A DNA stretch of 64,000 nucleotides, taken from assembly GCF_003426735.1 (NCBI RefSeq), contig NZ_QVON01000002.1:124001-188000 (forward strand). Direction: 5' to 3'. A model generated the notes under the pieces. That model saw only the letters and a list, made by a program, of their open reading frames with translations, had not been told where the DNA came from and searched no databases. Every line of letters starts with the position of its first letter. The first letter of the stretch is position 1. The DNA comes from Arenibacter sp. P308M17. Lineage in GTDB: Bacteria > Bacteroidota > Bacteroidia > Flavobacteriales > Flavobacteriaceae. Shown here one piece after another: positions 1-64,000 of this stretch. A program made the position numbers and the translations under genes.

Positions 1-32
1 GTTAAAGGTTTAAACTTTGTAATTTCATTGCT

Positions 33-48
33 CCCGATAGCTATCGGG
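33..48. repeat. Perfect intergenic palindrome
   Basis: CCCGATAGCTATCGGG is a perfect 16-bp palindrome, 18 bp if the flanking T/A pair is counted. It lies in the first 277 bases, where I see no convincing gene. The half-element AATCGGGA recurs in the intergenic repeat near 43.65 kb, so this may be part of a dispersed element rather than a specific operator. No T-tract follows, so it is not an obvious terminator. Confidence 0.5.
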
Positions 49-277
49 ATTAGTTTCCAAAAATTTTATTAGTCCAAAGTAGGCAAAAGGCAATGAAATC
101 CAATTTTTTTTGCCAACTGTAAACTGCTACTGCCTACTTATCCTCCAGTCCTTGCAAAGGAATTCAAATAATTCGGCAATGTAAAAAAATATTTCATAAA
201 TGACTATGGATATTATGATGGGAAATATCCAAATTCTCCATATACTCTATAGGTTGGTCCAATACCTTTTCCGTTCC

Positions 278-727
278 TTAACCCGGTCCATAAACCGGAA
301 TATCCGTAAGAAAATGGTACTCCTTCCTCTCGAAATCCATGCTGCAAAAATAATGGTCGAAGCCGTTGGTGACCATCAAATACTTGGCCTTGAGCAAAAG
401 GTTGTAACGGGCAATCTGATCAAAAACAATCTGGTCTATTTTGATTTCGGGCGATTTACATTCAACCAGAATTTCAATACTCCCGTTTGGATTGAAGACG
501 ACCACATCGTACCTTTTTTTTAAATTGTTGATTAGCAGTTGTTTTTCAACATTGATATGTCCCTTGGGATAATTTTTGTCCGAAATTAGATGCTGCACTA
601 CGTGCTGCCTTACCCATTCTTCCGGTTGTAGGACCACAAATTTTTTGCGTATAACATCAAAAATATAGATTTTATTTTCCCTACTTTTGAATCGAAAGGG
701 ATAGGAAGGATAGTTTAATGGCTGCAT
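278..727 (-). CDS. HsdR N-terminal-like (PD-D/ExK fold) solitary protein
   Basis: A 149-aa protein resembling the N-terminal nuclease domain of type I restriction HsdR subunits (HSDR_N_2 type). The middle carries YDVVVFNPNG followed by ILVECKSP, which fits the D-x(n)-ExK core of the PD-(D/E)xK fold. No helicase domain follows and no hsdM or hsdS lies nearby, so it is not a restriction system by itself. The open frame extends upstream, but ATG at 727 (MQPLNYPSYPF) is the better start, because the extension overlaps holA. It is divergent from holA with 26 bp between the two ATGs; I recall this pairing from other Bacteroidota. The biological role is unknown; a housekeeping nuclease-like function is inference. 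Confidence 0.8.
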   Translation of the reverse strand: MQPLNYPSYPFRFKSRENKIYIFDVIRKKFVVLQPEEWVRQHVVQHLISDKNYPKGHINVEKQLLINNLKKRYDVVVFNPNGSIEILVECKSPEIKIDQIVFDQIARYNLLLKAKYLMVTNGFDHYFCSMDFERKEYHFLTDIPVYGPG

Positions 728-753
728 ACTGCAAAGTTGATGATTTATTTTAA

Positions 754-1752
754 ATGGATGAGGTAAAACAAATTGTAAGCAATATAAAAAAAGGAAATAT
801 AGCACCTATATATTTCCTAACAGGTGAAGAACCGTACTATATTGATAAGATAGCGGAGTATATTGAAAAGAATGCGCTGACGGAGGAGGAACGAGGATTT
901 AATCAAGTAATTCTTTACGGTAAGGAAACCAATATTGAGGACATCGTGGGCAATGCCAAGAGATATCCCATGATGGCAGAACGGCAAGTGGTCATTGTAA
1001 AGGAAGCACAACATTTATCCCGTACCATTGAAAACCTTGTTCCCTATGCCGACCGGCCCCAACCATCCACAATACTTGTATTATGCTATAAATACAATAA
1101 GCTGGACAAGCGTAAGAAGCTATATAAATCCATTAATAAATCGGGAGTAATATTTGAGGGCAAAAAGCTGTATGAAAACCAGGTAGGGGATTGGATTAAA
1201 AAATCCCTGCATTCCCGTGGCTACGATATCACTTTCAAGGCGGCCAATCTTTTGGTAGAGTTCCTCGGTACCGACTTGGGAAAGATCGATAAGGAACTTG
1301 AGAAATTGTGTTTGGTAGTCCCAAAAGGAGTTGAAATAAATCCGGAAGCCATTGAATCCAATATTGGGATCAGTAAGGATTACAATAATTTTGAGCTTAA
1401 AAAAGCCATAGGGGAGAGGGACATTGAAAAAGCGACTAGAATTATCAATTATTTCGCCCAGAATCCAAAGGACAATCCGTTCGTTTTGACGATAACCCTT
1501 TTATACTCCTTTTTTATACAGTTGCTTTCGTATCACGGTTTAAAGGACCACTCTCCAAAGAGTGTTTCAACCGCCCTGGGCATAAGGCCATTTTTTGTTA
1601 CCGAAATCCAGACCGCAGCAAGAAATTACCCCATGAGAAGGGTCAGCGAAATTATTTCCGCTTTAAGGGAATTGGATGTTAAGGGCAAAGGTGTTGGATC
1701 TAACATTTCCCAGACAGATCTGTTAAAAGAATTGTTGATCAAAATATTCTAA
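754..1752 (+). CDS. holA: DNA polymerase III subunit delta
   Basis: A 332-aa protein of the usual length for HolA, the clamp-loader subunit that opens the beta sliding clamp. The N-terminal region IAPIYFLTGEEPYYIDK matches the start of the delta AAA+-like domain, where the Walker A motif is degenerate, as is normal for delta. KRYPMMAERQVVIVKEAQ matches the conserved core of domain I. The C-terminal part (from about residue 210) is the all-helical collar domain. It is divergent from the HsdR-N-like gene and converges on the DoxX gene with a 36-bp gap. The gene is intact. Confidence 0.93.
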   Translation: MDEVKQIVSNIKKGNIAPIYFLTGEEPYYIDKIAEYIEKNALTEEERGFNQVILYGKETNIEDIVGNAKRYPMMAERQVVIVKEAQHLSRTIENLVPYADRPQPSTILVLCYKYNKLDKRKKLYKSINKSGVIFEGKKLYENQVGDWIKKSLHSRGYDITFKAANLLVEFLGTDLGKIDKELEKLCLVVPKGVEINPEAIESNIGISKDYNNFELKKAIGERDIEKATRIINYFAQNPKDNPFVLTITLLYSFFIQLLSYHGLKDHSPKSVSTALGIRPFFVTEIQTAARNYPMRRVSEIISALRELDVKGKGVGSNISQTDLLKELLIKIF

Positions 1753-1788
1753 AATCATTCTTGTCCGAAGGGACCTAAAACTCCATAA

Positions 1789-2151
1789 CTACTTTCTATC
1801 CAAGCTATATTTTCCAGGACCCAACATAAGCACGGAGATAAAGGCTGTCAAAAATAAAACTGCCTTTTCCTTTACTGGGAAAGGATCGGCACCATGGACG
1901 ATCAATGCAGCTACCAACATGGTTATAATAGTAGGAACGGTTGCCCAACGCGTTTTAAAGCCAACAATAACTAGAATTGGACAAATAAACTCCCCTATAA
2001 CGGCAAGAAAGAGGGAAGGGGTGGCGCCAATTCCAATGGGATCCCCAAACTCAAAATTACCTCCAAGAAGGTTTTGAAGTTTAGGCAGTCCGTGTGTCAG
2101 TATTAAAATGGAGGAAGATATCCTTAGAAATAGTAAGCCTAGGTCTTTCAT
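1789..2151 (-). CDS. DoxX family membrane protein
   Basis: A 120-aa hydrophobic protein with four predicted membrane segments and the family features LRISSSILILTHGLPKL near the N-terminus and FICPILVIVGFKTRW in the middle. DoxX/DoxD-like proteins are small four-helix membrane proteins. Some are linked to thiosulfate:quinone oxidoreductase or redox stress, but most, including this type, have no assigned reaction. It lies 121 bp downstream of the E1 gene on the same strand. Specific function not assignable. Confidence 0.85.
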   Translation of the reverse strand: MKDLGLLFLRISSSILILTHGLPKLQNLLGGNFEFGDPIGIGATPSLFLAVIGEFICPILVIVGFKTRWATVPTIITMLVAALIVHGADPFPVKEKAVLFLTAFISVLMLGPGKYSLDRK

Positions 2152-2272
2152 TTGGGGGAATGGATTTAAAAAAATTAATAGATTTAAAGCCGCTAAAAGT
2201 AAACATTAGTTTTTAAAAACAAAAGAAATTATGACCGTCAATTTTTTAGAATCCTTGGTAATGACCTTAAGA

Positions 2273-4684
2273 CTATCTTAATTTGGGAAAATCCAAAGGA
2301 TTTGATTCGTGCATTATGGCATATACCTTTTCAAATATATCCTCGGCGTTGGGTTTGGAAAAGTAGTCCCCATCCGTGGCATAGGCCGGTCTGTGTGCCT
2401 TTGCGGTAAGGGTCTGGGGCGCACTGTCCAAATAGGTGTATGCTCCCTGTTTTTCAATAATTTCATGTATTAAATAGGAAGAGCAGCCTCCAGGTACATC
2501 TTCGTCTATCACCAACAACCTATTGGTTTTCTTGATGCTCTTAAGTACGTCCTGGCGTCTATCGAACGGCAATAGGCTCTGGGCATCTACAACTTCGGCA
2601 TCGATTCCCACTTCTTTAAGTTCTTCAGCTGCCTGCAGCACTATTCTTAAGGTTGAACCATAGGATAGCAAGGTAATATCCGACCCTGCCCTGACCACTT
2701 CAACAATTCCGATAGGTGTACAAATATCCCCAAGGTTATTTGGTTTGGGTTCCTTTAGGCGGTACCCGTTTAAACTCTCTATCAACAGGGCCGGCTCGTT
2801 TCCTTTCATAAGAGTGTTGTAAAAGCCGGCTGCCTTGGTCATATTCCTAGGTACTAATATGTACATTCCACGCAATAAATGAATCAATCCACCCATTTGC
2901 GAACCTGAATGCCATATTCCTTCCAAACGATGGCCACGGGTCCTAACAATAAGTGGAGCTCTCTGTTTCCCTACTGTTCTATAAAGCAGGGAGGCCAAAT
3001 CATCGGTCAACGTAAAAAGCGCATAAAATATATAATCCAAGTATTGAATTTCGGCTATTGGGCGCAATCCTCTAAGTGCCATCCCTATTCCCTGTCCAAT
3101 GATACTGGCCTCCCTAATTCCTACATCGGCAACCCGAAGTTCCCCATATTTTTTTTGCAAACCTTCCAAACCTTGGTTTACATCTCCTATAGCGCCACTG
3201 TCCTCCCCAAAAATCAAGGCCTGGGAATATCTTTCAAAAAGGGAGTCAAAATTGTCCCTAAGTATTATTCTTCCATCTACTTTTTCGGGATCGGCATTAT
3301 AGGTAGGAAGCACTTCGGGAACATTCAGCGCATTATTGCTTTGTTCGTTATACAGGTAAGAACTGAAATTGTTCTGGGATTCCTCAAGAAAATTCTTGGT
3401 CCAAGTAGCCAAAAGTTCTTTTTCCCTACTGTTTTCACCTAACAGATAGCGCATTGCTTTTCTAGCTTTGGAAGCCATATCCTTTTTTATAGGTTCTTCA
3501 ATGGCTATAAGGTCATTTTTTAATTTATTGATAAAAATTTTGTTGGTACTGGAGTTGGCGGCATTTTCCAATAGGCTCACCAATACTTTTTTCCGTTCCT
3601 TATGAGGTGCTAAAAACTCTTCCCAGGCCTCTTTGCAAGCACTCCTAACCTGTTTTTTAATATTTTTTTCAAGGGTTTTTAACTCTTCTTCCGTGGAAAT
3701 TCTATTTTCCAATATCCATTCCCTGTATCGTTTATTACAATCATTTTCCCTCTCCCATAGCAGACGTTCCTCACTTTTATAACGCTCATGGGACCCGGAG
3801 GTGGAATGTCCCTGAGGTTGTGTTAGTTCGGTAATGTGTATAATTACGGGAACGTGTTCGTCCCTGGCAATATCCGAGGCATTCTCATAGGCGTGGATCA
3901 AGGCGGTATAATCCCAGCCCTTCACTTTTAATATCTCATAGCCGGCATTGTCCCTGTCCCGTTGGAAACCTATTAAAATTTTTGATATATCCTCCTTGGT
4001 GGTCTGGTGTTTTGCATGAACGGAAATACCATAATTATCATCCCAAATGCTGATGACCATGGGTACTTGTAATACCCCGGCCGCATTAATGGTTTCAAAA
4101 AAAACACCTTCACTGGTGCTGGCATTGCCAATGGTTCCCCAAGCCACTTCATTGCCATTGTCCGAGAATTTGGCGCTGTTTTTTACTTTTAGGTTTCTAT
4201 ATATTTTGGATGCCTGCGCCAAACCCAATAATCTTGGCATCTGCCCCGCCGTACAGGAAATATCGGCGCTACTGTTCTTTTGTTTGGTGAGGTCTCTCCA
4301 GCTGCCGTCATCATTTAGGCTATAGGTGGTGAAGTGACCTCCCATTTGCCTTCCGGCACTCATGGTTTCTTTGGTTATATCGGTTGTGGCATATAGTCCA
4401 TGGAAAAACTCCTTGGGGGAAAGTAGACCCAAGGCCATCATAAAGGTCTGATCCCTGTAATAGCCACTTCTAAAATCCCCATCCCTGAAAGATCTGGCCA
4501 TGGCCAATTGCGGAAGTTCCTTACCATCCCCAAAAATTCCGAACTTGGCCTTTCCCGTCAGGACTTCCCTTCTGCCCAATAGGCTACATTCCCTGCTAGT
4601 TACCGCAATTTCATAATCCTTCAATATTTGTAATTGAAAATCGTCGAATGAAATATCGTTGCTTGCTTCGGAATCTATATTCAT
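2273..4684 (-). CDS. Fused 2-oxoacid dehydrogenase E1 (alpha + beta subunits)
   Basis: An 803-aa thiamine-diphosphate enzyme in which the alpha and beta chains of a 2-oxoacid dehydrogenase E1 are joined. Residues about 50-330 are the alpha part, with the TPP/Mg site (GNASTSEG then DDNYGIS). A charged helical linker spans about 330-450. Residues about 470-800 are the beta part, with the transketolase pyrimidine-binding region (GIREASIIGQGIGMAL) and C-terminal domain (LLSYGSTLRIVLQAAEEL, DAQSLLPFD). The usual partners are lipoyl E2 and E3, not encoded nearby. I favour a branched-chain or pyruvate substrate, but the sequence alone does not decide. A promoter-like element lies 20-50 bp upstream. 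Confidence 0.9.
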   Translation of the reverse strand: MNIDSEASNDISFDDFQLQILKDYEIAVTSRECSLLGRREVLTGKAKFGIFGDGKELPQLAMARSFRDGDFRSGYYRDQTFMMALGLLSPKEFFHGLYATTDITKETMSAGRQMGGHFTTYSLNDDGSWRDLTKQKNSSADISCTAGQMPRLLGLAQASKIYRNLKVKNSAKFSDNGNEVAWGTIGNASTSEGVFFETINAAGVLQVPMVISIWDDNYGISVHAKHQTTKEDISKILIGFQRDRDNAGYEILKVKGWDYTALIHAYENASDIARDEHVPVIIHITELTQPQGHSTSGSHERYKSEERLLWERENDCNKRYREWILENRISTEEELKTLEKNIKKQVRSACKEAWEEFLAPHKERKKVLVSLLENAANSSTNKIFINKLKNDLIAIEEPIKKDMASKARKAMRYLLGENSREKELLATWTKNFLEESQNNFSSYLYNEQSNNALNVPEVLPTYNADPEKVDGRIILRDNFDSLFERYSQALIFGEDSGAIGDVNQGLEGLQKKYGELRVADVGIREASIIGQGIGMALRGLRPIAEIQYLDYIFYALFTLTDDLASLLYRTVGKQRAPLIVRTRGHRLEGIWHSGSQMGGLIHLLRGMYILVPRNMTKAAGFYNTLMKGNEPALLIESLNGYRLKEPKPNNLGDICTPIGIVEVVRAGSDITLLSYGSTLRIVLQAAEELKEVGIDAEVVDAQSLLPFDRRQDVLKSIKKTNRLLVIDEDVPGGCSSYLIHEIIEKQGAYTYLDSAPQTLTAKAHRPAYATDGDYFSKPNAEDIFEKVYAIMHESNPLDFPKLR

Positions 4685-4705
4685 TAGGTTGTTGATGGTT
4701 TATCA

Positions 4706-4736
4706 CAAAAATATCAAATCAATATGGTTTTTGCAA
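4706..4736 (-). promoter_or_regulatory. Bacteroidota-type promoter for the fused E1 gene
   Basis: On the minus strand TATTTTTG (4713-4706) fits the TAnnTTTG -7 box, and a TTG (4736-4734) lies 20 bp upstream of it, matching the Bacteroidota -33/-7 layout. The predicted transcription start is about 10-15 bases before the ATG at 4684. Seen by eye only. Confidence 0.5.
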
Positions 4737-4846
4737 CCTATAAAAGTGGATAAAAATTAATAATTCTTTAAAATAAATTGAAGTGAAATTTTATATCTTG
4801 AGAATATCGTAAAAATAAGTTCGATATTTAAGAATATATTAAAGGA

Positions 4847-7693
4847 TTAAAACCATTTCCTAGTAAATAGCCCGGTTAAGGTCCTAGGGCTAAAGGTGAT
4901 GACAAATCTAATTTTTTGATTGTATTGCGGTTGGGAAACCTCCCAACCCTTGTTCGAGTACAACGGTAAATAAAGTTCAAAATAATCTGTCAGCAAATTT
5001 AGTCGAATCCCGGAGTCGTATACAAAACGTTCTTTGGTACCTTTGTTTTTAATAAAACCCATATCCCCGTAAAGTTCTATCCAACGCCAAAGATTTACAC
5101 TGGTATTAATGGTGGCCATCCAATCGTTTGCATAGGGGTTTTCCAATTTGGATTTAAAACCGCCCTCGGCCACTATAATCTGTTGGCTATAAATGCCAGA
5201 GCCTTCCGATCTTCCCAAATAATCATAATCGAACAGGTAGTCCGTGGGCCTATCCAGGGCAAAACTGAAAAAATTGGTACTTCCGGCCGTTTCATTCCTA
5301 AGAAACTTGCCCGCGAATAAGCGTACATTAAACTGCCTATTGTTCTCAAATAATTTTCGGTATTCCAATTCATACGCAAGCTTGGTAAATTTATCGGAAT
5401 ACTGCGCATCCAAGGACCAGGATAGGTAATTGATTATATTATTGGTAGTATTATAATATTTTGCGTTGAACACATTATAATCGGGGTCCGATTCCAGTCC
5501 CAAATCCTGTAGATTTGGATCTATGTCCCTAAATACGTTAACAGACCTTAATATCAAGGCTTCCCTTTTGTTAAGTAAAAGATTGTTCGGCCTCCATCCG
5601 TAACTAATGGAAGGACTCAACGTACTATAGCGGGAATTTTCCTGGAAATGCGAAGTAGAACCCCTTAGGGAATAGTTGGTAACATATAATCCGCTTTTAC
5701 CGTGGTATTTGCGGAAATTAAAACTTCCGTAACCAACAAAGGTCTTTTCGTTAGGGGCATAGGAAGGGGCCAGATCAAACACGAACGGCCTCTCCAATAG
5801 GGTTTTGTTATGCAATCGCATGCCCGGTGATAGTCCGTCATATTTATTGAACCCAAGGACCGGAACGTAAAAGACCTGATTGTAGTAGGGATCCTCGGCA
5901 TCTTTAAAAAACTGAAACTTAAGTTTTTTATTACTGGAGAAGAAGCCGTTCAGGGACTTCCAGTTATCCCGTTGGTTAAATTCCGGAATGGTCTGATCAT
6001 AATTTAAAACCAATCTATCTTCCCCCATTTTTGGGATCGTGAAGGCCTGTTCATCGGTAATATCGGTAAACCAATAATTGGATACTACGGTGTCATTTTT
6101 TATCCCAAAAAGTGAAATAGGGACATTGGTACCTTGTTTGTTCTTTAAGGTGACCACCAACGAATCTTCCGTTTTTTCCACTTTTTTTATTTTAAAATCG
6201 ATTTTTTTGGTAGTGGAGACATATTCGTCAAAAAACCAATTAATATCCTTGTCCGAGTTTTCTACGACAATAAATTTAAAATCTGCCGCCGTGGATGGTT
6301 TTAATCTGTAATTGATATAAAATTCCTTTACACTGCGGTCTATGTGTTCCTTGCCAGTATAATCTGCCAAATAGGCCAATCCCAGTCCTGCCTTGTACCT
6401 GTTGGCTATTTTTTGATTGAATTTTATAAGCGAATCGTTGGGCGTAGTAAGCGACTGGTCAATATTTTTTCTGGCCGACAGCATGTGGAGCAAAGGATAT
6501 TGTTCATTAAAATTCAATTTGGCCAAATGAAAATTTCTCACGCCCCAAATTCGGGATAATTTACCCAACAGTTTTTGGTCTGGATAGTATTCCTGCACAA
6601 AACCTATCATTAGATAGTTCAGAATGGCATCGCTCACCCATTTTTCATTTCGTGGATCCAAAAACATAGTTTCCCTTATAAAGCTATTGAGGGCAGTTTT
6701 TAAAAATTTCATTTCAAACTGAAACTGTGGTTCATAGGGCCTAATAAATCTTGGAAGTTGGTTAATTCCATATAAGGGGTCCTTGTTATAGTCCAATTCG
6801 GAGACCAGTAAATGCTTATGTGGAAAATCGCCCAAATTCTCATAAATATACTTTGTTACCCGATTGATGGATATTCCTGAGGATATTTCATCGTACTTCG
6901 AAGACTGTAGGTCGGTCAAAATGGTAATATTCGGGGTTATGTGCTTTACAAATTGTTTGGATGGCCTTATGATTATTTCTCCATTCTTTTGATCAATCCC
7001 TTGAAAAAATATATGTTGAACATTGCCTTCCCGTTTTTTACCCAATTCATGAAAATTGGATACTGCATATAAATTTTCGGGTACAATAAGTTCTATGGAG
7101 GTATTGGCCATATCGGTATAAAGATCTTCCAAATTCTTATTGGAATATAAGTGCCATTCCCCATCATAAACGGCAGGGGTAAAGTACCAATCCTTTAAAT
7201 AATACCCTCCCTTATTATCATATCCGTAGGTAGTAAATTTATCCGATGGCAATTTAACCTTATAGGTTGCAAATACCTTGGTAGATTCCTCTGGTGGCAG
7301 GGGATGGTTTAGGGTAATTTTAATAATGTCATTTTCAGGGCCATACTCCCAGTCCAACCCCTGGTAATTATGGTCAACGGTACTGGTAATTTTGGTATAT
7401 CCCCTTTCATCATCCTTGGCAAGGTGCAATCCCTTTTTAAATTCTTCCGAGAATCTTTTTGCCAAAGCGGTGTTCTTGTTGGCATAGGCATTGGCCCAAT
7501 TATTAAAGTAAACAAATTGCAGGGTGTCCTTGGAACTATTCTTGTAAATAATTTCCTGTTGAATGTTGAAGGTCTTGTTTTCTACATCCAAGGTGGCGGA
7601 GAGTTTATTGGAATGTTGGGCTATGGAAAAACCATTGATGGATAAAATTAACAGCAATAAAATGGGTTTTCGAATGTATTCCAACTTTTTCAA
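4847..7693 (-). CDS. Degenerate M1-peptidase-like protein with C-terminal outer-membrane barrel
   Basis: A 948-aa secreted protein with a signal peptide (MKKLEYIRKP then a hydrophobic stretch ending near SIAQ). The first half resembles M1/gluzincin aminopeptidases: an N-terminal beta-sandwich domain, then a helical region with LYGINQLPRFI. At the catalytic position the HExxH motif is replaced by NSFIRETMF, and the downstream WLxEG glutamate region reads WVSDAILNYL, so the zinc ligands appear lost. The last 350 or so residues are rich in alternating aromatic strands and end in FTRKWF, typical of an outer-membrane beta-barrel. It begins 11 bp after the LOG-family gene, probably as one operon. 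Likely a surface-exposed pseudo-protease; function unknown. Confidence 0.75.
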   Translation of the reverse strand: MKKLEYIRKPILLLLILSINGFSIAQHSNKLSATLDVENKTFNIQQEIIYKNSSKDTLQFVYFNNWANAYANKNTALAKRFSEEFKKGLHLAKDDERGYTKITSTVDHNYQGLDWEYGPENDIIKITLNHPLPPEESTKVFATYKVKLPSDKFTTYGYDNKGGYYLKDWYFTPAVYDGEWHLYSNKNLEDLYTDMANTSIELIVPENLYAVSNFHELGKKREGNVQHIFFQGIDQKNGEIIIRPSKQFVKHITPNITILTDLQSSKYDEISSGISINRVTKYIYENLGDFPHKHLLVSELDYNKDPLYGINQLPRFIRPYEPQFQFEMKFLKTALNSFIRETMFLDPRNEKWVSDAILNYLMIGFVQEYYPDQKLLGKLSRIWGVRNFHLAKLNFNEQYPLLHMLSARKNIDQSLTTPNDSLIKFNQKIANRYKAGLGLAYLADYTGKEHIDRSVKEFYINYRLKPSTAADFKFIVVENSDKDINWFFDEYVSTTKKIDFKIKKVEKTEDSLVVTLKNKQGTNVPISLFGIKNDTVVSNYWFTDITDEQAFTIPKMGEDRLVLNYDQTIPEFNQRDNWKSLNGFFSSNKKLKFQFFKDAEDPYYNQVFYVPVLGFNKYDGLSPGMRLHNKTLLERPFVFDLAPSYAPNEKTFVGYGSFNFRKYHGKSGLYVTNYSLRGSTSHFQENSRYSTLSPSISYGWRPNNLLLNKREALILRSVNVFRDIDPNLQDLGLESDPDYNVFNAKYYNTTNNIINYLSWSLDAQYSDKFTKLAYELEYRKLFENNRQFNVRLFAGKFLRNETAGSTNFFSFALDRPTDYLFDYDYLGRSEGSGIYSQQIIVAEGGFKSKLENPYANDWMATINTSVNLWRWIELYGDMGFIKNKGTKERFVYDSGIRLNLLTDYFELYLPLYSNKGWEVSQPQYNQKIRFVITFSPRTLTGLFTRKWF

Positions 7694-7704
7694 ATATTTA
7701 GTGA

Positions 7705-8391
7705 TTAGAAATTAGGGCTCAATGTATTTCCTTTGTAAAAGGAATCTATGATTTCCACCACTTCCTTTTCGGTGTCCACTATTTGTATTAAATCCAGATC
7801 CTTAGGGCTAATATTCCCCATTTTTAACATAACATCCTTTACCCAATCCATTAGACCGTTCCAAAATTCCGAGCCCACCAAAATAATAGGGAATTTTTCA
7901 ATTTTGTTGGTTTGGATCAGTGTAATTGCTTCGAAAAGTTCATCCAAGGTACCAAAACCGCCGGGCATGACCACAAAGCCTTGGGAATATTTAACGAACA
8001 TCACCTTACGGACAAAGAAATAATCAAAATCCAAACTCTTATCCCCATCAATATAGGGATTGTCATGTTGTTCAAAAGGTAGATCAATGTTCAGTCCAAC
8101 GGAGGTACCCCCTGCCAAATGTGCCCCTCTATTCCCCGCCTCCATTATTCCCGGCCCTCCACCGGTAATTATTCCATAACCGGCTTCGGAAATACTCTGG
8201 GCCACACGGACCGCCAATTCATAGTATGGATCCCCTGGTTTTGTACGCGCAGAACCAAATACAGAAACACATGGGCCGATGGCGCTCATTTTTTCAAATC
8301 CGTTGACAAACTCGCCCATAATCTTGAATAGGGCCCAGGAATCGTTTGTCTTAATTTCGTTCCATCCTTTGTGATGCTGTTCTTTTCTCAT
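7705..8391 (-). CDS. LOG family protein (TIGR00730-type Rossmann fold)
   Basis: A protein of 228 aa from the chosen ATG at 8391 (MRKEQHHKGW); the longer frame would need a TTG start. It carries the family signature PGGFGTLDELFE around residue 145 and an N-terminal Rossmann segment (CVSVFGSART, GIITGGGPGIMEAGN). Characterised LOG proteins hydrolyse cytokinin riboside 5'-monophosphates or other nucleoside monophosphates to base plus ribose 5-phosphate. Older databases call them lysine decarboxylases, which is incorrect for this motif. It sits directly upstream of the M1-like barrel protein. The true nucleotide substrate here is not known. Confidence 0.9.
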   Translation of the reverse strand: MRKEQHHKGWNEIKTNDSWALFKIMGEFVNGFEKMSAIGPCVSVFGSARTKPGDPYYELAVRVAQSISEAGYGIITGGGPGIMEAGNRGAHLAGGTSVGLNIDLPFEQHDNPYIDGDKSLDFDYFFVRKVMFVKYSQGFVVMPGGFGTLDELFEAITLIQTNKIEKFPIILVGSEFWNGLMDWVKDVMLKMGNISPKDLDLIQIVDTEKEVVEIIDSFYKGNTLSPNF

Positions 8392-8503
8392 GTTATTATC
8401 CAAAATCAATTTATACTATCGTTTTCATTAACTAATAATGCCGTTTTGAAGAAAATAGTATCATTTAATATAGAACTTATTCAAACTTTCCCCAATTGGC
8501 TAA

Positions 8504-8671
8504 AACCCGCCTGACCAAGAACGGGCAGGAATCGCTCTTTTTTGCCCATTTTTCACTTTTCCTGCCTGCCTGTCAGCAGGTTGTTGTTCCGTAGCCCTGC
8601 TATGCAACTCAAAAAGAACTGCAATTAAACAAAAAAAATCTGATTCCTGCCCGTACCGGATCGGGCGGGTT
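8504..8671. repeat. Intergenic island bounded by 30-bp inverted repeats
   Basis: The arms 8504-8533 and 8642-8671 are inverted relative to each other with 25 of 30 positions matching; each begins AACCCGCC and ends ACGGGCAGGAATC. The interior holds a smaller dyad around CCTGCCTGCCTGTCAGCAGG (about 8562-8581). It fills the roughly 316-bp gap between uvrA and the LOG-family gene. It resembles a palindromic dispersed repeat or MITE-like element. No ORF is present. Confidence 0.7.
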
Positions 8672-8707
8672 CGCTTCGATCAGAAAAGTTTAAAGGAGTT
8701 CAGAAAG

Positions 8708-11554
8708 TTAATTTTGTAGCTCCAATTCCTTTCTCAAAAATTTTGAGGTGTAGCTCTTTTTATCAAGGGCCACTTCTTCCGGAGTACCTTCAGCAACTAA
8801 CATGCCACCATTGCGACCTCCTTCGTAACCAATATCGATGATATGGTCTACCATTTTTATAACATCCATATTGTGTTCAATGACCAGAACGGTATTTCCC
8901 TTGTTTACAAGCTTGTTTAGCACCTGCATCAGTACCCTGACATCCTCAAAGTGTAGTCCGGTCGTTGGTTCGTCCAAAATATAAAAGGTATTCCCCGTGT
9001 CCCTTTTGGATAGTTCCGTTGCCAACTTGATGCGTTGTGCTTCTCCTCCCGATAAGGTGGTAGATTGCTGTCCCAAGGAAATGTACCCCAATCCCACATC
9101 CTGTATGGTCTTTAATTTTCGATAGATCTTGGGGATATTCCCAAAAAATTCAACAGACTCGTTAATGGTCATTTCCAATACGTCGGCTATGGATTTGCCC
9201 TTATATCTTATCTCCAAGGTTTCCCTGTTAAAACGTTTCCCGTTACACGTCTCACAATCCACATACACATCGGGAAGGAAGTTCATTTCGATAACCCTTA
9301 GACCTCCTCCTTGACAAGTCTCACATCGTCCCCCGGCAACATTAAAACTAAAACGTCCAGGCTTGTACCCTCTAATGGAGGCTTCCTGGGTCATTGCAAA
9401 AAGCGACCTAATTTCGCTGAATACACCGGTGTAGGTAGCCGGATTGGATCGGGGCGTTCTTCCAATAGGGGACTGGTTAATATCTATTACCTTGTCCAAA
9501 TGTTCCAGGCCCTTGATTTCCTTGTAGGGCATAGGGACCTTTACCCCATTAAAATAATGGGCATTTAAAATTGGGTATAGGGTTTCGTTGATGAGGGTAG
9601 ATTTTCCACTGCCGGAAACCCCTGTAACTCCTATCATTTTTCCCAAAGGGAAACGTACCGAAACATTTTTAAGATTATTTCCGGAACACCCTGATAATTC
9701 CAAGATATATCCATTTCCTTCCCTCCGCTTTTTTGGAACTACTATTTTTAATTTTCCGGAGATATAATCTGCCGTTAGGGTATTATGGTTTTTTAGATCT
9801 GAAGGTTTCCCTTCGGAAATTATTTCCCCACCATGTTTTCCTGCTTTTGGTCCAATGTCTATTACATGGTCCGCACGTTCTATCATATCGCGGTCATGTT
9901 CTACCACAATGACCGAATTACCAAGGTCTCTGAGCGATTCCAAAGACTTTATTAAACGCTCGTTATCCCTTTGGTGCAAACCAATACTGGGTTCGTCCAA
10001 AATATAAAGAACACCGACCAATTGCGACCCAATTTGGGTGGCCAACCTAATACGCTGTGCCTCGCCACCTGAGAGCGATTTACTACTTCTGTTCAAGGAG
10101 AGGTAATCCAGGCCAACATCCAAGAGAAATTGGACCCTTGTTTTGATTTCCTTTATTATTTCCTCGGCAATTTTTAATTGATTGCCCTCCAATTTTTTCT
10201 CCAGACCCTTAAAGAAATCGGCCAATTCTGCAATATCTAAATTGGACAGATCGGCAATATTTTTGTTGTCTATTTTAAAATTCAGGGACTCTTTTTTTAA
10301 CCTGCTGCCATCACAGGTGGGACATTTAATTTTGTCCATGTATTCCTTGGCCCAACGTTTAATAGTAGTGGAGTTGGCCTCGTTGAACTGACTTTTTATA
10401 AAATTGGAGATGCCTTCGTAATCTATTTTGTAGATGCGCTTTACCCCCAATGTTTTCGATTCTACCTCAAAACTTTCCTTACCCCCATATAGCAGTACTT
10501 GAATGGCCTCTTCGGGTACTTTGAAAATTGGGGAAGTAAGTTCAAAGTTATATCGTTGCGCAATGGTCTCTATCTGTTTAAAGGCCCAGGAATTTTTATA
10601 TTCGCCCAGGGGTGCAATACCACCTCCTTTTATGGATAGGCTTTTGTTAGGGAAAATTTTGTTTTCATTTACCTCATAAATATGGCCAAGGCCATTGCAA
10701 TCGGGACACATACCCTTTGGCGAATTAAAGGAAAAGGTATTGGGTTCGGGCGAAGGGTATGAAATTCCAGTAGTGGGACACATTAGGTCCCTACTGAAAT
10801 ATCGCGGCACTTCGGCTCCTTCCTCCAAGATCATCAATACATTGTCACCACTGTACATGGCCGTATTGATTGTTTCCGAAATACGTTTGTCCAGTTCGGC
10901 ACTTTCTTCAATCTTGAGTCGGTCAATAACGATTTCAATATCATGGGTCTTATAGCGGTCAACTTTCATGCCTTTTACAATGTCCCTGATTTCCCCGTCT
11001 ACCCTTACCTTGACGAAACCTTGTTTGGCAATCTGTTCGAACAGTTCCCTATAGTGGCCTTTTCTGGATTTTATGATAGGGGCCAGTATATTTATTTTCT
11101 TGCCCTTATAGGAAGTTATGATCAATTCCATTATCTGTGCATCATCATAGCTTACCATCTTTTCTCCTGTACGGTAACTATAGGCATCGCCTGCCCTTGC
11201 AAACAAAAGCCTCAGGAAGTCATAGATTTCGGTAATGGTACCTACGGTGGACCTTGGGGATTTTGAAGTGGTCTTCTGCTCTATGGCAATTACTGGTGAA
11301 AGTCCATCTATCTTGTCCACATCCGGCCGCTCCAATCCGCCCAAAAACTGTCGGGCATAGGCCGAAAAAGTCTCGATATAGCGTCTTTGGCCTTCGGCAT
11401 AAATGGTATCAAAGGCCAGGGATGATTTGCCGCTTCCCGAAAGTCCGGTAATGACCACCAGCTTTTCACGGGGTATGGTAACATCTATATTCTTAAGGTT
11501 ATGCACTCTAGCGCCTTTAACCTCAATATTCTCTTCGTAATGGATCATTTTCAT
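8708..11554 (-). CDS. uvrA: Excinuclease ABC subunit A
   Basis: A 948-aa protein, close to the 940 aa of E. coli UvrA. It is the damage-recognition ATPase of nucleotide excision repair, which loads UvrB. Two ABC ATPase modules are complete: Walker [15 protein letters not shown] (N-terminal) and [14 protein letters not shown] (C-terminal), with signatures [13 protein letters not shown] and [13 protein letters not shown]. The C-terminal zinc finger has CETCQGGG and CETCNGKR. The first zinc module reads CPTTG where many UvrA proteins have CPxCG, so one ligand is changed; the second half, CPDCNGLG, is intact. It is a single gene, divergent from the protein starting at 11669. Confidence 0.97.
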
Positions 11555-11668
11555 AGCAGTCTGCGAAGTTACGACTTTGACTTCTAAAAATGAAGTAGGT
11601 AGTATTTAGTTTTTTGTAGATTAAATACATAGCTATAAATTAGCGTTCTTAATTTAAAATATTTTGAA

Positions 11669-12196
11669 ATGCAGCTTTTAGGAATAGGTTCACGAATTGA
11701 TCATAGCGAATTCGGAAAAGGGGTCGTTACCAATGTTACGTCCAAACATTATTGGGTTACTTTTATGGACAATGGTTTGGAAACCATAGATTTGGATTCT
11801 GATTTTGAAGTTATAGAAGCTGTGGAGGACGAGGTGGATACCATAAGTTTTTCTGAAGTGGAACAATCGCTGATCTCTATATTGAAGCGCTGGAGCGATG
11901 CCAGTTCCATTACGCCGATTGCCGACAAATGGAAGGGCGGGAATATAATTTTAAAACCTGGGGATGCCAATTTATCCGAGAAGGAAATCCCAATGGATAC
12001 CTTTTTTCATAAAATAGTCATGATCAGGGACCGGATTAGGGTCATGGAGCAGAAAATAAACAGCAGTAATAATTTGGATGATCAGGAAAAAGTGGACCTG
12101 CAACAGTATATAACCCGGATTTATGGAAGCCTAACCACATTTAACGTGCTTTTTAAAAATCAAAGCGATAATTTTGTGGGGGAGAAAACCAGATAA
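11669..12196 (+). CDS. Conserved hypothetical protein with CarD/UvrD-tail-like N-terminal module
   Basis: A 175-aa protein I do not recognise by name. Residues 5-45 (GSRIDHSEFGKGVVTNV, then VTFMDNGLETIDLD) resemble the small SH3/Tudor-like module at the C-terminus of UvrD-type helicases and in CarD-like proteins, which bind protein or nucleic acid. The rest is charged and probably helical, with a likely coiled coil about residues 105-145. No signal peptide or membrane segment. It is divergent from uvrA (114 bp apart) and converges on the TIGR03915-type gene. A link to DNA repair is suggested only by position and the N-terminal module. Confidence 0.7.
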   Translation: MQLLGIGSRIDHSEFGKGVVTNVTSKHYWVTFMDNGLETIDLDSDFEVIEAVEDEVDTISFSEVEQSLISILKRWSDASSITPIADKWKGGNIILKPGDANLSEKEIPMDTFFHKIVMIRDRIRVMEQKINSSNNLDDQEKVDLQQYITRIYGSLTTFNVLFKNQSDNFVGEKTR

Positions 12197-12269
12197 TGCA
12201 ACAGGAGTGGGCAGTTACAGTTTTCAGTAGGCAGTGGCAGCTGGCAGGAAGAAGGTTCAGTGCCCTCGA

Positions 12270-12302
12270 GTCGAGAAGTCATTTCACGGTTAACTTAACA
12301 CT
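12270..12302 (+). repeat. 33-bp dispersed repeat core, copy 1
   Basis: This 33-bp stretch, beginning GTCGAGAAGTC and ending TTAACTTAACACT, is identical to 27041-27073. A diverged inverted relative lies at 46312-46338. It sits in the 172-bp gap between two convergent genes. It is part of a dispersed intergenic family discussed in the findings. Confidence 0.8.
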
Positions 12303-12368
12303 GGTTGGAGGTACCTAAATAAAGGCCAATAAATAGAGAAAGCCGATCCCTTTTCAACTCAACACTGA

Positions 12369-13094
12369 TTATACGGCCTTCTTTTCATTTACCATTGCCA
12401 TTCGGTGTTGTACGGAATATGGTGAATGTGGGTGCAACTTATTATTTATCAGTTGTTTTATATTAGTGTGGGCAATGTTGCCGGTACCATCATAAGCCGA
12501 TAATTCCAAGGAAATAATTTCTACGGTATAACGATTGTAATAAATGGCATACTTCCTTTTCCGATCGTAGACCATAAATTCCTGACCATAAAATTTAGAC
12601 CTAAAATATTTGGAAATAAGAGGCAGTACATCGAAATCGGGGGAAACATTGGAAAAAAAGATCTGGTCTTGTGATATTTCAAAATTCGCAATGGCCTCTA
12701 TTCTATGTTTTTCACGGGCCACCATTCTGGAGTGTTGCTGAATTTTTAAAACAATTTCCGATATTCCATCAATAGGGTTTTCATCGGGATTGGCATACAT
12801 AGAGCGGATGTACTGGTAAAGAAGAAGCTCAATGCCTTTGGTCTCACTCAAAAAGGCAAAATAAATGGACTTAATGGCCGCATTGTTTTTGTTCTGTATG
12901 CTGTTCCAAACCCGCCTGGCCTTGGCCATCTCGGTAAAAATAGTTATCGCCTCAGAAAACAGCCCCTTTTGAAGCTCTCTGTTTTTTTGGATATCCGCTA
13001 CCGGGATCCTCTCCTCAAAAATTTTGAAAACCGTAGTTAAAAAACCATTAAAACTGCCGTCGTAAATTAAAATTTTGGGATTTTCCATAATCAT
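12369..13094 (-). CDS. TIGR03915-type DNA metabolism/repair protein
   Basis: A 241-aa protein matching the TIGR03915 family (often called SAM-7-linked or putative DNA repair protein): ILIYDGSFNGFLTTVFKIFEE at the N-terminus, RRVWNSIQ near residue 62, and the C-terminal AIYYNRYTVEIIS and HSPYSVQHRMA. In known genomes it is paired with a radical-SAM protein (TIGR03916), sometimes with a uracil-DNA-glycosylase-like domain fused. Here no radical-SAM gene is present. Instead a 59-codon ORF overlaps the start by 4 bp (ATGA). Two in-frame ATGs lie at 13094 and 13088; the first gives the overlap. The gene is probably controlled by the operators at 13302-13355 through the upstream ORF. Biochemical activity is unknown for the family. 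Confidence 0.85.
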   Translation of the reverse strand: MIMENPKILIYDGSFNGFLTTVFKIFEERIPVADIQKNRELQKGLFSEAITIFTEMAKARRVWNSIQNKNNAAIKSIYFAFLSETKGIELLLYQYIRSMYANPDENPIDGISEIVLKIQQHSRMVAREKHRIEAIANFEISQDQIFFSNVSPDFDVLPLISKYFRSKFYGQEFMVYDRKRKYAIYYNRYTVEIISLELSAYDGTGNIAHTNIKQLINNKLHPHSPYSVQHRMAMVNEKKAV

Positions 13095-13270
13095 TCAAAT
13101 AAACTGAGTTGTACACTTGATTCCTTTTTTAAACGCCTTCTTTTCGTTTTTAACAAATGACCTTTGGCCAGGCCATTCCCGTTCTTTGGATTAACCGAGA
13201 CAAAGTGACTGTCCTCCATCCCGGAAAACGCCAGACTACTTAATTTTTGATGCAGATCTTCCAAAGTCAT
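13091..13270 (-). CDS. 59-aa basic protein ending in a sliding-clamp-binding motif
   Basis: Reading the minus strand from ATG at 13270 gives an uninterrupted 59-codon ORF. It starts MTLEDLHQKLSSLAFSGM, has a basic centre (KTKRRRLKKE, about residues 41-50) and ends QLSLFE. QL[SD]LF is the consensus beta-clamp-binding pentapeptide. The stop TGA overlaps the next gene's ATG (ATGA), which argues for translation. A TATATTTG -7 box (13301-13294) lies 23 bp before the ATG, and an in-frame stop lies further upstream. It may be a genuine small clamp-binding protein, or an internally deleted remnant of the radical-SAM partner expected at this place. I do not recognise a family. Confidence 0.6.
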   Translation of the reverse strand: MTLEDLHQKLSSLAFSGMEDSHFVSVNPKNGNGLAKGHLLKTKRRRLKKESSVQLSLFE

Positions 13271-13293
13271 TTTTTTGGTATTTGTAATTATTC

Positions 13294-13370
13294 CAAATAT
13301 ATGGATAAATTCCTAATTATGGAAATATTCCAGTATTTTTTTTGGATATATTCCAAAAACCGTATATTTG
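13294..13370. promoter_or_regulatory. Divergent promoters with three operator-like dyads
   Basis: Three copies of a 13-bp dyad close to TGGAWATATTCCA occur at 13302-13314 (TGGATAAATTCCT), 13320-13332 (TGGAAATATTCCA, a perfect dyad) and 13343-13355 (TGGATATATTCCA). The third sits inside a longer TTTGGATATATTCCAAA. For the plus-strand regulator, TTTG (13341-13344) and TATATTTG (13363-13370) are 18 bp apart, so the third dyad covers the -33 region. On the minus strand TATATTTG (13301-13294) abuts the first dyad. Binding by the adjacent LexA-like repressor is inferred from this placement. Confidence 0.7.
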
Positions 13371-13433
13371 GAGCTAATCTATATGGACAAAGGGCCATAC
13401 TTATATGGACAATATGAAATTAAAACCTGTACT

Positions 13434-14201
13434 ATGAACGAGGATATGGAAATTGTGACCAAGCGTTTTACCGATTTACGACGGGATTTGGGATATACCC
13501 AATCAGATTTTGCCCACTTGCTCGGAATTTCAAATACCACGGCGGACATTGAAAGGGGCCGTACCAAATTATCGGGAAAGGTGGTGGCCGAATTGCTAAA
13601 ACAATTTAAAATAAACCCACTTTGGCTATTTGGCGAAAGTTCACAAAAATATTTATCGGTCACCAATATCAGTGTTATTCCCAAAGTGGTTACGGTAAAT
13701 TCATCCGAAAACGAGAATATGGTATTGGTGAACGCAAAAGCTGCGGCAGGATACCCCCAGAACATTCAGGACACCAGTTGGTACAAACAACTTCCCGCCT
13801 TTGATATTCCCTTGCCAGAGTTCAGAAATGCCACTTATAGGGGTTTCCAAATTGAAGGGGACAGTATGCTGCCCAATCTGAAGCCAGGGGAATGGGTTTT
13901 GGCCAGGGCCATGGAAGGACTAAAGGATATTAACTCCAATAAAATTTACGTGGTGGTATTACAGGACGCAATTTTGGTAAAGAAAATTGAAAAATCTCCC
14001 GATCCGGCCATAATTTCCTTAATTTCCATAAATGAAAACTATCCTCCATACAGCGTTAACACAGAAGACCTACAAGAACTTTGGCAGGTTAGCAGCAAAA
14101 TAACCTTTGGTGTGGACGCAACTTCCGAAAAAGGATTGCTAAGGCAACTGCAGGAATCCATGGATGAACTAAAAAATCAATTGAAGAAGGTCAATAATTA
14201 A
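13434..14201 (+). CDS. LexA-like repressor: XRE HTH plus S24 autoprotease domain
   Basis: A protein of 255 aa from ATG at 13434; upstream frames start with TTG (13368) or an ATG too near the predicted transcription start. Residues 8-60 form an XRE-type helix-turn-helix (GYTQSDFAHLLGISNTT). The C-terminal half is an S24/LexA peptidase: predicted cleavage bond Ala105-Gly106 in KAAAGYP, nucleophile Ser144 in EGDSMLPN, and Lys183 or Lys184 in ILVKKIEK. Spacings are LexA-like, so RecA-stimulated self-cleavage is plausible. A coiled-coil tail ends the protein. It is divergent from the TIGR03915 operon across three dyads, so probably an autoregulated damage-response repressor. It differs from classical LexA in its HTH type. 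Confidence 0.88.
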   Translation: MNEDMEIVTKRFTDLRRDLGYTQSDFAHLLGISNTTADIERGRTKLSGKVVAELLKQFKINPLWLFGESSQKYLSVTNISVIPKVVTVNSSENENMVLVNAKAAAGYPQNIQDTSWYKQLPAFDIPLPEFRNATYRGFQIEGDSMLPNLKPGEWVLARAMEGLKDINSNKIYVVVLQDAILVKKIEKSPDPAIISLISINENYPPYSVNTEDLQELWQVSSKITFGVDATSEKGLLRQLQESMDELKNQLKKVNN

Positions 14202-14208
14202 TAAAGCC

Positions 14209-14382
14209 TTATTTTTGGTCCAGGATCATTAAAATGGGTATGCCAATTTTTAGAAAGCTGTTTTCTGTATTAAGAAATTCTGGAATTTTATGATCACTGC
14301 TTGCATCGCTTAGGATAGGTAAAGATCCATCTTGTAGTTTCTTTCGTAAAATAGGATAAGCCCTTTTTCCGAACTGTTTTTC
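14209..14382 (-). pseudogene. Possible C-terminal remnant of a thioredoxin-like gene
   Basis: A 58-codon stop-free stretch on the minus strand with no usable start, preceded in frame by TAA. It reads protein-like (for example YPILRKKLQDGSLPILSD and IGIPILMILDQK before the stop). The last part resembles the strand following the cis-Pro of thioredoxin folds (GIPxxxILD). The rest of such a gene is not detectable upstream, so a decayed fragment is possible, but chance cannot be excluded. Confidence 0.2.
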
Positions 14383-14556
14383 TTACAGGTCTTTTATTAG
14401 GTAAAATGTGCAATTTCTTCGATGAAATACAAAACAGTTTTCAATTTACAGCTTTCACAACAAGATCTTGGCGTTACACAACAAAATTCTAAATTTCATA
14501 TTATAAGCACCTATTTTTGAAATGATAAAGAATCCCAAATCTTATCATTACATATA

Positions 14557-14593
14557 AAAAAAGGCTGTGCAATTAAATTGTATTGCCTTTTTT
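14557..14593. terminator. Possible intrinsic terminator
   Basis: AAAAAAGGC (14557-14565) pairs with GCCTTTTTT (14585-14593) around an AT-rich loop, followed by ATTTTTA. It works on paper in both directions. It is about 350 bp from the nearest gene end, so its target is unclear. Confidence 0.35.
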
Positions 14594-14663
14594 ATTTTTA
14601 AATCTTACTAACAACATAAAAAAGCGTAGGATAAGATATTGATTAACATGTCCATAAATTACA

Positions 14664-14902
14664 TAGAAACTGTTTGAATTTTGTTTTTGGAATATTTTAT
14701 AGTGTATTTCTGCCTGCCGGCAGGCAGGTTTTCGTAAGGCGAGGGTATTTTAAGGTACATAGCCATAGCTACGGACCGAAAAATAGCTGAAGCATGGTAG
14801 GACCGAACGTTAAGAAAACAGCTGGTAGCTGTTTTTAGTGATGGGGCCAGCTGGCGCAAGGGCACTAAAAGAACCAAAGGATAAAACTTAAACAGCTTCT
14901 TA
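14664..14902. repeat. MITE-like repeat family A, copy 1
   Basis: This roughly 239-bp element lies in the 870-bp gene-free stretch 14202-15071. It begins TAGAAACTGTTTGAATT and ends with the inverted counterpart TTAAACAGCTTCTTA. In inverted orientation it aligns end-to-end with 43557-43730, sharing terminal repeats, an inner block AAAAGAACCAAAGGAT and a central block AGCTACGGACCG. This copy has extra internal sequence, including a Bacteroidota-typical CCTGCCGGCAGGCAGG dyad. A 116-aa frame across it is not a credible gene. The flanks 14383-14660 and 14903-15071 hold no gene I can support. Confidence 0.75.
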
Positions 14903-15071
14903 ATTTGATTTGTGCCGTTTTCGGACAAGGAACGGCAATTATAATTAGGATATACGGGGTACAACAATAACCCTGCTTTGGCGTTTGTAGTTATGAGATC
15001 CAATACCAAAGGGCTTATATATTATTAAAAAGACCAAAAAATTATTAGAACATATAGATAACAATTAAACA

Positions 15072-17033
15072 ATGGTGAAGTCTTTTAATAAAATGTTCGT
15101 TTCATTAATGATTTTTTCATTGTGTTTAAGGTATTCGGCTGCCCAAGATCCTTCCGCCAAACCCGACTATTTTCAGGAGTTCCAAAATAAGAAAGGGGCC
15201 CATGAAAGATTCGATTATTTCTTTAGTATTCCCAATCGCTATCTCGAAGATTCGGCCTATGACTGGCAGGCAGCGGTAAATGTGTATCACAACAACTCCC
15301 AAAAAATAAAGGATTCCATGAGCATTACCAAGTATGAGCTTATGCAATCCCAGCTTTATTATGATATAGGCGATTTTAGCAAAAGTGTGGCCATAGCAAA
15401 CCAACTGCACAAGAAAATTGAAAATTTGGACCTGCCATCCAAAAATATACTGCTGGATCTAATTGACAATAATTATGCAAAATTGGGGTTGTACGATCGG
15501 CAATTTGAAATTAGGAATGAGAAAAAGAACCTAGGCTTAACGGATAAGGTTATTTTCTATGATATCTACTCCAACCTCGGACTTCATAGAAAGGCCATGG
15601 ACGACTATATTAAGGACAAGTTGAAGACCATACGGGAGGATGACTATTTTGGCCAGGCAGAATACCAGAGCAATGTTGGAAACTATCTTCTTTTGGATAT
15701 GTCCATTCCCACCGCTTTAACTTATTATAAGAAGGCAAAAGGCTTTATAGATGTATACTTGAACGATATTAGTAAGGAGAAAACAGAGCAGGAAATAAGC
15801 AGCGGCAATTTGTTGAAGGCCAGTATTGAAGGGAATATTGGTAAATGCCATGCGCTGCTCAAGGAATACGATATTGCCATCCCGTATTTGGAAAATTCCA
15901 TTAATTTGATCAATGAGTACAACAAGGGCAAATTCTCGTCGGAAAAGGTGGAAAGCACTTTGGAACTGGCAGACTGCTATTTGCAAAAAGAAGATTATGT
16001 AAAGGCCAAGGAGTATCTTTTAAATGGGCTGGATCCTGTGAAAATAGAAAATATCCTTAGAAGCAACAGATTATTGGCGGCATATTATGACCGTATAGGC
16101 GATTATAAAAATTCGGTCGACTATTTAAAAAGAAACGTACGCATCAGGGATTCTTTAAACAGAAATGAATCCTCCATGAAAAAGCAGCAGTTGGCCGCTG
16201 TGGCCGGACAGGAAATAGAGTACTCCAAAAAAATGATGGAGCAGCAAAAAAAAGACCTGGAGCAATCCCGGAGCGATTTACAGGCCAAGGAGGAAAGGAT
16301 AAACATTGTTTTTATATCTTTGATATTTACGTTGTTGGGATTTGCGGGATTGGTCTTTGCCTATTTGAAAAGTATAAAGAACCAGCGACTCATTGCAGAT
16401 CAAAAGCGTATAATCGAGGCTTCATTGGTAGAAAAGGATTCGCTTTTAAAGGAAATTCACCATAGGGTTAAAAACAACCTTCAGATGGTTTCCAGCCTGC
16501 TTAGCCTACAAACAAAAAATACCCGTAGCAAAGCAGCTATCGAAGCTTTGGAAGAAGGTAAGAGCAGGGTAAAGGCGATGGCACTTATCCATCAAAAATT
16601 ATATCAGAACGATGATCTCTCCGTAATAGAAATGCAGGGATATATAGAAAGCCTTATCAACAGTGTACAATCGGTCTACAAAAAAGGGGGGCACAATATA
16701 AATATAACCATTGATGCAGAAGGCGTTGAGTTGGATATTGATAGGGCAATTCCCTTCGGACTTATTTTAAATGAATTGGTTTCCAATTCATTTAAATATG
16801 CCTTTCCCGAAGATGACGAAAATGGAAAAATTTATATTCATTTGAGGAAAAATGGGGGGCAGGGCTATTTTGAGTATACGGATAATGGCATCGGACTGCC
16901 CGAGGATACGGATGACAGGGCCAATTCCTCCATGGGCATAAGGTTAATGAATCGTTTGGTTAACCAGCTTCAATCTTCTTTAAATATTGATAAAACATCG
17001 GAAGGAGTTCGTTTTTGGTTCAATTTTAAATAA
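15072..17033 (+). CDS. TPR-containing sensor histidine kinase (HisKA_2 type)
   Basis: A 653-aa protein with a signal peptide (MVKSFNKMFVS to YSAAQ), an extracytoplasmic tetratricopeptide region (about residues 40-350), a coiled coil (about 355-410, QQKKDLEQSRSDLQAKEE), one membrane helix (about 412-432, FISLIFTLLGFAGLVFAYL) and a cytoplasmic kinase. The phospho-acceptor is in EIHHRVKNNLQMVSSLLSLQ (His463/His464), the HisKA_2 form. The ATPase has N-box LNELVSNSFKYAF and G1 box DNGIGLPE. No response regulator is adjacent, so its partner is elsewhere. It is followed after 24 bp by the metal-dependent hydrolase gene. The signal sensed is unknown. Confidence 0.92.
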   Translation: MVKSFNKMFVSLMIFSLCLRYSAAQDPSAKPDYFQEFQNKKGAHERFDYFFSIPNRYLEDSAYDWQAAVNVYHNNSQKIKDSMSITKYELMQSQLYYDIGDFSKSVAIANQLHKKIENLDLPSKNILLDLIDNNYAKLGLYDRQFEIRNEKKNLGLTDKVIFYDIYSNLGLHRKAMDDYIKDKLKTIREDDYFGQAEYQSNVGNYLLLDMSIPTALTYYKKAKGFIDVYLNDISKEKTEQEISSGNLLKASIEGNIGKCHALLKEYDIAIPYLENSINLINEYNKGKFSSEKVESTLELADCYLQKEDYVKAKEYLLNGLDPVKIENILRSNRLLAAYYDRIGDYKNSVDYLKRNVRIRDSLNRNESSMKKQQLAAVAGQEIEYSKKMMEQQKKDLEQSRSDLQAKEERINIVFISLIFTLLGFAGLVFAYLKSIKNQRLIADQKRIIEASLVEKDSLLKEIHHRVKNNLQMVSSLLSLQTKNTRSKAAIEALEEGKSRVKAMALIHQKLYQNDDLSVIEMQGYIESLINSVQSVYKKGGHNINITIDAEGVELDIDRAIPFGLILNELVSNSFKYAFPEDDENGKIYIHLRKNGGQGYFEYTDNGIGLPEDTDDRANSSMGIRLMNRLVNQLQSSLNIDKTSEGVRFWFNFK

Positions 17034-17057
17034 ATTTGAACAAAAACAGTCCGACCC

Positions 17058-17738
17058 ATGCAAATTACTTATCTAGGCCATTCCTCCTTACTAATTGTAA
17101 CGGCAGGAAAAAAACTATTGGTAGACCCATTTATTTCAGGAAATGAAAAGGCCAATGGCAAAATAGACATTAATGATTTAAATCCCGATTATATCCTGGT
17201 TACCCACGCCCATCAGGACCACACCTTGGATGTAGAGGAAATTGGAAAAAGGAACAATTCCACCGTGGTGAGCAATTTTGAAATTGCCACCTATTATGAA
17301 AATAAAGGGCTAAAAGCCCATCCCATGAACCATGGAGGAAATTGGAAGTTCAATTTCGGCAGCCTAAAATATGTAAATGCCATTCATACCTCTTCTTTTC
17401 CTGATGGGACTTATGGCGGCCAGCCTGGGGGATTTATTCTATCTTCCGAAGGGAAACAAATTTATATAGCGGGAGACACCGCCCTGACCATGGATATGAA
17501 GCTTATTCCGATGTCCTTTAAACTGGATCTTGCCGTATTGCCCATTGGCGATAACTTTACTATGGGAATCGATGAGGCCATCACAGCATCCAATTTTATA
17601 GAGTGCAACAAAATAATGGGCTGTCATTATGATACTTTTGGTTATATAAAAATCGATCATACAGAAGCCGTGCAAAAATTTTTCAAAGCTGAAAAGGAAT
17701 TAAGGCTACTGGAAATAGGGGAGTCCATAATGGTATAA
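17058..17738 (+). CDS. Metal-dependent hydrolase, UPF0173 / metallo-beta-lactamase fold
   Basis: A 226-aa protein with the metallo-beta-lactamase signature THAHQDHTLDV (HxHxDH, two-metal site), a later histidine in PMNHGG, GDTALTMD, and a C-terminal GCHYDTFGYI. This matches UPF0173/YtkL-like proteins, related to UlaG lactonase. The gene lies 14 bp before menC and reads into the menaquinone cluster; I recall the same neighbour in other flavobacterial men loci. Substrate unknown; a direct role in menaquinone synthesis is not shown. Confidence 0.88.
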   Translation: MQITYLGHSSLLIVTAGKKLLVDPFISGNEKANGKIDINDLNPDYILVTHAHQDHTLDVEEIGKRNNSTVVSNFEIATYYENKGLKAHPMNHGGNWKFNFGSLKYVNAIHTSSFPDGTYGGQPGGFILSSEGKQIYIAGDTALTMDMKLIPMSFKLDLAVLPIGDNFTMGIDEAITASNFIECNKIMGCHYDTFGYIKIDHTEAVQKFFKAEKELRLLEIGESIMV

Positions 17739-17752
17739 CCCAATTGTATTTC

Positions 17753-18805
17753 ATGAAAGCGACCTACAAAAAATACATTCTGGAATTCAAACGCCCCAGT
17801 GGTACTTCCAGGGGTGTTCTGACCCATAAAGAAACCTACTTTATGATTTTGGAACATGATAAAAAATTAGGAATTGGGGAATGTAGTATTTTAAGGGGCT
17901 TAAGTGTTGATGATGTTCCAGATTATGAGGAAACGCTCAAATGGACCTGTAAGAACATTAGTTTGGGTAAAGACCGGCTTTGGGAGATTTTGATGCCGTA
18001 TCCAAGTATTCAATTTGGGGTGGAACAAGCCTTTTTATCCCTAAATTCCAAAGATCCCTTTTTACTTTATCCTTCAGAATTCACCCAAAACAAAAGCTCC
18101 ATAGCAATTAATGGTCTTATTTGGATGGGAGATGAACATTTTATGCATCAACAGATCCAACAAAAATTAAGGGAAGGTTTCAAATGTTTAAAATTAAAAA
18201 TTGGTGCCATCGATTTTGAGAAGGAGATATCCCTTTTAAAATCTATTCGAAACAAGTACAATGAAAAAGAGATTGAACTAAGGGTCGATGCCAATGGGGC
18301 ATTCCTTCCTTCCGAGGCCATGCATAAATTGGAACGCCTTTCCTCTTTTGGCCTACACTCCATAGAGCAGCCTATAAAGGCGGGCCAAGTCAATGAAATG
18401 GGGGAGTTGTGCTTTAATGCTCCCGTGCCCATAGCTTTGGACGAGGAATTGATAGGGATTTCCGATGTAACGGAAAAGGAAATACTTCTACAAATCATAA
18501 GGCCACAGTATATCATTCTCAAGCCAAGTTTGGTCGGAGGGGTTAGGGGAAGTATGGAATGGATCGGAATTGCGGAGAAATTAAATATAAAATGGTGGGT
18601 CACCAGTGCCCTGGAAAGCAATATCGGGCTCAATGCCATAGCACAATGGACCTATACCTTGAATAACCCTTTGCCGCAGGGATTGGGTACCGGGGGATTG
18701 TACACCAATAATTTTGAATGCCCTTTAAGGGTGAAAAATGGAACGATATCCTATGAACACAGTGGAAATTGGGAAAATAATTTAATAGAGCATATATGTA
18801 TATAG
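17753..18805 (+). CDS. menC: o-Succinylbenzoate synthase
   Basis: A 350-aa enolase-superfamily enzyme that dehydrates SHCHC to o-succinylbenzoate in menaquinone synthesis. The start is ATG at 17753 (MKATYKKY); the longer frame begins with TTG. Superfamily residues are visible: Lys in CLKLKIG, Asp in RVDANGAF, Glu in IEQPI, Asp in ALDEEL, and Lys in IILKPSLVGG. The end overlaps the CPBP gene by 10 bp, so translation is probably coupled. Identification is supported by menE two genes downstream. Confidence 0.9.
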   Translation: MKATYKKYILEFKRPSGTSRGVLTHKETYFMILEHDKKLGIGECSILRGLSVDDVPDYEETLKWTCKNISLGKDRLWEILMPYPSIQFGVEQAFLSLNSKDPFLLYPSEFTQNKSSIAINGLIWMGDEHFMHQQIQQKLREGFKCLKLKIGAIDFEKEISLLKSIRNKYNEKEIELRVDANGAFLPSEAMHKLERLSSFGLHSIEQPIKAGQVNEMGELCFNAPVPIALDEELIGISDVTEKEILLQIIRPQYIILKPSLVGGVRGSMEWIGIAEKLNIKWWVTSALESNIGLNAIAQWTYTLNNPLPQGLGTGGLYTNNFECPLRVKNGTISYEHSGNWENNLIEHICI

Positions 18806-19755
18806 AACAGGGATATAAAGGAAATCATGAATCTTGGCGATACCTTGTAGGAGTATTGGTCATATTTATTGGCTGGCAACTTTTGGGGTCTATCCCACTA
18901 CTTGGGGTCCTAATAATTAAATCCTTTGGAGGGGAAACCTTTCCCTCGGATGTTGCCGGTATGTCCAAATTGGTAGGCAGCAATCTATTTCTCTTCCTAA
19001 TGCTCATTTCTTTTGTATTCGGACTTCTGGCCACCTTTCTTACCGTTAAATTCGTACATAGGCAAAGTATAGTTTCACTTACCACTAGCAGAAAGAAAAT
19101 TGATTGGAAAAGGGTATTCTTTGCTTTTGGCCTTTGGGGTTTTATTACAATATTGATTACGGGTTTGGACATCTACCTAAGCCCGGAGGATTATGTCTTC
19201 AATTTTAAACTGTTGCCCTTTGTTATCTTGAGCCTTATTTCGGTTTTATTGATTCCGCTTCAAACCAGTTTTGAAGAGTATTTTATGCGCGGATATCTAA
19301 TGCAGGGCATAGGGTTGATGTCGGGCAAAAGATGGGTTCCCTTGGTTATTACCTCTATGATTTTTGGATTGTTGCACCTTTTTAATCCTGAGGTTGATAA
19401 ATTGGGATATGGAATTATGGTCTATTATATCGGAACTGGATTTTTTCTGGGAATATTAGCGCTGATGGATGAAGGATTGGAATTGGCCATTGGTTTTCAT
19501 GCGGCTAATAATCTGTTGACCGCTCTTCTGGTAACCGCGGATTGGACCGCATTCCAGACCGAATCCCTCTATCGGGATATATCCGAACCGGAATTGGGCT
19601 GGGATGTTTTTGTCCCGGTTTTGGTGATCTATCCCATCCTTTTATATGTATTTTCAAAAAAATACGGATGGACGAATTGGAGGGAGCGCCTTATGGGCGA
19701 TGTGCGGACTGCTGAAACGGTAATTATAGGGGAAGCAAATGATTCCGACCTTTAG
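18796..19755 (+). CDS. CPBP-family intramembrane metalloprotease in the men operon
   Basis: A 319-aa polytopic membrane protein with about eight hydrophobic segments and the CPBP/Rce1 (Abi) motifs: EEYFMRG (Glu160, Glu161, Arg165), FGLLHLFNP (His194) and HAANN (His235, Asn238). These residues form the glutamate/histidine active site of CAAX-type proteases. It overlaps menC by 10 bp and menE by 17 bp, so the three genes should be co-expressed. Its substrate is unknown; why a protease is locked between two menaquinone enzymes is unclear. Confidence 0.9.
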   Translation: MYIEQGYKGNHESWRYLVGVLVIFIGWQLLGSIPLLGVLIIKSFGGETFPSDVAGMSKLVGSNLFLFLMLISFVFGLLATFLTVKFVHRQSIVSLTTSRKKIDWKRVFFAFGLWGFITILITGLDIYLSPEDYVFNFKLLPFVILSLISVLLIPLQTSFEEYFMRGYLMQGIGLMSGKRWVPLVITSMIFGLLHLFNPEVDKLGYGIMVYYIGTGFFLGILALMDEGLELAIGFHAANNLLTALLVTADWTAFQTESLYRDISEPELGWDVFVPVLVIYPILLYVFSKKYGWTNWRERLMGDVRTAETVIIGEANDSDL

Positions 19756-20815
19756 ACATATACATCCCAAATTCAAATTTAACGGAATCCATTATAATTT
19801 TGGGGATTTACAGGAATTGGCATATAGTCTGGTAAAGGAAGGAATGGATTTTGAAAAGGCCATTGGAAATTTCCTTTTGGATTGGCTGGACGATTTCGAT
19901 AACCTTGAAGTCCGTACCTCCGGATCTACCGGTACCCCAAAAGTAATTACCTTGAAGAAGGAATATATGGTCAGTTCCGCCCTGGCTACCGGATCCTTCT
20001 TTAAAATGGGACCCGGAACAAAAGCCCTTCAATGTCTTTCCGCCGATTATATTGCGGGTAAAATGATGTTGGTCCGGGCCTTGGCCCTAGGCTGGGAATT
20101 GGACACTGTAGAACCCTCTTCCAATCCTTTGCAGTGTATATCCAAATGTTACGACTTCGCGGCCATGGTACCCATGCAGGTACAAGGTTCAATATCCCAC
20201 TTAAATTATATAAGCACTTTAATAATTGGGGGTGCAGCTCTTTCCCCTGAACTGAAATCGGATCTGGGCAAGGTGGAGACCCAACTTTTTGAAACCTATG
20301 GAATGACGGAGACCATAACCCATATTGCCGTAAAGGAAATTGCCAAGGATACTGAAGATGGGAATTTCAAGGCCCTTCCAGAAGTTTTTCTTTCCAGGGA
20401 CCATAGGGATTGCCTAGTGATCGAGGCACCAAAAGTTTCAGACACCATTATAGTGACCAATGATTTGGTAAACCTTATATCGCCCACCGAGTTCCAGTGG
20501 TTGGGCAGGTATGACAATGTTATTAATTCTGGGGGGGTAAAACTGATCCCCGAACAATTGGAATCTAAGATGTCCGTCCTGATAAAATCTAGATTTTTTG
20601 TAGCGGGTATCCCTGATGCCTTTTTGGGCCAAAAATTGGTATTGGTGGTAGAGGGAAATATGGATAGGAACCAATTGTCCCAAGAAATCAAATCCCTGAA
20701 CACCATTTCCAAGTTTGAAATTCCCAAAGAAATATTTAGCGTTCCCAAGTTTGAGGAGACCGGTAGTGGAAAGGTAAATAGACCGGAAACATTGGCACTA
20801 CTAAATTTGCTATAG
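19739..20815 (+). CDS. menE: o-Succinylbenzoate-CoA ligase (short form)
   Basis: A 358-aa AMP-forming acyl-CoA synthetase that activates o-succinylbenzoate with CoA. Motifs: P-loop-like SGSTGTPKVITLKK (A3), ETYGMTETITHIA (A5), LGRYDNVINSGGVKLIPEQLE (A8, hinge) and a C-terminal lysine in SGKVNRP (A10). It is about 90 aa shorter than E. coli MenE, the deletion being in the N-terminal subdomain, which seems normal for Bacteroidota versions. It starts inside the CPBP gene. It converges on the carboxylase gene across a repeat-rich 156-bp gap. Confidence 0.9.
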   Translation: MIPTFRHIHPKFKFNGIHYNFGDLQELAYSLVKEGMDFEKAIGNFLLDWLDDFDNLEVRTSGSTGTPKVITLKKEYMVSSALATGSFFKMGPGTKALQCLSADYIAGKMMLVRALALGWELDTVEPSSNPLQCISKCYDFAAMVPMQVQGSISHLNYISTLIIGGAALSPELKSDLGKVETQLFETYGMTETITHIAVKEIAKDTEDGNFKALPEVFLSRDHRDCLVIEAPKVSDTIIVTNDLVNLISPTEFQWLGRYDNVINSGGVKLIPEQLESKMSVLIKSRFFVAGIPDAFLGQKLVLVVEGNMDRNQLSQEIKSLNTISKFEIPKEIFSVPKFEETGSGKVNRPETLALLNLL

Positions 20816-20850
20816 TTTATTTGAATGGGGTATTACTACATTCAATAATT

Positions 20851-20922
20851 TCCAAATCCCCAAATTGACACATTTCCAAATCCCCAAATCCCCAAATCCC
20901 CAAATCCCCAAATTGACACATT
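20851..20922. repeat. AAATCCCC tandem repeat
   Basis: Four perfect AAATCCCC units run from 20878 to 20909 and are followed by AAATTGACACATT. One further unit with the same tail lies just before (20851-20874). The array sits between two convergent genes, so slippage would not alter a reading frame. No hairpin terminator is evident here. Confidence 0.8.
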
Positions 20923-20971
20923 AACAAATTGCTACATTAGTACATTGATACATTGGTTAATTAGTATATTG

Positions 20972-22600
20972 TCAAACCTGTACCACCCCCATATTAAAGG
21001 GTCTTTCAATAGGGGCATGGTTGGCCGCCTCAATACCCATGGAGATCCACTTGCGAGTGTCCAAAGGGTCTATTACCGCGTCCGTCCATAAACGGGAGGC
21101 CGCATAATAGGGCGATATCTGCTTGTCATACCCCTGCTTTATTTTATTAAAAAGTTCGTTCTCCTGGGCCTCGGTTATTTTTTCGCCCTTCTTTTTTAGC
21201 GATGCCGTTTCTATCTGAAGCAATACTTTGGCCGCGGAATTTCCGCTCATTACCGCCAATTCGGCACTGGGCCAGGCCACGATCAACCTTGGGTCGTAGG
21301 CCTTGCCACACATGGCATAATTTCCCGCTCCGTAACTATTTCCTATAACAACGGTAAATTTTGGCACTACGGAATTACTCACCGCATTCACCATTTTGGC
21401 CCCGTCCTTAATTATTCCCCCATGTTCACTTTTACTGCCTACCATAAACCCGGTAACGTCCTGTAAAAATACTAAGGGAATTTTCTTTTGGTTGCAATTG
21501 GCAATAAAACGGGTAGCCTTATCGGCTGAATCGGAATAAATGACCCCGCCAAATTGCATTTCCCCATTTTTGGTCTTGACCACCTTGCGCTGGTTGGCAA
21601 CGATACCTACGGCCCACCCATCTATACGGGCATATCCGGTAAGTATGGTTTTACCGTAAGCTTCCTTGTACTGTTCAAAATCGGAATTATCTACCAGCCT
21701 ATTTATTATTTCCAGCATATCGTATTGTTCGGTCCTCGATTTTGGAATAATACCATAGATGTCATCTTCCCTTTCCTTGGGTTTTACAGCAGGGATCCTG
21801 TTGTATCCCGCCTTCTCATAGTCGCCTATTTTGCCCATAATGTTCCTTATGGTATCCAAAGCGTGCTTGTCGTCCTTCGCCTTGTAATCCGTTACCCCGC
21901 TAATTTCACAATGGGTAGTGGCACCACCCAAGGTTTCATTGTCGATAACCTCCCCGATCGCTGCCTTTACCAAATAGCTGCCGGCCAAAAAAATACTCCC
22001 CGTTTTGTCCACTATCAAGGCCTCATCGCTCATAATGGGAAGATAGGCCCCGCCGGCCACACAACTGCCCATTACAGCTGAAATTTGGGTAATTCCCATA
22101 CTGCTCATTACAGCATTGTTCCTGAATATTCTTCCAAAGTGTTCCTTATCGGGAAATATTTCATCCTGCATGGGAAGATATACCCCGGCACTATCCACCA
22201 AGTAAATAATGGGCAAGCGATTTTCAATGGAAATTTCTTGGGCCCTTAAGTTCTTTTTTGCCGTGATAGGGAACCAAGCCCCCGCTTTCACAGTGGCATC
22301 ATTGGCCACAACAATACACTGTTTTCCCTGTACATAGCCCATTTTTACAATAACGCCCCCAGACGGACACCCACCATGCTCCTCGTACATGCCATCGCCA
22401 ACAAAGGCCCCGATTTCAATGACTTCCCTGCCCTTGTCCAATAGTTGATCAATACGCTCCCTGGCACTTAATTTCCCCTTCAAATGTTGTTTTTCCAACT
22501 TGATTTTTCCACCACCGAGTTTTACTGTGGCCAGTTTGTTTCTTAAAGTTGATAATAGTAATTTATTGTGGTCTTCGTTCTTGTTGAAGTTGATATCCAT
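20972..22600 (-). CDS. Acyl-CoA carboxylase beta subunit (carboxyltransferase)
   Basis: A 542-aa biotin-dependent carboxyltransferase. N-terminal crotonase-fold domain: GKLSARERIDQLLD, GGVIVKMGYVQGKQC, and GSCVAGGAYLPIMSDEA. C-terminal domain: LVFLQDVTGFMVG and GNSYGAGNYAMCGKAYDPR. The motif set is closest to methylcrotonyl-CoA carboxylase beta chains (leucine breakdown), but propionyl- or geranyl-CoA carboxylases are similar. No biotin-carboxylase alpha chain is adjacent, so the partner must be elsewhere. It is divergent from the oxidoreductase gene (73 bp). Confidence 0.88.
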   Translation of the reverse strand: MDINFNKNEDHNKLLLSTLRNKLATVKLGGGKIKLEKQHLKGKLSARERIDQLLDKGREVIEIGAFVGDGMYEEHGGCPSGGVIVKMGYVQGKQCIVVANDATVKAGAWFPITAKKNLRAQEISIENRLPIIYLVDSAGVYLPMQDEIFPDKEHFGRIFRNNAVMSSMGITQISAVMGSCVAGGAYLPIMSDEALIVDKTGSIFLAGSYLVKAAIGEVIDNETLGGATTHCEISGVTDYKAKDDKHALDTIRNIMGKIGDYEKAGYNRIPAVKPKEREDDIYGIIPKSRTEQYDMLEIINRLVDNSDFEQYKEAYGKTILTGYARIDGWAVGIVANQRKVVKTKNGEMQFGGVIYSDSADKATRFIANCNQKKIPLVFLQDVTGFMVGSKSEHGGIIKDGAKMVNAVSNSVVPKFTVVIGNSYGAGNYAMCGKAYDPRLIVAWPSAELAVMSGNSAAKVLLQIETASLKKKGEKITEAQENELFNKIKQGYDKQISPYYAASRLWTDAVIDPLDTRKWISMGIEAANHAPIERPFNMGVVQV

Positions 22601-22673
22601 GTTGAGATGTCTTTCTTTTGCGCAATAAAGATAAGGAGTTATATTTATTAACTTTTACTAAATGATATGCTAA

Positions 22674-23657
22674 ATGGGCGAAAAAGTAAGGTGGGGAATT
22701 ATCGGGTTGGGCAACATTGCCCGTAATTTTGTTAAGGACCTGGCTCTGGTGGGCGAGGCTCAAATATATGGAGCAGCCTCAAGAAATTTGGCCAAGGCCA
22801 AGGAGTTTGTACTAGAACACAATATTTCAAATGCCTTTGGGAGCTACAGGGAACTTTTGGAGTGCAAGGAAGTGGATGTCGTATATATTGCCACGCCCCA
22901 CATATTTCATTGCGAGCTATCCATTATGGCCATGGAGCACGGTAAACATGTGCTGTGTGAAAAGCCCATGGGCATAAATAGGGAAGAGGTTAAAAAAATA
23001 ATCGCGGCAGCCCAAAAAAACAAGGTTTTTTTAATGGAAGCCCTATGGAGCCGTTTCAATCCATCCATCATGAAGGTAAAGCAATTGATAGAAGACGGGG
23101 AAATAGGTCCATTGGCCTATCTACATGCGGATTTTGCATTTTATGCCCTGGATAGGGACCTTAAAGGACGGGTATTAAACCCTGAACTGGCCGGAGGCTC
23201 TTTATTGGATATCGGTATTTACCCCATTTTTCTTGCTTATTTACTTCTCGGAAAACCGGACCGGATTTTGTCTACCTCCAACTTTCAGGACAATGGTACC
23301 GAGGTACAGACTTCAATGATCTTTAAATACGTCAGGGCACAGGCCATACTATATTCAGGATTTACCAGTAGATCGGAAATGAAGGCTGAAATTTCAGGGG
23401 AAAGTGGAAGTATATACTTGCCAACAAGATGGCACGAGGCGCAGGGATATATCCTTGAGAGAAATGGGGAAAAAGAGGAATTCAGCTTACCGACTACCGG
23501 CAGAGGATATTTTTACGAAATAAATGAGGTTCACCATTGTCTGAAACTAGGGCAGTTGGAAAGCAATATCTGGAGCCATAACAACAGTCTGGATTTAATA
23601 AGCTTAATAGACAGTGTGAGAAGTCAAAATGAAATCGTATTTCCTTTTGAGGAATAA
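22674..23657 (+). CDS. Gfo/Idh/MocA family oxidoreductase
   Basis: A 327-aa NAD(P)-dependent dehydrogenase with the N-terminal Rossmann signature WGIIGLGNIARNF and the family motif HVLCEKPMG, whose lysine is catalytic. The C-terminal half is the substrate-binding alpha/beta domain (AGGSLLDIGIYPIFLAYLLL, the usual GGG.LLD.G.Y region). Family members act on sugars, inositols or trans-dihydrodiols; the substrate cannot be told. A monocistronic gene. Confidence 0.9.
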   Translation: MGEKVRWGIIGLGNIARNFVKDLALVGEAQIYGAASRNLAKAKEFVLEHNISNAFGSYRELLECKEVDVVYIATPHIFHCELSIMAMEHGKHVLCEKPMGINREEVKKIIAAAQKNKVFLMEALWSRFNPSIMKVKQLIEDGEIGPLAYLHADFAFYALDRDLKGRVLNPELAGGSLLDIGIYPIFLAYLLLGKPDRILSTSNFQDNGTEVQTSMIFKYVRAQAILYSGFTSRSEMKAEISGESGSIYLPTRWHEAQGYILERNGEKEEFSLPTTGRGYFYEINEVHHCLKLGQLESNIWSHNNSLDLISLIDSVRSQNEIVFPFEE

Positions 23658-23764
23658 CTTGTGTTAAACTCCAGGGGAGGCCTTGGATTCCTTTTATGAA
23701 CCAACCCAAGGGTCGGGGTATAGAACCAGAAAGCCCGCCAAAAAGGTGGGATTCGTTCGACTTT

Positions 23765-23798
23765 CGTATTTCAAGGAGTGTACGGCTTTTGAAATACG
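23765..23798. repeat. Intergenic inverted repeat
   Basis: CGTATTTCAA (23765-23774) pairs with TTGAAATACG (23789-23798) around a 14-base loop, with no following T-tract. It lies in the 229-bp gap after the oxidoreductase gene. It may be a structured dispersed element. Confidence 0.45.
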
Positions 23799-23886
23799 GG
23801 TCTCAGGAATAAAGTTTTTTTGCAAGGGGACAATTTCTTGTAAAATTTCCGATATTTGAAGCGCTACAAACCAAACCAGTTAAAAA

Positions 23887-24069
23887 ATGGGAATGAATAA
23901 GAATACAGTACTTGCATGGGCAACCTTTATTATGATAATCGTAGGTCTTGCGCTTATAGCGCTGGGTGCTTTTAGATATGATGATGTAGCAGGATGGGGA
24001 TTTGCTTCCGTGGGAATAGGTTTCTTCGCAATTGCATGGGTTTTTAACGCCTTAAAGGGAAGGGTATAG
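23887..24069 (+). CDS. Small two-helix membrane protein (CAL67264 family)
   Basis: A 60-aa protein with two hydrophobic helices (TVLAWATFIMIIVGLALIAL and GWGFASVGIGFFAIAWVFNA) joined by a short RYDDVAG loop. This matches the CAL67264-type family of small flavobacterial membrane proteins. The start could be ATG 23887 or 23893. It precedes ettA by 106 bp on the same strand. Function unknown. Confidence 0.75.
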   Translation: MGMNKNTVLAWATFIMIIVGLALIALGAFRYDDVAGWGFASVGIGFFAIAWVFNALKGRV

Positions 24070-24175
24070 AACAATTCTTGGCAGCATAATTGTGCTGCGC
24101 CAAAGAATCCATAATTGGAAATTGAAAACACCTTACTTCAAACTAAAATAAACGAGTTAAATAACAAATACTAAT

Positions 24176-25867
24176 ATGTCGGACGATACGAAAGTCATTT
24201 TCTCCATGTCCGGGGTTACCAAAACGTACAAAACTGCCAATACCCCGGTATTAAAAAATATTTATTTAAGCTTCTTTTACGGAGCCAAAATAGGAATTCT
24301 GGGTCTTAATGGTTCTGGGAAATCCACCCTTCTCAAAATCATTGCAGGGGTGGACAAAAACTTTCAGGGCGATGTAGTTTTTTCTCCAGGATATAAGGTG
24401 GGATATCTGGAGCAGGAACCCCAACTGGACGAAAATAAGACCGTTTTGGAAATAGTCAAGGAAGGGGTGGCGGATACGGTGGCCATCTTGGATGAATACA
24501 ATAAGATAAATGATATGTTCGGGCTTCCCGAAGTATATGAGGATGCGGATAGAATGCAAAAACTCATGGACAAGCAGGCCGAACTTCAGGATAAAATTGA
24601 TGCCACCAATGCCTGGGAACTGGACAACAAATTGGAAGTTGCCATGGACGCCTTGCGCACCCCGGACCCCGATAAGAAAATAGGGATACTTTCCGGAGGG
24701 GAAAAAAGACGCGTGGCATTGTGCAGATTGTTGTTGCAGGAACCTGAAATTTTATTGTTGGATGAGCCGACCAACCATCTGGATGCGGAATCCGTTCATT
24801 GGTTGGAGCATCATTTGGCCGAATATAAGGGAACCGTTATTGCGGTTACCCACGATAGGTATTTCTTGGATAATGTGGCCGGATGGATCTTAGAGCTGGA
24901 TAGGGGGGAAGGCATTCCTTGGAAAGGAAACTACTCCAGTTGGTTGGATCAAAAATCCAAGCGCATGGCCCAAGAGAGCAAAACAGCTTCCAAAAGACAG
25001 AAAATATTGGAACGCGAGCTGGATTGGGTAAGGCAGGGAGCAAAGGGGAGACAGACCAAGCAAAAGGCCCGTTTACAGAACTATGACAAGTTGATGAGCC
25101 AGGACCAAAAGCAATTGGACGAAAAACTAGAGATCTATATCCCCAACGGACCTCGATTGGGGACCAATGTAATAGAAGCCAAGGGCGTAAGTAAGGCCTA
25201 TGGGGATAAATTGCTTTATGAGGACTTGAATTTTAAATTGCCACAAGCGGGCATTGTAGGTATTATTGGTCCCAACGGTGCTGGTAAAACCACCATTTTC
25301 CGTATGATTATGGGTGAGGAACAACCTGATAAAGGGGAGTTTGTAGTAGGTGAAACGGCAAAAATTGCCTATGTAGACCAGAGTCATTCCAATATAGATC
25401 CCAATAAGACCATATGGCAGAATTTTAGTGACGAGCAGGAATTGATAATGATGGGGGGCAGGCAGGTAAATTCCAGGGCCTACTTAAGCAGGTTCAATTT
25501 TTCGGGAAGCGAGCAGAACAAAAAAGTAGATATGCTTTCCGGAGGGGAGCGCAACCGTTTGCATTTGGCGATGACCCTAAAGGAGGAGGGCAACGTGCTG
25601 CTTTTGGACGAGCCGACCAATGATTTGGACGTTAATACCTTGAGAGCATTGGAAGAAGGTCTGGAAAATTTTGCAGGATGTGCTGTGGTCATTTCCCACG
25701 ACAGATGGTTTTTGGACAGGATCTGTACGCATATTCTATCTTTTGAAGGGGATTCCCAAGTCTATTTCTTTGAAGGATCATTCTCTGAATACGAAGAAAA
25801 CAAGAAGAAACGTTTGGGCGGGGATCTAATACCCAAGCGACTAAAATATAAGAAGTTGATACGGTAA
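24176..25867 (+). CDS. ettA: Energy-dependent translational throttle protein EttA (ABC-F)
   Basis: A 563-aa ABC-F protein, the usual length of EttA, which binds the ribosomal E site and gates entry into elongation according to ATP/ADP. Two ATPase domains: Walker A GLNGSGKSTLLKI and GPNGAGKTTIFRM, signatures LSGGEKRRVALCRLL and LSGGERNRLHLAM. The P-site-tRNA interaction motif linker lies between them (GNYSSWLDQKSKRMAQE, then a basic helix). No membrane segments, as expected for ABC-F. Confidence 0.95.
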   Translation: MSDDTKVIFSMSGVTKTYKTANTPVLKNIYLSFFYGAKIGILGLNGSGKSTLLKIIAGVDKNFQGDVVFSPGYKVGYLEQEPQLDENKTVLEIVKEGVADTVAILDEYNKINDMFGLPEVYEDADRMQKLMDKQAELQDKIDATNAWELDNKLEVAMDALRTPDPDKKIGILSGGEKRRVALCRLLLQEPEILLLDEPTNHLDAESVHWLEHHLAEYKGTVIAVTHDRYFLDNVAGWILELDRGEGIPWKGNYSSWLDQKSKRMAQESKTASKRQKILERELDWVRQGAKGRQTKQKARLQNYDKLMSQDQKQLDEKLEIYIPNGPRLGTNVIEAKGVSKAYGDKLLYEDLNFKLPQAGIVGIIGPNGAGKTTIFRMIMGEEQPDKGEFVVGETAKIAYVDQSHSNIDPNKTIWQNFSDEQELIMMGGRQVNSRAYLSRFNFSGSEQNKKVDMLSGGERNRLHLAMTLKEEGNVLLLDEPTNDLDVNTLRALEEGLENFAGCAVVISHDRWFLDRICTHILSFEGDSQVYFFEGSFSEYEENKKKRLGGDLIPKRLKYKKLIR

Positions 25868-25932
25868 GCTTACTGTTTTAATATTAATAAGGAAAGGTAG
25901 CCATTCCACCCAGAGGCAGTGAAGACGGAATG

Positions 25933-26064
25933 GATTGTAAGTGCGGGCAAGGGATTGTAAGCGCGAGCGTGGACGCCTGTCTGACGGCGAGGCAGGCCTG
26001 CCTTAGTCGGCAGACAGGCTTGCGCTAGCGGTGATTGTAAGCACGAGCGTAGACGCTCGCGCTA
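25933..26064. repeat. Short repeat cluster with GATTGTAAG units and dyads
   Basis: GATTGTAAG occurs at 25933, 25953 and 26033. The second and third extend into GCRCGAGCGTRGACGC (21 of 25 identical overall). Between them GCCTGTCTG (25975-25983) pairs with CAGACAGGC (26011-26019). The region is much more GC-rich than its surroundings. It lies in the 245-bp gap between ettA and the convergent MBL gene; no gene is visible. Confidence 0.65.
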
Positions 26065-26112
26065 GAGAAAGTGTTTTTTTGATTAATCAGGGCCTCAAAA
26101 TCCGACAATACC

Positions 26113-26913
26113 TTAATAATCTTCCTTGGGATACCAATCCAATTGCACTACCTCGATAGCGGGATTCCTATAGTTTACCAAGGTTTTAAATTCGGCCACA
26201 TCCCCAACTTCGGGCTTTCCTCTGTAATGATAGGGATAAACCTGTTTGGGCTTAAATTCCAGCACGGCATCCGCAGCACTTTCAACCGTCATGGTATATG
26301 GCAGGTTCATACAGACAAAGGCCTTATCTATATTTTGTAAGGCGCGCATTTCAGGAATATCCTCGGTATCGCCTGAAAAGTAAATTCTCTGATCATTTTT
26401 ACTGAGCACATAACCATTTCCCCTTCCTTTGGTATGAAAATCTTTGGCTTTCTCCCTAAGGTTGTACATAGGTATGGCCTCAATGGAAATACCATAGCGC
26501 TCTTTGGTATCCCCATTGTTCAGAATATCCAACTGCGGAGTAAACTCCGAAGGTATTTTGTCTGCCACAGCTTGTGGAACAATTATTTTGGTTTTTTGGG
26601 TTTCCAAGGCCTGTAGGGTTTCCAGGCTAAAGTGATCCCCATGGATGTCGGTGATCAAAATCAGGTCCGGTTCCGCAACGGCCGCAAAAGCCTCCTTTCC
26701 TCCCACGGGATCTATATAGATAATGGTTCCATCCCAATCCAAAACCGCTGTGGCGTGCTCTATGGGAGTAATTTCAATACTGGAAATCGTATTTTCAGTG
26801 TTGGGACCAAGGGCCTTTGCGCTCTCAGGGCCGGACTTGGTTTTTTCCTTGCAGCCCATGGTCACTAGGCCCATACATAAGGCTGCTGTAATAAGGTAGT
26901 TTGAACAGTGCAT
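26113..26913 (-). CDS. MBL-fold metallohydrolase lipoprotein
   Basis: A 266-aa protein with a lipoprotein signal (LVTMGC, lipid Cys21). The metallo-beta-lactamase fold is of the UlaG-like type: ILITDIHGDHFS, GDTEDIPEM, and a late HYRGK. The usual THxHxDH motif has its first histidine replaced by aspartate (TDIHGDH), so one metal site is altered or asymmetric. It would be anchored in the outer or inner membrane facing the periplasm. Substrate unknown. Monocistronic. Confidence 0.85.
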   Translation of the reverse strand: MHCSNYLITAALCMGLVTMGCKEKTKSGPESAKALGPNTENTISSIEITPIEHATAVLDWDGTIIYIDPVGGKEAFAAVAEPDLILITDIHGDHFSLETLQALETQKTKIIVPQAVADKIPSEFTPQLDILNNGDTKERYGISIEAIPMYNLREKAKDFHTKGRGNGYVLSKNDQRIYFSGDTEDIPEMRALQNIDKAFVCMNLPYTMTVESAADAVLEFKPKQVYPYHYRGKPEVGDVAEFKTLVNYRNPAIEVVQLDWYPKEDY

Positions 26914-26972
26914 AATTATCGTTTTTTAAATCATTAATAATTTCGTTTTATCATTACTACTGTTATGTTAAG

Positions 26973-27073
26973 GATGTTTTGTCATTGAATTCAGGTCTCG
27001 ACTCCGCTCGACCAGACAATCTATCGTCACTTCGAGCGGAGTCGAGAAGTCATTTCACGGTTAACTTAACACT
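26973..27073. repeat. Dispersed repeat family C with 16-bp perfect hairpin
   Basis: TCTCGACTCCGCTCGA (26996-27011) pairs perfectly with 27032-27047. The right end (27041-27073) is identical over 33 bp to 12270-12302. The left part (26973-27040) matches 46678-46742 in inverted orientation. It sits in the 483-bp gap before the coiled-coil gene; I see no gene in 26914-27396. Confidence 0.8.
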
Positions 27074-27396
27074 ACTATCACAGAAGAGATTTCACTTTCC
27101 ATTTCAATGGTTATAAACCATACTTTCCATACATAAATGTACACAGGCTAAACTTTAAAATATTTCCATCCCTACCGGATTAAGGTTCGTAAACCTTGTT
27201 TCCTGCCAGAATTTAATAGGAACCATACTTCGGGACATCATGATAAAACACTACTTCCCTAAAGTTAAGGCAAACATTTTGTAATCTTAGGCCGTAATTT
27301 TATTATTTTTAACAAAAAAAATCTAAAATCCAAACCGGATCGTATATAAGAGTGTTACAAACAAATAAATTTAAGGTAAAATAAATAATTATAATT

Positions 27397-28284
27397 ATGA
27401 CTGAAACAAAAAGTAATAATGGATTGAAAGTTATTGCAGGCTTATTAGGTGTAATTTTACTTGGGGTAATCATATACACGGTAAGTTTATATCAGGATAA
27501 ACAAAAGAACACTGCATTACTTACTAAAGAGAAAGAATTGGTCGTTGAAGATCTGACCAGTTTAAAGTCCGAGTATGACAAGGCCATCTTGGAAAGCAAC
27601 GCTACCAATGAGGAATTGGTTTCTGCCAGGGACAACATTGCAAAATACATTGATTCCGTTAAGACAATGAAGACCGATATTGCCAGTCTTTATCGCTACA
27701 GAAAACAAGTAGGTATCCTGACCAAGGAAAGGGAGCAGTTGTTAAGAAAAGTGGATTCCCTAACCAGATCCAATACTTTCTTGGCAATGCAAAGGGACAG
27801 TACTTATGTTGAATTGGAAAAACAGACCGTTTTCAACGATTCCTTGGTAGTGCAAAATACACAATTGGCAGATGCTGTGGAAAAAGGATCGGCTCTGAAT
27901 TTATCCAAATTTTCCGTTGATGCCGTTAAGGAAAGAACAAGTGGTAAATTGGTTTCTACCGCTAGGGCCAAGGCTACAGATAAATTAAAAGTTTGTTTTA
28001 CCGTTGCGGACAACGTAATTGCCCAAGCTGGTGACCGACAGTTCTTAATTGAGGTTTTGGATCCACAAGGAAATGTATTGGGAGAAAGTTTCTCTAAAAC
28101 AAATGATTCTGGAGCATCGGTAACGTACAGTAAAGGAACCGATTTCTACTATGAGAACCGATCTTTGGACGTATGTGATTTCATCGACAAGCCGGCAAGT
28201 GAATTCCAAAAAGGGAACTATATGGTAAATGTTTACGACAACAATCTAAAGTTGTTGGGAACTTCCAAATTTCAGTTAAAGTAA
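27397..28284 (+). CDS. Coiled-coil membrane-anchored protein
   Basis: A 295-aa protein. An N-terminal membrane helix (VIAGLLGVILLGVIIYTVSLY, about residues 10-30) is followed by a long coiled coil (about 40-160, repeating DS/EL/KE heptads), then a beta-rich C-terminal domain (about 190-295, LKVCFTVADNVIAQAGDR, ENRSLDVCDFI). Similar flavobacterial proteins are sometimes mislabelled as chromosome-partitioning proteins. Cell-envelope structural or tethering role is inference. A strong bidirectional terminator follows. Confidence 0.7.
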   Translation: MTETKSNNGLKVIAGLLGVILLGVIIYTVSLYQDKQKNTALLTKEKELVVEDLTSLKSEYDKAILESNATNEELVSARDNIAKYIDSVKTMKTDIASLYRYRKQVGILTKEREQLLRKVDSLTRSNTFLAMQRDSTYVELEKQTVFNDSLVVQNTQLADAVEKGSALNLSKFSVDAVKERTSGKLVSTARAKATDKLKVCFTVADNVIAQAGDRQFLIEVLDPQGNVLGESFSKTNDSGASVTYSKGTDFYYENRSLDVCDFIDKPASEFQKGNYMVNVYDNNLKLLGTSKFQLK

Positions 28285-28305
28285 GGAACACTATCCATTT
28301 AACTA

Positions 28306-28335
28306 AAAAGGCCAATCTTTCGGGATTGGCCTTTT
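28306..28335. terminator. Bidirectional intrinsic terminator
   Basis: AAAAGGCCAATC pairs with GATTGGCCTTTT around TTTCGG; T-runs occur on both strands. It separates the convergent coiled-coil gene and fumC. Confidence 0.9.
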
Positions 28336-28358
28336 ATTTTTAGTGTTACTGGTCATTT

Positions 28359-29756
28359 TTAACTTAAGTTACCTACCATATCCTCAGGTTTTACCCACTC
28401 GTCGTAATCCTCGGCGGTAACATATCCTAAATTGATGGCCTCTTCCTTTAAGGTGGTACCATTCTTATGGGCCGTATTGGCTATTTCCGCGGCCTTGTAA
28501 TATCCAATTTTAGTGTTCAGGGCCGTAACCAACATTAATGAATTGTTCAGAAGCTGCCTAATAACATCGTGATTGGGTACTATTCCGATGGCACAATTCT
28601 CATCGAAACTGATACAGGCATCCCCTATTAATTCGGCAGATTGTAATATGTTCGCTGCCATCATGGGTTTAAATACATTTAGTTCATAATGGCCTTGGGT
28701 TCCACCGACACTTATGGCAACATCGTTCCCCATCACTTGTGCACAGACCATTGTCAATGCCTCGCATTGGGTAGGGTTCACCTTTCCGGGCATAATGGAA
28801 CTCCCAGGTTCGTTCGCGGGAATAATAATTTCACCTATCCCCGATCTGGGTCCTGAAGCCATCATCCTGATGTCATTGGCTATTTTATTTAGGCTTACCG
28901 CCAATTGTTTTAGGGCGCCATGTGTTTCCACTATGGCATCATGGGAAGCCAGGGCCTCAAACTTGTTTTCAGCAGTTTTGAACGGTAGTCCCGTAAAACG
29001 GGCTATATATTGTGAAACCAATACATCATAGCCTTTTGGGGCATTTAGACCGGTGCCTACGGCAGTACCGCCAAGCGCCAATTCGCTCAAATGATCTAAG
29101 GTGTTGTCCAAGGCTTTTAGTCCGTGATCCAGTTGGGAAACATAACCGGAAATTTCCTGTCCCAGGGTGAGGGGAGTAGCATCCATTAAATGGGTCCTTC
29201 CTATTTTTACCACCTTGGCAAATTCCTTGGCTTTTTTATCCAAGGTATTCCTAAGTTGCCTAACTCCGGGTAGGGTAACTTCCACAATCTTTTTATAGGC
29301 TGCAATATGCATCCCCGTAGGAAAGGTATCATTGGAAGACTGGGATTTGTTAACATCATCATTGGGCTGGATGGTTTTCTCACCTTCCCCTATTTTTTTT
29401 CCGGCCAACTCATGGGCCCTATTGGCAATAACCTCGTTAACGTTCATGTTGCTTTGGGTACCGGACCCGGTCTGCCATATCACTAAGGGAAATTGGTCAT
29501 CGTGTTTACCCTCTAAAATTTCATCACATACCTGGGCAATACGATCCCTTTTTTCTTCGGAAAGTACACCCAATTCATGGTTGGCGTAGGCCGCCGCTTT
29601 TTTTAAATAGGCAAATCCATAAACCACATCCAAGGGCATCGATGCCGCAGGACCAATTTTAAAATTATTTCTAGAGCGTTCGGTCTGGGCTCCCCAATAT
29701 TTGTTGGACGGCACTTTAACCTCGCCCATGGTATCCTTTTCTATCCGGTATTCCAT
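28359..29756 (-). CDS. fumC: Class II fumarate hydratase
   Basis: A 465-aa enzyme of the aspartase/fumarase superfamily that interconverts fumarate and malate in the TCA cycle. The signature [15 protein letters not shown] contains the catalytic flexible loop. The N-terminal regions [18 protein letters not shown] and [16 protein letters not shown] are also conserved. Full length and intact. Monocistronic; its end faces a shared terminator. Confidence 0.96.
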
Positions 29757-29847
29757 AATTTAAATGGTGTTTATTGATAATTACAAATTTATACTTATCT
29801 CGTTAGCTATTAAAATTTACAAATAAGTAAGGAAGGCATGTTCCCTT

Positions 29848-30252
29848 TTATAAAAATTTTGATTTTAACGCTGGATCTGGAACCATACAGGCCTCTTTTT
29901 TACCGTACCATTTATATCGATTATCGGCAATGTAGTTGTACACCCAGTTCCTAATTTTTTCGGGGATCCAATGGAACACCCCCGCCAACTTCCAGATCCC
30001 GCCAAAAGATTGGGCAATTTTAAGGGCAGCGGTAGATTTGGTGTAATAGGCCACACCCTGTTCTATGAGAATTATGGAATCGATCTGGGAGGCATCTATC
30101 CCGCGCTCCTTCATTAATTTCTCCCCGATAGCGCTTTGCAGGGCAGCAAACTTAAAAACATTGTTTTTATCGTGTTCAATAACATATTGCACAGCACTAT
30201 TGCAAAGGTTGCAAACGCCGTCAAAGAGAATTATTTTATTATTTTCAATCAT
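29848..30252 (-). CDS. DCC-family thiol-disulfide oxidoreductase-like protein
   Basis: A 134-aa protein with the defining DxxCxxC motif near the N-terminus (LFDGVCNLCNSAV) and the C-terminal NWVYNYIADNRYKWYG of the DUF393 family. A thioredoxin-like fold is predicted; the redox substrate is unknown. It begins 23 bp after mutS2 and is probably co-transcribed with it. Confidence 0.9.
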   Translation of the reverse strand: MIENNKIILFDGVCNLCNSAVQYVIEHDKNNVFKFAALQSAIGEKLMKERGIDASQIDSIILIEQGVAYYTKSTAALKIAQSFGGIWKLAGVFHWIPEKIRNWVYNYIADNRYKWYGKKEACMVPDPALKSKFL

Positions 30253-30275
30253 TTTTGTAGTGGTCCAACCACGTA

Positions 30276-32447
30276 TTATATTTTTCTTTCAACCAATTCC
30301 AGTTGGTCTACCGCAACATTGGTGGTAAAAATACCATAGTTTACAATAGCCTTGTTCTTTTCCAAACTATCTATACTGCCCACGGCCTTTCCGTCTGTTA
30401 AGCGTACACGATCCCCTATTTTAAATATGGGTCGTGGCTTATTTTTTTCCTTTACTTCTGCCTTCTTTTTCTCTACTTTTTTCTTTTCGCGGATTACCTC
30501 CACCTTTTTTATCACTTCCTGTTCCACTTTGGCCTTCCTTTCCTTTTGTGCCTCTACCTCTTTTACCGATTGTTTTTTGCGCTTGCTATTTTCTGTTTCC
30601 ACAATACGTATCAATTCGGAAACCAAATTCCGTTTCTTTTTATCCTGAAAATATTTTTCGGCAGCCGTATTTACCTTATTCCCCAAATAGATCATCCGTT
30701 GGTTATGATCGTACAGTTCTTGATAGTTTTCCAATTTGGATTTGATCTTGGAATTAAGGTCTTCCAGTTTTTGGGCCTCCGTCCTGGCCTTGGATTCCTC
30801 CTCCTGTAACCTGGAACCCGTTTTTTCCATTTTACTGCGCTCCTTTTGAAGTTTGGCAATGGTGGCATCAAAACGGACCTTGCCGTGTTCTATTTTCTTT
30901 TTCGCCTTGTTGATGAGGCTATAGGGAATACCATTCTTCTGGGCCACTTCAAATGTAAAGGAACTACCGGCCTGTCCCAGTACCAATTGGTAGGTTGGTT
31001 CCAGCGATTTTCCATCGAAGAGCATATTGGCATTCGTAACATGCGGCAATTCGTTGGCCAACAATTTAAGATTGGCGTAATGGGTGGTAATAACTCCGTA
31101 GGCACCCCTTTCGTAGAAAACTTCCAAAAAAGTCTCGGCAAGGGCACCGCCCAGTTCAGGATCGCTTCCCGTTCCAAATTCATCGATCAGAAACAAGGTC
31201 CTGTCGTTGCATTTCCGCAAGAAGTAATTCATATTCTTTAAGCGATAACTATAGGTGCTGAGATGGTTTTCTATGGATTGGTTGTCGCCTATATCTGTCA
31301 GGACATTATCGAACAAACAAACTTTGGATCGCTCATGAACCGGGATCAATAAACCACTCTGCAACATCACCTGCAACAGACCAATGGTTTTTAGGGTAAT
31401 ACTTTTCCCCCCTGCATTGGGTCCGGAAATCACTATAATTCTGTTTTCGGGATGCAGGGCAATGGTTTGAGGGTATGTTCTTTCCTTTTTGTACTTATTG
31501 CTCAAAAACAGCAAAGGATGGTAGGCATCCCTAAGGTAAAGCTCCCTTTGGTCACTAATTTCCGGCAACACGGCATCCATTTCCAGGGCATATTTGGCCT
31601 TGGAGGCCGTAATGTCCATATGGACCAAAAAATCTTGATAAGCATATAACTCAGGGGCAAAGGGGCGTATGCGGTTGGTAAGATCGTTCAATATTTTTTG
31701 TATCTCTTCGCGTTCCTCAAATTCCAAGTTGCCAAGTTCCCTACTGTACCTAAGGGTGGCCTCCGGCTCAATGTAGACAATGCTTCCTGTTTTGGAGGTT
31801 CCCATTACGGCGCCCTTTACTTTTTTTCGATACATACTCTTTACGGCAAGTACACGTCTATTATCTACAACGGATTCCCTTATTTCATCCAAAAGCTCCG
31901 AGGCATGATAGGTATTCAGCGCCGTGGCAAAACTCTGATTTATTTTGCCCTTCACCACAACCATTTGGGAACGGATATTTTGAAGGTTGGTGGAGGCATT
32001 ATCCCTTATTTCCCCAAATTTATCAATGACAGCCTCTATATTTCGGGGAATTTCCAAGTTTAGGGCAATGCCATCGGAAACAACGTATAGAAGGGGATAG
32101 TACTCCTTAAATTTTATAAAGAATTTGATATGGGTGGCCACAGTAGTACAAATGGAACCTATTTTCTTGAACCCTCCCACTTCCAATGTGGTATTCTCTA
32201 TTTTAAGGAGTTTCAACTCCTGATTAATGGTGTCAAAGTTATGATTCGGAATCCTATTGTCGTTGGAGTAGGAGGCCAGATACTCGGAAGTTTGTCCCAA
32301 AACGGCCAATAACTCGGTTTTATCCGTTATTGGTTCCAAATTGGCAACTTGTTCCTTTCCGAGTTCTGTGGTACATCGGGCGGCCAATTGTAATAGGACG
32401 GTATTAAATTCGAGATCTTGAAGCGTTTTTGAACTTATTTTATTCAT
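30276..32447 (-). CDS. mutS2: MutS2-family ATPase lacking the Smr domain
   Basis: A 723-aa MutS homologue. Residues about 1-310 are the lever/core domains. The ATPase has Walker A SGPNAGGKSITLKT, Walker B LFLIDEFGTGSDP and VITTHYANLKLLA. A long charged helix follows (about 510-650, very rich in Lys/Glu). A small KOW-like barrel closes the protein (IGDRVRLTDGKAVGSIDSL). Typical MutS2 ends in an Smr endonuclease domain; here the gene stops before it, with no remnant downstream. MutS2 acts on recombination intermediates and stalled ribosomes rather than mismatch repair; loss of Smr suggests no intrinsic nuclease activity. Confidence 0.9.
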   Translation of the reverse strand: MNKISSKTLQDLEFNTVLLQLAARCTTELGKEQVANLEPITDKTELLAVLGQTSEYLASYSNDNRIPNHNFDTINQELKLLKIENTTLEVGGFKKIGSICTTVATHIKFFIKFKEYYPLLYVVSDGIALNLEIPRNIEAVIDKFGEIRDNASTNLQNIRSQMVVVKGKINQSFATALNTYHASELLDEIRESVVDNRRVLAVKSMYRKKVKGAVMGTSKTGSIVYIEPEATLRYSRELGNLEFEEREEIQKILNDLTNRIRPFAPELYAYQDFLVHMDITASKAKYALEMDAVLPEISDQRELYLRDAYHPLLFLSNKYKKERTYPQTIALHPENRIIVISGPNAGGKSITLKTIGLLQVMLQSGLLIPVHERSKVCLFDNVLTDIGDNQSIENHLSTYSYRLKNMNYFLRKCNDRTLFLIDEFGTGSDPELGGALAETFLEVFYERGAYGVITTHYANLKLLANELPHVTNANMLFDGKSLEPTYQLVLGQAGSSFTFEVAQKNGIPYSLINKAKKKIEHGKVRFDATIAKLQKERSKMEKTGSRLQEEESKARTEAQKLEDLNSKIKSKLENYQELYDHNQRMIYLGNKVNTAAEKYFQDKKKRNLVSELIRIVETENSKRKKQSVKEVEAQKERKAKVEQEVIKKVEVIREKKKVEKKKAEVKEKNKPRPIFKIGDRVRLTDGKAVGSIDSLEKNKAIVNYGIFTTNVAVDQLELVERKI

Positions 32448-32690
32448 TTATTCAATTTTCCTTTCCATAAGGATATATAGCCTTCAAAGGTAAGGAATAG
32501 GTGCAATATGGGAAGACTGTAATTACATGTATTTGTTGCCTTGGCCCAACTCTTTTATGTCCATAGACCTGTCCCAACCCGGGTAAAACAGTAAAATATT
32601 GATTTCTGGAACAATATTTCCAGTGCAGTAGGTGTTTTATAGCTAGGTAATTACCAAAGTTATTGAATAATAACCACTAAAACCATTGGG

Positions 32691-33740
32691 ATGAAAAACT
32701 ATAAACTGTTACTCGGATATATCGGCATAGGCATTTTATTAATGTCCTGTAGTGCCACCAATAATTTAACGATGGGAGCCACGGAACCGGCCATAGTGCA
32801 TCTTCCCAAAGAGATACAAAGAATAGGTATTATTAACAGAAGTCTGCCTTCCGAAGTTAATAGGACAATTGACAAAATAGACCAAATATTATCGGCTGAA
32901 GGACTTGATTTGGACAGAAAGGGGGCCGAAGTTGCCATTAATGCCCTATCGGATGAACTGGCGGGCACGGGAAGGTTTGAGGAAATACTTATTTTGGATA
33001 AGGAAACGGAAATAAGAAAAGGACTGGATGTCTTTCCGGCAAGCCTGTCCTGGGAAGTGATAGAGGAAATTTGTGCCGCCAACGGAGTTGATGCCATTTT
33101 TTCCTTGGCATTTTATGATACGGACACTCAGGTTTCCTATAAACCATCCGTAATGCAACTACCCAACAATTTAGGAGTCAAAGTGTCGGTCCCGGCCCAT
33201 GAAGTGACCCTGAACACCCTTGTAAAAAATGGGTGGCGGATCTATAATCCACGTAACAGGCAAATAGTGGACGAATTTATGTATACAGATCAGTTGGTAT
33301 CTTCCGGAAAAGGTATTAATCCCGTAAAGGCAATTGAAGCCATAGCCCGTAGGAACGAGGCTGTTGAAACATTGAGCATGAATATGGGATTTGCATATGG
33401 TTCCAGACTTTCCCCGTACAGGCACAGGATATCCAGGGACTACTTTGTACGCGGAACGGACAATTTCGTGGTGGCCAAAAGAAGGGCGCAGACCGGGGAT
33501 TGGCAAGGTGCTGCCCAACTTTGGGAAAAAGAGTTGGACAATTCCAAACCCAAAATTGCAGGACGGGCCTGTTACAATATGGCGATAATAAATGAGATCA
33601 ACGGGGATCTGAATACCGCCATGGATTGGGCATCGAAGTCTTATGCGGATTATGACAATAAGGAAGCCCTTCTATATTTGAACATTCTTAAATACCGATT
33701 ATCGCAGAACGAGGTCTTGGAACAACAGGCGTCCCGATAA
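32691..33740 (+). CDS. DUF6340-family lipoprotein
   Basis: A 349-aa predicted lipoprotein (lipobox LLMSCS, Cys20). The body (IQRIGIINRSLPSEV, then VDAIFSLAFYDTDTQVSY) matches the DUF6340 family seen in Bacteroidota. The C-terminal 100 residues form helix pairs of TPR type (GDWQGAAQLWEKELDN, then CYNMAIINEINGDLNTAMDWASKSY). Envelope-located; function unknown. The 243-bp gap upstream holds nothing I can name. Confidence 0.78.
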   Translation: MKNYKLLLGYIGIGILLMSCSATNNLTMGATEPAIVHLPKEIQRIGIINRSLPSEVNRTIDKIDQILSAEGLDLDRKGAEVAINALSDELAGTGRFEEILILDKETEIRKGLDVFPASLSWEVIEEICAANGVDAIFSLAFYDTDTQVSYKPSVMQLPNNLGVKVSVPAHEVTLNTLVKNGWRIYNPRNRQIVDEFMYTDQLVSSGKGINPVKAIEAIARRNEAVETLSMNMGFAYGSRLSPYRHRISRDYFVRGTDNFVVAKRRAQTGDWQGAAQLWEKELDNSKPKIAGRACYNMAIINEINGDLNTAMDWASKSYADYDNKEALLYLNILKYRLSQNEVLEQQASR

Positions 33741-33821
33741 GGTTATTTGCCTTGACTCAGTTTCCGTTAGGGTCCAATCAACGTATATTACACCTAGGTT
33801 TGGTCATGGCTTTTATATACC

Positions 33822-35642
33822 TTAAAAAGACTGCATGGTAACCAACCTTTTATAGACCCCGTCTTTTTCCATGAGTTCAGTATGGGAACCTTGTTCCACA
33901 ATCTCACCTTTCTGCAAAACCACGATCGTATTGGCATTTTGTATGGTGGACAGTCGGTGCGCAATTACAATAGAGGTCCTATTCCGCATCATCTTTTCCA
34001 GGGCATCCTGTACCAATCGTTCGCTTTCCGTATCCAGTGCAGAGGTAGCCTCGTCCAAAATCATAATGGGCGGATTTTTTAACACGGCCCTTGCTATGGA
34101 CAACCGCTGCTTTTGTCCCCCACTTAATTTATTTCCGCTATCCCCGATATTCGTATCATACCCATGTGGCAGTCCACTAATAAAATCGTGGGCATTGGCT
34201 ATTTTGGCAGCTTCCATTATTTCCTCCTCCGTGGCACCCTCTTTGCCCAATCCAATATTATTTTTAACGGTATCGTTGAACAAAATGGAATCTTGGGTAA
34301 CCAGTCCCATTAGATTACGGAGCGATTTTTTAGAAAAATCCCGAATATCAACGCCATCAATTTTTATTTCCCCCCCATTTACATCATAAAAGCGGGTCAT
34401 TAAGTTGGCTATGGTACTTTTTCCGCTTCCCGATTGGCCTACCAGGGCTACGGTTTGGCCTTTGGGAACCTTTAGATTAAAATTTTTCAACACATATTCA
34501 TCCTCATACTTAAAGGAAACATTGTTAATGTCTATTCCTCCATCAAATGTAGTTTTAACAACAGCATCCTTCTTTTCAACAATTGGATTTTCGGTTTCCA
34601 AAATTTCCAATACCCGTTCTGCTGCCGAATTCCCTTTCTTTACTCCAAAGGAGGCCTTACTAATGGCCTTTGCAGGCGTTAGTATGTTGTAGGCAAGCCC
34701 CATATAGGCAATAAAAGAGGAGGCATCCAGGGTTTTATCTATCAAGACCATTTTTCCGCCAAACCATAACAATACCCCAATGACCAATATCCCCAAAAAT
34801 TCCCCTGTTGGGGAAGCAAGATTCTGTCTGTTCAACAGCTTATTGGAAAAATGGAAAAACCTACTGGTGGAGGTAGTAAATGTTTTATAGAACCTGGATT
34901 CGGAATTAAATGCTTTTATCACCCTAAGGCCGCCCAAGGTTTCTTCTACTATTGATAGAAATTCCCCTTGTTCCCTTTGTACCCGATCCGATTTCTTTTT
35001 AAGTGATTTTCCAATCCTTGAAATGATCATACCCGCGATGGGGATAAAAATAAAGACGAACAGGGTCAATTTTGTGCTTATCCCGAACATGATCAAAATA
35101 GTAAAAATGATGGTAAGCGGTTCCCTGACGATCAGTTCTAATATGGATAGGAAGGAATGTTGAATTTCCAAAACGTCCGAAGTAATACGGGCAATAACAT
35201 CGCCCTTGCGTTTCTCCGAATAATAGGAGATGGGCAAGTCCACTATTTTGGCGTACATTTTGTTCCTAATATCCTTTAGTACCCCGTTTCTCAGAAAGGT
35301 AATAAAATACATGGCCAGGTAGTTGAAGAAATTCTTCAAAAGGAAAAGAATCAAGACCAATCCAATGACCAGGACCAGTCCTTTCATTTCATCATCCCCG
35401 GAATAGGCATTAACCCTATAATTAATATAGTCCTGCAAATAATCCTTTAACTGTCCCATGCCTTCATAGACCGGCTCCACCAAAATCTTCTTTTCCGGTT
35501 TAAAAAGTACGTCCAACATGGGGATTAGGGCCGCAAAGGAAAGGGCACTGAAAAGGGCATATAGAATATTGAAAAAAATGTTTAAAAAACCGTATTTACG
35601 GTAGGGTTTCGCAAAGCGAAGAATCTTTTTAAAATATTCCAT
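33822..35642 (-). CDS. MsbA-like ABC exporter (fused membrane and ATPase domains)
   Basis: A 606-aa half-transporter. N-terminal six-helix exporter domain (about 20-330) and C-terminal ATPase with Walker A GQSGSGKSTIANL, signature LSGGQKQRLSIARAV, Walker B IMILDEATSALD and the H-loop IAHRLSTI. It resembles MsbA-type lipid or multidrug exporters; the substrate is not determinable. The start overlaps the end of the phosphosugar mutase gene (TAATG). Last gene of a four-gene envelope-type operon. Confidence 0.9.
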   Translation of the reverse strand: MEYFKKILRFAKPYRKYGFLNIFFNILYALFSALSFAALIPMLDVLFKPEKKILVEPVYEGMGQLKDYLQDYINYRVNAYSGDDEMKGLVLVIGLVLILFLLKNFFNYLAMYFITFLRNGVLKDIRNKMYAKIVDLPISYYSEKRKGDVIARITSDVLEIQHSFLSILELIVREPLTIIFTILIMFGISTKLTLFVFIFIPIAGMIISRIGKSLKKKSDRVQREQGEFLSIVEETLGGLRVIKAFNSESRFYKTFTTSTSRFFHFSNKLLNRQNLASPTGEFLGILVIGVLLWFGGKMVLIDKTLDASSFIAYMGLAYNILTPAKAISKASFGVKKGNSAAERVLEILETENPIVEKKDAVVKTTFDGGIDINNVSFKYEDEYVLKNFNLKVPKGQTVALVGQSGSGKSTIANLMTRFYDVNGGEIKIDGVDIRDFSKKSLRNLMGLVTQDSILFNDTVKNNIGLGKEGATEEEIMEAAKIANAHDFISGLPHGYDTNIGDSGNKLSGGQKQRLSIARAVLKNPPIMILDEATSALDTESERLVQDALEKMMRNRTSIVIAHRLSTIQNANTIVVLQKGEIVEQGSHTELMEKDGVYKRLVTMQSF

Positions 35643-37351
35643 TAACCTATATTCAGTTCTTTAAGGATTCTTTCAATTTTGGCATCGAGTTCGGCATCCA
35701 CTTTTTTGTAGTCCGCCGCCTTGTCCAGTTTGGTGTTAATGCTAAAATAAAATTTGATCTTAGGTTCCGTACCGCTTGGCCTGGCCGCCATTTTGGTACC
35801 ATCTTCGGTAATGTAGATCAGGACGTTGGATTTTGGAATATCTATAGGGGTCACTTTGCCCGTCAATACATTTTTAGAGGTCGCCGTATTGTAATCTTCC
35901 ACAATTACTACTTTGGAACCATCGATAGTATCCACAGGATTATCCTTAAAATCGATCATCATCTGCTTAATTTCCTCCGCTCCGGACATTCCCTTTTTGG
36001 TCAGGGAAATTAATTTTTCCTTAAAGAACCCATAGTCCACATAGCAATCTATCAGATCCTTGTAGAACGAACTGCCATTGGCCTTGGCATTGGCACCAAT
36101 TTCACAGGCCAGGAGGGTAGCGGTCACCGCATCCTTGTCCCTTACAAAATCGCCTACCATAAAACCAAAGCTCTCCTCGCCACCGCCAATGAAAGGCTGC
36201 TCAGGGAAATCCTTGATCATTTTGGCGATCCATTTAAAGCCGGTAAGGGCGGTCTTACATTCTACTCCATAGCCTTTGGCCAAGGCGTCCATCATAGGTG
36301 TGGAAACAATGGTGGAAGCGATAAATTCCTTGCCGGTGATTCCTTTTTTCTTCCTTTGGTCCAACAAAAACTTGGTCATCATAATCATGGCCTGATTGCC
36401 GTTCAGGATTTCCATTTCCCCTTCCAAATTACGCACGGCCACTCCTAGTCGGTCGCTATCCGGATCGGTGCCGATTACCATATCCGCTCCAATTTCCTCG
36501 GCCTTTTTAATGGCCATGGACAGGGCTTCCGGTTCCTCTGGGTTTGGGGAGACTACAGTGGGAAAATTACCATCAGGTTTGGCCTGTTCCTCAATAACGG
36601 TCACATTTTTATAACCGGCCCTTTGGAGTACTTCGGGGATAACGGTAATGGAGGTTCCGTGAAGGGAAGTAAATACAATTTTAAAATCGTCCTTGCCCTT
36701 GGCATTGAAGTTCCCATTTTTAACGGAAGCTTCCATAAAGGCATCATCCACCTTTTTATCTATCAATTCTATTAGGCTTTCATCTGCATTAAATTTGATT
36801 TCTTCAAAGGAAAGGCTATTTATTTCATCCACTATGGCCCCGTCCTGGGGGGGTACTATCTGTCCACCATCGCTCCAATATACTTTATAGCCATTGTATT
36901 CCGGTGGGTTGTGCGAAGCCGTTAAAACGATACCTGCGTGGCAGTTCAGGTATTTTACGGCGAAAGATAGTTCGGGGGTGGTGCGCAGTTCCGAAAAAAG
37001 GTATACTTTAATACCATTGGCGGCAAAAACTTGGGCAACGGTCCTGGCCAAGGTATCGCTATTATGCCTACAGTCATAGGCAATGACTACCTTCACTTGT
37101 TCCTTACTATATACTTGATTTAAGTAGTTACTAAGGCCTTGGGTACTTTTTCCCAAGGTATATTTATTTATTCTATTGGTACCGGCACCCATAATGCCGC
37201 GCATCCCTCCGGTTCCAAATTCGAGATCCTTGTAAAAGCGGTCCTTTAGCTCTTCGGTATTGCCTTCTATCAACTTTTGAATCTCGCTCCTGGTCTTATC
37301 ATCGAAAAAATCGGTCAACCAATTTTTGGCATTTTTCAGTATGGCTTCCAT
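35642..37351 (-). CDS. Phosphosugar mutase (phosphoglucomutase/phosphomannomutase)
   Basis: A 569-aa alpha-D-phosphohexomutase with catalytic Ser146 in TASHNPPEYNGYK, metal-binding GTDPDSDRLGVAV, sugar-binding GGGEESFGFMVGDF and phosphate-binding RPSGTEPKIKFYFS. It interconverts hexose 1- and 6-phosphates, supplying precursors for polysaccharides and glycolipids. It lies between the GT2 and ABC exporter genes (45 bp and 1-bp overlap). The glucose or mannose preference is not decided by sequence. Confidence 0.93.
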   Translation of the reverse strand: MEAILKNAKNWLTDFFDDKTRSEIQKLIEGNTEELKDRFYKDLEFGTGGMRGIMGAGTNRINKYTLGKSTQGLSNYLNQVYSKEQVKVVIAYDCRHNSDTLARTVAQVFAANGIKVYLFSELRTTPELSFAVKYLNCHAGIVLTASHNPPEYNGYKVYWSDGGQIVPPQDGAIVDEINSLSFEEIKFNADESLIELIDKKVDDAFMEASVKNGNFNAKGKDDFKIVFTSLHGTSITVIPEVLQRAGYKNVTVIEEQAKPDGNFPTVVSPNPEEPEALSMAIKKAEEIGADMVIGTDPDSDRLGVAVRNLEGEMEILNGNQAMIMMTKFLLDQRKKKGITGKEFIASTIVSTPMMDALAKGYGVECKTALTGFKWIAKMIKDFPEQPFIGGGEESFGFMVGDFVRDKDAVTATLLACEIGANAKANGSSFYKDLIDCYVDYGFFKEKLISLTKKGMSGAEEIKQMMIDFKDNPVDTIDGSKVVIVEDYNTATSKNVLTGKVTPIDIPKSNVLIYITEDGTKMAARPSGTEPKIKFYFSINTKLDKAADYKKVDAELDAKIERILKELNIG

Positions 37352-37396
37352 AGTCGTTTGGTATTATATGTTCTTAAAAATACAAAGAATATTCAT

Positions 37397-38353
37397 TTAT
37401 TGTTCGGAGAGATTTATTTCTTCAGTGATATTGTAACGGGTTTCGTTCTTGCGGGATCTTACCATTATTTCCCCTAAAAAACCTGCGAGGAAAAGCTGCG
37501 TCCCTATCACCATAGCTATCAGTGCAATATAAAATTGTGGTCGCTGCGTTATGAGTCGCCCAAAAGGATTGATGAAGATCTTATCGATACCCAGATATAG
37601 GGCAAAACCAAAACCAATAGTAAACATAAGGACTCCCAGAGCACCAAAAAGGTGCATGGGCCGTTTTCCAAATTTGGAAACGAACCAGATGGTGATCAGA
37701 TCCAAAAAACCATTGATAAAGCGATCCATACCAAATTTGGTCTTCCCATATTTCCGGGCCTGGTGCTGTACTACCTTTTCGTCTATTTTATGAAATCCGG
37801 CACTTTTGGCGAGAACGGGAATATACCGGTGCATTTCCCCGGAGACTTCAATGGTTTTTACGACCTCTTTCTTATAGGCTTTCAGACCGCAATTAAAATC
37901 GTGCAGGCGCACGCCGGAAGTCTTACGGGCAGCCCAATTAAACAATTTGGAAGGAAGGTTTTTACTGAGGATGGAATCGTATCTTTTTTTTTTCCAACCG
38001 GAAATAAGATCGAACCCTTCCTCTGCGATCATTCGGTACAATTCCGGAATTTCCTCCGGATTATCCTGAAGGTCTGCATCCATAGTAATTACCACATCGC
38101 CATGCGCGGCCTTAAATCCGGCATGTAGGGCCTGCGATTTCCCAAAATTCTTTAAGAAACGGATTCCCTTAACATTGGGATTGGAAGCCCCCAATTTGGT
38201 AATTATGTCCCAAGAACCATCGGTACTTCCGTCATCTATAAAAAGTATTTCATATAAAAAATGATTGGATTGCATTACGCGTACAATCCAATCATGCAGT
38301 TCTTTCAACGATTCTTCTTCGTTAAGTAAGGGAATTATTATGGATATATTCAT
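37397..38353 (-). CDS. GT2 glycosyltransferase of the DPM1/GtrB type
   Basis: A 318-aa protein. N-terminal GT-A catalytic domain (SIIIPLLNEEESL, DDGSTDGSWD, and the DxD-type TMDADLQDNPEEI), then two C-terminal membrane helices (about 235-258 and 272-297). This is the architecture of polyprenyl-phosphate glycosyltransferases, which load a sugar on undecaprenyl phosphate. It probably uses a nucleotide sugar derived from the adjacent mutase's product. Located at the inner membrane. Confidence 0.92.
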   Translation of the reverse strand: MNISIIIPLLNEEESLKELHDWIVRVMQSNHFLYEILFIDDGSTDGSWDIITKLGASNPNVKGIRFLKNFGKSQALHAGFKAAHGDVVITMDADLQDNPEEIPELYRMIAEEGFDLISGWKKKRYDSILSKNLPSKLFNWAARKTSGVRLHDFNCGLKAYKKEVVKTIEVSGEMHRYIPVLAKSAGFHKIDEKVVQHQARKYGKTKFGMDRFINGFLDLITIWFVSKFGKRPMHLFGALGVLMFTIGFGFALYLGIDKIFINPFGRLITQRPQFYIALIAMVIGTQLFLAGFLGEIMVRSRKNETRYNITEEINLSEQ

Positions 38354-38388
38354 TCGGTACTAATGGAAAATCTTTTCAAAAGTACAAA

Positions 38389-38913
38389 TTACTGAATAGT
38401 TTCTTTCCTTTTTAAAATTAATGCTGGAATAAGTGATAACAAAAGGCTTGCCACTATACTATAAATTAGCCCAAAGACAATTTGCATGGAAGGTGTAGAG
38501 AATTTTTTACCCATTTCCATTTGGGCATCAATTTGCTCAGGGGTCATTTTAGTGGTTTCCATGAGTAGTCCTCTTTGATATTCCATAGCTTTGTCCATCA
38601 TTTCAGGATCTATAAGTCCGGCCATGATCTGATTGAACAAAATTCCAATGATTCCACCTATTAGGCCAATACCCACGCCAACCTTTAAACCTTCCCCAAA
38701 GGTCATTAAACCGTTATTGTCCCTTTTGAATTGCATCATGCCTATAACGATCACCGCAAGCATTATTAAAAGACTAACTCCCAGTACCATCATTCCGCCT
38801 TGGTAATGCATATCCAACGAATAAAGCATTAGAGCAAATACAACGCTCAAGGCACCTAGGATAAGTCCATAGGTTAAAGCGTATTTTCCTGTTTTTGGTT
38901 TGGTTTCTTCCAT
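38389..38913 (-). CDS. DUF4199 membrane protein
   Basis: A protein of 174 aa from ATG at 38913 (MEETKPKTGKYAL). Four hydrophobic segments in two pairs, with a GLKVGVGIGLIGGIIGILFN turn, fit the DUF4199 family, which in flavobacteria often sits just before a GT2 gene as here (35 bp). No catalytic residues are known. It is the first gene of the DUF4199-GT2-mutase-ABC operon, divergent from rpmE2. Confidence 0.85.
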   Translation of the reverse strand: MEETKPKTGKYALTYGLILGALSVVFALMLYSLDMHYQGGMMVLGVSLLIMLAVIVIGMMQFKRDNNGLMTFGEGLKVGVGIGLIGGIIGILFNQIMAGLIDPEMMDKAMEYQRGLLMETTKMTPEQIDAQMEMGKKFSTPSMQIVFGLIYSIVASLLLSLIPALILKRKETIQ

Positions 38914-39015
38914 GTTGATTAAATTTTGAATAGTTATTAGGATTAGTGTTAAAGTCATTAAATTTGTTACGTTTAAAGATAGGCAATTTTTATTTTTCTT
39001 TTTTGGGATTTAAAG

Positions 39016-39045
39016 TTGTTCTTTTCAGAAAAATATTTAAATTTG
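39016..39045 (+). promoter_or_regulatory. Promoter of rpmE2
   Basis: TTG (39016-39018), 19 bp, then TAAATTTG (39038-39045): an exact Bacteroidota TTG-N19-TAnnTTTG arrangement. Transcription should begin near 39052, leaving a leader of about 20 nt before the ATG. Confidence 0.75.
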
Positions 39046-39072
39046 CACCTCGAAATTAAGCAGGAACAAAAC

Positions 39073-39324
39073 ATGAAAAAAGATATACATCCAGGGAATT
39101 ATAGATTGGTAGCCTTTAAGGACATGTCCAATGAAGAGGTATTCATCACTAAATCCACAGCCGATACCAAAGAAACTTTAGATGTTGATGGGGTTGAATA
39201 TCCATTGGTCAAATTGGAAATTTCCAGAACTTCACATCCATTCTATACCGGTAAGGCCAAATTTTTGGATACCGCAGGACGTATCGATAAATTCAAGAAC
39301 AAATACGATAAGTTCAAAAAATAA
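39073..39324 (+). CDS. rpmE2: 50S ribosomal protein L31 type B
   Basis: An 83-aa ribosomal protein starting [10 protein letters not shown], with [21 protein letters not shown]. The longer open frame begins upstream of the predicted transcription start and is not used. It has no zinc-binding CxxC motifs, so it is the type B (zinc-independent, C-) form. In zinc-starved bacteria this form can replace type A; here I see no Zur-like operator, and the promoter looks like a strong constitutive one. A terminator follows directly. Confidence 0.95.
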
Positions 39325-39348
39325 TATTTTCTTTACAAAAGAGTTATT

Positions 39349-39375
39349 AAGTCACGCAGAAGCGTGACTTTTTTT
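39349..39375 (+). terminator. Intrinsic terminator of rpmE2
   Basis: A perfect 9-bp stem, AAGTCACGC/GCGTGACTT, with loop AGAA and a run of T. Confidence 0.92.
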
Positions 39376-39378
39376 GTT

Positions 39379-39576
39379 ATAATTTAGTATAGTACATGAC
39401 AAAATTCCATTTCGAAAGATTTTCCTTAATTTTCAACCCCAACCCTAAAGGGTAAAATCAAGGAAAATCAGGCTCCCCTGCCTACCGGACAGGCAGGCTT
39501 TAGGGTTTGGGGCAATACGGATTTTCCGAAAAATATTGTTAAAACTATTTTTGTCATGTACTTAAGATAATTTAGT
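39379..39576. repeat. MITE-like repeat family B, copy 1, with flanking direct repeat
   Basis: The terminal inverted repeats AGTACATGACAAAA (39391-39404) and its complement ending at 39562 enclose about 172 bp. A 10-bp direct repeat, ATAATTTAGT, flanks it at 39379-39388 and 39567-39576, resembling a target-site duplication. The inner part is also a long imperfect inverted repeat, with AACCCTAAAG against CTTTAGGGTT. Closely similar to 61967-62139 in direct orientation. No coding capacity. Confidence 0.85.
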
Positions 39577-39579
39577 TGT

Positions 39580-40755
39580 ATGAACTATATTCTTTTTGAC
39601 GGTACGGTTAGAAGGGCATTGTTGCCGTTCACATTTACCAGACCTGTTGCAGATATTAGGATCGGTGTTCTCACCATTAGGGAAAAGTGGGAAAATTATC
39701 TGGGGAGCACAATTACCACCATAACCGAGGATTATCTTTCCGAAAGATTTCCTATGGTGGAAATGGACGAAAATGTGCTTATTAATGCTTCCTTTTTGCC
39801 CAATCCGGACTTGGTTGGGATAGTGGCCCAATTAAATGAAAAAGAGGCGGTGTTTTATGGCGGGGAGGTAATCGCCTTTTTTGCCAAGGAAACCCAGGAA
39901 GAAGTTGATTTTTCCACCTACGCCCATATTGAATACGAAGGTCCCGTACTGCGAATTGAAAATACTTGGGATATCTTTTCAAAAAATGGGGAGGCCATGC
40001 AGGCAGATTTCGAGCTGTTGACCAAGGGCAGAAAAAGTGCCCCCATTTCCAAGACCAATAGTGTGGTACACCCGGAAAATATATTTTTGGAAGAAGGTGC
40101 CAGTGTGGAATACAGTATATTAAATGCTTCCGAAGGCCCCATTTACTTGGGCAAAAACTCCGAAGTATGGGAAGGCAACCTTATTCGGGGAGGTTTCGCC
40201 CTTTGCGAAAAGGCAGTGGTGAAAATGGGCGCCAGAATCTATGGCCCTACCACTGTAGGCCCCTATAGTAAAGTTTGTGGCGAAATTTCCAATTCTGTAC
40301 TTATAGGATATTCCAGTAAGGGGCATGAAGGCTATCTGGGCAATTCGGTGCTGGGGGAATGGTGCAATATTGGTGCCGATTCCAATAATTCGAACTTAAA
40401 AAATAATTATGCAAAGGTGCGCCTATGGAATTATGATACCGAAAAATTTGAACAGACCGGACTACAGTTTTGCGGGCTAATGATGGGCGATCATAGCAAA
40501 ACGGCCATAAATACCATGTTCAATACCGGAACGGTAATTGGTGTAAACTGTAATATTTATGTCCCCGGATTCCCCAGGAATTTTGTTCCCAGTTTTAGTT
40601 GGGGAGGGGCTTCCGGTTTCACTACATACCAGCCCCAAAAGGCCTATGAAGCTGCAAAGGTCATGATGGCACGTAGGGGGGTGGAATTCAATGAAATGGA
40701 TGCCAGGATTTTGGACCACGTTTTTGAGGAAACCAAAAGGTGGCGCAAAGATTAA
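39580..40755 (+). CDS. GlmU-like NDP-sugar protein with left-handed beta-helix
   Basis: A 391-aa protein. The N-terminal 160 residues (MNYILFDGTVRRALLPFTFT, then DIRIGVLTIREKW) form a diverged nucleotidyltransferase-like domain without the GxGxRxxPxxK loop. The C-terminal 200 residues are a hexapeptide left-handed beta-helix (YLGKNSEVWEGNLIRGG, GARIYGPTTVGPYSKVCGEI). Flavobacterial proteins of this type are called GlmU family or putative sugar nucleotidyltransferase. An acyl- or nucleotidyl-transferase role is possible but catalysis by the N-domain is doubtful. The start follows repeat B by 3 bp, so its promoter may lie in the repeat. Confidence 0.75.
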   Translation: MNYILFDGTVRRALLPFTFTRPVADIRIGVLTIREKWENYLGSTITTITEDYLSERFPMVEMDENVLINASFLPNPDLVGIVAQLNEKEAVFYGGEVIAFFAKETQEEVDFSTYAHIEYEGPVLRIENTWDIFSKNGEAMQADFELLTKGRKSAPISKTNSVVHPENIFLEEGASVEYSILNASEGPIYLGKNSEVWEGNLIRGGFALCEKAVVKMGARIYGPTTVGPYSKVCGEISNSVLIGYSSKGHEGYLGNSVLGEWCNIGADSNNSNLKNNYAKVRLWNYDTEKFEQTGLQFCGLMMGDHSKTAINTMFNTGTVIGVNCNIYVPGFPRNFVPSFSWGGASGFTTYQPQKAYEAAKVMMARRGVEFNEMDARILDHVFEETKRWRKD

Positions 40756-40813
40756 AAAAATCAAAAATTTTTTTATTTTGCCTCACCCGGAACTGCTGAA
40801 AAGGCAGTCCCGA

Positions 40814-40830
40814 CCTCTCCCAAGGAGAGG
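40814..40830. repeat. Small hairpin in an AT-poor intergenic patch
   Basis: CCTCTCC/GGAGAGG with loop CAA, in a GC-rich block (40780-40880) that also has ACCGG dyads. The block separates the GlmU-like gene and mtaB (262 bp). A dispersed element is likely; no gene is visible. Confidence 0.4.
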
Positions 40831-40953
40831 TAAACCGGTCCATACCGGCACGGACGGACCCTGACCAAGGGGGTCGGAGAATCTATAGATTGTCTCTCTT
40901 CATAATAAATTGACCAAACCTTAGGCAATTTTATAGGGATTCCTATTTATTGG

Positions 40954-40961
40954 TATATTTG
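40954..40961 (+). promoter_or_regulatory. Possible -7 box for mtaB
   Basis: TATATTTG fits TAnnTTTG about 57 bp before the mtaB ATG. No clear TTG lies 19 bp upstream, so this is a weaker call than the rpmH or rpmE2 promoters. Confidence 0.4.
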
Positions 40962-41017
40962 CAAACGTTTGGGATCAATGTATTAAAAACCGAATTGGAT
41001 TCGGTCCAAGAAGAACC

Positions 41018-42349
41018 ATGATGAAGAAAAAAGTCGCTTTCTATACCCTGGGCTGCAAGCTCAATTTTTCCGAAACCTCGACCATAGCCAGGAACTTGAT
41101 AGAGGAAGGCTTTGAGCGTGTTGATTTTTCCGAAAATGCGGATATGTATGTCATCAATACCTGTTCCGTTACGGAAAATGCGGATAAGCGATTTAAATCC
41201 ATCGTAAAGCAAGCACAAAAGAGCAATCCCAACGCCTTTGTTGCGGCCATAGGGTGCTATGCACAGCTTAAACCCGAAGAATTGGCAGCGGTGGACGGTG
41301 TTGATCTGGTCTTGGGAGCCACGGAAAAGTTTAAGATCGCGGATTATGTAAATGATCTTTCCAAAAACGATTTTGGACAGGTACATTCCTGCGAAATAGA
41401 GGAGGCCGACTTTTATGTGGGCAGTTATGCCATAGGGGACCGTACCAGGGCATTTCTAAAGGTACAGGATGGCTGCGATTACAAATGCACCTATTGTACG
41501 ATTCCTTTGGCCAGGGGGATTTCGAGAAGTGATACCCTTCAGAATGTTCTTAATAATGCCGCTGAAATCTCATCTAAGGGCATCAAGGAAATTGTACTTA
41601 CAGGGGTTAATATAGGTGATTATGGTAAGGGGGAATTTGGCAATAAAAAGCATGAACATACCTTTTTGGATCTGGTAAAGGCCTTGGATAGGGTAGAGGG
41701 CATACACCGCCTGCGAATTTCCTCCATTGAACCCAATTTGTTGAAAAATGAAACCATAGATTTTGTGGCGCAGAGCAATTCCTTTGTACCCCATTTCCAC
41801 ATTCCCCTACAAAGCGGTAGCGATGCCATTTTAAAATTGATGAGCAGAAGATATTTGACCCATTTATATGTAGATAGGGTTAAAAAAATAAAGGAAGTGA
41901 TGCCGGATGCCTGTATTGGGGTCGATGTCATAGTTGGATTTCCAGGGGAAACCGAAGCACATTTTTTGGAGACCTATAATTTCCTAAATGAACTCGATAT
42001 TTCCTATTTGCATGTATTTACCTACTCTGAAAGGGATAATACCAAGGCAACGGAATTGTCCGGGGTAATCCCTAAAAAAGTAAGGAATAAAAGAAGTAAA
42101 ATGTTGAGGGGACTTTCCGTTAAAAAAAGAAGGGCGTTCTATGAGGGGCAATTGGGCACGACCAGAACCGTTTTGTACGAAGCCGAAAACAAGGAGGGAT
42201 ACATACATGGCTTTACCGAGAATTATATAAAGATAAAAACACCGTGGAACCCTAGCTTGGTAAATACCTTGCACGAAATTCAACTTACGGAAATTGATGA
42301 TGATGGAATGGTAAGGGGTATTGAGGTGGGCAGTATGGTAACTGTCTAG
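41018..42349 (+). CDS. mtaB: tRNA t6A37 methylthiotransferase MtaB
   Basis: A 443-aa radical-SAM enzyme that converts t6A37 to ms2t6A37 in tRNAs reading ANN codons. The N-terminal UPF0004 domain has three cluster cysteines (YTLGCKLN, INTCSVTE, AIGCYAQ). The radical-SAM core has CDYKCTYCTIPLARG, and a C-terminal TRAM-like domain begins near residue 375. It is assigned to MtaB rather than MiaB by the short N-terminus and the GCKLN, YCTIPLARG form. ATG 41018 or 41021. Confidence 0.93.
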   Translation: MMKKKVAFYTLGCKLNFSETSTIARNLIEEGFERVDFSENADMYVINTCSVTENADKRFKSIVKQAQKSNPNAFVAAIGCYAQLKPEELAAVDGVDLVLGATEKFKIADYVNDLSKNDFGQVHSCEIEEADFYVGSYAIGDRTRAFLKVQDGCDYKCTYCTIPLARGISRSDTLQNVLNNAAEISSKGIKEIVLTGVNIGDYGKGEFGNKKHEHTFLDLVKALDRVEGIHRLRISSIEPNLLKNETIDFVAQSNSFVPHFHIPLQSGSDAILKLMSRRYLTHLYVDRVKKIKEVMPDACIGVDVIVGFPGETEAHFLETYNFLNELDISYLHVFTYSERDNTKATELSGVIPKKVRNKRSKMLRGLSVKKRRAFYEGQLGTTRTVLYEAENKEGYIHGFTENYIKIKTPWNPSLVNTLHEIQLTEIDDDGMVRGIEVGSMVTV

Positions 42350-42394
42350 ATATACTAAAAGCTACTAAATATAGGGTCCAAAGGGATAAAATAA

Positions 42395-42423
42395 AAAAGC
42401 CTCCCATTTACGGGAGGCTTTTT
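42395..42423. terminator. Bidirectional intrinsic terminator
   Basis: AAAAGCCTCCC/GGGAGGCTTTT with loop ATTTAC separates mtaB and the convergent small acetyltransferase-like gene. Confidence 0.92.
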
Positions 42424-42429
42424 ATATCG

Positions 42430-42723
42430 TTATATTCTTATCCCTACCGGAAGCATTTCCTTGTATTGCCGGTTTTTCCTTAAAAAACCTGCAATTTGGG
42501 GACTGGTAGGTACAACCCGTAAATTTTGTTCTTGGATATGGCTCAGGACACTTTTAATGAATTCCTCTTTAAAACCTTCCTTTGTTATTTCCTCGGGAAT
42601 CACAAGCTTTGTTAAAAAAACTTTGCGCTCTTGGGAAGAGTATTCAATTTTGGCCAAGTGGCCGTCAACCCTGGCTTCAAATTGTCTCAAGAAGCCATTG
42701 TCCTTAATTTCTACTTCATTCAT
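42430..42723 (-). CDS. Small GNAT-like acetyltransferase (YjdJ type)
   Basis: A 97-aa protein with a minimal GNAT fold: KIEYSSQERKVFLTKLVIPEE (beta strands) and a C-terminal helix-strand VVPTSPQIAGFLRKN where the CoA-binding region of YjdJ/GNAT-related proteins sits. It is far shorter than standard GNATs. Acyl donor and target are unknown. Single gene; the start ATG at 42723 is followed in reverse by no obvious SD. Confidence 0.75.
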   Translation of the reverse strand: MNEVEIKDNGFLRQFEARVDGHLAKIEYSSQERKVFLTKLVIPEEITKEGFKEEFIKSVLSHIQEQNLRVVPTSPQIAGFLRKNRQYKEMLPVGIRI

Positions 42724-42866
42724 ATAGTTTGATTTTAAATAATGACTAATTTTGGATCATAACGTTCTCAAATTACAATCTAGGCTTGTAAACTAAATAA
42801 ACGCATAAGCAGGGACGAAAAAGCCAAGAAAACAAAGTTAGTGAAAAATTCGTTATTATCCTATTT

Positions 42867-43544
42867 ATGATTGAAAACCGGACGGTCCAAAATAAAAAAC
42901 ATGTTTATTTCATGCCCGGCATGGCGGCCAATCCCACTATATTTGACAAATTGGAACTGCCTACGGCCATTTTTGAGAAGCATTTTTTGGATTGGTCGGT
43001 TCCCGATAAGGATATGAGCCTGGAGGATTATGCCCTGAAAATGTCCCACCAAATTAAACATGAGGATGCAGTTCTGATAGGGGTGTCCTTCGGCGGTATT
43101 TTGGTACAGGAGATGGCCAAGCACATTAAGGTGGAAAAGGTCATTATTATTTCGAGCGTCAAAAGTAATTCGGAACTGCCCAAAAGAATGATTTTTGCCA
43201 AGTATACCAAAGTGCACAAATTATTGCCTACCGGTCTGGTGAACAATATGGAGCTTTTGGCCAAATATGCCTTTGGCGAAACCATCCCCAAACGCCTGGC
43301 CCTTTACGAGCAGTACTTGTCCGTCCGGGATAAGTATTATTTGGATTGGTCCATAGATGCAATAGTGAACTGGAAACAGACAAAATGCGCCGATAATATT
43401 GTTCATATTCATGGTGATAAGGATCCGGTCTTTCCCATAGCCTATATAAAAGATTGTATTAGGGTCAAAAATGGGACACATACCATGATTATTCATCGCG
43501 CAAAATGGTTTAATGAGCACTTGCCTACAATTATTTTGCAATAA
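42867..43544 (+). CDS. Alpha/beta hydrolase
   Basis: A 225-aa protein. Nucleophile elbow GVSFGG (Ser74), acid in HIHGDKDPVFP, and C-terminal histidine in NGTHTMI, the canonical triad. The N-terminal strand YFMPGMAANP is the oxyanion region. No signal peptide, so cytoplasmic. The substrate cannot be inferred. Repeat family A follows it by 12 bp. Confidence 0.87.
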   Translation: MIENRTVQNKKHVYFMPGMAANPTIFDKLELPTAIFEKHFLDWSVPDKDMSLEDYALKMSHQIKHEDAVLIGVSFGGILVQEMAKHIKVEKVIIISSVKSNSELPKRMIFAKYTKVHKLLPTGLVNNMELLAKYAFGETIPKRLALYEQYLSVRDKYYLDWSIDAIVNWKQTKCADNIVHIHGDKDPVFPIAYIKDCIRVKNGTHTMIIHRAKWFNEHLPTIILQ

Positions 43545-43556
43545 GGCAGTTGTATA

Positions 43557-43730
43557 TAGAAACTGTTTAAATTCTATCCTTTGGTTCTTTTAGGCGCCTT
43601 TCAATGATTAAGCTATTTTACGGTCCGTAGCTTTGGTTATGTTCCCAAGAGCAATCGGGATTAAAATACCTTAGCCTGACGAAAAATATACTTTAAAATG
43701 TTCCAAAAGCAAAATATAAACAGTTTCTTA
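43557..43730. repeat. MITE-like repeat family A, copy 2
   Basis: 174 bp bounded by TAGAAACTGTTTAAATT and the inverted AAACAGTTTCTTA. In inverted orientation it matches 14664-14902 along its length, sharing the CCTTTGGTTCTTTTA and CGGTCCGTAGCT blocks. It occupies most of the 296-bp gap before the lytic transglycosylase gene. Confidence 0.8.
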
Positions 43731-43840
43731 ATATCTTTGAGGTAGAAACGGATAAATGATCCTGACCTCCGAGGAGGAAATGTTACTACTAAATGTAGTA
43801 AGACGTATACTATAATTTTAATATTTAAAAAATTGAACAG

Positions 43841-44797
43841 ATGAAGGTTATAAAGAACATTTTAATGATTTTGGGAGTTTTTTTTGTTGGAAGCACCTTA
43901 ATATTTGCTGTACAAAACCAGTATAGGGAAACTTCCGTGGCGGTTGTGGAACCTGAGGCCAAAGCAATTGATAGTGACGAACCGGGCTATCGGATTACGG
44001 CCATTGAGATTCCGGACGATTTAAACTTTGCAGGGGAGCCGGTTCCTTTTGACGATCCGGAAATTATGGAACGGGTAGACCGTGAGTTTTTGGTGAACAC
44101 CTATTGGCAGTCCAATGCCCTTTTACTTATGAAAAGGGCCCATAAATTCTTCCCCATTATAGAACCTATCTTGGCGAAAAATGGAATTCCGGACGACTTT
44201 AAATACTTGGCCTTGGCGGAAAGCGGGCTTCAAAATGTGGTTTCACCGGCCGGTGCCACGGGCTTTTGGCAGATTATGAGTGCCACGGGAAAAGAATACG
44301 GCCTGGAAATCAACAGCAATGTGGATGAAAGGTACCATGTTGAAAAATCGACTGAAGTGGCCTGTAAATACCTAAAAAAGTCCAAGGAGAAATTTGGAAG
44401 TTGGACCTTGGCCGCAGCTGCATACAATGCGGGGGCAGGAGGCATCCAAAAGTATATGGGAATACAAAAAGCCGATGGCTATTATGACCTTCTTTTAGGG
44501 GAAGAAACAGGTCGCTATGTATTCCGTATATTGGCCATTAAGGAAATATTATCCAATCCCGAAAAATACGGCTTCCATATTGAAAAGGAAGATATGTATA
44601 CCGCCGTCCCCACCTTTAATGTTGAAATTGAAGAGCCAGTGGACAATTTTGCCGATTTTGCGGCACTCTATGAAATCAACTATAAAATATTAAAGCGACA
44701 TAACCCTTGGTTGAGGGAACCCCATTTAAACAATGCTTCCAAAAAGAAGTATACTATAGAAATTCCAAACAAAGGTTACTATAAGATCTCCAAGTAA
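43841..44797 (+). CDS. Lytic transglycosylase (SLT domain)
   Basis: A 318-aa envelope protein. An N-terminal hydrophobic segment (ILMILGVFFVGSTLIFAV) acts as signal or anchor. The SLT/goose-lysozyme-like domain has catalytic Glu127 in LALAESGLQN, then AGATGFWQIM and AAAYNAGAGGI. No LysM repeats are visible, unlike MltD. It cleaves peptidoglycan between MurNAc and GlcNAc. The stop overlaps the ATG of the cardiolipin synthase gene (TAATG), so both are likely coupled envelope genes. Confidence 0.93.
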   Translation: MKVIKNILMILGVFFVGSTLIFAVQNQYRETSVAVVEPEAKAIDSDEPGYRITAIEIPDDLNFAGEPVPFDDPEIMERVDREFLVNTYWQSNALLLMKRAHKFFPIIEPILAKNGIPDDFKYLALAESGLQNVVSPAGATGFWQIMSATGKEYGLEINSNVDERYHVEKSTEVACKYLKKSKEKFGSWTLAAAAYNAGAGGIQKYMGIQKADGYYDLLLGEETGRYVFRILAIKEILSNPEKYGFHIEKEDMYTAVPTFNVEIEEPVDNFADFAALYEINYKILKRHNPWLREPHLNNASKKKYTIEIPNKGYYKISK

Positions 44798-46260
44798 TGG
44801 GTGCTTACCTAAAGGATAATATTTGGCCCGTACTTTTAGGTATTAATTATTTGTTGGTCATTTTTTTTTCGGTTTTGATCGTTCTTAAGAACAAGAATCC
44901 GGTCAAGACGCTATCCTACATTTTCGTTTTGGCAACATTGCCCTTTATAGGGCTGCTCGTCTATTATTTTTTTGGACAGGATTACAGAAAGGACAAGATT
45001 TTTGAAAAAAAATACGTCGGGGACAATGACCAACTAAAAAAATGGCGCAATAGCTTTAATCTCGACCGTTCCGAAAGGGACGATTTAAAGGAATTTTTGG
45101 GAGAAGGTATTTATAAGATCTACCAATTAATGCGGAATAACGAAAGGGCCTTGCTTACCTTTGATAACGAGGTGGACATCCTTATAAATGGAGAGGAAAA
45201 GTTTAAATATTTAAGGAAAGATCTTCAAAATGCCAAACACCACATACACTTGGAGTATTTTGTGCTGTTCGATAAAGGTCTGGGCAGTGAAATTATTGAC
45301 ATTTTATGCAAAAAGGCTAGGGAAGGAGTAAATGTAAAACTTATCTATGATGATGTTGGCAGTGATATCTCGAAAGTTTTCAAAAAGAAGCTTACAGATA
45401 GCGGAGTAAAACATTTTCCGTTCATGCCCGTTATGTTCTCCAACTCTACCAGCAAACTTAACTACAGGGACCACAGAAAGATTGTGGTAATAGATGGTGA
45501 TATTGGGTATGTAGGGGGTATAAATCTAGATCAGAAATACGACAACACCTTTGATAATGAAAGATACTGGAGGGATACCCATTTGCGTATCAAGGGAGGT
45601 GCCGTAGGTGCCCTCCAATCCTCTTTTGTCCTAAGCTGGAATTTTGCTGCCAAGGATAGTATGGAGATTGAGGAAATTCTACTCCCCAAACAAAAATCCG
45701 CTACCCAAAAACCCGTAGCGGTACAAATTGCGGCAAGTGGTCCCGACAGTGATTGGGCCAATATTATGGAAGCCATGTTTTGCGCCATTAATTCGGCACA
45801 TAAAAGTATCCTGATCACTACTCCGTATTTTATACCCAATTCGTCCATTCTTACGGCCTTGACCACCGCTGCAAGAAGTGGGGTAGAGATAAAGATCATA
45901 ATACCCTACGAATCCGATTCGGTGGTAGCGCAGTATGCCACCGACTCCTATATTGATGAATGTCTAAATTCCGGCATCTCCCTTTATCGTTATAGAAAAG
46001 GGTTTATTCATGCCAAGACTTTGGTAATAGATGATATGTTCTCCAGTATTGGAACGGCCAATATGGATTATCGGAGTTTCTCCATGAATTTCGAAATAAA
46101 TGCCTTGATCTACAATAAGGAGTTCAATCAACAAATGCGGAGCCAATTCCATTTGGACCTGCAGGAATGCGAAGAGGTTACCTTGGAACGCTGGGAAAAC
46201 AGAAACTTGATTAGAAGGCTAAAAGAGTCTTTTAGCCGACTTTTCGCTCCCCTGCTTTAG
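44797..46260 (+). CDS. cls: Cardiolipin synthase
   Basis: A 487-aa phospholipase-D superfamily enzyme joining two phosphatidylglycerols into cardiolipin. Two N-terminal membrane helices (about 8-30 and 38-60), then two HKD motifs: DHRKIVVIDGD (His226) and HAKTLVIDD (His405), each followed by a GG/GT-x-N-x-D element. Length is typical of ClsA. Coupled to the lytic transglycosylase gene by a 1-base overlap. Confidence 0.94.
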   Translation: MGAYLKDNIWPVLLGINYLLVIFFSVLIVLKNKNPVKTLSYIFVLATLPFIGLLVYYFFGQDYRKDKIFEKKYVGDNDQLKKWRNSFNLDRSERDDLKEFLGEGIYKIYQLMRNNERALLTFDNEVDILINGEEKFKYLRKDLQNAKHHIHLEYFVLFDKGLGSEIIDILCKKAREGVNVKLIYDDVGSDISKVFKKKLTDSGVKHFPFMPVMFSNSTSKLNYRDHRKIVVIDGDIGYVGGINLDQKYDNTFDNERYWRDTHLRIKGGAVGALQSSFVLSWNFAAKDSMEIEEILLPKQKSATQKPVAVQIAASGPDSDWANIMEAMFCAINSAHKSILITTPYFIPNSSILTALTTAARSGVEIKIIIPYESDSVVAQYATDSYIDECLNSGISLYRYRKGFIHAKTLVIDDMFSSIGTANMDYRSFSMNFEINALIYNKEFNQQMRSQFHLDLQECEEVTLERWENRNLIRRLKESFSRLFAPLL

Positions 46261-46311
46261 AAGTTGGCAATGAGGGCAGGACATCAAGACCGATAATCGA
46301 GGAATTAATCG

Positions 46312-46742
46312 AGTGTTAAATTAACCGTAAATGACTTCCCAGTTCCGTTACAATTGAGATCTTTATTGGAATGAACCCTGCAGCGGTAGTCACTTCGACA
46401 GAGTCCCTTTTCGGGACGACGAGAAGTCACACATACTGGCTGGGAGTTATATGTGTGATTTAGCTCATGTATATTTATTTCAGGGGTATTCGTGAACCTT
46501 CGGTTTAGCTTCGCTGAACCTTCGGTTTCTCATATGCATTCGAAATGACGATCTGGAAATTTTCAATTAATAACAGTCTTTAACTATCTCTCTACTTGTA
46601 TCATATTTGTTATGTATCTCAAAATCAAATTTTTGAAATAATGTCATTTTATCCGCTTGAATAATAAAATATCTTGGGTCTCGAAGTAATGATAGATTGT
46701 CCGGTCAAACGGAGTCTGGATCGCAATTCAATGACAGAACAT
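46312..46742. repeat. Intergenic region with repeat family C relatives
   Basis: This is the 496-bp gap after cls. 46312-46338 is a diverged inverted copy of the 33-bp core (AGTGTTAAATTAACCG). 46678-46742 matches 26973-27040 in inverted orientation (for example GATAGATTGTC and AATTCAATGACA). GAACCTTCGGTTT occurs twice close together near 46493 and 46517. I see no gene. Confidence 0.65.
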
Positions 46743-46756
46743 ACTTATATATAACA

Positions 46757-47272
46757 CTAGATTTTTTTCAATTGCTGCTGCATCATCTTGATCTGTTCCG
46801 CAAGCATATTTTGTTTGTCCAGCTTTTTCGCTTCGTTCAATAGTGTGGTAGCTTCCCTTTTTCTGCGTTTTTGCATGGCAATACCGGCAAGGCTCAATTT
46901 GGCCATTGCCACATCATAATCCATATTTAGACCAAATTTCAAGGCCTTTTTAAAGTATTTTTCGGCCTGGGTAAGGTTGGTCTGGGAAAATATGATTCCA
47001 TTCAAATAATTATAATACCCATTTTGCTTTGTGGTAAGGGCGGCATCCGGGTTTTTAATTTTATCCAGCCATTTTTTTGTACCCGCCAAATCCTGTTTAC
47101 GCATTTTAAGAAATGCCAATAAAATAATCTCATTCCTAAAATATAGAAATACAAAAATGGAGGAAAGGAAGATCAATGCAATCCCATTGCCTATATTCCC
47201 TTCTACAAATTGATATACCGCATAGGCTATAATAAGTCCGGCTATAACTAGTTTTAAATTTTTATTGAACAT
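46757..47272 (-). CDS. Small membrane protein with TPR-like tail
   Basis: A 171-aa protein with two N-terminal membrane helices (LVIAGLIIAYAVYQFV and IALIFLSSIFVFLYF) and a soluble helical tail with TPR character (NGIIFSQTNLTQAEKYFKKAL, then MAKLSLAGIAMQKRRKREAT). It may belong to the DUF2892-type group used for similar flavobacterial proteins. It ends the minus-strand pair with the DUF6263 gene (4-bp gap). Function unknown. Confidence 0.7.
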   Translation of the reverse strand: MFNKNLKLVIAGLIIAYAVYQFVEGNIGNGIALIFLSSIFVFLYFRNEIILLAFLKMRKQDLAGTKKWLDKIKNPDAALTTKQNGYYNYLNGIIFSQTNLTQAEKYFKKALKFGLNMDYDVAMAKLSLAGIAMQKRRKREATTLLNEAKKLDKQNMLAEQIKMMQQQLKKI

Positions 47273-47276
47273 ATTG

Positions 47277-48158
47277 TTATTTAATTAATTGGTACGTTAT
47301 TTTAGATGTAATAGTGGTCGGTATTTCTTGTCCGCCCATTTGCGTCATGGTAGATACCCCGGTAGATATCCCCTCTATCAGCATGTATGTAACAAATCCG
47401 GTATCGGTATCCGCCGTTATGGTAGTGGTTTGGGTACCCTTCAGTTTCATAATGGTATTGGCATCCTCTACATCCATTAACACTGCAGCCTTTCCGTTAA
47501 TAGTTGCCTTACCGTCCACGATACTTTTAAGGGTCCATTCATTGGTCGTCTTCAATTTGCCATTATAGACATTTTCCCATTTATCGTTTACGCTGACCTT
47601 TCTATCTGGATAAATGTAGGTCAATTGTTTATAGCTATTGGACAATGCTACTGATCCAAACTCATTTTCCAAGGATTTTTTCATCATATTGATAGAGAAT
47701 TCATCTTCCAGACCAGAGGCCCTGGCCATTTTGGAAACCAGACTATCACCTCCCTGAACCTTTAATATGTTCCCGGTCCTTGCCAAAACCATTTTCACCG
47801 GATTGTTCAGTATGGTGTTGAACACTTTGGACTGCACGTCGTTTTCATTCACCTCCTTGGCCCTGACATTCATTAATTCCCCTTGGATACTAGAGGTCAT
47901 TTTTAGGTTTAGATCCTTAAACGTCAAAGCTACTTCATATCCATTTTCCAATTCTCCAAGCACTTTAAACTCCAATACACCATCAATGTGATTCGTAATT
48001 TCATGGGCTGCACCGTCCAATTCCTGGGTTATGATCTGCTCGGCATCCTGCTTGATTTTAAAAATAGCTCCCTTTTTTAAATGATATTGCAAGGTGGTTT
48101 GTGCATAAACACCCATATTGTATAGGATGCAGACCATTAAAAAAATAAAGCGTTTCAT
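47277..48158 (-). CDS. DUF6263-family secreted protein
   Basis: A 293-aa exported protein with signal peptide (MKRFIFLMVCILYNMGVYAQ). The body alternates strands (TLQYHLKKGAIFKIKQD, then VSVNDKWENVYNGKLKTTNEW, then ISTGVSTMTQMGGQEIPTTI) and fits DUF6263, which is common in Bacteroidota and unassigned in function. On the minus strand TACTTTTG (48195-48188) is a possible -7 box. It is divergent from rpmH. Confidence 0.78.
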   Translation of the reverse strand: MKRFIFLMVCILYNMGVYAQTTLQYHLKKGAIFKIKQDAEQIITQELDGAAHEITNHIDGVLEFKVLGELENGYEVALTFKDLNLKMTSSIQGELMNVRAKEVNENDVQSKVFNTILNNPVKMVLARTGNILKVQGGDSLVSKMARASGLEDEFSINMMKKSLENEFGSVALSNSYKQLTYIYPDRKVSVNDKWENVYNGKLKTTNEWTLKSIVDGKATINGKAAVLMDVEDANTIMKLKGTQTTTITADTDTGFVTYMLIEGISTGVSTMTQMGGQEIPTTITSKITYQLIK

Positions 48159-48252
48159 GTTAAATTGTCATTCTGATTAAGCCGATGCAAAAGTAGTAAA
48201 ATCCTGTGGGCCTAATAGGGGACAATCCTAAAAAAATATTTTTTTAATTAGA

Positions 48253-48283
48253 TTTGCCAATGCAAAAACTCTTTGTATATTTG
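48253..48283 (+). promoter_or_regulatory. Promoter of rpmH
   Basis: TTTG (48253-48256), a 19-bp spacer, then TATATTTG (48276-48283): a strong match to the Bacteroidota TTTG-N19-TAnnTTTG promoter. It predicts a leader of about 75 nt before the rpmH ATG. Confidence 0.85.
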
Positions 48284-48364
48284 CAGCCGGATTTTGCTGT
48301 CGGTGAGGCAAAATTAAAGGATAGACAAAAACGAAATTTAAGCATACTATAAAAATACGCTACG

Positions 48365-48526
48365 ATGAGCAAAAGAACATTTCAACCATCCAAAAGAAAG
48401 AGAAAAAACAAACATGGTTTTAGGGAACGTATGGCTACTGCCAATGGTAGAAAAGTACTTGCTAGAAGAAGAGCTAAAGGAAGAAAGAAATTATCCGTAT
48501 CCTCGGAGCTGAAGCACAAAAAATAA
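48365..48526 (+). CDS. rpmH: 50S ribosomal protein L34
   Basis: A 53-aa ribosomal protein read directly from the sequence: [20 protein letters not shown] at the start, then [19 protein letters not shown] in the middle, and a C-terminal tail ending ELKHKK. It is slightly longer than the E. coli 46-aa form, as in other Bacteroidota. No rnpA or dnaA follows, so this is not the usual oriC-proximal rpmH cluster. A strong promoter precedes and a terminator follows. Confidence 0.97.
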
Positions 48527-48555
48527 TGATAGAATTGTTTTTTAGAAATAACAAA

Positions 48556-48589
48556 GGTGTTACTTTTTCCGAAGTAGCACCTTTTTTTT
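48556..48589 (+). terminator. Intrinsic terminator of rpmH
   Basis: GGTGTTACTT/AAGTAGCACC with loop TTTCCG and one G-T wobble, followed by eight T. Confidence 0.92.
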
Positions 48590-48627
48590 GTCCAATACCC
48601 TTTTTTATATAATAAACAACTAGTAAA

Positions 48628-51480
48628 ATGCCCAAAAGAAAAGATTTAAACTCTATTTTAATTATTGGTTCGGGACCCATCGTTATTGGTCAAGCGTGTG
48701 AATTTGATTATTCAGGTACACAGGCGTTGAGATCTTTAAGGGAAGATGGTATAGAAACGATCCTCATTAACAGTAACCCCGCCACCATAATGACCGACCC
48801 AACAATGGCCGATCATGTCTATTTAAAACCATTGACCACAAAATCCATCAGGGAAATTTTGGAAAAGCATCCCAATATAGATGCGGTCTTACCTACCATG
48901 GGGGGGCAAACGGCATTAAATCTTTGTATTGAAGCGGATACCAAAGGAATTTGGGAAGATTACGGAGTAAAGATCATAGGTGTGGATATAGACGCCATCA
49001 ACATTACGGAAGACAGGGAAAAATTCCGTGAGCTGATGCTTAAAATTGGTATTGGTATGGCCCCTCAGGCAACTGCTACCTCCTTTCTAAAAGGGAAGGA
49101 AATTGCCCAGGAATTTGGATTTCCCTTGGTGATCAGGGCCTCCTATACCCTTGGGGGTGCCGGTGCTTCCATAGTCTACAAACCGGAGGATTTTGATGAA
49201 CTGTTAAGTCTGGGATTGGAAGTTTCCCCAATACATGAGGTCATGATAGATAAGGCCTTAATGGGATGGAAGGAATATGAACTGGAATTGTTAAGGGATA
49301 AAAATGACAATGTGGTCATTATTTGTACCATAGAGAATATGGACCCCATGGGGATCCACACTGGAGACTCCATTACGGTGGCACCGGCCATGACGCTGTC
49401 CGACACCACCTTCCAGCGAATGAGGGATATGGCCATAAAGATGATGCGCAGTATCGGGGATTTCGCAGGAGGCTGTAACGTTCAGTTCGCCGTAAGTCCT
49501 GATGAAAAGGAAGACATCATTGCCATAGAGATCAACCCCCGGGTTTCCCGATCCTCGGCATTGGCATCAAAGGCCACCGGGTATCCCATAGCCAAGATTG
49601 CCGCCAAACTGGCCATAGGATATAATTTAAATGAGCTGAGCAATCAGATTACAAAATCTACCTCGGCCTTATTTGAGCCTACTTTGGATTATGTAATCGT
49701 AAAAATACCGCGCTGGAATTTTGATAAATTTGAAGGTTCGGACAGAACCCTGGGCCTACAGATGAAATCGGTGGGAGAGGTAATGGGCATTGGCCGATCC
49801 TTTCAGGAAGCTCTTCACAAAGCCACCCAGTCTTTGGAAATTAAGAGGAACGGACTTGGAGCGGATGGTAAGGGATATACCAATTATGACGAGATTATCA
49901 GCAAGCTCACCATCCCCAGTTGGGACCGTGTCTTTGTCATATATGACGCCATTCAATTAGGGATTCCTCTAAGCAGGATCCATGAAATCACTAAAATAGA
50001 CATGTGGTTCTTAAAACAATACGAAGAACTGTATCAATTGGAAAAGGAAATTTCCAACTTCAGTATTGAATCCCTTTCCAAGGACCTGCTTTTGGAGGCC
50101 AAGCAAAAAGGGTTTGCCGACAGGCAGATTGCCCATATGCTGGAGTGTTATGAGAGCGAGGTATACAATAAGCGTGTTGCCCTTAATATTAATAGGGTCT
50201 ACAAACTGGTAGATACCTGTGCGGCCGAGTTCAAGGCCATGACCCCTTATTATTATTCTACCTTTGAGGCAGAAATAGAAACCCCGGACGGTAAGAAATA
50301 TGTGGAGAACGATAGTATTGTAAGCGATAGGAAAAAAATTGTGGTACTTGGCTCCGGGCCTAACCGGATCGGACAGGGTATAGAATTTGATTACTGCTGT
50401 GTACATGGGGTATTGGCGGCTTCGGAATGTGGTTATGAGACCATAATGATCAACTGTAATCCGGAAACGGTTTCCACGGATTTCGATATTTCTGACAAAC
50501 TGTATTTTGAACCCGTATTCTGGGAACATATCTATGATATTATCAGGCATGAAAAACCAGAAGGGGTCATTGTTCAGCTAGGCGGCCAAACTGCTCTAAA
50601 GTTGGCGGAAAAACTGGATAAATACGGAATTAAAATAATAGGTACCAGTTTCAAGGCATTGGATCTGGCAGAGGACAGGGGAAGTTTTTCCAATTTATTG
50701 GCCGAAAACAATATACCTTTCCCACAATTCGGTGTGGCCGAAACTGCCGATGAAGCCTTGGCCCTGTCGGATGAGTTGGACTTTCCTTTGCTGGTAAGGC
50801 CATCCTATGTTTTGGGAGGACAAGGAATGAAGATTGTGATCAACAAGGAAGAATTGGAAGAGCATGTTGTAGACCTTCTGAGAAAAATACCTAACAACAA
50901 GCTGCTGTTGGACCATTATTTGGATGGTGCCATAGAGGCAGAGGCCGATGCTATATGTGATGGGGAAGAGGTTTACATCATCGGAATTATGGAGCATATT
51001 GAGCCCTGTGGTATCCATTCAGGGGATTCCAATGCCACCTTGCCACCGTTTAATTTGGGGGAATTTGTAATGCAGCAAATAAAGGACCATACCAAGAAGA
51101 TCGCCTTGGCCCTGAATACTGTGGGACTCATCAATATTCAGTTCGCCATCAAGGATGATGTTGTTTATATCATAGAGGCCAACCCTAGGGCCTCCAGAAC
51201 GGTACCATTTATTGCCAAGGCCTACAAAGAGCCTTATGTAAACTATGCCACCAAGGTAATGCTGGGAGAGAAAAAGGTAAAGGACTTTAATTTTAATCCG
51301 CAATTGGAGGGCTATGCCATAAAGCAACCGGTATTTTCCTTTAATAAATTCCCTAATGTAAATAAGAATTTGGGGCCTGAAATGAAAAGTACCGGAGAGA
51401 GCATTTTGTTTATAGATAGTCTTAAGGACGATGAATTCTACAACCTGTATTCCAGGCGTAAGATGTACTTGAGCAAGTAA
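48628..51480 (+). CDS. carB: Carbamoyl-phosphate synthase large subunit, short form
   Basis: A 950-aa protein with two ATP-grasp halves. The first has IGSGPIVIGQACEFDYSGTQA and the carboxyphosphate domain (EINPRVSRSSALASKATGYP). The second has LGSGPNRIGQGIEFDYCCVH and the carbamoyl-phosphate domain (EANPRASRTVPFIAKA). It ends soon after KFPNVNKNLGPEMKSTGES, so the C-terminal MGS-like domain (about 120 aa in E. coli CarB, where UMP and ornithine bind) is missing. It makes carbamoyl phosphate for pyrimidine and arginine synthesis. carA is not nearby. It lies after the rpmH terminator, so it must have its own promoter; none is clear. Confidence 0.95.
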   Translation: MPKRKDLNSILIIGSGPIVIGQACEFDYSGTQALRSLREDGIETILINSNPATIMTDPTMADHVYLKPLTTKSIREILEKHPNIDAVLPTMGGQTALNLCIEADTKGIWEDYGVKIIGVDIDAINITEDREKFRELMLKIGIGMAPQATATSFLKGKEIAQEFGFPLVIRASYTLGGAGASIVYKPEDFDELLSLGLEVSPIHEVMIDKALMGWKEYELELLRDKNDNVVIICTIENMDPMGIHTGDSITVAPAMTLSDTTFQRMRDMAIKMMRSIGDFAGGCNVQFAVSPDEKEDIIAIEINPRVSRSSALASKATGYPIAKIAAKLAIGYNLNELSNQITKSTSALFEPTLDYVIVKIPRWNFDKFEGSDRTLGLQMKSVGEVMGIGRSFQEALHKATQSLEIKRNGLGADGKGYTNYDEIISKLTIPSWDRVFVIYDAIQLGIPLSRIHEITKIDMWFLKQYEELYQLEKEISNFSIESLSKDLLLEAKQKGFADRQIAHMLECYESEVYNKRVALNINRVYKLVDTCAAEFKAMTPYYYSTFEAEIETPDGKKYVENDSIVSDRKKIVVLGSGPNRIGQGIEFDYCCVHGVLAASECGYETIMINCNPETVSTDFDISDKLYFEPVFWEHIYDIIRHEKPEGVIVQLGGQTALKLAEKLDKYGIKIIGTSFKALDLAEDRGSFSNLLAENNIPFPQFGVAETADEALALSDELDFPLLVRPSYVLGGQGMKIVINKEELEEHVVDLLRKIPNNKLLLDHYLDGAIEAEADAICDGEEVYIIGIMEHIEPCGIHSGDSNATLPPFNLGEFVMQQIKDHTKKIALALNTVGLINIQFAIKDDVVYIIEANPRASRTVPFIAKAYKEPYVNYATKVMLGEKKVKDFNFNPQLEGYAIKQPVFSFNKFPNVNKNLGPEMKSTGESILFIDSLKDDEFYNLYSRRKMYLSK

Positions 51481-51527
51481 ATCCAGATTTATGGACAATG
51501 GAAGTAATCCACTCCCAAGGAAATAAC

Positions 51528-51570
51528 AAACTCCTTTTTCTATTCACATAGAAAAAGGAGTTTTCTTTTT
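51528..51570. terminator. Intrinsic terminator of carB
   Basis: A 16-bp stem (51528-51543 with 51548-51563, loop TCAC; AAACTCC...GGAGTTT) followed by CTTTTTT. It can serve both carB and the convergent CocE hydrolase gene. Confidence 0.92.
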
Positions 51571-51583
51571 TATATAGAATAGT

Positions 51584-53437
51584 TTACTCGGTGGCACTAT
51601 TGTACGCTTTTGTACCTCCCACAACAGGTAAGGTCAAAGTAGTTGCATCCAGATCTACCGATAATTCCGTTCCTGGATCGGGCAAAAGGGTAAATTCCCT
51701 ATCACTTGAGAAAACCATAAGTGCAATTTGTTGGCCTTTGGGTATAATCTGATCGTCCGGCATCAGGTCAAATGTTAAATGGTAGAACTGTCCCGGCACC
51801 AAAGGCTCACTATGCGTAAGTGAACTATGGTTCTGTGGATCTGCCCAACCCCGGGTTATTATATTATCCGTTATTTTTGCATTCTTACCATCGTTCCAAG
51901 GCAAGGAAACCAACCAAACCGATAGATTGGCGGCGGCCTTGTTGCTCGCTACGGAAATACTGATTTTAGGGGTTCCGGATAGGTGAATATCCTCCGTCAG
52001 GGTTGGTGTAATATAAAGTAGACGATGATCGGTAAACTCGGCCTTGGCTAAAGTTTCTCCAGAAAACGAAAAGTTATCCACGAGGGTTTCCGTACCTTGA
52101 CGGTCTTGCTTTTCGGTACTTAACCTGCCTTTCGTAGGTGCCCCTCCTTGAAGATATAGCGTTACCGGGGCTGCTTCCGGATTTGGATAATCCTTATAGG
52201 GGGTAGGATGCTCCTTGTCGGCATTCTCCCTAACTATCCAGGCTTTGGCATCTTCTTCCACAGCATTTTCAATACCGTGCAGATAACGGGTGAACCACTT
52301 GTTCATCATTGTTAACGGCGGTTCCCCTCCATGCCCGTTCTGGTGATAATAAATTTGGGAGGGCAGACCTTTGTCCTTGGCGGCCTTATATATTCTGTAG
52401 CTATGCTCCGGCATTACGTTCCAATCATTAAATCCGTGTGCCATTAATAAGGCGGCCTTCATAGGTCCCATATCATTTAAATAATCCCGGCCGGCCCAAA
52501 AAGCGTTGTAATCCCCGGTGATCCTATCCATCCCATTTTTCATTTCGGTATCCCTAACGACCCTATTGCTATAGGCACGTTTGGACTCGTCCCCGCTATG
52601 TATAAAATCGTAAAGTACATCTATATCCTCGCCCAAATAGCCACCTGGAGAGCGTACTAGGCCATTGGACCTATAGTAGTGGTAATAGGAAGTATTTGGA
52701 GCGATCGGAATTATGGCTTCCAAGCCCTTGACCCCTGTGGTAGCCGCCGCCAAAGGAATCGTACCATTATAGGAGGTCCCCGTCATTCCCACTTTTCCGG
52801 TAGACCAATAGGCCTTTACCTTTTCTTTTCCATAGGGTTCCGTATAGCCTTTGGCCCTACCACATAACCAATCTATTACCGCTTTTGGCGCCAAGGACTC
52901 ATTGTCCCCACCTACGGTAGGCGACCCTTGGGATAGCCCTGTACCCGGGGAGGAAGAGTGTACTACAATATAGCCACGGGGAACCCATGTTTGAATATGT
53001 GATTTGGAAATAATAGGTCTTTCCCCGGTCCTTACCACCTCGGGATGCAAACGTTCTTTGGCACTTGCCCCCAATTCGTGCCGTACATCCCAAAACATCT
53101 CCTTTAAGTTGGAAGCCACCCCTGCAAAGTAGGGACTACTTATGTATATGACCGGCAATTTAAGTCCTTCTGTTTCCGTTTGCCCTGGCCGGGTTACCGA
53201 TACGTGCATCCTATCCTTCATTCCATCCCCATCGGTATCAAATTCTGTCTCCACCCAAAGGTCATGGGTTATCCATTTGGATTGGTCACTAAAACCGGGT
53301 ACGACCTGGGCCTCTCCGTCCTTAAAAATTGGAACGGATTTTATTTCCAATGATGTGTCACTTTTTTGGGCGTTGATTAAAGTTAGCGCTCCAAATAAAA
53401 ATGTAAATACATATGCAATTTTGTTCCTGATCATCAT
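51584..53437 (-). CDS. CocE/NonD hydrolase (S15 X-prolyl dipeptidyl-peptidase-like)
   Basis: A protein of 617 aa from ATG at 53437 with a signal peptide (MMIRNKIAYVF to INAQ); the longer frame starts with TTG and overlaps the DUF3999 gene, so it is not used. Alpha/beta-hydrolase core: nucleophile Ser222 in GMTGTSYNG, acid in HGFNDWNVMP, histidine in HQNGHGGEPP. The C-terminal jelly-roll (about 430-610, FYHLTFDLMPDDQIIPKGQ) is the CocE/PepX C domain. Exported serine hydrolase; peptide or ester substrate not determinable. Confidence 0.9.
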   Translation of the reverse strand: MMIRNKIAYVFTFLFGALTLINAQKSDTSLEIKSVPIFKDGEAQVVPGFSDQSKWITHDLWVETEFDTDGDGMKDRMHVSVTRPGQTETEGLKLPVIYISSPYFAGVASNLKEMFWDVRHELGASAKERLHPEVVRTGERPIISKSHIQTWVPRGYIVVHSSSPGTGLSQGSPTVGGDNESLAPKAVIDWLCGRAKGYTEPYGKEKVKAYWSTGKVGMTGTSYNGTIPLAAATTGVKGLEAIIPIAPNTSYYHYYRSNGLVRSPGGYLGEDIDVLYDFIHSGDESKRAYSNRVVRDTEMKNGMDRITGDYNAFWAGRDYLNDMGPMKAALLMAHGFNDWNVMPEHSYRIYKAAKDKGLPSQIYYHQNGHGGEPPLTMMNKWFTRYLHGIENAVEEDAKAWIVRENADKEHPTPYKDYPNPEAAPVTLYLQGGAPTKGRLSTEKQDRQGTETLVDNFSFSGETLAKAEFTDHRLLYITPTLTEDIHLSGTPKISISVASNKAAANLSVWLVSLPWNDGKNAKITDNIITRGWADPQNHSSLTHSEPLVPGQFYHLTFDLMPDDQIIPKGQQIALMVFSSDREFTLLPDPGTELSVDLDATTLTLPVVGGTKAYNSATE

Positions 53438-53658
53438 GGATGTTATATTAATAAATAGTATTTGGATTCTTATTATTTGAGAGGTTACATCTTTCATTCC
53501 AAACGCAATCAATAGCCATATTATGGAGCGAATATAACCAAAATAAGTTGTACAGGGTATCCAATATATTAGCCGATCCATGTCATTAGTGAATTTGCCA
53601 ACTGCGTAGTGCTTACTGCCAACATTATGGTAGACCATTAAAGTTGCTCTTTTGTCTC

Positions 53659-54891
53659 TCAATTCTTTGTCCTGATCATTTTAAAAGAGAACCATCCCAA
53701 AACTATAATGATAAGGCCCATTATTCCCCATAACCATGCCTTGTTTTTAAAAATAGGTGAATTTCCCGATAATGGTTTCTTCACTTCGTGTTCCCATCCT
53801 ACTTTTAAAGGGGCAAGGGTAGTGGGAATATTTTCGGAAAACTGTGCAATATCATAGTCGGGCAATGAAGCACGATCATTCCCATAAACAAGATAATAGG
53901 TGGCCTCTGTGGTAAATCGGGCAACCAAATCGTGCAAAAAGCCCTTTACTTCAATGCTTGGGTAGCTTAGTGGTTGATTATCCCCATTGTGGACGGTAAT
54001 TTTCATTTTCTGTACAATAGTGCTGGGAAAATCAAAATTATTTTCTTCCAAAGAACTCAATGTTCCGGAGAACAAAGTGGTATAATTATATTTCCAGCCC
54101 TTATCGGTCATGACACTATCGTTTATATGGGATATGGTAATTGGCCTATAATAATCATATTGTTCACGGACCCCAAGGGTAATAGAACCAATTGGCACCG
54201 GTTTGCCCAGATCCAGAGTAATTTCGGTTGTTCTTTCCGCAGTATTTCCATCTACCTTGACTACTTTAACAGGATAGTTTTTATATTCCCCATCCATGAT
54301 TTCATTGTTAAAAATTTGGGCCGATATTAAGTTTGGTTTTTTATCACTTTTAACCAAAAGCCTAAAGTAGCGATACTTGGAACTTGGGAGCCCAATGGTC
54401 TTAAATTCATAATCCGTCAGTTCATTTTTAATGGATAAAATTCGGTAGTCGTTCACTAAAGTAAACCATTGCTTTTGTTGCTGGCTGCCTTCCACCTCCA
54501 CTTTCCAATCGAAATTCTTCTCCTTAAATTCCAATTTTATCTGGTCTATGGCCACTTCTGTCGGCATTTCAAAGGTGTAATAATAGCCATTGGGATTGTG
54601 CGATACATTCACTATATTGAAAGTAAGTGACCTAGTATTTACCTTTTCGGATTTGATGCGGAGTAAATAAGGAACTTCAATGGTATCATTGGTATTGGTG
54701 AAACCAAATATTCTAAGATCCGCTAAATTGCCCGAGACCTTTCCAAAAATGGAATCGGGTAGGGGTAGCCTGTGCCATTGGTGATCCACCTCCGTAATCA
54801 ATCTCTTGTACCGATATTGATCCATTTGCCCATAGGAAAGTAGACCGGACATCAGGATTATAAAAATGAGATATTTATTCCCCTTCTTCAT
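53659..54891 (-). CDS. DUF3999 envelope protein
   Basis: A 410-aa protein with N-terminal signal (FIILMSGLLSYG) and a C-terminal membrane helix (LWGIMGLIIIVLGWFSF, about 385-405). The periplasmic part is beta-rich (RYFRLLVKSDKKPNLISA, VPIGSITLGVREQYDYYRPI) and resembles the DUF3999 family; it looks like discoidin-type sandwiches. It overlaps the DUF2339 gene by 17 bp. DUF2339 and DUF3999 genes are neighbours in other bacteria too, so they probably form one complex; function unknown. Confidence 0.85.
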   Translation of the reverse strand: MKKGNKYLIFIILMSGLLSYGQMDQYRYKRLITEVDHQWHRLPLPDSIFGKVSGNLADLRIFGFTNTNDTIEVPYLLRIKSEKVNTRSLTFNIVNVSHNPNGYYYTFEMPTEVAIDQIKLEFKEKNFDWKVEVEGSQQQKQWFTLVNDYRILSIKNELTDYEFKTIGLPSSKYRYFRLLVKSDKKPNLISAQIFNNEIMDGEYKNYPVKVVKVDGNTAERTTEITLDLGKPVPIGSITLGVREQYDYYRPITISHINDSVMTDKGWKYNYTTLFSGTLSSLEENNFDFPSTIVQKMKITVHNGDNQPLSYPSIEVKGFLHDLVARFTTEATYYLVYGNDRASLPDYDIAQFSENIPTTLAPLKVGWEHEVKKPLSGNSPIFKNKAWLWGIMGLIIIVLGWFSFKMIRTKN

Positions 54892-57235
54892 TGAATATAA
54901 TGTGTTTGTATTTATTGTACAAAAAGGAAATGATCAACAATAATACACCCAAGGAAACAAAAACAATCGTTTTTGCCAGTGTATCCAAATGGGATATATC
55001 ATACAGGAAAAGTTTTATTAGAGTAGCTCCAAACAGGGCAAAGGCCATGATACGAAGGTGTTTTTTGTTTTTCCATATACCCAATACGATTAATAGAAGT
55101 GCATAAATGCCCCATAGAATGCTAAGTCCCAACTTATAGGACTGGACAAATTGAAGGATATCCATCCAATTGATCAACTCACTGCTGAAAATCCAGAGTA
55201 GAGAAATGTATAACAGCAGATCATAGCCAATGTTAAAACGCAGCTTCAGAAACTCCTGCCTTTTATAACAATAAATGGTAAATAACGAAATCCCAACAAA
55301 AATATAGGAGATATATCTCATTATAATATTCCAGGAACCAATAGCATAATAGTCATTGTTGTTACGGTTCAAATAACTTTCCCTGAGTTCGCTAAGCCCG
55401 TAAAGGCCGATACATAAAAAGAAAACAAGAACAAGGCCATGGATCACTATATTGATAAGGCCCAGTTGGTGGCTTCTTATTTTTTTAATATTGATGTACG
55501 CAAGTACGGACAGAAATAGCAAGGTGTAGTTAATGATCCAAATATTCCTTAAAGTTCTTAAATCGTAGTTCCAGAGGTAATTGGGATACTCTTGACCCTC
55601 TGGAGAAATAACAAGTGCCGAATCCAAATACAATTGATCCCAATACGTGCTGATCTCCATCCTAAGGGCAAAATATAGTATCAATACCAAAATTACGGGA
55701 ATGGACCTGGATATTAGTTTTAAGTATGGGGTTCTGGTTACCTGGAGTTGCGAATCACCTTGTTTTACATCTATCCAATACATAAACCCAAAAGCGCAGA
55801 TAATGAATAGCGAGATAAGGAAATTGATGTTCAGCAAGGGTGTAATCCTTGTTGCACTGTCCGCTGGATCGTAAACATCATAAACCCATGACCAATCTTC
55901 AAAAATACTACATACGGTCAATAACATTAGGGGGTAGGAAAGCTTTTCATAAATGGTCACCTGCTTGGATCGTCCTAGCCAAAACAGTAAGGTGGCCTCC
56001 GTGGCCCATAAAAGGGTTACCCAATTTCCGTTCAATTGAACCGGGACGGCAATTGTAATAAAAACCAGGACCAGGCCGATGATAAAATAAAACAAATTTA
56101 GGTCGGCCAATTTTTGACGATAAATTAAAAATCCCACCACAAAATGAATTAGGGCATTTATAAGGGTGTATAACCCTAAAAGCTGTTTTCCTACCTCATG
56201 TTGATTTAGAATGCTGTATCCCAAACCAAAAAAAATCATTGAATTAAACAATAGGAGGAGTACATCCGTGATTACAAATTTTTCCTTTTGCAGCAGTTTA
56301 TATCCCAGAAAGGCCATATAGAATATGAGAAAAAACAGGCTCAGAAAAGTCCAGGCCGTTCTATAATGCTGTTCCGTTTCGTACTTGGATAGGAACCAAA
56401 CAAAAAATACCAACCAAGTTAACCCAAAAGAGGAATAGTAAAGTGGTTTCCAATATTTTTTGAACGCGATGATAAGGATACCTGTATTAATAATTACCAT
56501 ATAGCTAAAAAGCACTGTTACTTCATCCGAACCTTCACTCAATAAAAATGGAATGGCATAAGCACCCACCAGTCCAATAAGGGCAATCACCTGTCTGTTG
56601 TAATTAATGGAGGCAATTACGGTAAAAACAGTAAACACTACCATAAGGGCAAAGGCCATTCCCTGAGGAAAAAGATTATAGAAACTATAGGCGGCAAAGG
56701 TTATAAAATAGAAAATGGCCATGGCGCCACTTACTAAAACAGCACTGTAGTTTTCATATTTTTGTTTTAGCCGTATACCAAATCCCAAAAGCCCCACACC
56801 CGTCAAATAACCTAAAATTATTCTGGTAAGGGGACTGATCAGATCGTGTTCTATGGAATATTTGGCCCCTATGGCCACCCCGATGACCGTAATGACAATT
56901 CCAATTTTATTAATCAGGTTCTCACCGATAAATTTTTCGGTACCCAGTTTTAATCCCGTTGTTCTTTTTGGTACGGGAAGTTCTTTTTCTATTGGGGCAA
57001 TGTTTTGTCGGGAGGGCATTACCGGGTCTTGGAAGACCCTTTCAGTGGAATCCTTGGCCTGTTCGGTGTCTGCCACGGCATTGGCTTCTGGAAGGTCCAT
57101 GCCATCATTGGCCGTCCGCAGGAGATCGATGTCCCTACGAAGGGCATTTATTTCCATGGAAAACTCGTCCTGTCTCTGCAACAACTGCTGTAGCCTTTCC
57201 GAGAGTGCATTTATTTGGTCCTGGGAATCTATCAT
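54875..57235 (-). CDS. DUF2339 polytopic membrane protein
   Basis: A 786-aa protein. Residues 1-40 form a coiled coil (SERLQQLLQRQDEFSMEINA), then a linker with a conserved IGENLINKIGIVITVIGVAI motif, then more than 20 hydrophobic segments to the C-terminus. This is the DUF2339 architecture. No enzymatic motif is visible. It begins the DUF2339-DUF3999 unit; a transport, flippase or envelope-sensing role is speculative. Confidence 0.9.
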   Translation of the reverse strand: MIDSQDQINALSERLQQLLQRQDEFSMEINALRRDIDLLRTANDGMDLPEANAVADTEQAKDSTERVFQDPVMPSRQNIAPIEKELPVPKRTTGLKLGTEKFIGENLINKIGIVITVIGVAIGAKYSIEHDLISPLTRIILGYLTGVGLLGFGIRLKQKYENYSAVLVSGAMAIFYFITFAAYSFYNLFPQGMAFALMVVFTVFTVIASINYNRQVIALIGLVGAYAIPFLLSEGSDEVTVLFSYMVIINTGILIIAFKKYWKPLYYSSFGLTWLVFFVWFLSKYETEQHYRTAWTFLSLFFLIFYMAFLGYKLLQKEKFVITDVLLLLFNSMIFFGLGYSILNQHEVGKQLLGLYTLINALIHFVVGFLIYRQKLADLNLFYFIIGLVLVFITIAVPVQLNGNWVTLLWATEATLLFWLGRSKQVTIYEKLSYPLMLLTVCSIFEDWSWVYDVYDPADSATRITPLLNINFLISLFIICAFGFMYWIDVKQGDSQLQVTRTPYLKLISRSIPVILVLILYFALRMEISTYWDQLYLDSALVISPEGQEYPNYLWNYDLRTLRNIWIINYTLLFLSVLAYINIKKIRSHQLGLINIVIHGLVLVFFLCIGLYGLSELRESYLNRNNNDYYAIGSWNIIMRYISYIFVGISLFTIYCYKRQEFLKLRFNIGYDLLLYISLLWIFSSELINWMDILQFVQSYKLGLSILWGIYALLLIVLGIWKNKKHLRIMAFALFGATLIKLFLYDISHLDTLAKTIVFVSLGVLLLIISFLYNKYKHIIFNEEGE

Positions 57236-57422
57236 GTTAGGTTGGATAAGGTATTGAATGGAATGGTAATATCCTTGGCTGGACTCAATGAATATATCAA
57301 CTCCATGGATTATTGGATAGAAACGCCATTTTCAACAATGTATTTTAACAAAGTGGACAACAATTTACAAAAACCTTAAACTTGATCGACTTTAAATATT
57401 GATCCATCATAATGGCTAGATC

Positions 57423-58112
57423 TTATTGATCGATCGCTTTTTCGATTATAGGCCATATATTGTTGGCAATGATCTTTTGCCCATCAGCTGTGGGGTGTAT
57501 CCCATCGGACTGGTTTAGCTCGGGATTTCCAGCCACATCCTCTAAAAGAAATGGAATAAGCCCAATATTGTTCTTTTTGGCAAGATCGGGAAATATATCC
57601 CTGAATTCGCGGGTGTACTCCTGACCCATATTGGGAGGAATTTGCATTCCGGCCAGAATAATAATGGCATTGGGACTTTTTTGTTGTACCACCTCTATAA
57701 TTTCCTGTAAGTTGCTACGGGTCTCTTCCAAGGGGATGCCACGTAATCCATCATTGGCGCCAAGTTCCAGGACAAAAACGGCCAAATCCGAATTCAGTAC
57801 CCATCCAAGCCTATTTTTTCCACTGGCCGTAGTTTCCCCGCTCAAACCTGCATTCACCACTTTATAGGACAGTTGCAGGGAATCTACCTTTTCCTGGATC
57901 AAAGCGGGAAAGGCCTCATTGGGGTCTAGGCCCATGCCTGCGGTAAGACTATTTCCAAAGAATAAAATCACTTTCTTTTCACTCTTGGCTTCAAGCCTGC
58001 TTTCACTGGCATTTTCCTTTTTTTCTATGGTATCAGCTTTCTTGGTAGCCATATTTCCACAGGAACAGAAAAAAACGAATAATAAATAATAAAATCTTAA
58101 CAAGGTTCGCAT
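57423..58112 (-). CDS. tesA: SGNH-family arylesterase/thioesterase, TesA-like lipoprotein
   Basis: A protein of 229 aa from ATG at 58112 (MRTLLRFYYL). Putative lipoprotein signal with Cys16/Cys18 in FFCSCGN. SGNH blocks: ILFFGNSLTAGMG (nucleophile Ser55; GNSLT instead of GDSL), ELGANDGLRG (block III), and SDGIHPTADG with the catalytic Asp/His. It hydrolyses acyl esters or thioesters in the envelope. It is divergent from ybbA/ybbP homologues, matching the E. coli tesA-ybbAP order, which supports the call. Confidence 0.9.
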   Translation of the reverse strand: MRTLLRFYYLLFVFFCSCGNMATKKADTIEKKENASESRLEAKSEKKVILFFGNSLTAGMGLDPNEAFPALIQEKVDSLQLSYKVVNAGLSGETTASGKNRLGWVLNSDLAVFVLELGANDGLRGIPLEETRSNLQEIIEVVQQKSPNAIIILAGMQIPPNMGQEYTREFRDIFPDLAKKNNIGLIPFLLEDVAGNPELNQSDGIHPTADGQKIIANNIWPIIEKAIDQ

Positions 58113-58184
58113 GGGATATTGGATTAAAATCAAAATCATTTCTGTATTTTGCCTTCTTAGGAAAACTATGAAACAGAAATCATA

Positions 58185-58874
58185 ATGGCAAAGATATTAA
58201 ACGTAACCAATTTAGGGAAAATCTATACCAATGGCTCTAAAAAACTTACGGTATTACAGGATATTACCTTTAAGGTAGAGGAAGGGGAAACTTTTTCTAT
58301 TGTAGGCCCTTCCGGGAGTGGTAAGACTACATTACTTGGGATATGTGCGGGCCTAGACCGTCCGGATTCGGGTACGGTCACCCTATGTGGTACGGAATTG
58401 GGCGGGTTGAACGAAGATGAGCGGGCCATATTACGGAATAGGAATATAGGTTTTGTGTTTCAGGATTTTCAATTGCTACCAACACTTACCGCCTTGGAGA
58501 ACGTGGCCGTTCCCTTGGAATTGAGAGGGGATAAAAACGCCTTAAAGATCGGAATGGAGCTATTGGACAAGGTAGGGCTGCAAAATCGCTTCCACCATTA
58601 TCCATCACAACTCTCGGGAGGGGAACAACAGCGAGTTGCCCTGGCGAGGGCATTTTCCAACAAGCCTTCCATATTGTTTGCCGATGAGCCTACCGGGAAC
58701 TTGGATGCAGAAACTGGGGAAAAGGTGGAACAGTTACTTTTTCAACTTAATGCAGAAGCAGGTACTACCCTGATTATAGTGACCCACGATTTGGAACTGG
58801 CTGCCAAGACCCAAAACATATTGAGGTTAAAGGGTGGAAAGATAATTGCCAATAACGAAACCGTAGTATCGTGA
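58185..58874 (+). CDS. ABC transporter ATP-binding protein, YbbA/LolD-like
   Basis: A 229-aa ATPase with Walker [15 protein letters not shown]-loop [11 protein letters not shown], signature [15 protein letters not shown] and Walker [13 protein letters not shown], closely like LolD/MacB/YbbA ATPases. It overlaps the permease gene by 4 bp (GTGA). Probably energises that permease for a lipoprotein- or lipid-related process. Divergent from the tesA-like gene, 72 bp apart. Confidence 0.93.
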
Positions 58875-61420
58875 ACGGACATAACAGTAATTCAAAGTCC
58901 GGTTTCCAGTGGCTTCTAAAAATGGCATGGCGTGATGGAAAAGCGAGTAAAAGAAAACTATTTCTTTTTATGGCCTCCATTATTTTAGGGATTGCAGCGG
59001 TAGTGTCCATCCAGTCCTTTGGTGATAATCTTAAAAAAAATATCGCCCTACAGTCCAAATCCTTGATGGGGGCCGATTTCATAATCGATAGTAGAAATCC
59101 TCCCAATGAAAAGGTTTTGGAAATATTGGATTCCCTCGGCGGGGCCGATGCCAAAGAGATCAACTTTCCTTCCATGGCCGCTTTCCCAAAAACCGGAGCT
59201 TCCAAGTTGGTGCAGGTACGTGGAATTGAAGGTGGATTTCCTTTCTACGGTACATTGGAAACAGTGCCGATAACGGCAGCGGAAAATTACCAGCAAGATG
59301 GTGGGGCATTGGTAGATGCAACGGTTATGCTGCAATATAACCTCCAGGCCGGAGATAGTATTAAAATTGGGGAGCTCACCTTTCCTATTGCCGGGTCCTT
59401 ACAATCGATACCCGGAAGCTCGGGACTTTTTAGTTCCGTAGCACCTCCAGTGGTGATTCCCTATAGGTTTATTGATAAAACCGGGTTGATACAGAAGGGC
59501 AGTAGGTTGGATTATGAATTTTATTTTGTTCAACCGGATACGGATCTGGAATCGTTTGAAAAGAAATTGGATCCCATCATGGATGCCCAAGGTGCCGACC
59601 TGGACACCCATACTTCTACAAGTGCCAATTTGGGCAGGAGATATGGCAATTTTGGAAAGTTCCTTAATCTGGTCGCTTTTATTGCCCTCCTTCTTGGCTG
59701 TATTGGAATTGCCAGTGCCATTAATATTTATATAAAGGAAAAGTTGAGATCGGTAGCCGTTCTAAAATGTCTGGGGGCCACCAAAAAACAAACTTTTTTA
59801 ATTTACCTGCTACAAATTGCAGGGCTCGGATTATTAGGAGGAGCAATAGGTACTGTATTGGGTATACTCCTACAGCAAATATTTCCATTACTTCTGGGGG
59901 ATCTTTTGCCTGTGGATATACAATTGTCCTTGGCACCAAAGGCAATGGCCATGGGACTTTTATTGGGTCTTTTCATGTCCGTGCTTTTCGCCCTTTACCC
60001 ATTAATGGGTACCCTGTACGTTTCACCACTTCAGGCCTTAAGGGTACAGGAAGTGGATAGATCCCGGTCTAGGCGTGGACTTGTTTTGGTGGCTTCCGCA
60101 ATATTGGCCTTTATATTTCTTTTTTCCTATTGGCTATTAAAGGATTGGAAATATTCCTTGTCCTTTGTTGCCGGCATTGTTGTTACCTTTGCCATAATGG
60201 CCGGCCTGTCCTCCTTGACTATGAAGGCCATAAAAAAATACTTTCCCACTAGCTGGGGTTTTACCGCCAGGCACAGTCTATCAAATCTTTTTAGGCCGCA
60301 GAACCAAACCTTGACCCTGGTATTGGCCATTGGGATAGGCACTTTTCTGATCAGTACCCTATATTTTACCAAGGACTTTTTATTGGCAAAATCATTTATG
60401 GGGACGGATGAAAATAGTCCCAATATTATTCTTTTGGATATACAAACGGAACAAAAGGAAGCTGTAGCCAATACTATACGGCGCAATGGTCATAAGGTAT
60501 TGACGGATATTCCTATAGTTACCATGAGGGTAAATAGTATAGCGGGGAAGTCTACGAACGATATTAGAAAGGATACCACTTCCACTATTAATTCGTGGGT
60601 GTTGAACCATGAATTTAGGGTAACCTATAGGGATAGCCTTATCGCCTCCGAAAAATTGGAATCCGGGAAATGGGTACACAAAGCAATTTCCAAGGATGAA
60701 GTACCTATTTCGGTGAGCGACAACTTTGCAAGGGATGCCAAGGTAGCGGTAGGGGACAGGCTTAGCTTTAATGTACAGGGGGTAATTATGAATACCATTG
60801 TAGCCAGTATAAGAACTGTAGACTGGGGCAGGATGCAACTAAATTTTTCCATTGTATTTCCCGTGGGTATTTTGGAAGAGGCTCCGCAATTTACAGTACT
60901 TACCACCAATGTACCCGATGTAAATGCATCGGCCAGGTTACAGAAGGAATTGGTCCGGGCATTTCCCAATGTGTCCATTCTGGATATAAGGCAAATCCAA
61001 GTGGTCATAGAGGGCTTGCTGAACAAGATTTCATGGATCATTAATTTTATGGCGTTTTTTAGTATCCTTACGGGAATAATTGTGCTAATGGGTGCGGTAA
61101 GGACCAGTAAATATCAACGTATACGTGAAAGTGTGCTGCTAAGGACCATTGGTGCCAGAAGTAAACAAATCCTAAAAATAGTGGCCTTGGAGTACCTTTA
61201 TTTGGGTATTCTGGGAGGTTTGTCCGGAATTTTATTATCCTTGGTGAGTAGTCAGTTACTGGCATTTTTCCTTTTTGAAACTGCTTTTGTTCCTTCCTTA
61301 TTTCCCTTTTTGGTACTGTTTCCAGGAATTACTGTATTGGTATTGTTGATAGGTCTATCCAATAGTAGAAGTGTTATTAAAAGTCCGCCATTGGAAGTAT
61401 TGAGGAAAGAAGCCAGGTAG
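58871..61420 (+). CDS. FtsX-like ABC permease, YbbP-type
   Basis: An 849-aa permease with two FtsX (MacB-like) modules. Membrane segments lie near residues 35-55, 260-290, 310-340, 360-380, 400-430, and the last 130 residues. An extracytoplasmic domain (about 60-250) lies between the first and second segments. The start is GTG at 58871, overlapping the ATPase stop; it is internal to the annotated frame and typical of coupled ABC operons. Its cargo is unknown; YbbAP-TesA homologues have been linked to envelope lipids. Confidence 0.9.
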   Translation: MNGHNSNSKSGFQWLLKMAWRDGKASKRKLFLFMASIILGIAAVVSIQSFGDNLKKNIALQSKSLMGADFIIDSRNPPNEKVLEILDSLGGADAKEINFPSMAAFPKTGASKLVQVRGIEGGFPFYGTLETVPITAAENYQQDGGALVDATVMLQYNLQAGDSIKIGELTFPIAGSLQSIPGSSGLFSSVAPPVVIPYRFIDKTGLIQKGSRLDYEFYFVQPDTDLESFEKKLDPIMDAQGADLDTHTSTSANLGRRYGNFGKFLNLVAFIALLLGCIGIASAINIYIKEKLRSVAVLKCLGATKKQTFLIYLLQIAGLGLLGGAIGTVLGILLQQIFPLLLGDLLPVDIQLSLAPKAMAMGLLLGLFMSVLFALYPLMGTLYVSPLQALRVQEVDRSRSRRGLVLVASAILAFIFLFSYWLLKDWKYSLSFVAGIVVTFAIMAGLSSLTMKAIKKYFPTSWGFTARHSLSNLFRPQNQTLTLVLAIGIGTFLISTLYFTKDFLLAKSFMGTDENSPNIILLDIQTEQKEAVANTIRRNGHKVLTDIPIVTMRVNSIAGKSTNDIRKDTTSTINSWVLNHEFRVTYRDSLIASEKLESGKWVHKAISKDEVPISVSDNFARDAKVAVGDRLSFNVQGVIMNTIVASIRTVDWGRMQLNFSIVFPVGILEEAPQFTVLTTNVPDVNASARLQKELVRAFPNVSILDIRQIQVVIEGLLNKISWIINFMAFFSILTGIIVLMGAVRTSKYQRIRESVLLRTIGARSKQILKIVALEYLYLGILGGLSGILLSLVSSQLLAFFLFETAFVPSLFPFLVLFPGITVLVLLIGLSNSRSVIKSPPLEVLRKEAR

Positions 61421-61437
61421 TGAACCTTCAATTATTT

Positions 61438-61944
61438 TCACTTATGTAGATATAGGGTTTTTGCTTTGTGGAGATCCGTTTTTGATTGATGTCCTAGCTT
61501 CAAAAAATATTCTAATTGCCATTTTTGGGTAGATAGGGCCGTTTTGTTGGTAGGTTGGGACCAAGGGGGATAAACCCTAAAACCCCGTTTCCCTTCTTTT
61601 TGGGAATGGGATACGATCCCTTTTTCCAATAGGACGGCTTTTGGAAATATAAACTGTCCTTTATTTGATTCCTCTTGAACATTTATAACGAATAAATCCA
61701 CCTTGTCAGACTCCTCATAAGGAGTGGTTTCACCATTTGAATCCCTTTTCCACAAGCTTACGAATTGTCCAATTTTTTTTGGAGTGATTTTGGCCTTTCT
61801 TGCCACAACGTACAGCGCATTCAATTGGAATGTGCAAGCTTCATATTCCTTAGCTTCCCTATCCTGCACATAGTTTGATACTATTAGGCCGCAAGGCGAA
61901 TAGACTTCCTCAATAATAGGAGTTAAACAGATATTTATTGTCAT
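61438..61944 (-). CDS. MepB family protein
   Basis: A 168-aa protein matching the MepB family, named from the S. aureus mepRAB operon: FQLNALYVVARKAKITPKKI, GQFVSLWKRDSNGETTPY, and GKRGFRVYPPWSQPTN. No mepA efflux pump or mepR regulator is nearby. MepB may bind nucleic acid, but its function is not settled. It sits alone between the ABC permease and repeat family B copy 2, a setting suggestive of gene acquisition. Confidence 0.85.
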   Translation of the reverse strand: MTINICLTPIIEEVYSPCGLIVSNYVQDREAKEYEACTFQLNALYVVARKAKITPKKIGQFVSLWKRDSNGETTPYEESDKVDLFVINVQEESNKGQFIFPKAVLLEKGIVSHSQKEGKRGFRVYPPWSQPTNKTALSTQKWQLEYFLKLGHQSKTDLHKAKTLYLHK

Positions 61945-61966
61945 CTATATTTTGATAATTTGCTAT

Positions 61967-62139
61967 GGTATATGACAAAATTTAATTCCATAGGATTTTC
62001 CTTAATTTTTTACCCCGACCCTAAAAGGAGAAATCAAGGAAAATCAGGCTCCCCTGCCTACCGGACAGGCAGGCTATAGGGTTTGGGGTAAAACGGATTT
62101 TCCGAGAAACCTTGTTAAAAACGATTTTTATCATATACT
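61967..62139. repeat. MITE-like repeat family B, copy 2
   Basis: About 173 bp with terminal inverted repeats GTATATGACAAAAT and its counterpart ATTTTTATCATATAC. It matches 39391-39562 in direct orientation with the shared core AAATCAAGGAAAATCAGGCT followed by a CCTGCCTACCGGACAGGCAGG dyad. No clear target duplication is visible here. It fills the 245-bp gap before the phosphoesterase gene; no gene. Confidence 0.85.
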
Positions 62140-62189
62140 GCACATAGTTTGCCTTAAAGTGCAACCCCTTTGGCAAACACTTTTAAATG

Positions 62190-63152
62190 TTAAATATTGT
62201 TTTCTGCCAACCTGATCCTTTCCGTTTCCCAACCATGGTCCACATATTCCCAGGAAAAATCATTTCCGTTTATCTTAACAGTAACAAAACCTTCCTTGGT
62301 ATTGTGCCTTCTTCCTTTCCATCCGTTACCTGCAATGGAGCCCCCTGTTAAAAAATGGAACCGGTCGTTGATGAATCCGTATTCCTTCCAATGGATATGG
62401 CCCTGTAGAACCAGTTTTAAATTATGGCCTTCCAATATATCAAATACATCGGAGGCATTATTGACCGTTCTAGTGCCCTCGCTTCCATTCAATTGGGAAT
62501 AGGTACATATCATGGGGATATGGGTGGTAATGATAATGGGGGTACTTTTTTCTACCTTGGCAATGTCGGCCTTTAGCCATTCCAACTGTTTTTCATGAAA
62601 AACGCCCTGATACCTTTTGTTTTCGGTTACGTCCAAGGAATTTAAAGTGATAAAATGCCAGCCCTTATGATCAAAGGAATAGTAGGTATCCCCAAAATGT
62701 CGCTCCCACATACCGTATTTATAATCGGGATGATCCTCAGATTCCGGACTTTCTTCATAGATGGCAAACAGGTCGTGATTGCCTATACAGTTATAGACCG
62801 GCATATTGAAGCCCTTGCACATATTTTTATAGAGTAGGAACAATGATTCACTTTGGTCATAATTGCCACGCATGCAATCATATACCAGGTCGCCTCCCGT
62901 AATGACAAAATCCGGGTTTAATGTATTAACCTTATCTATGGCCATTTGAAACCCTTTGGGCGCATTCATTTCCGGTTTAATATGTATATCCGTTAGAAAC
63001 GCAAACTCAAAAGAGTCTTCATTGTCTTCAGTTGCTTTGCTTTCATTGGAATTTTGACAGGAAATCTGTGTAAATGGGATGGCCATCGCTGCAAAACCGG
63101 ATTGAAGCAAAAACCTTCGTCTACCACTTATATTATTCTTTTTCTCCTCCAT
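62190..63152 (-). CDS. Calcineurin-like metallophosphoesterase, Tat-type export signal
   Basis: A 320-aa protein. The N-terminus SGRRRFLLQSGFAAMAIPF fits a twin-arginine (Tat) signal, and TQISC is a possible lipobox. Metallophosphoesterase motifs: LTDIHIKPE (DxH), ITGGDLVYD (GD), YNCIGNHDLF (GNHD), TTHIPMI (H) and VLQGHIHWKEY (GHxH). All metal ligands are present. A dinuclear phosphodiesterase or phosphatase outside the cytoplasm is expected; substrate unknown. It follows the partial gene at the right edge by 26 bp. Confidence 0.9.
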   Translation of the reverse strand: MEEKKNNISGRRRFLLQSGFAAMAIPFTQISCQNSNESKATEDNEDSFEFAFLTDIHIKPEMNAPKGFQMAIDKVNTLNPDFVITGGDLVYDCMRGNYDQSESLFLLYKNMCKGFNMPVYNCIGNHDLFAIYEESPESEDHPDYKYGMWERHFGDTYYSFDHKGWHFITLNSLDVTENKRYQGVFHEKQLEWLKADIAKVEKSTPIIITTHIPMICTYSQLNGSEGTRTVNNASDVFDILEGHNLKLVLQGHIHWKEYGFINDRFHFLTGGSIAGNGWKGRRHNTKEGFVTVKINGNDFSWEYVDHGWETERIRLAENNI

Positions 63153-63178
63153 GCTTTACTTTTTATTCAATGAACTCA

Positions 63179-64000
63179 TTAAAACTTTTTCAACTCATCT
63201 TGGTTAATAATCCAAATCTCCGAAACTTGGGACCCCCGTTCCCCCTCGCCACAACTCCATTCCAGTTCCAGTATTCCATCCTTTAAGGCTTGGCCAGGAA
63301 CCTGAAACTCGTAGATGGGCCGGTCTCCGGTAGTGATATAGTCGTGCACCATTATCTGCTCTGCCATCATTTTGATTTTTGAACGAAAACGCCCTGTATA
63401 ACCTACTCTGATTAAATAGGAGCCATTGGGATCCAAATTAGGATACACCATTTTTAAAGGTTCATCATATAAGGCAGTAACCTGGCTCATCCAGGATAGG
63501 GGAGTAGTGTGGCCGTCAAAGCCTACGGCCGTTATCTCATGTACCCATTCCTCACCGCTTAGACCCACCCCAAAACTTACCCTTGGGGATCTTAATCCCC
63601 CCGGGTCTTCTTCATAGCTATAATTGGATACCACCCTGTTCCAACTTCCCGTTGTTCCAAAATTGTCATAATATCCACCCGGACCGGGGTTGTTCCGTTC
63701 CAATAAACTGGTTATTCCTTCCAATTTATCAATATCGTTTCCATCTTTTCCTATAATGGAAAGCTGGTCCAAAAGCCATAGGCCATCGTTTAAGGGTACA
63801 TCAATATTATCTATAAAATTACCACGGCCACCTGCGGCAAAATGTTTTTCCAACGTTAATTGTGCGCCTATACTTTCAAACAGATCATCGGCCAAGGAAT
63901 AGCATCTATTTTTCCATTCGGGCATAACAGGCTGCAACTTCGCCCTATTTAAAACTGCTTCGGCTTCCTCCATTGCTTTTATCGGCCCCAAAGATTTGGC
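63179..64000 (-). CDS. C-terminal end of a large unrecognised protein (partial)
   Basis: The frame is open to the edge of the window, so only about 273 C-terminal residues are seen; the only internal M near the edge is a TTG and the true start lies outside. The N-terminal part of what is visible is helical (LADDLFESIGAQLTLEKHFA). The middle has Gly/Pro/aromatic-rich loops (NPGPGGYYDNFGTTGSWNRV). The last 90 residues look like a beta-sandwich (SYLIRVGYTGRFRSKIKM, then YEFQVPGQALKDGILELEW), as in carbohydrate-binding or malectin-like modules. A role in polysaccharide or glycoconjugate processing is a guess. Confidence 0.55.
   Translation of the reverse strand, partial: AKSLGPIKAMEEAEAVLNRAKLQPVMPEWKNRCYSLADDLFESIGAQLTLEKHFAAGGRGNFIDNIDVPLNDGLWLLDQLSIIGKDGNDIDKLEGITSLLERNNPGPGGYYDNFGTTGSWNRVVSNYSYEEDPGGLRSPRVSFGVGLSGEEWVHEITAVGFDGHTTPLSWMSQVTALYDEPLKMVYPNLDPNGSYLIRVGYTGRFRSKIKMMAEQIMVHDYITTGDRPIYEFQVPGQALKDGILELEWSCGEGERGSQVSEIWIINQDELKKF

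Follow-up and report, generated by a model that had tools for sequence, protein, structure and literature searches.

A frame of 59 codons that ends in a sliding-clamp-binding pentapeptide and lies directly in front of a TIGR03915 (DUF4130) gene raises the question whether so small a protein is a genuine product, and what it could do for its neighbour. The frame, referred to here as mini, is located in a stretch of 64,000 nucleotides from Arenibacter sp. P308M17 (the window), where it runs on the minus strand from 13270 to 13091, with the ATG at 13270–13268 and the TGA at 13093–13091. Its product, MTLEDLHQKLSSLAFSGMEDSHFVSVNPKNGNGLAKGHLLKTKRRRLKKESSVQLSLFE, ends in QLSLFE, in agreement with the description given in a sequence-only reading of this DNA; a plus-strand frame over the same interval is ruled out by several stops. 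Three parts can be distinguished: an N-terminal segment (codons 1–20, 13211–13270, MTLEDLHQKLSSLAFSGMED), a basic and variable linker (codons 21–53, 13112–13210) and the canonical β-clamp-binding pentapeptide QLSLF (codons 54–58, 13097–13111). The basic centre that had been noted in the sequence-only reading is evident from the composition of the linker, in which nine Lys and Arg residues stand against a single Asp or Glu among 32 residues; across 24 diverse minis the linker contains 27% Lys and Arg and 6% Asp and Glu. Mini is matched by no model in a Pfam and NCBIfam profile search. The CxxxCxxC iron-sulfur motif and the radical-SAM body are absent from the 59 residues, judged by sequence and by these two libraries, and a helix-hairpin-helix (HhH) gave no Pfam match.

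Within the genus, mini precedes TIGR03915 in 17 of 18 Arenibacter genomes, the window's genome being counted among the 18; A. amylolyticus (G011) possesses TIGR03915 and lacks an intact mini. All Arenibacter homologues end in Q[LIFP][SN]LF, and the columns invariant in 17/17 are Met1, Thr2, Leu10, Leu13, Asp20, Gln54, Leu57 and Phe58. Judged by these columns, mini is conserved mainly at its two ends. For the 11 closest genomes pooled, the pN/pS ratio amounts to 0.444 over the whole gene (codon-bootstrap 0.327–0.587), to 0.322 for codons 1–20, to 0.570 for the linker and to 0.065 for the last seven codons; with all 17 homologues the corresponding values are 0.555, 0.320, 0.790 and 0.148. In the last seven codons of the 11 closest genomes synonymous sites vary (pS 0.400) and amino acids barely do (pN 0.026), which indicates that selection acts on the tail peptide. 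The sequence-only reading had named homologues without the terminal pentapeptide and a dN/dS near 1 as findings that would speak against it; the pentapeptide is retained in 17/17 members of the genus and in the more distant aligned homologues, and pN/pS lies well below 1. The possibilities that the frame is a mere shadow of another gene and that the QLSLFE ending arose by chance were rejected, and mini is confirmed as a real gene. Aligned minis are 53–75 residues long. Outside the family, a search of 295 class-level genomes returned three matches at E ≤0.05, one of which is the window's own; the other two were rejected, lying inside larger frames, one of them with stops. A phage search for mini gave no match. 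Mini represents a family of small Flavobacteriaceae proteins, absent from the profile libraries searched (Pfam, NCBIfam).

The gene that follows mini is TIGR03915, recognised with 150.9 bits against a cut-off of 112.25 by a profile match that ends at 195 of 243 positions. Its open reading frame on the minus strand begins at 13094, and the 4-bp ATGA overlap with mini, to which the sequence-only reading had drawn attention, is literally present (13094–13091). The overlap is, however, not conserved: the Arenibacter relatives examined lack the upstream ATG, and their TIGR03915 starts with MEN or MEK from the ATG that corresponds to 13088; in most relatives this conserved ATG sits two bases past the mini stop. 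Since relatives use this second ATG, TIGR03915 probably does not begin at the overlap, and the true arrangement is probably stop, two bases and ATG, which would place the gene at 12369–13088. As a conserved coupling device, the ATGA overlap was rejected.

On the other side, mini shares a control region (13271–13433) with a divergent gene on the plus strand (13434–14201), whose product combines a HTH and a Peptidase_S24 domain (Pfam) and thus resembles a LexA-like repressor. The common intergenic region contains TGGA..ATTCCA-like palindromic repeats and is similar to the leader in front of TIGR03916, a putative repair gene, in relatives. The repressor displays a visible Ala-Gly site (AAAGYP), which we take, from the biology of LexA, to be a cleavage site. 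With these elements, repressor control of the mini operon is a reasonable reading of the sequence. TIGR00498 (LexA) has no match in the window's genome; the S24 protein may substitute for LexA, and similar operator repeats precede the loci of many relatives. Beyond TIGR03915, a gene of 175 residues on the opposite strand (11669–12196) separates it from uvrA (8708–11554, minus strand, assigned by profile match), a common neighbour of these loci.

The sequence-only reading had taken QL[SD]LF as the clamp-binding consensus. The accessible part of PMC12309361 describes QL[SD]LF, or more generally QxxLF with positions 1, 4 and 5 mattering most, as a common clamp-binding motif, and the QLSLF of mini fits it. 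In mini the motif is situated at the very C-terminus, an accessible place, and is under purifying selection. The host DnaE1 has QVSLF and the host Y-family polymerase has QIDLF, and the host clamp therefore probably reads this QxxLF code; in the second DnaE-like polymerase of the window's genome no QxxLF was seen. A very small protein that bears a consensus clamp motif and is encoded next to an S24 repressor could also be a competitor, that is, a free peptide made on damage that displaces polymerases from the clamp and slows replication, and the available portions of PMC9690074 and PMC12795458 describe SocB and RipA as clamp-aimed toxins that can act in this way. Each accepted mini, however, adjoins either TIGR03915 or a TIGR03916-TIGR03915 pair, its N-terminal segment is conserved though needless for a bare competitor, and no antitoxin-like partner was recognised by inspection. 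The constant location at TIGR03915 loci speaks for a tether rather than a free competitor, the latter appearing distinctly unlikely.

The loci of relatives indicate what the tether may stand for. In a sample of 397 Flavobacteriaceae genomes, TIGR03915 was detected in 138 and TIGR03916 (putative DNA modification/repair radical SAM protein, rSAM_link_UDG) in 101; at canonical loci TIGR03916 precedes TIGR03915. TIGR03915 matches of at least 249 bits fall in precisely these 101 TIGR03916 genomes and in no others. The remaining 37 TIGR03915 loci, derived from 36 genomes without TIGR03916 and from a second copy in G295, have no adjacent TIGR03916; they score at most 218 bits, 27 of them stop at profile position 188–204, and the C-terminal PKRYWKYL is kept in none. 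L172 and L173, which match only the C-terminal part of TIGR03915, stand outside these 37. The TIGR03915 of the window lacks PKRYWKYL at the C-terminus, and a profile search found no TIGR03916 in the window's genome. The DNA upstream of the 37 loci encodes a small protein that combines the N-terminal pattern with a terminal QxxLF in 19 cases and none in 18, counted by eye (16/34 loci plus the Arenibacter genomes G000, G004 and G010). TIGR03915 can thus persist without mini, as it also does in A. amylolyticus.

A named set of 80 loci comprises 22 with mini, 49 with TIGR03916, eight with neither and one fossil, after reading of the DNA had led to L271, first counted as mini, being classed as fossil and L304, first counted as having neither, being classed as mini. 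P[KR]RYWKYL terminates TIGR03915 at 44/49 TIGR03916 loci versus 0/22 mini loci. The five TIGR03916 loci without the exact sequence are L256 and L257 (PKRYWKYM), L306 (PKRYWRYL), L283 (contig edge) and L309 (altered end); L272, which has neither gene, retains PKRYWKYL. In 67 of the 80 loci uvrA is found downstream on the same strand. The leaders of mini and TIGR03916 loci are alike, both containing repeated GGAATAATTCC-like elements and ...TTTTTGGAATAATTACAAA before the ATG. From the last TTTGGA of the leader to the start codon, the distance is 22–34 bases at 22/22 mini loci, and 21–28 bases at 35 of the 46 TIGR03916 loci (out of 49) that entered the comparison; in the remaining 11 of the 46, TTTGGA is absent or more than 28 bases away, and L290 has a wrong start. 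By start position, leader, the TIGR03915 that comes next and the nearby uvrA, mini is the positional equivalent of TIGR03916.

At the fossil locus L271, only CAG CTA AGT TTA TTT AAT TAG (QLSLFN-stop) is left between the leader and TIGR03915, two bases before the latter. Together with the loci that have no mini and the one Arenibacter without an intact copy, such fossil tail codons would suit a decaying relic, a remnant that follows loss of the enzyme and is kept only for translational coupling into TIGR03915. This is highly improbable, because the excess of synonymous over amino acid changes in the last seven codons of the 11 closest genomes reveals selection on the peptide. A further locus, L280, is doubtful and may hold a degraded version of the L271-type tail.

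TIGR03916 itself often ends in a motif like that of clamp-binding proteins. In 101/101 proteins of the family sample, QLxLF (100) or QMSLF (1) occurs within the last 16 residues, and three proteins of the same family beyond the 101 (G513, G638, G576) end in QL[ST]LLND. In a wider set of 51 loci, 34 TIGR03916 proteins were recognised by pattern, and a Qxx[LIMV][FYW] tail is found in 28 of these, or in 22 of 28 after subtraction of six genomes already in the 101. Such tails are found, among others, in two alphaproteobacteria, in a clostridium and in Spirosoma; L339, L363 and Paracoccus L373 (QLALI) have TIGR03916 without the tail. The other 17 loci, which form another group of relatives, were read with a looser pattern: three have QxxLF, 11 end in QLVLPG[LI][FY], L355 has QMLLPGLHA, L362 is truncated where its contig stops and the longest frame in L368 is not the right one. 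The QLVLPG[LI][FY] ends recall the QLSLPL peptide of Hda, as it is given in the accessible part of PMC12309361. In the TIGR03916 of L277, Pfam detects Radical_SAM above the cut-off and HHH_3 just below it. The C-terminal QLxLF is a feature of TIGR03916 found here, outside any published definition seen, and no mention of a tail of this kind was found in a literature search. Searches on TIGR03915, TIGR03916 or their short names, on DNA repair by radical SAM proteins that have a clamp-binding motif, and on small proteins that have such a motif for the sliding clamp found nothing, nor was the substrate of the TIGR03916-TIGR03915 pair found stated in the literature searched; for DUF4130, PMC3765255 was the only paper found. 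The sequence-only reading had offered a tiny adaptor or competitor. Since TIGR03916, the usual partner of TIGR03915, has a like tail and mini takes its place, the adaptor side of that proposal gains support, whereas the competitor side is less likely given where the minis stand.

The likeness of mini and TIGR03916 appears to extend to the N-terminus, which in TIGR03916 has a KLxxLADAAKYD-type pattern. Among 402 TIGR03916 windows compared with mini columns 2–20 (Met left out), the one at column 2 scored best (z 5.0, next 2.6), so that the two align without offset from their start codons, and the last eight mini columns matched the TIGR03916 end with z 6.6. Hand-set cores gave rank 1 of 404, with z 4.55 versus 2.46 for the next window. 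A mini score matrix found the N-terminal window best in 98/101 TIGR03916 proteins; the median TIGR03916 score was reached by 3/18845 background windows and by 0/53 N-termini of long ORFs of the window, and the consensus score by 0/20000 shuffles. With hhalign, mini 1–30 aligned with TIGR03916 3–32 at P 0.0007 and a probability of only 26%. For the linker, profile windows gave no clear match to TIGR03916. On these sequence comparisons, the tail of mini and apparently also its N-terminus (about 20 residues) resemble the ends of TIGR03916, and everything between them is missing. Similarity of this kind could also arise by convergence, if an unrelated small gene had gained a clamp tail and its N-terminal likeness were a common amphipathic-helix pattern. 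Short motifs evolve easily, and in a control the same mini columns match an unrelated TIGR03915 helix (column 108) with z 4.2. Convergence would nevertheless have to account for the exact register from the start codon, the like leader, the same slot and the rarity of the TIGR03916 median score among background windows and ORF N-termini, and it is quite improbable.

In one genus (g180, genomes G200 and G379, loci L244 and L174), mini, TIGR03916 and TIGR03915 are arranged side by side in this order, which means that mini does not replace TIGR03916 in every case. In addition to mini, the Arenibacter genomes G001, G003 and G008 possess a complete TIGR03916-TIGR03915 pair at another place. A tree of TIGR03915 sequences trimmed of the C-terminus shows loci with mini and loci with TIGR03916 intermixed; it requires 8 changes of the mini label, two or more of them imposed by well supported branches, so that no single clean origin emerges. 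Both the side-by-side arrangement and the interleaving would be expected of an old separate small subunit, not derived from TIGR03916, if an ancestor had held all three genes and lineages had lost one or the other. Mini and TIGR03916 occur together, however, in only 2/101 TIGR03916 genomes by the pattern used (the upstream stretch of G217 being short, and upstream hits in L124, L200 and L243 having been set aside by eye because they lack the N-terminal pattern), and start position, leader, N-terminal segment and tail are all like TIGR03916 itself, which makes such a subunit unlikely. Derivation of mini from a TIGR03916 gene by internal deletion would agree with these likenesses. Coexistence in one genus leaves room for duplication or ancestral coexistence, and mini may have originated by internal deletions that recurred, by a duplication with later deletion, or from an ancestor that had both genes. 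It is conceivable, at somewhat less than an even chance, that a radical-SAM gene has collapsed, perhaps several times in one family, to its two docking ends, leaving a strap of 53–75 residues that was selected as a tether between TIGR03915 and the clamp.

A structure model of the window's TIGR03915 (mean pLDDT 83.8) gave PAP phosphatase, RecJ and Cdc45 chains as the best 13 matches listed, with Z from 10.0 to 8, although the tool warns that top Z values of 7 to 8 are in themselves frequent; Foldseek returned nothing at E <0.001 with the same model. PAP phosphatase, RecJ and Cdc45 chains share the DHH fold, and a RecJ/Cdc45/PAP-phosphatase-like fold is predicted for TIGR03915/DUF4130. No solved structure matches TIGR03915 by sequence. 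A uracil-glycosylase-like fold, which we had assumed for this protein, is not among the 50 matches listed, a result that does not by itself exclude it. The structure prediction of TIGR03916 was poor (mean pLDDT 40.1) and was left out of use. Residues 40–44 of TIGR03915 (12957–12971, minus strand) form another QxxLF, located in a loop that is modelled with somewhat less confidence; its Q, L and F are invariant in 67/67 aligned rows, and Qxx[LIM]F is present in 74/90 wider rows. This loop motif may be either a second clamp contact or simply structural.

With slightly better than an even chance, mini substitutes in minimal form for TIGR03916, the radical-SAM repair protein, and most likely serves as a clamp tether for TIGR03915. 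It would keep the likeness of the first ~20 residues and of the tail of TIGR03916, joined by a short basic linker, and dispense with the catalytic and HhH body. As the two ends of TIGR03916 would do, the C-terminal QLSLF would occupy the binding pocket of the sliding clamp, DnaN, and the N-terminal segment would hold TIGR03915; the basic linker may lie along the DNA. Once the S24 repressor is inactivated, presumably on DNA damage, TIGR03915 with its predicted RecJ/Cdc45-like fold would still be delivered to the clamp.

The sequence-only reading was largely right on the peptide and missed its resemblance to TIGR03916. The wider significance of the peptide lies with this partner enzyme, and the mini system is a variant of the TIGR03916-TIGR03915 repair system. 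Mini resembles TIGR03916 in slot, leader, the TIGR03915 downstream, the terminal QLxLF and apparently the first 20 residues, but has neither radical-SAM nor HhH body nor CxxxCxxC, and its length contrasts with the ~420 residues of TIGR03916. MutS and Hda are among the clamp-binding proteins with a QL[SD]LF-type motif. The consensus that the accessible part of PMC12309361 gives for PolC and other β-clamp-binding proteins fits the terminal pentapeptide of mini; these are, however, large proteins that bear the motif as a tag, whereas mini conserves little beyond the tag and its binding is predicted. To SocB and RipA, aimed at the clamp pocket according to the available portions of PMC9690074 and PMC12795458, mini is likened by its predicted target, and unlike them it is tied to a repair gene. 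MicroProteins, as far as the accessible text of PMC7534434 goes, likewise are small proteins that keep only interaction parts of a larger one, which seems to hold for mini; they disrupt the larger parent by pairing with it, whereas in the window's genome the larger protein was not found.

If a TIGR03916 gene has indeed collapsed to its two docking ends, mini would be a bacterial counterpart of a microProtein, an enzyme reduced to its address label, and TIGR03916 enzymes would act at the sliding clamp. The clamp-motif tail on 101/101 sampled Flavobacteriaceae TIGR03916 proteins points the repair pair at replication forks and offers a direct assay. A natural enzyme-less version with both ends would separate recruitment from catalysis and allow TIGR03915 to be studied alone, and it illustrates that what is conserved of a larger function can reside in a gene too small for routine annotation. 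At two loci on alphaproteobacterial plasmids (L373, L375), the gene after TIGR03916 bears the annotation UdgX family uracil-DNA binding protein; UdgX-type uracil-DNA binding proteins can be fused to DUF4130.
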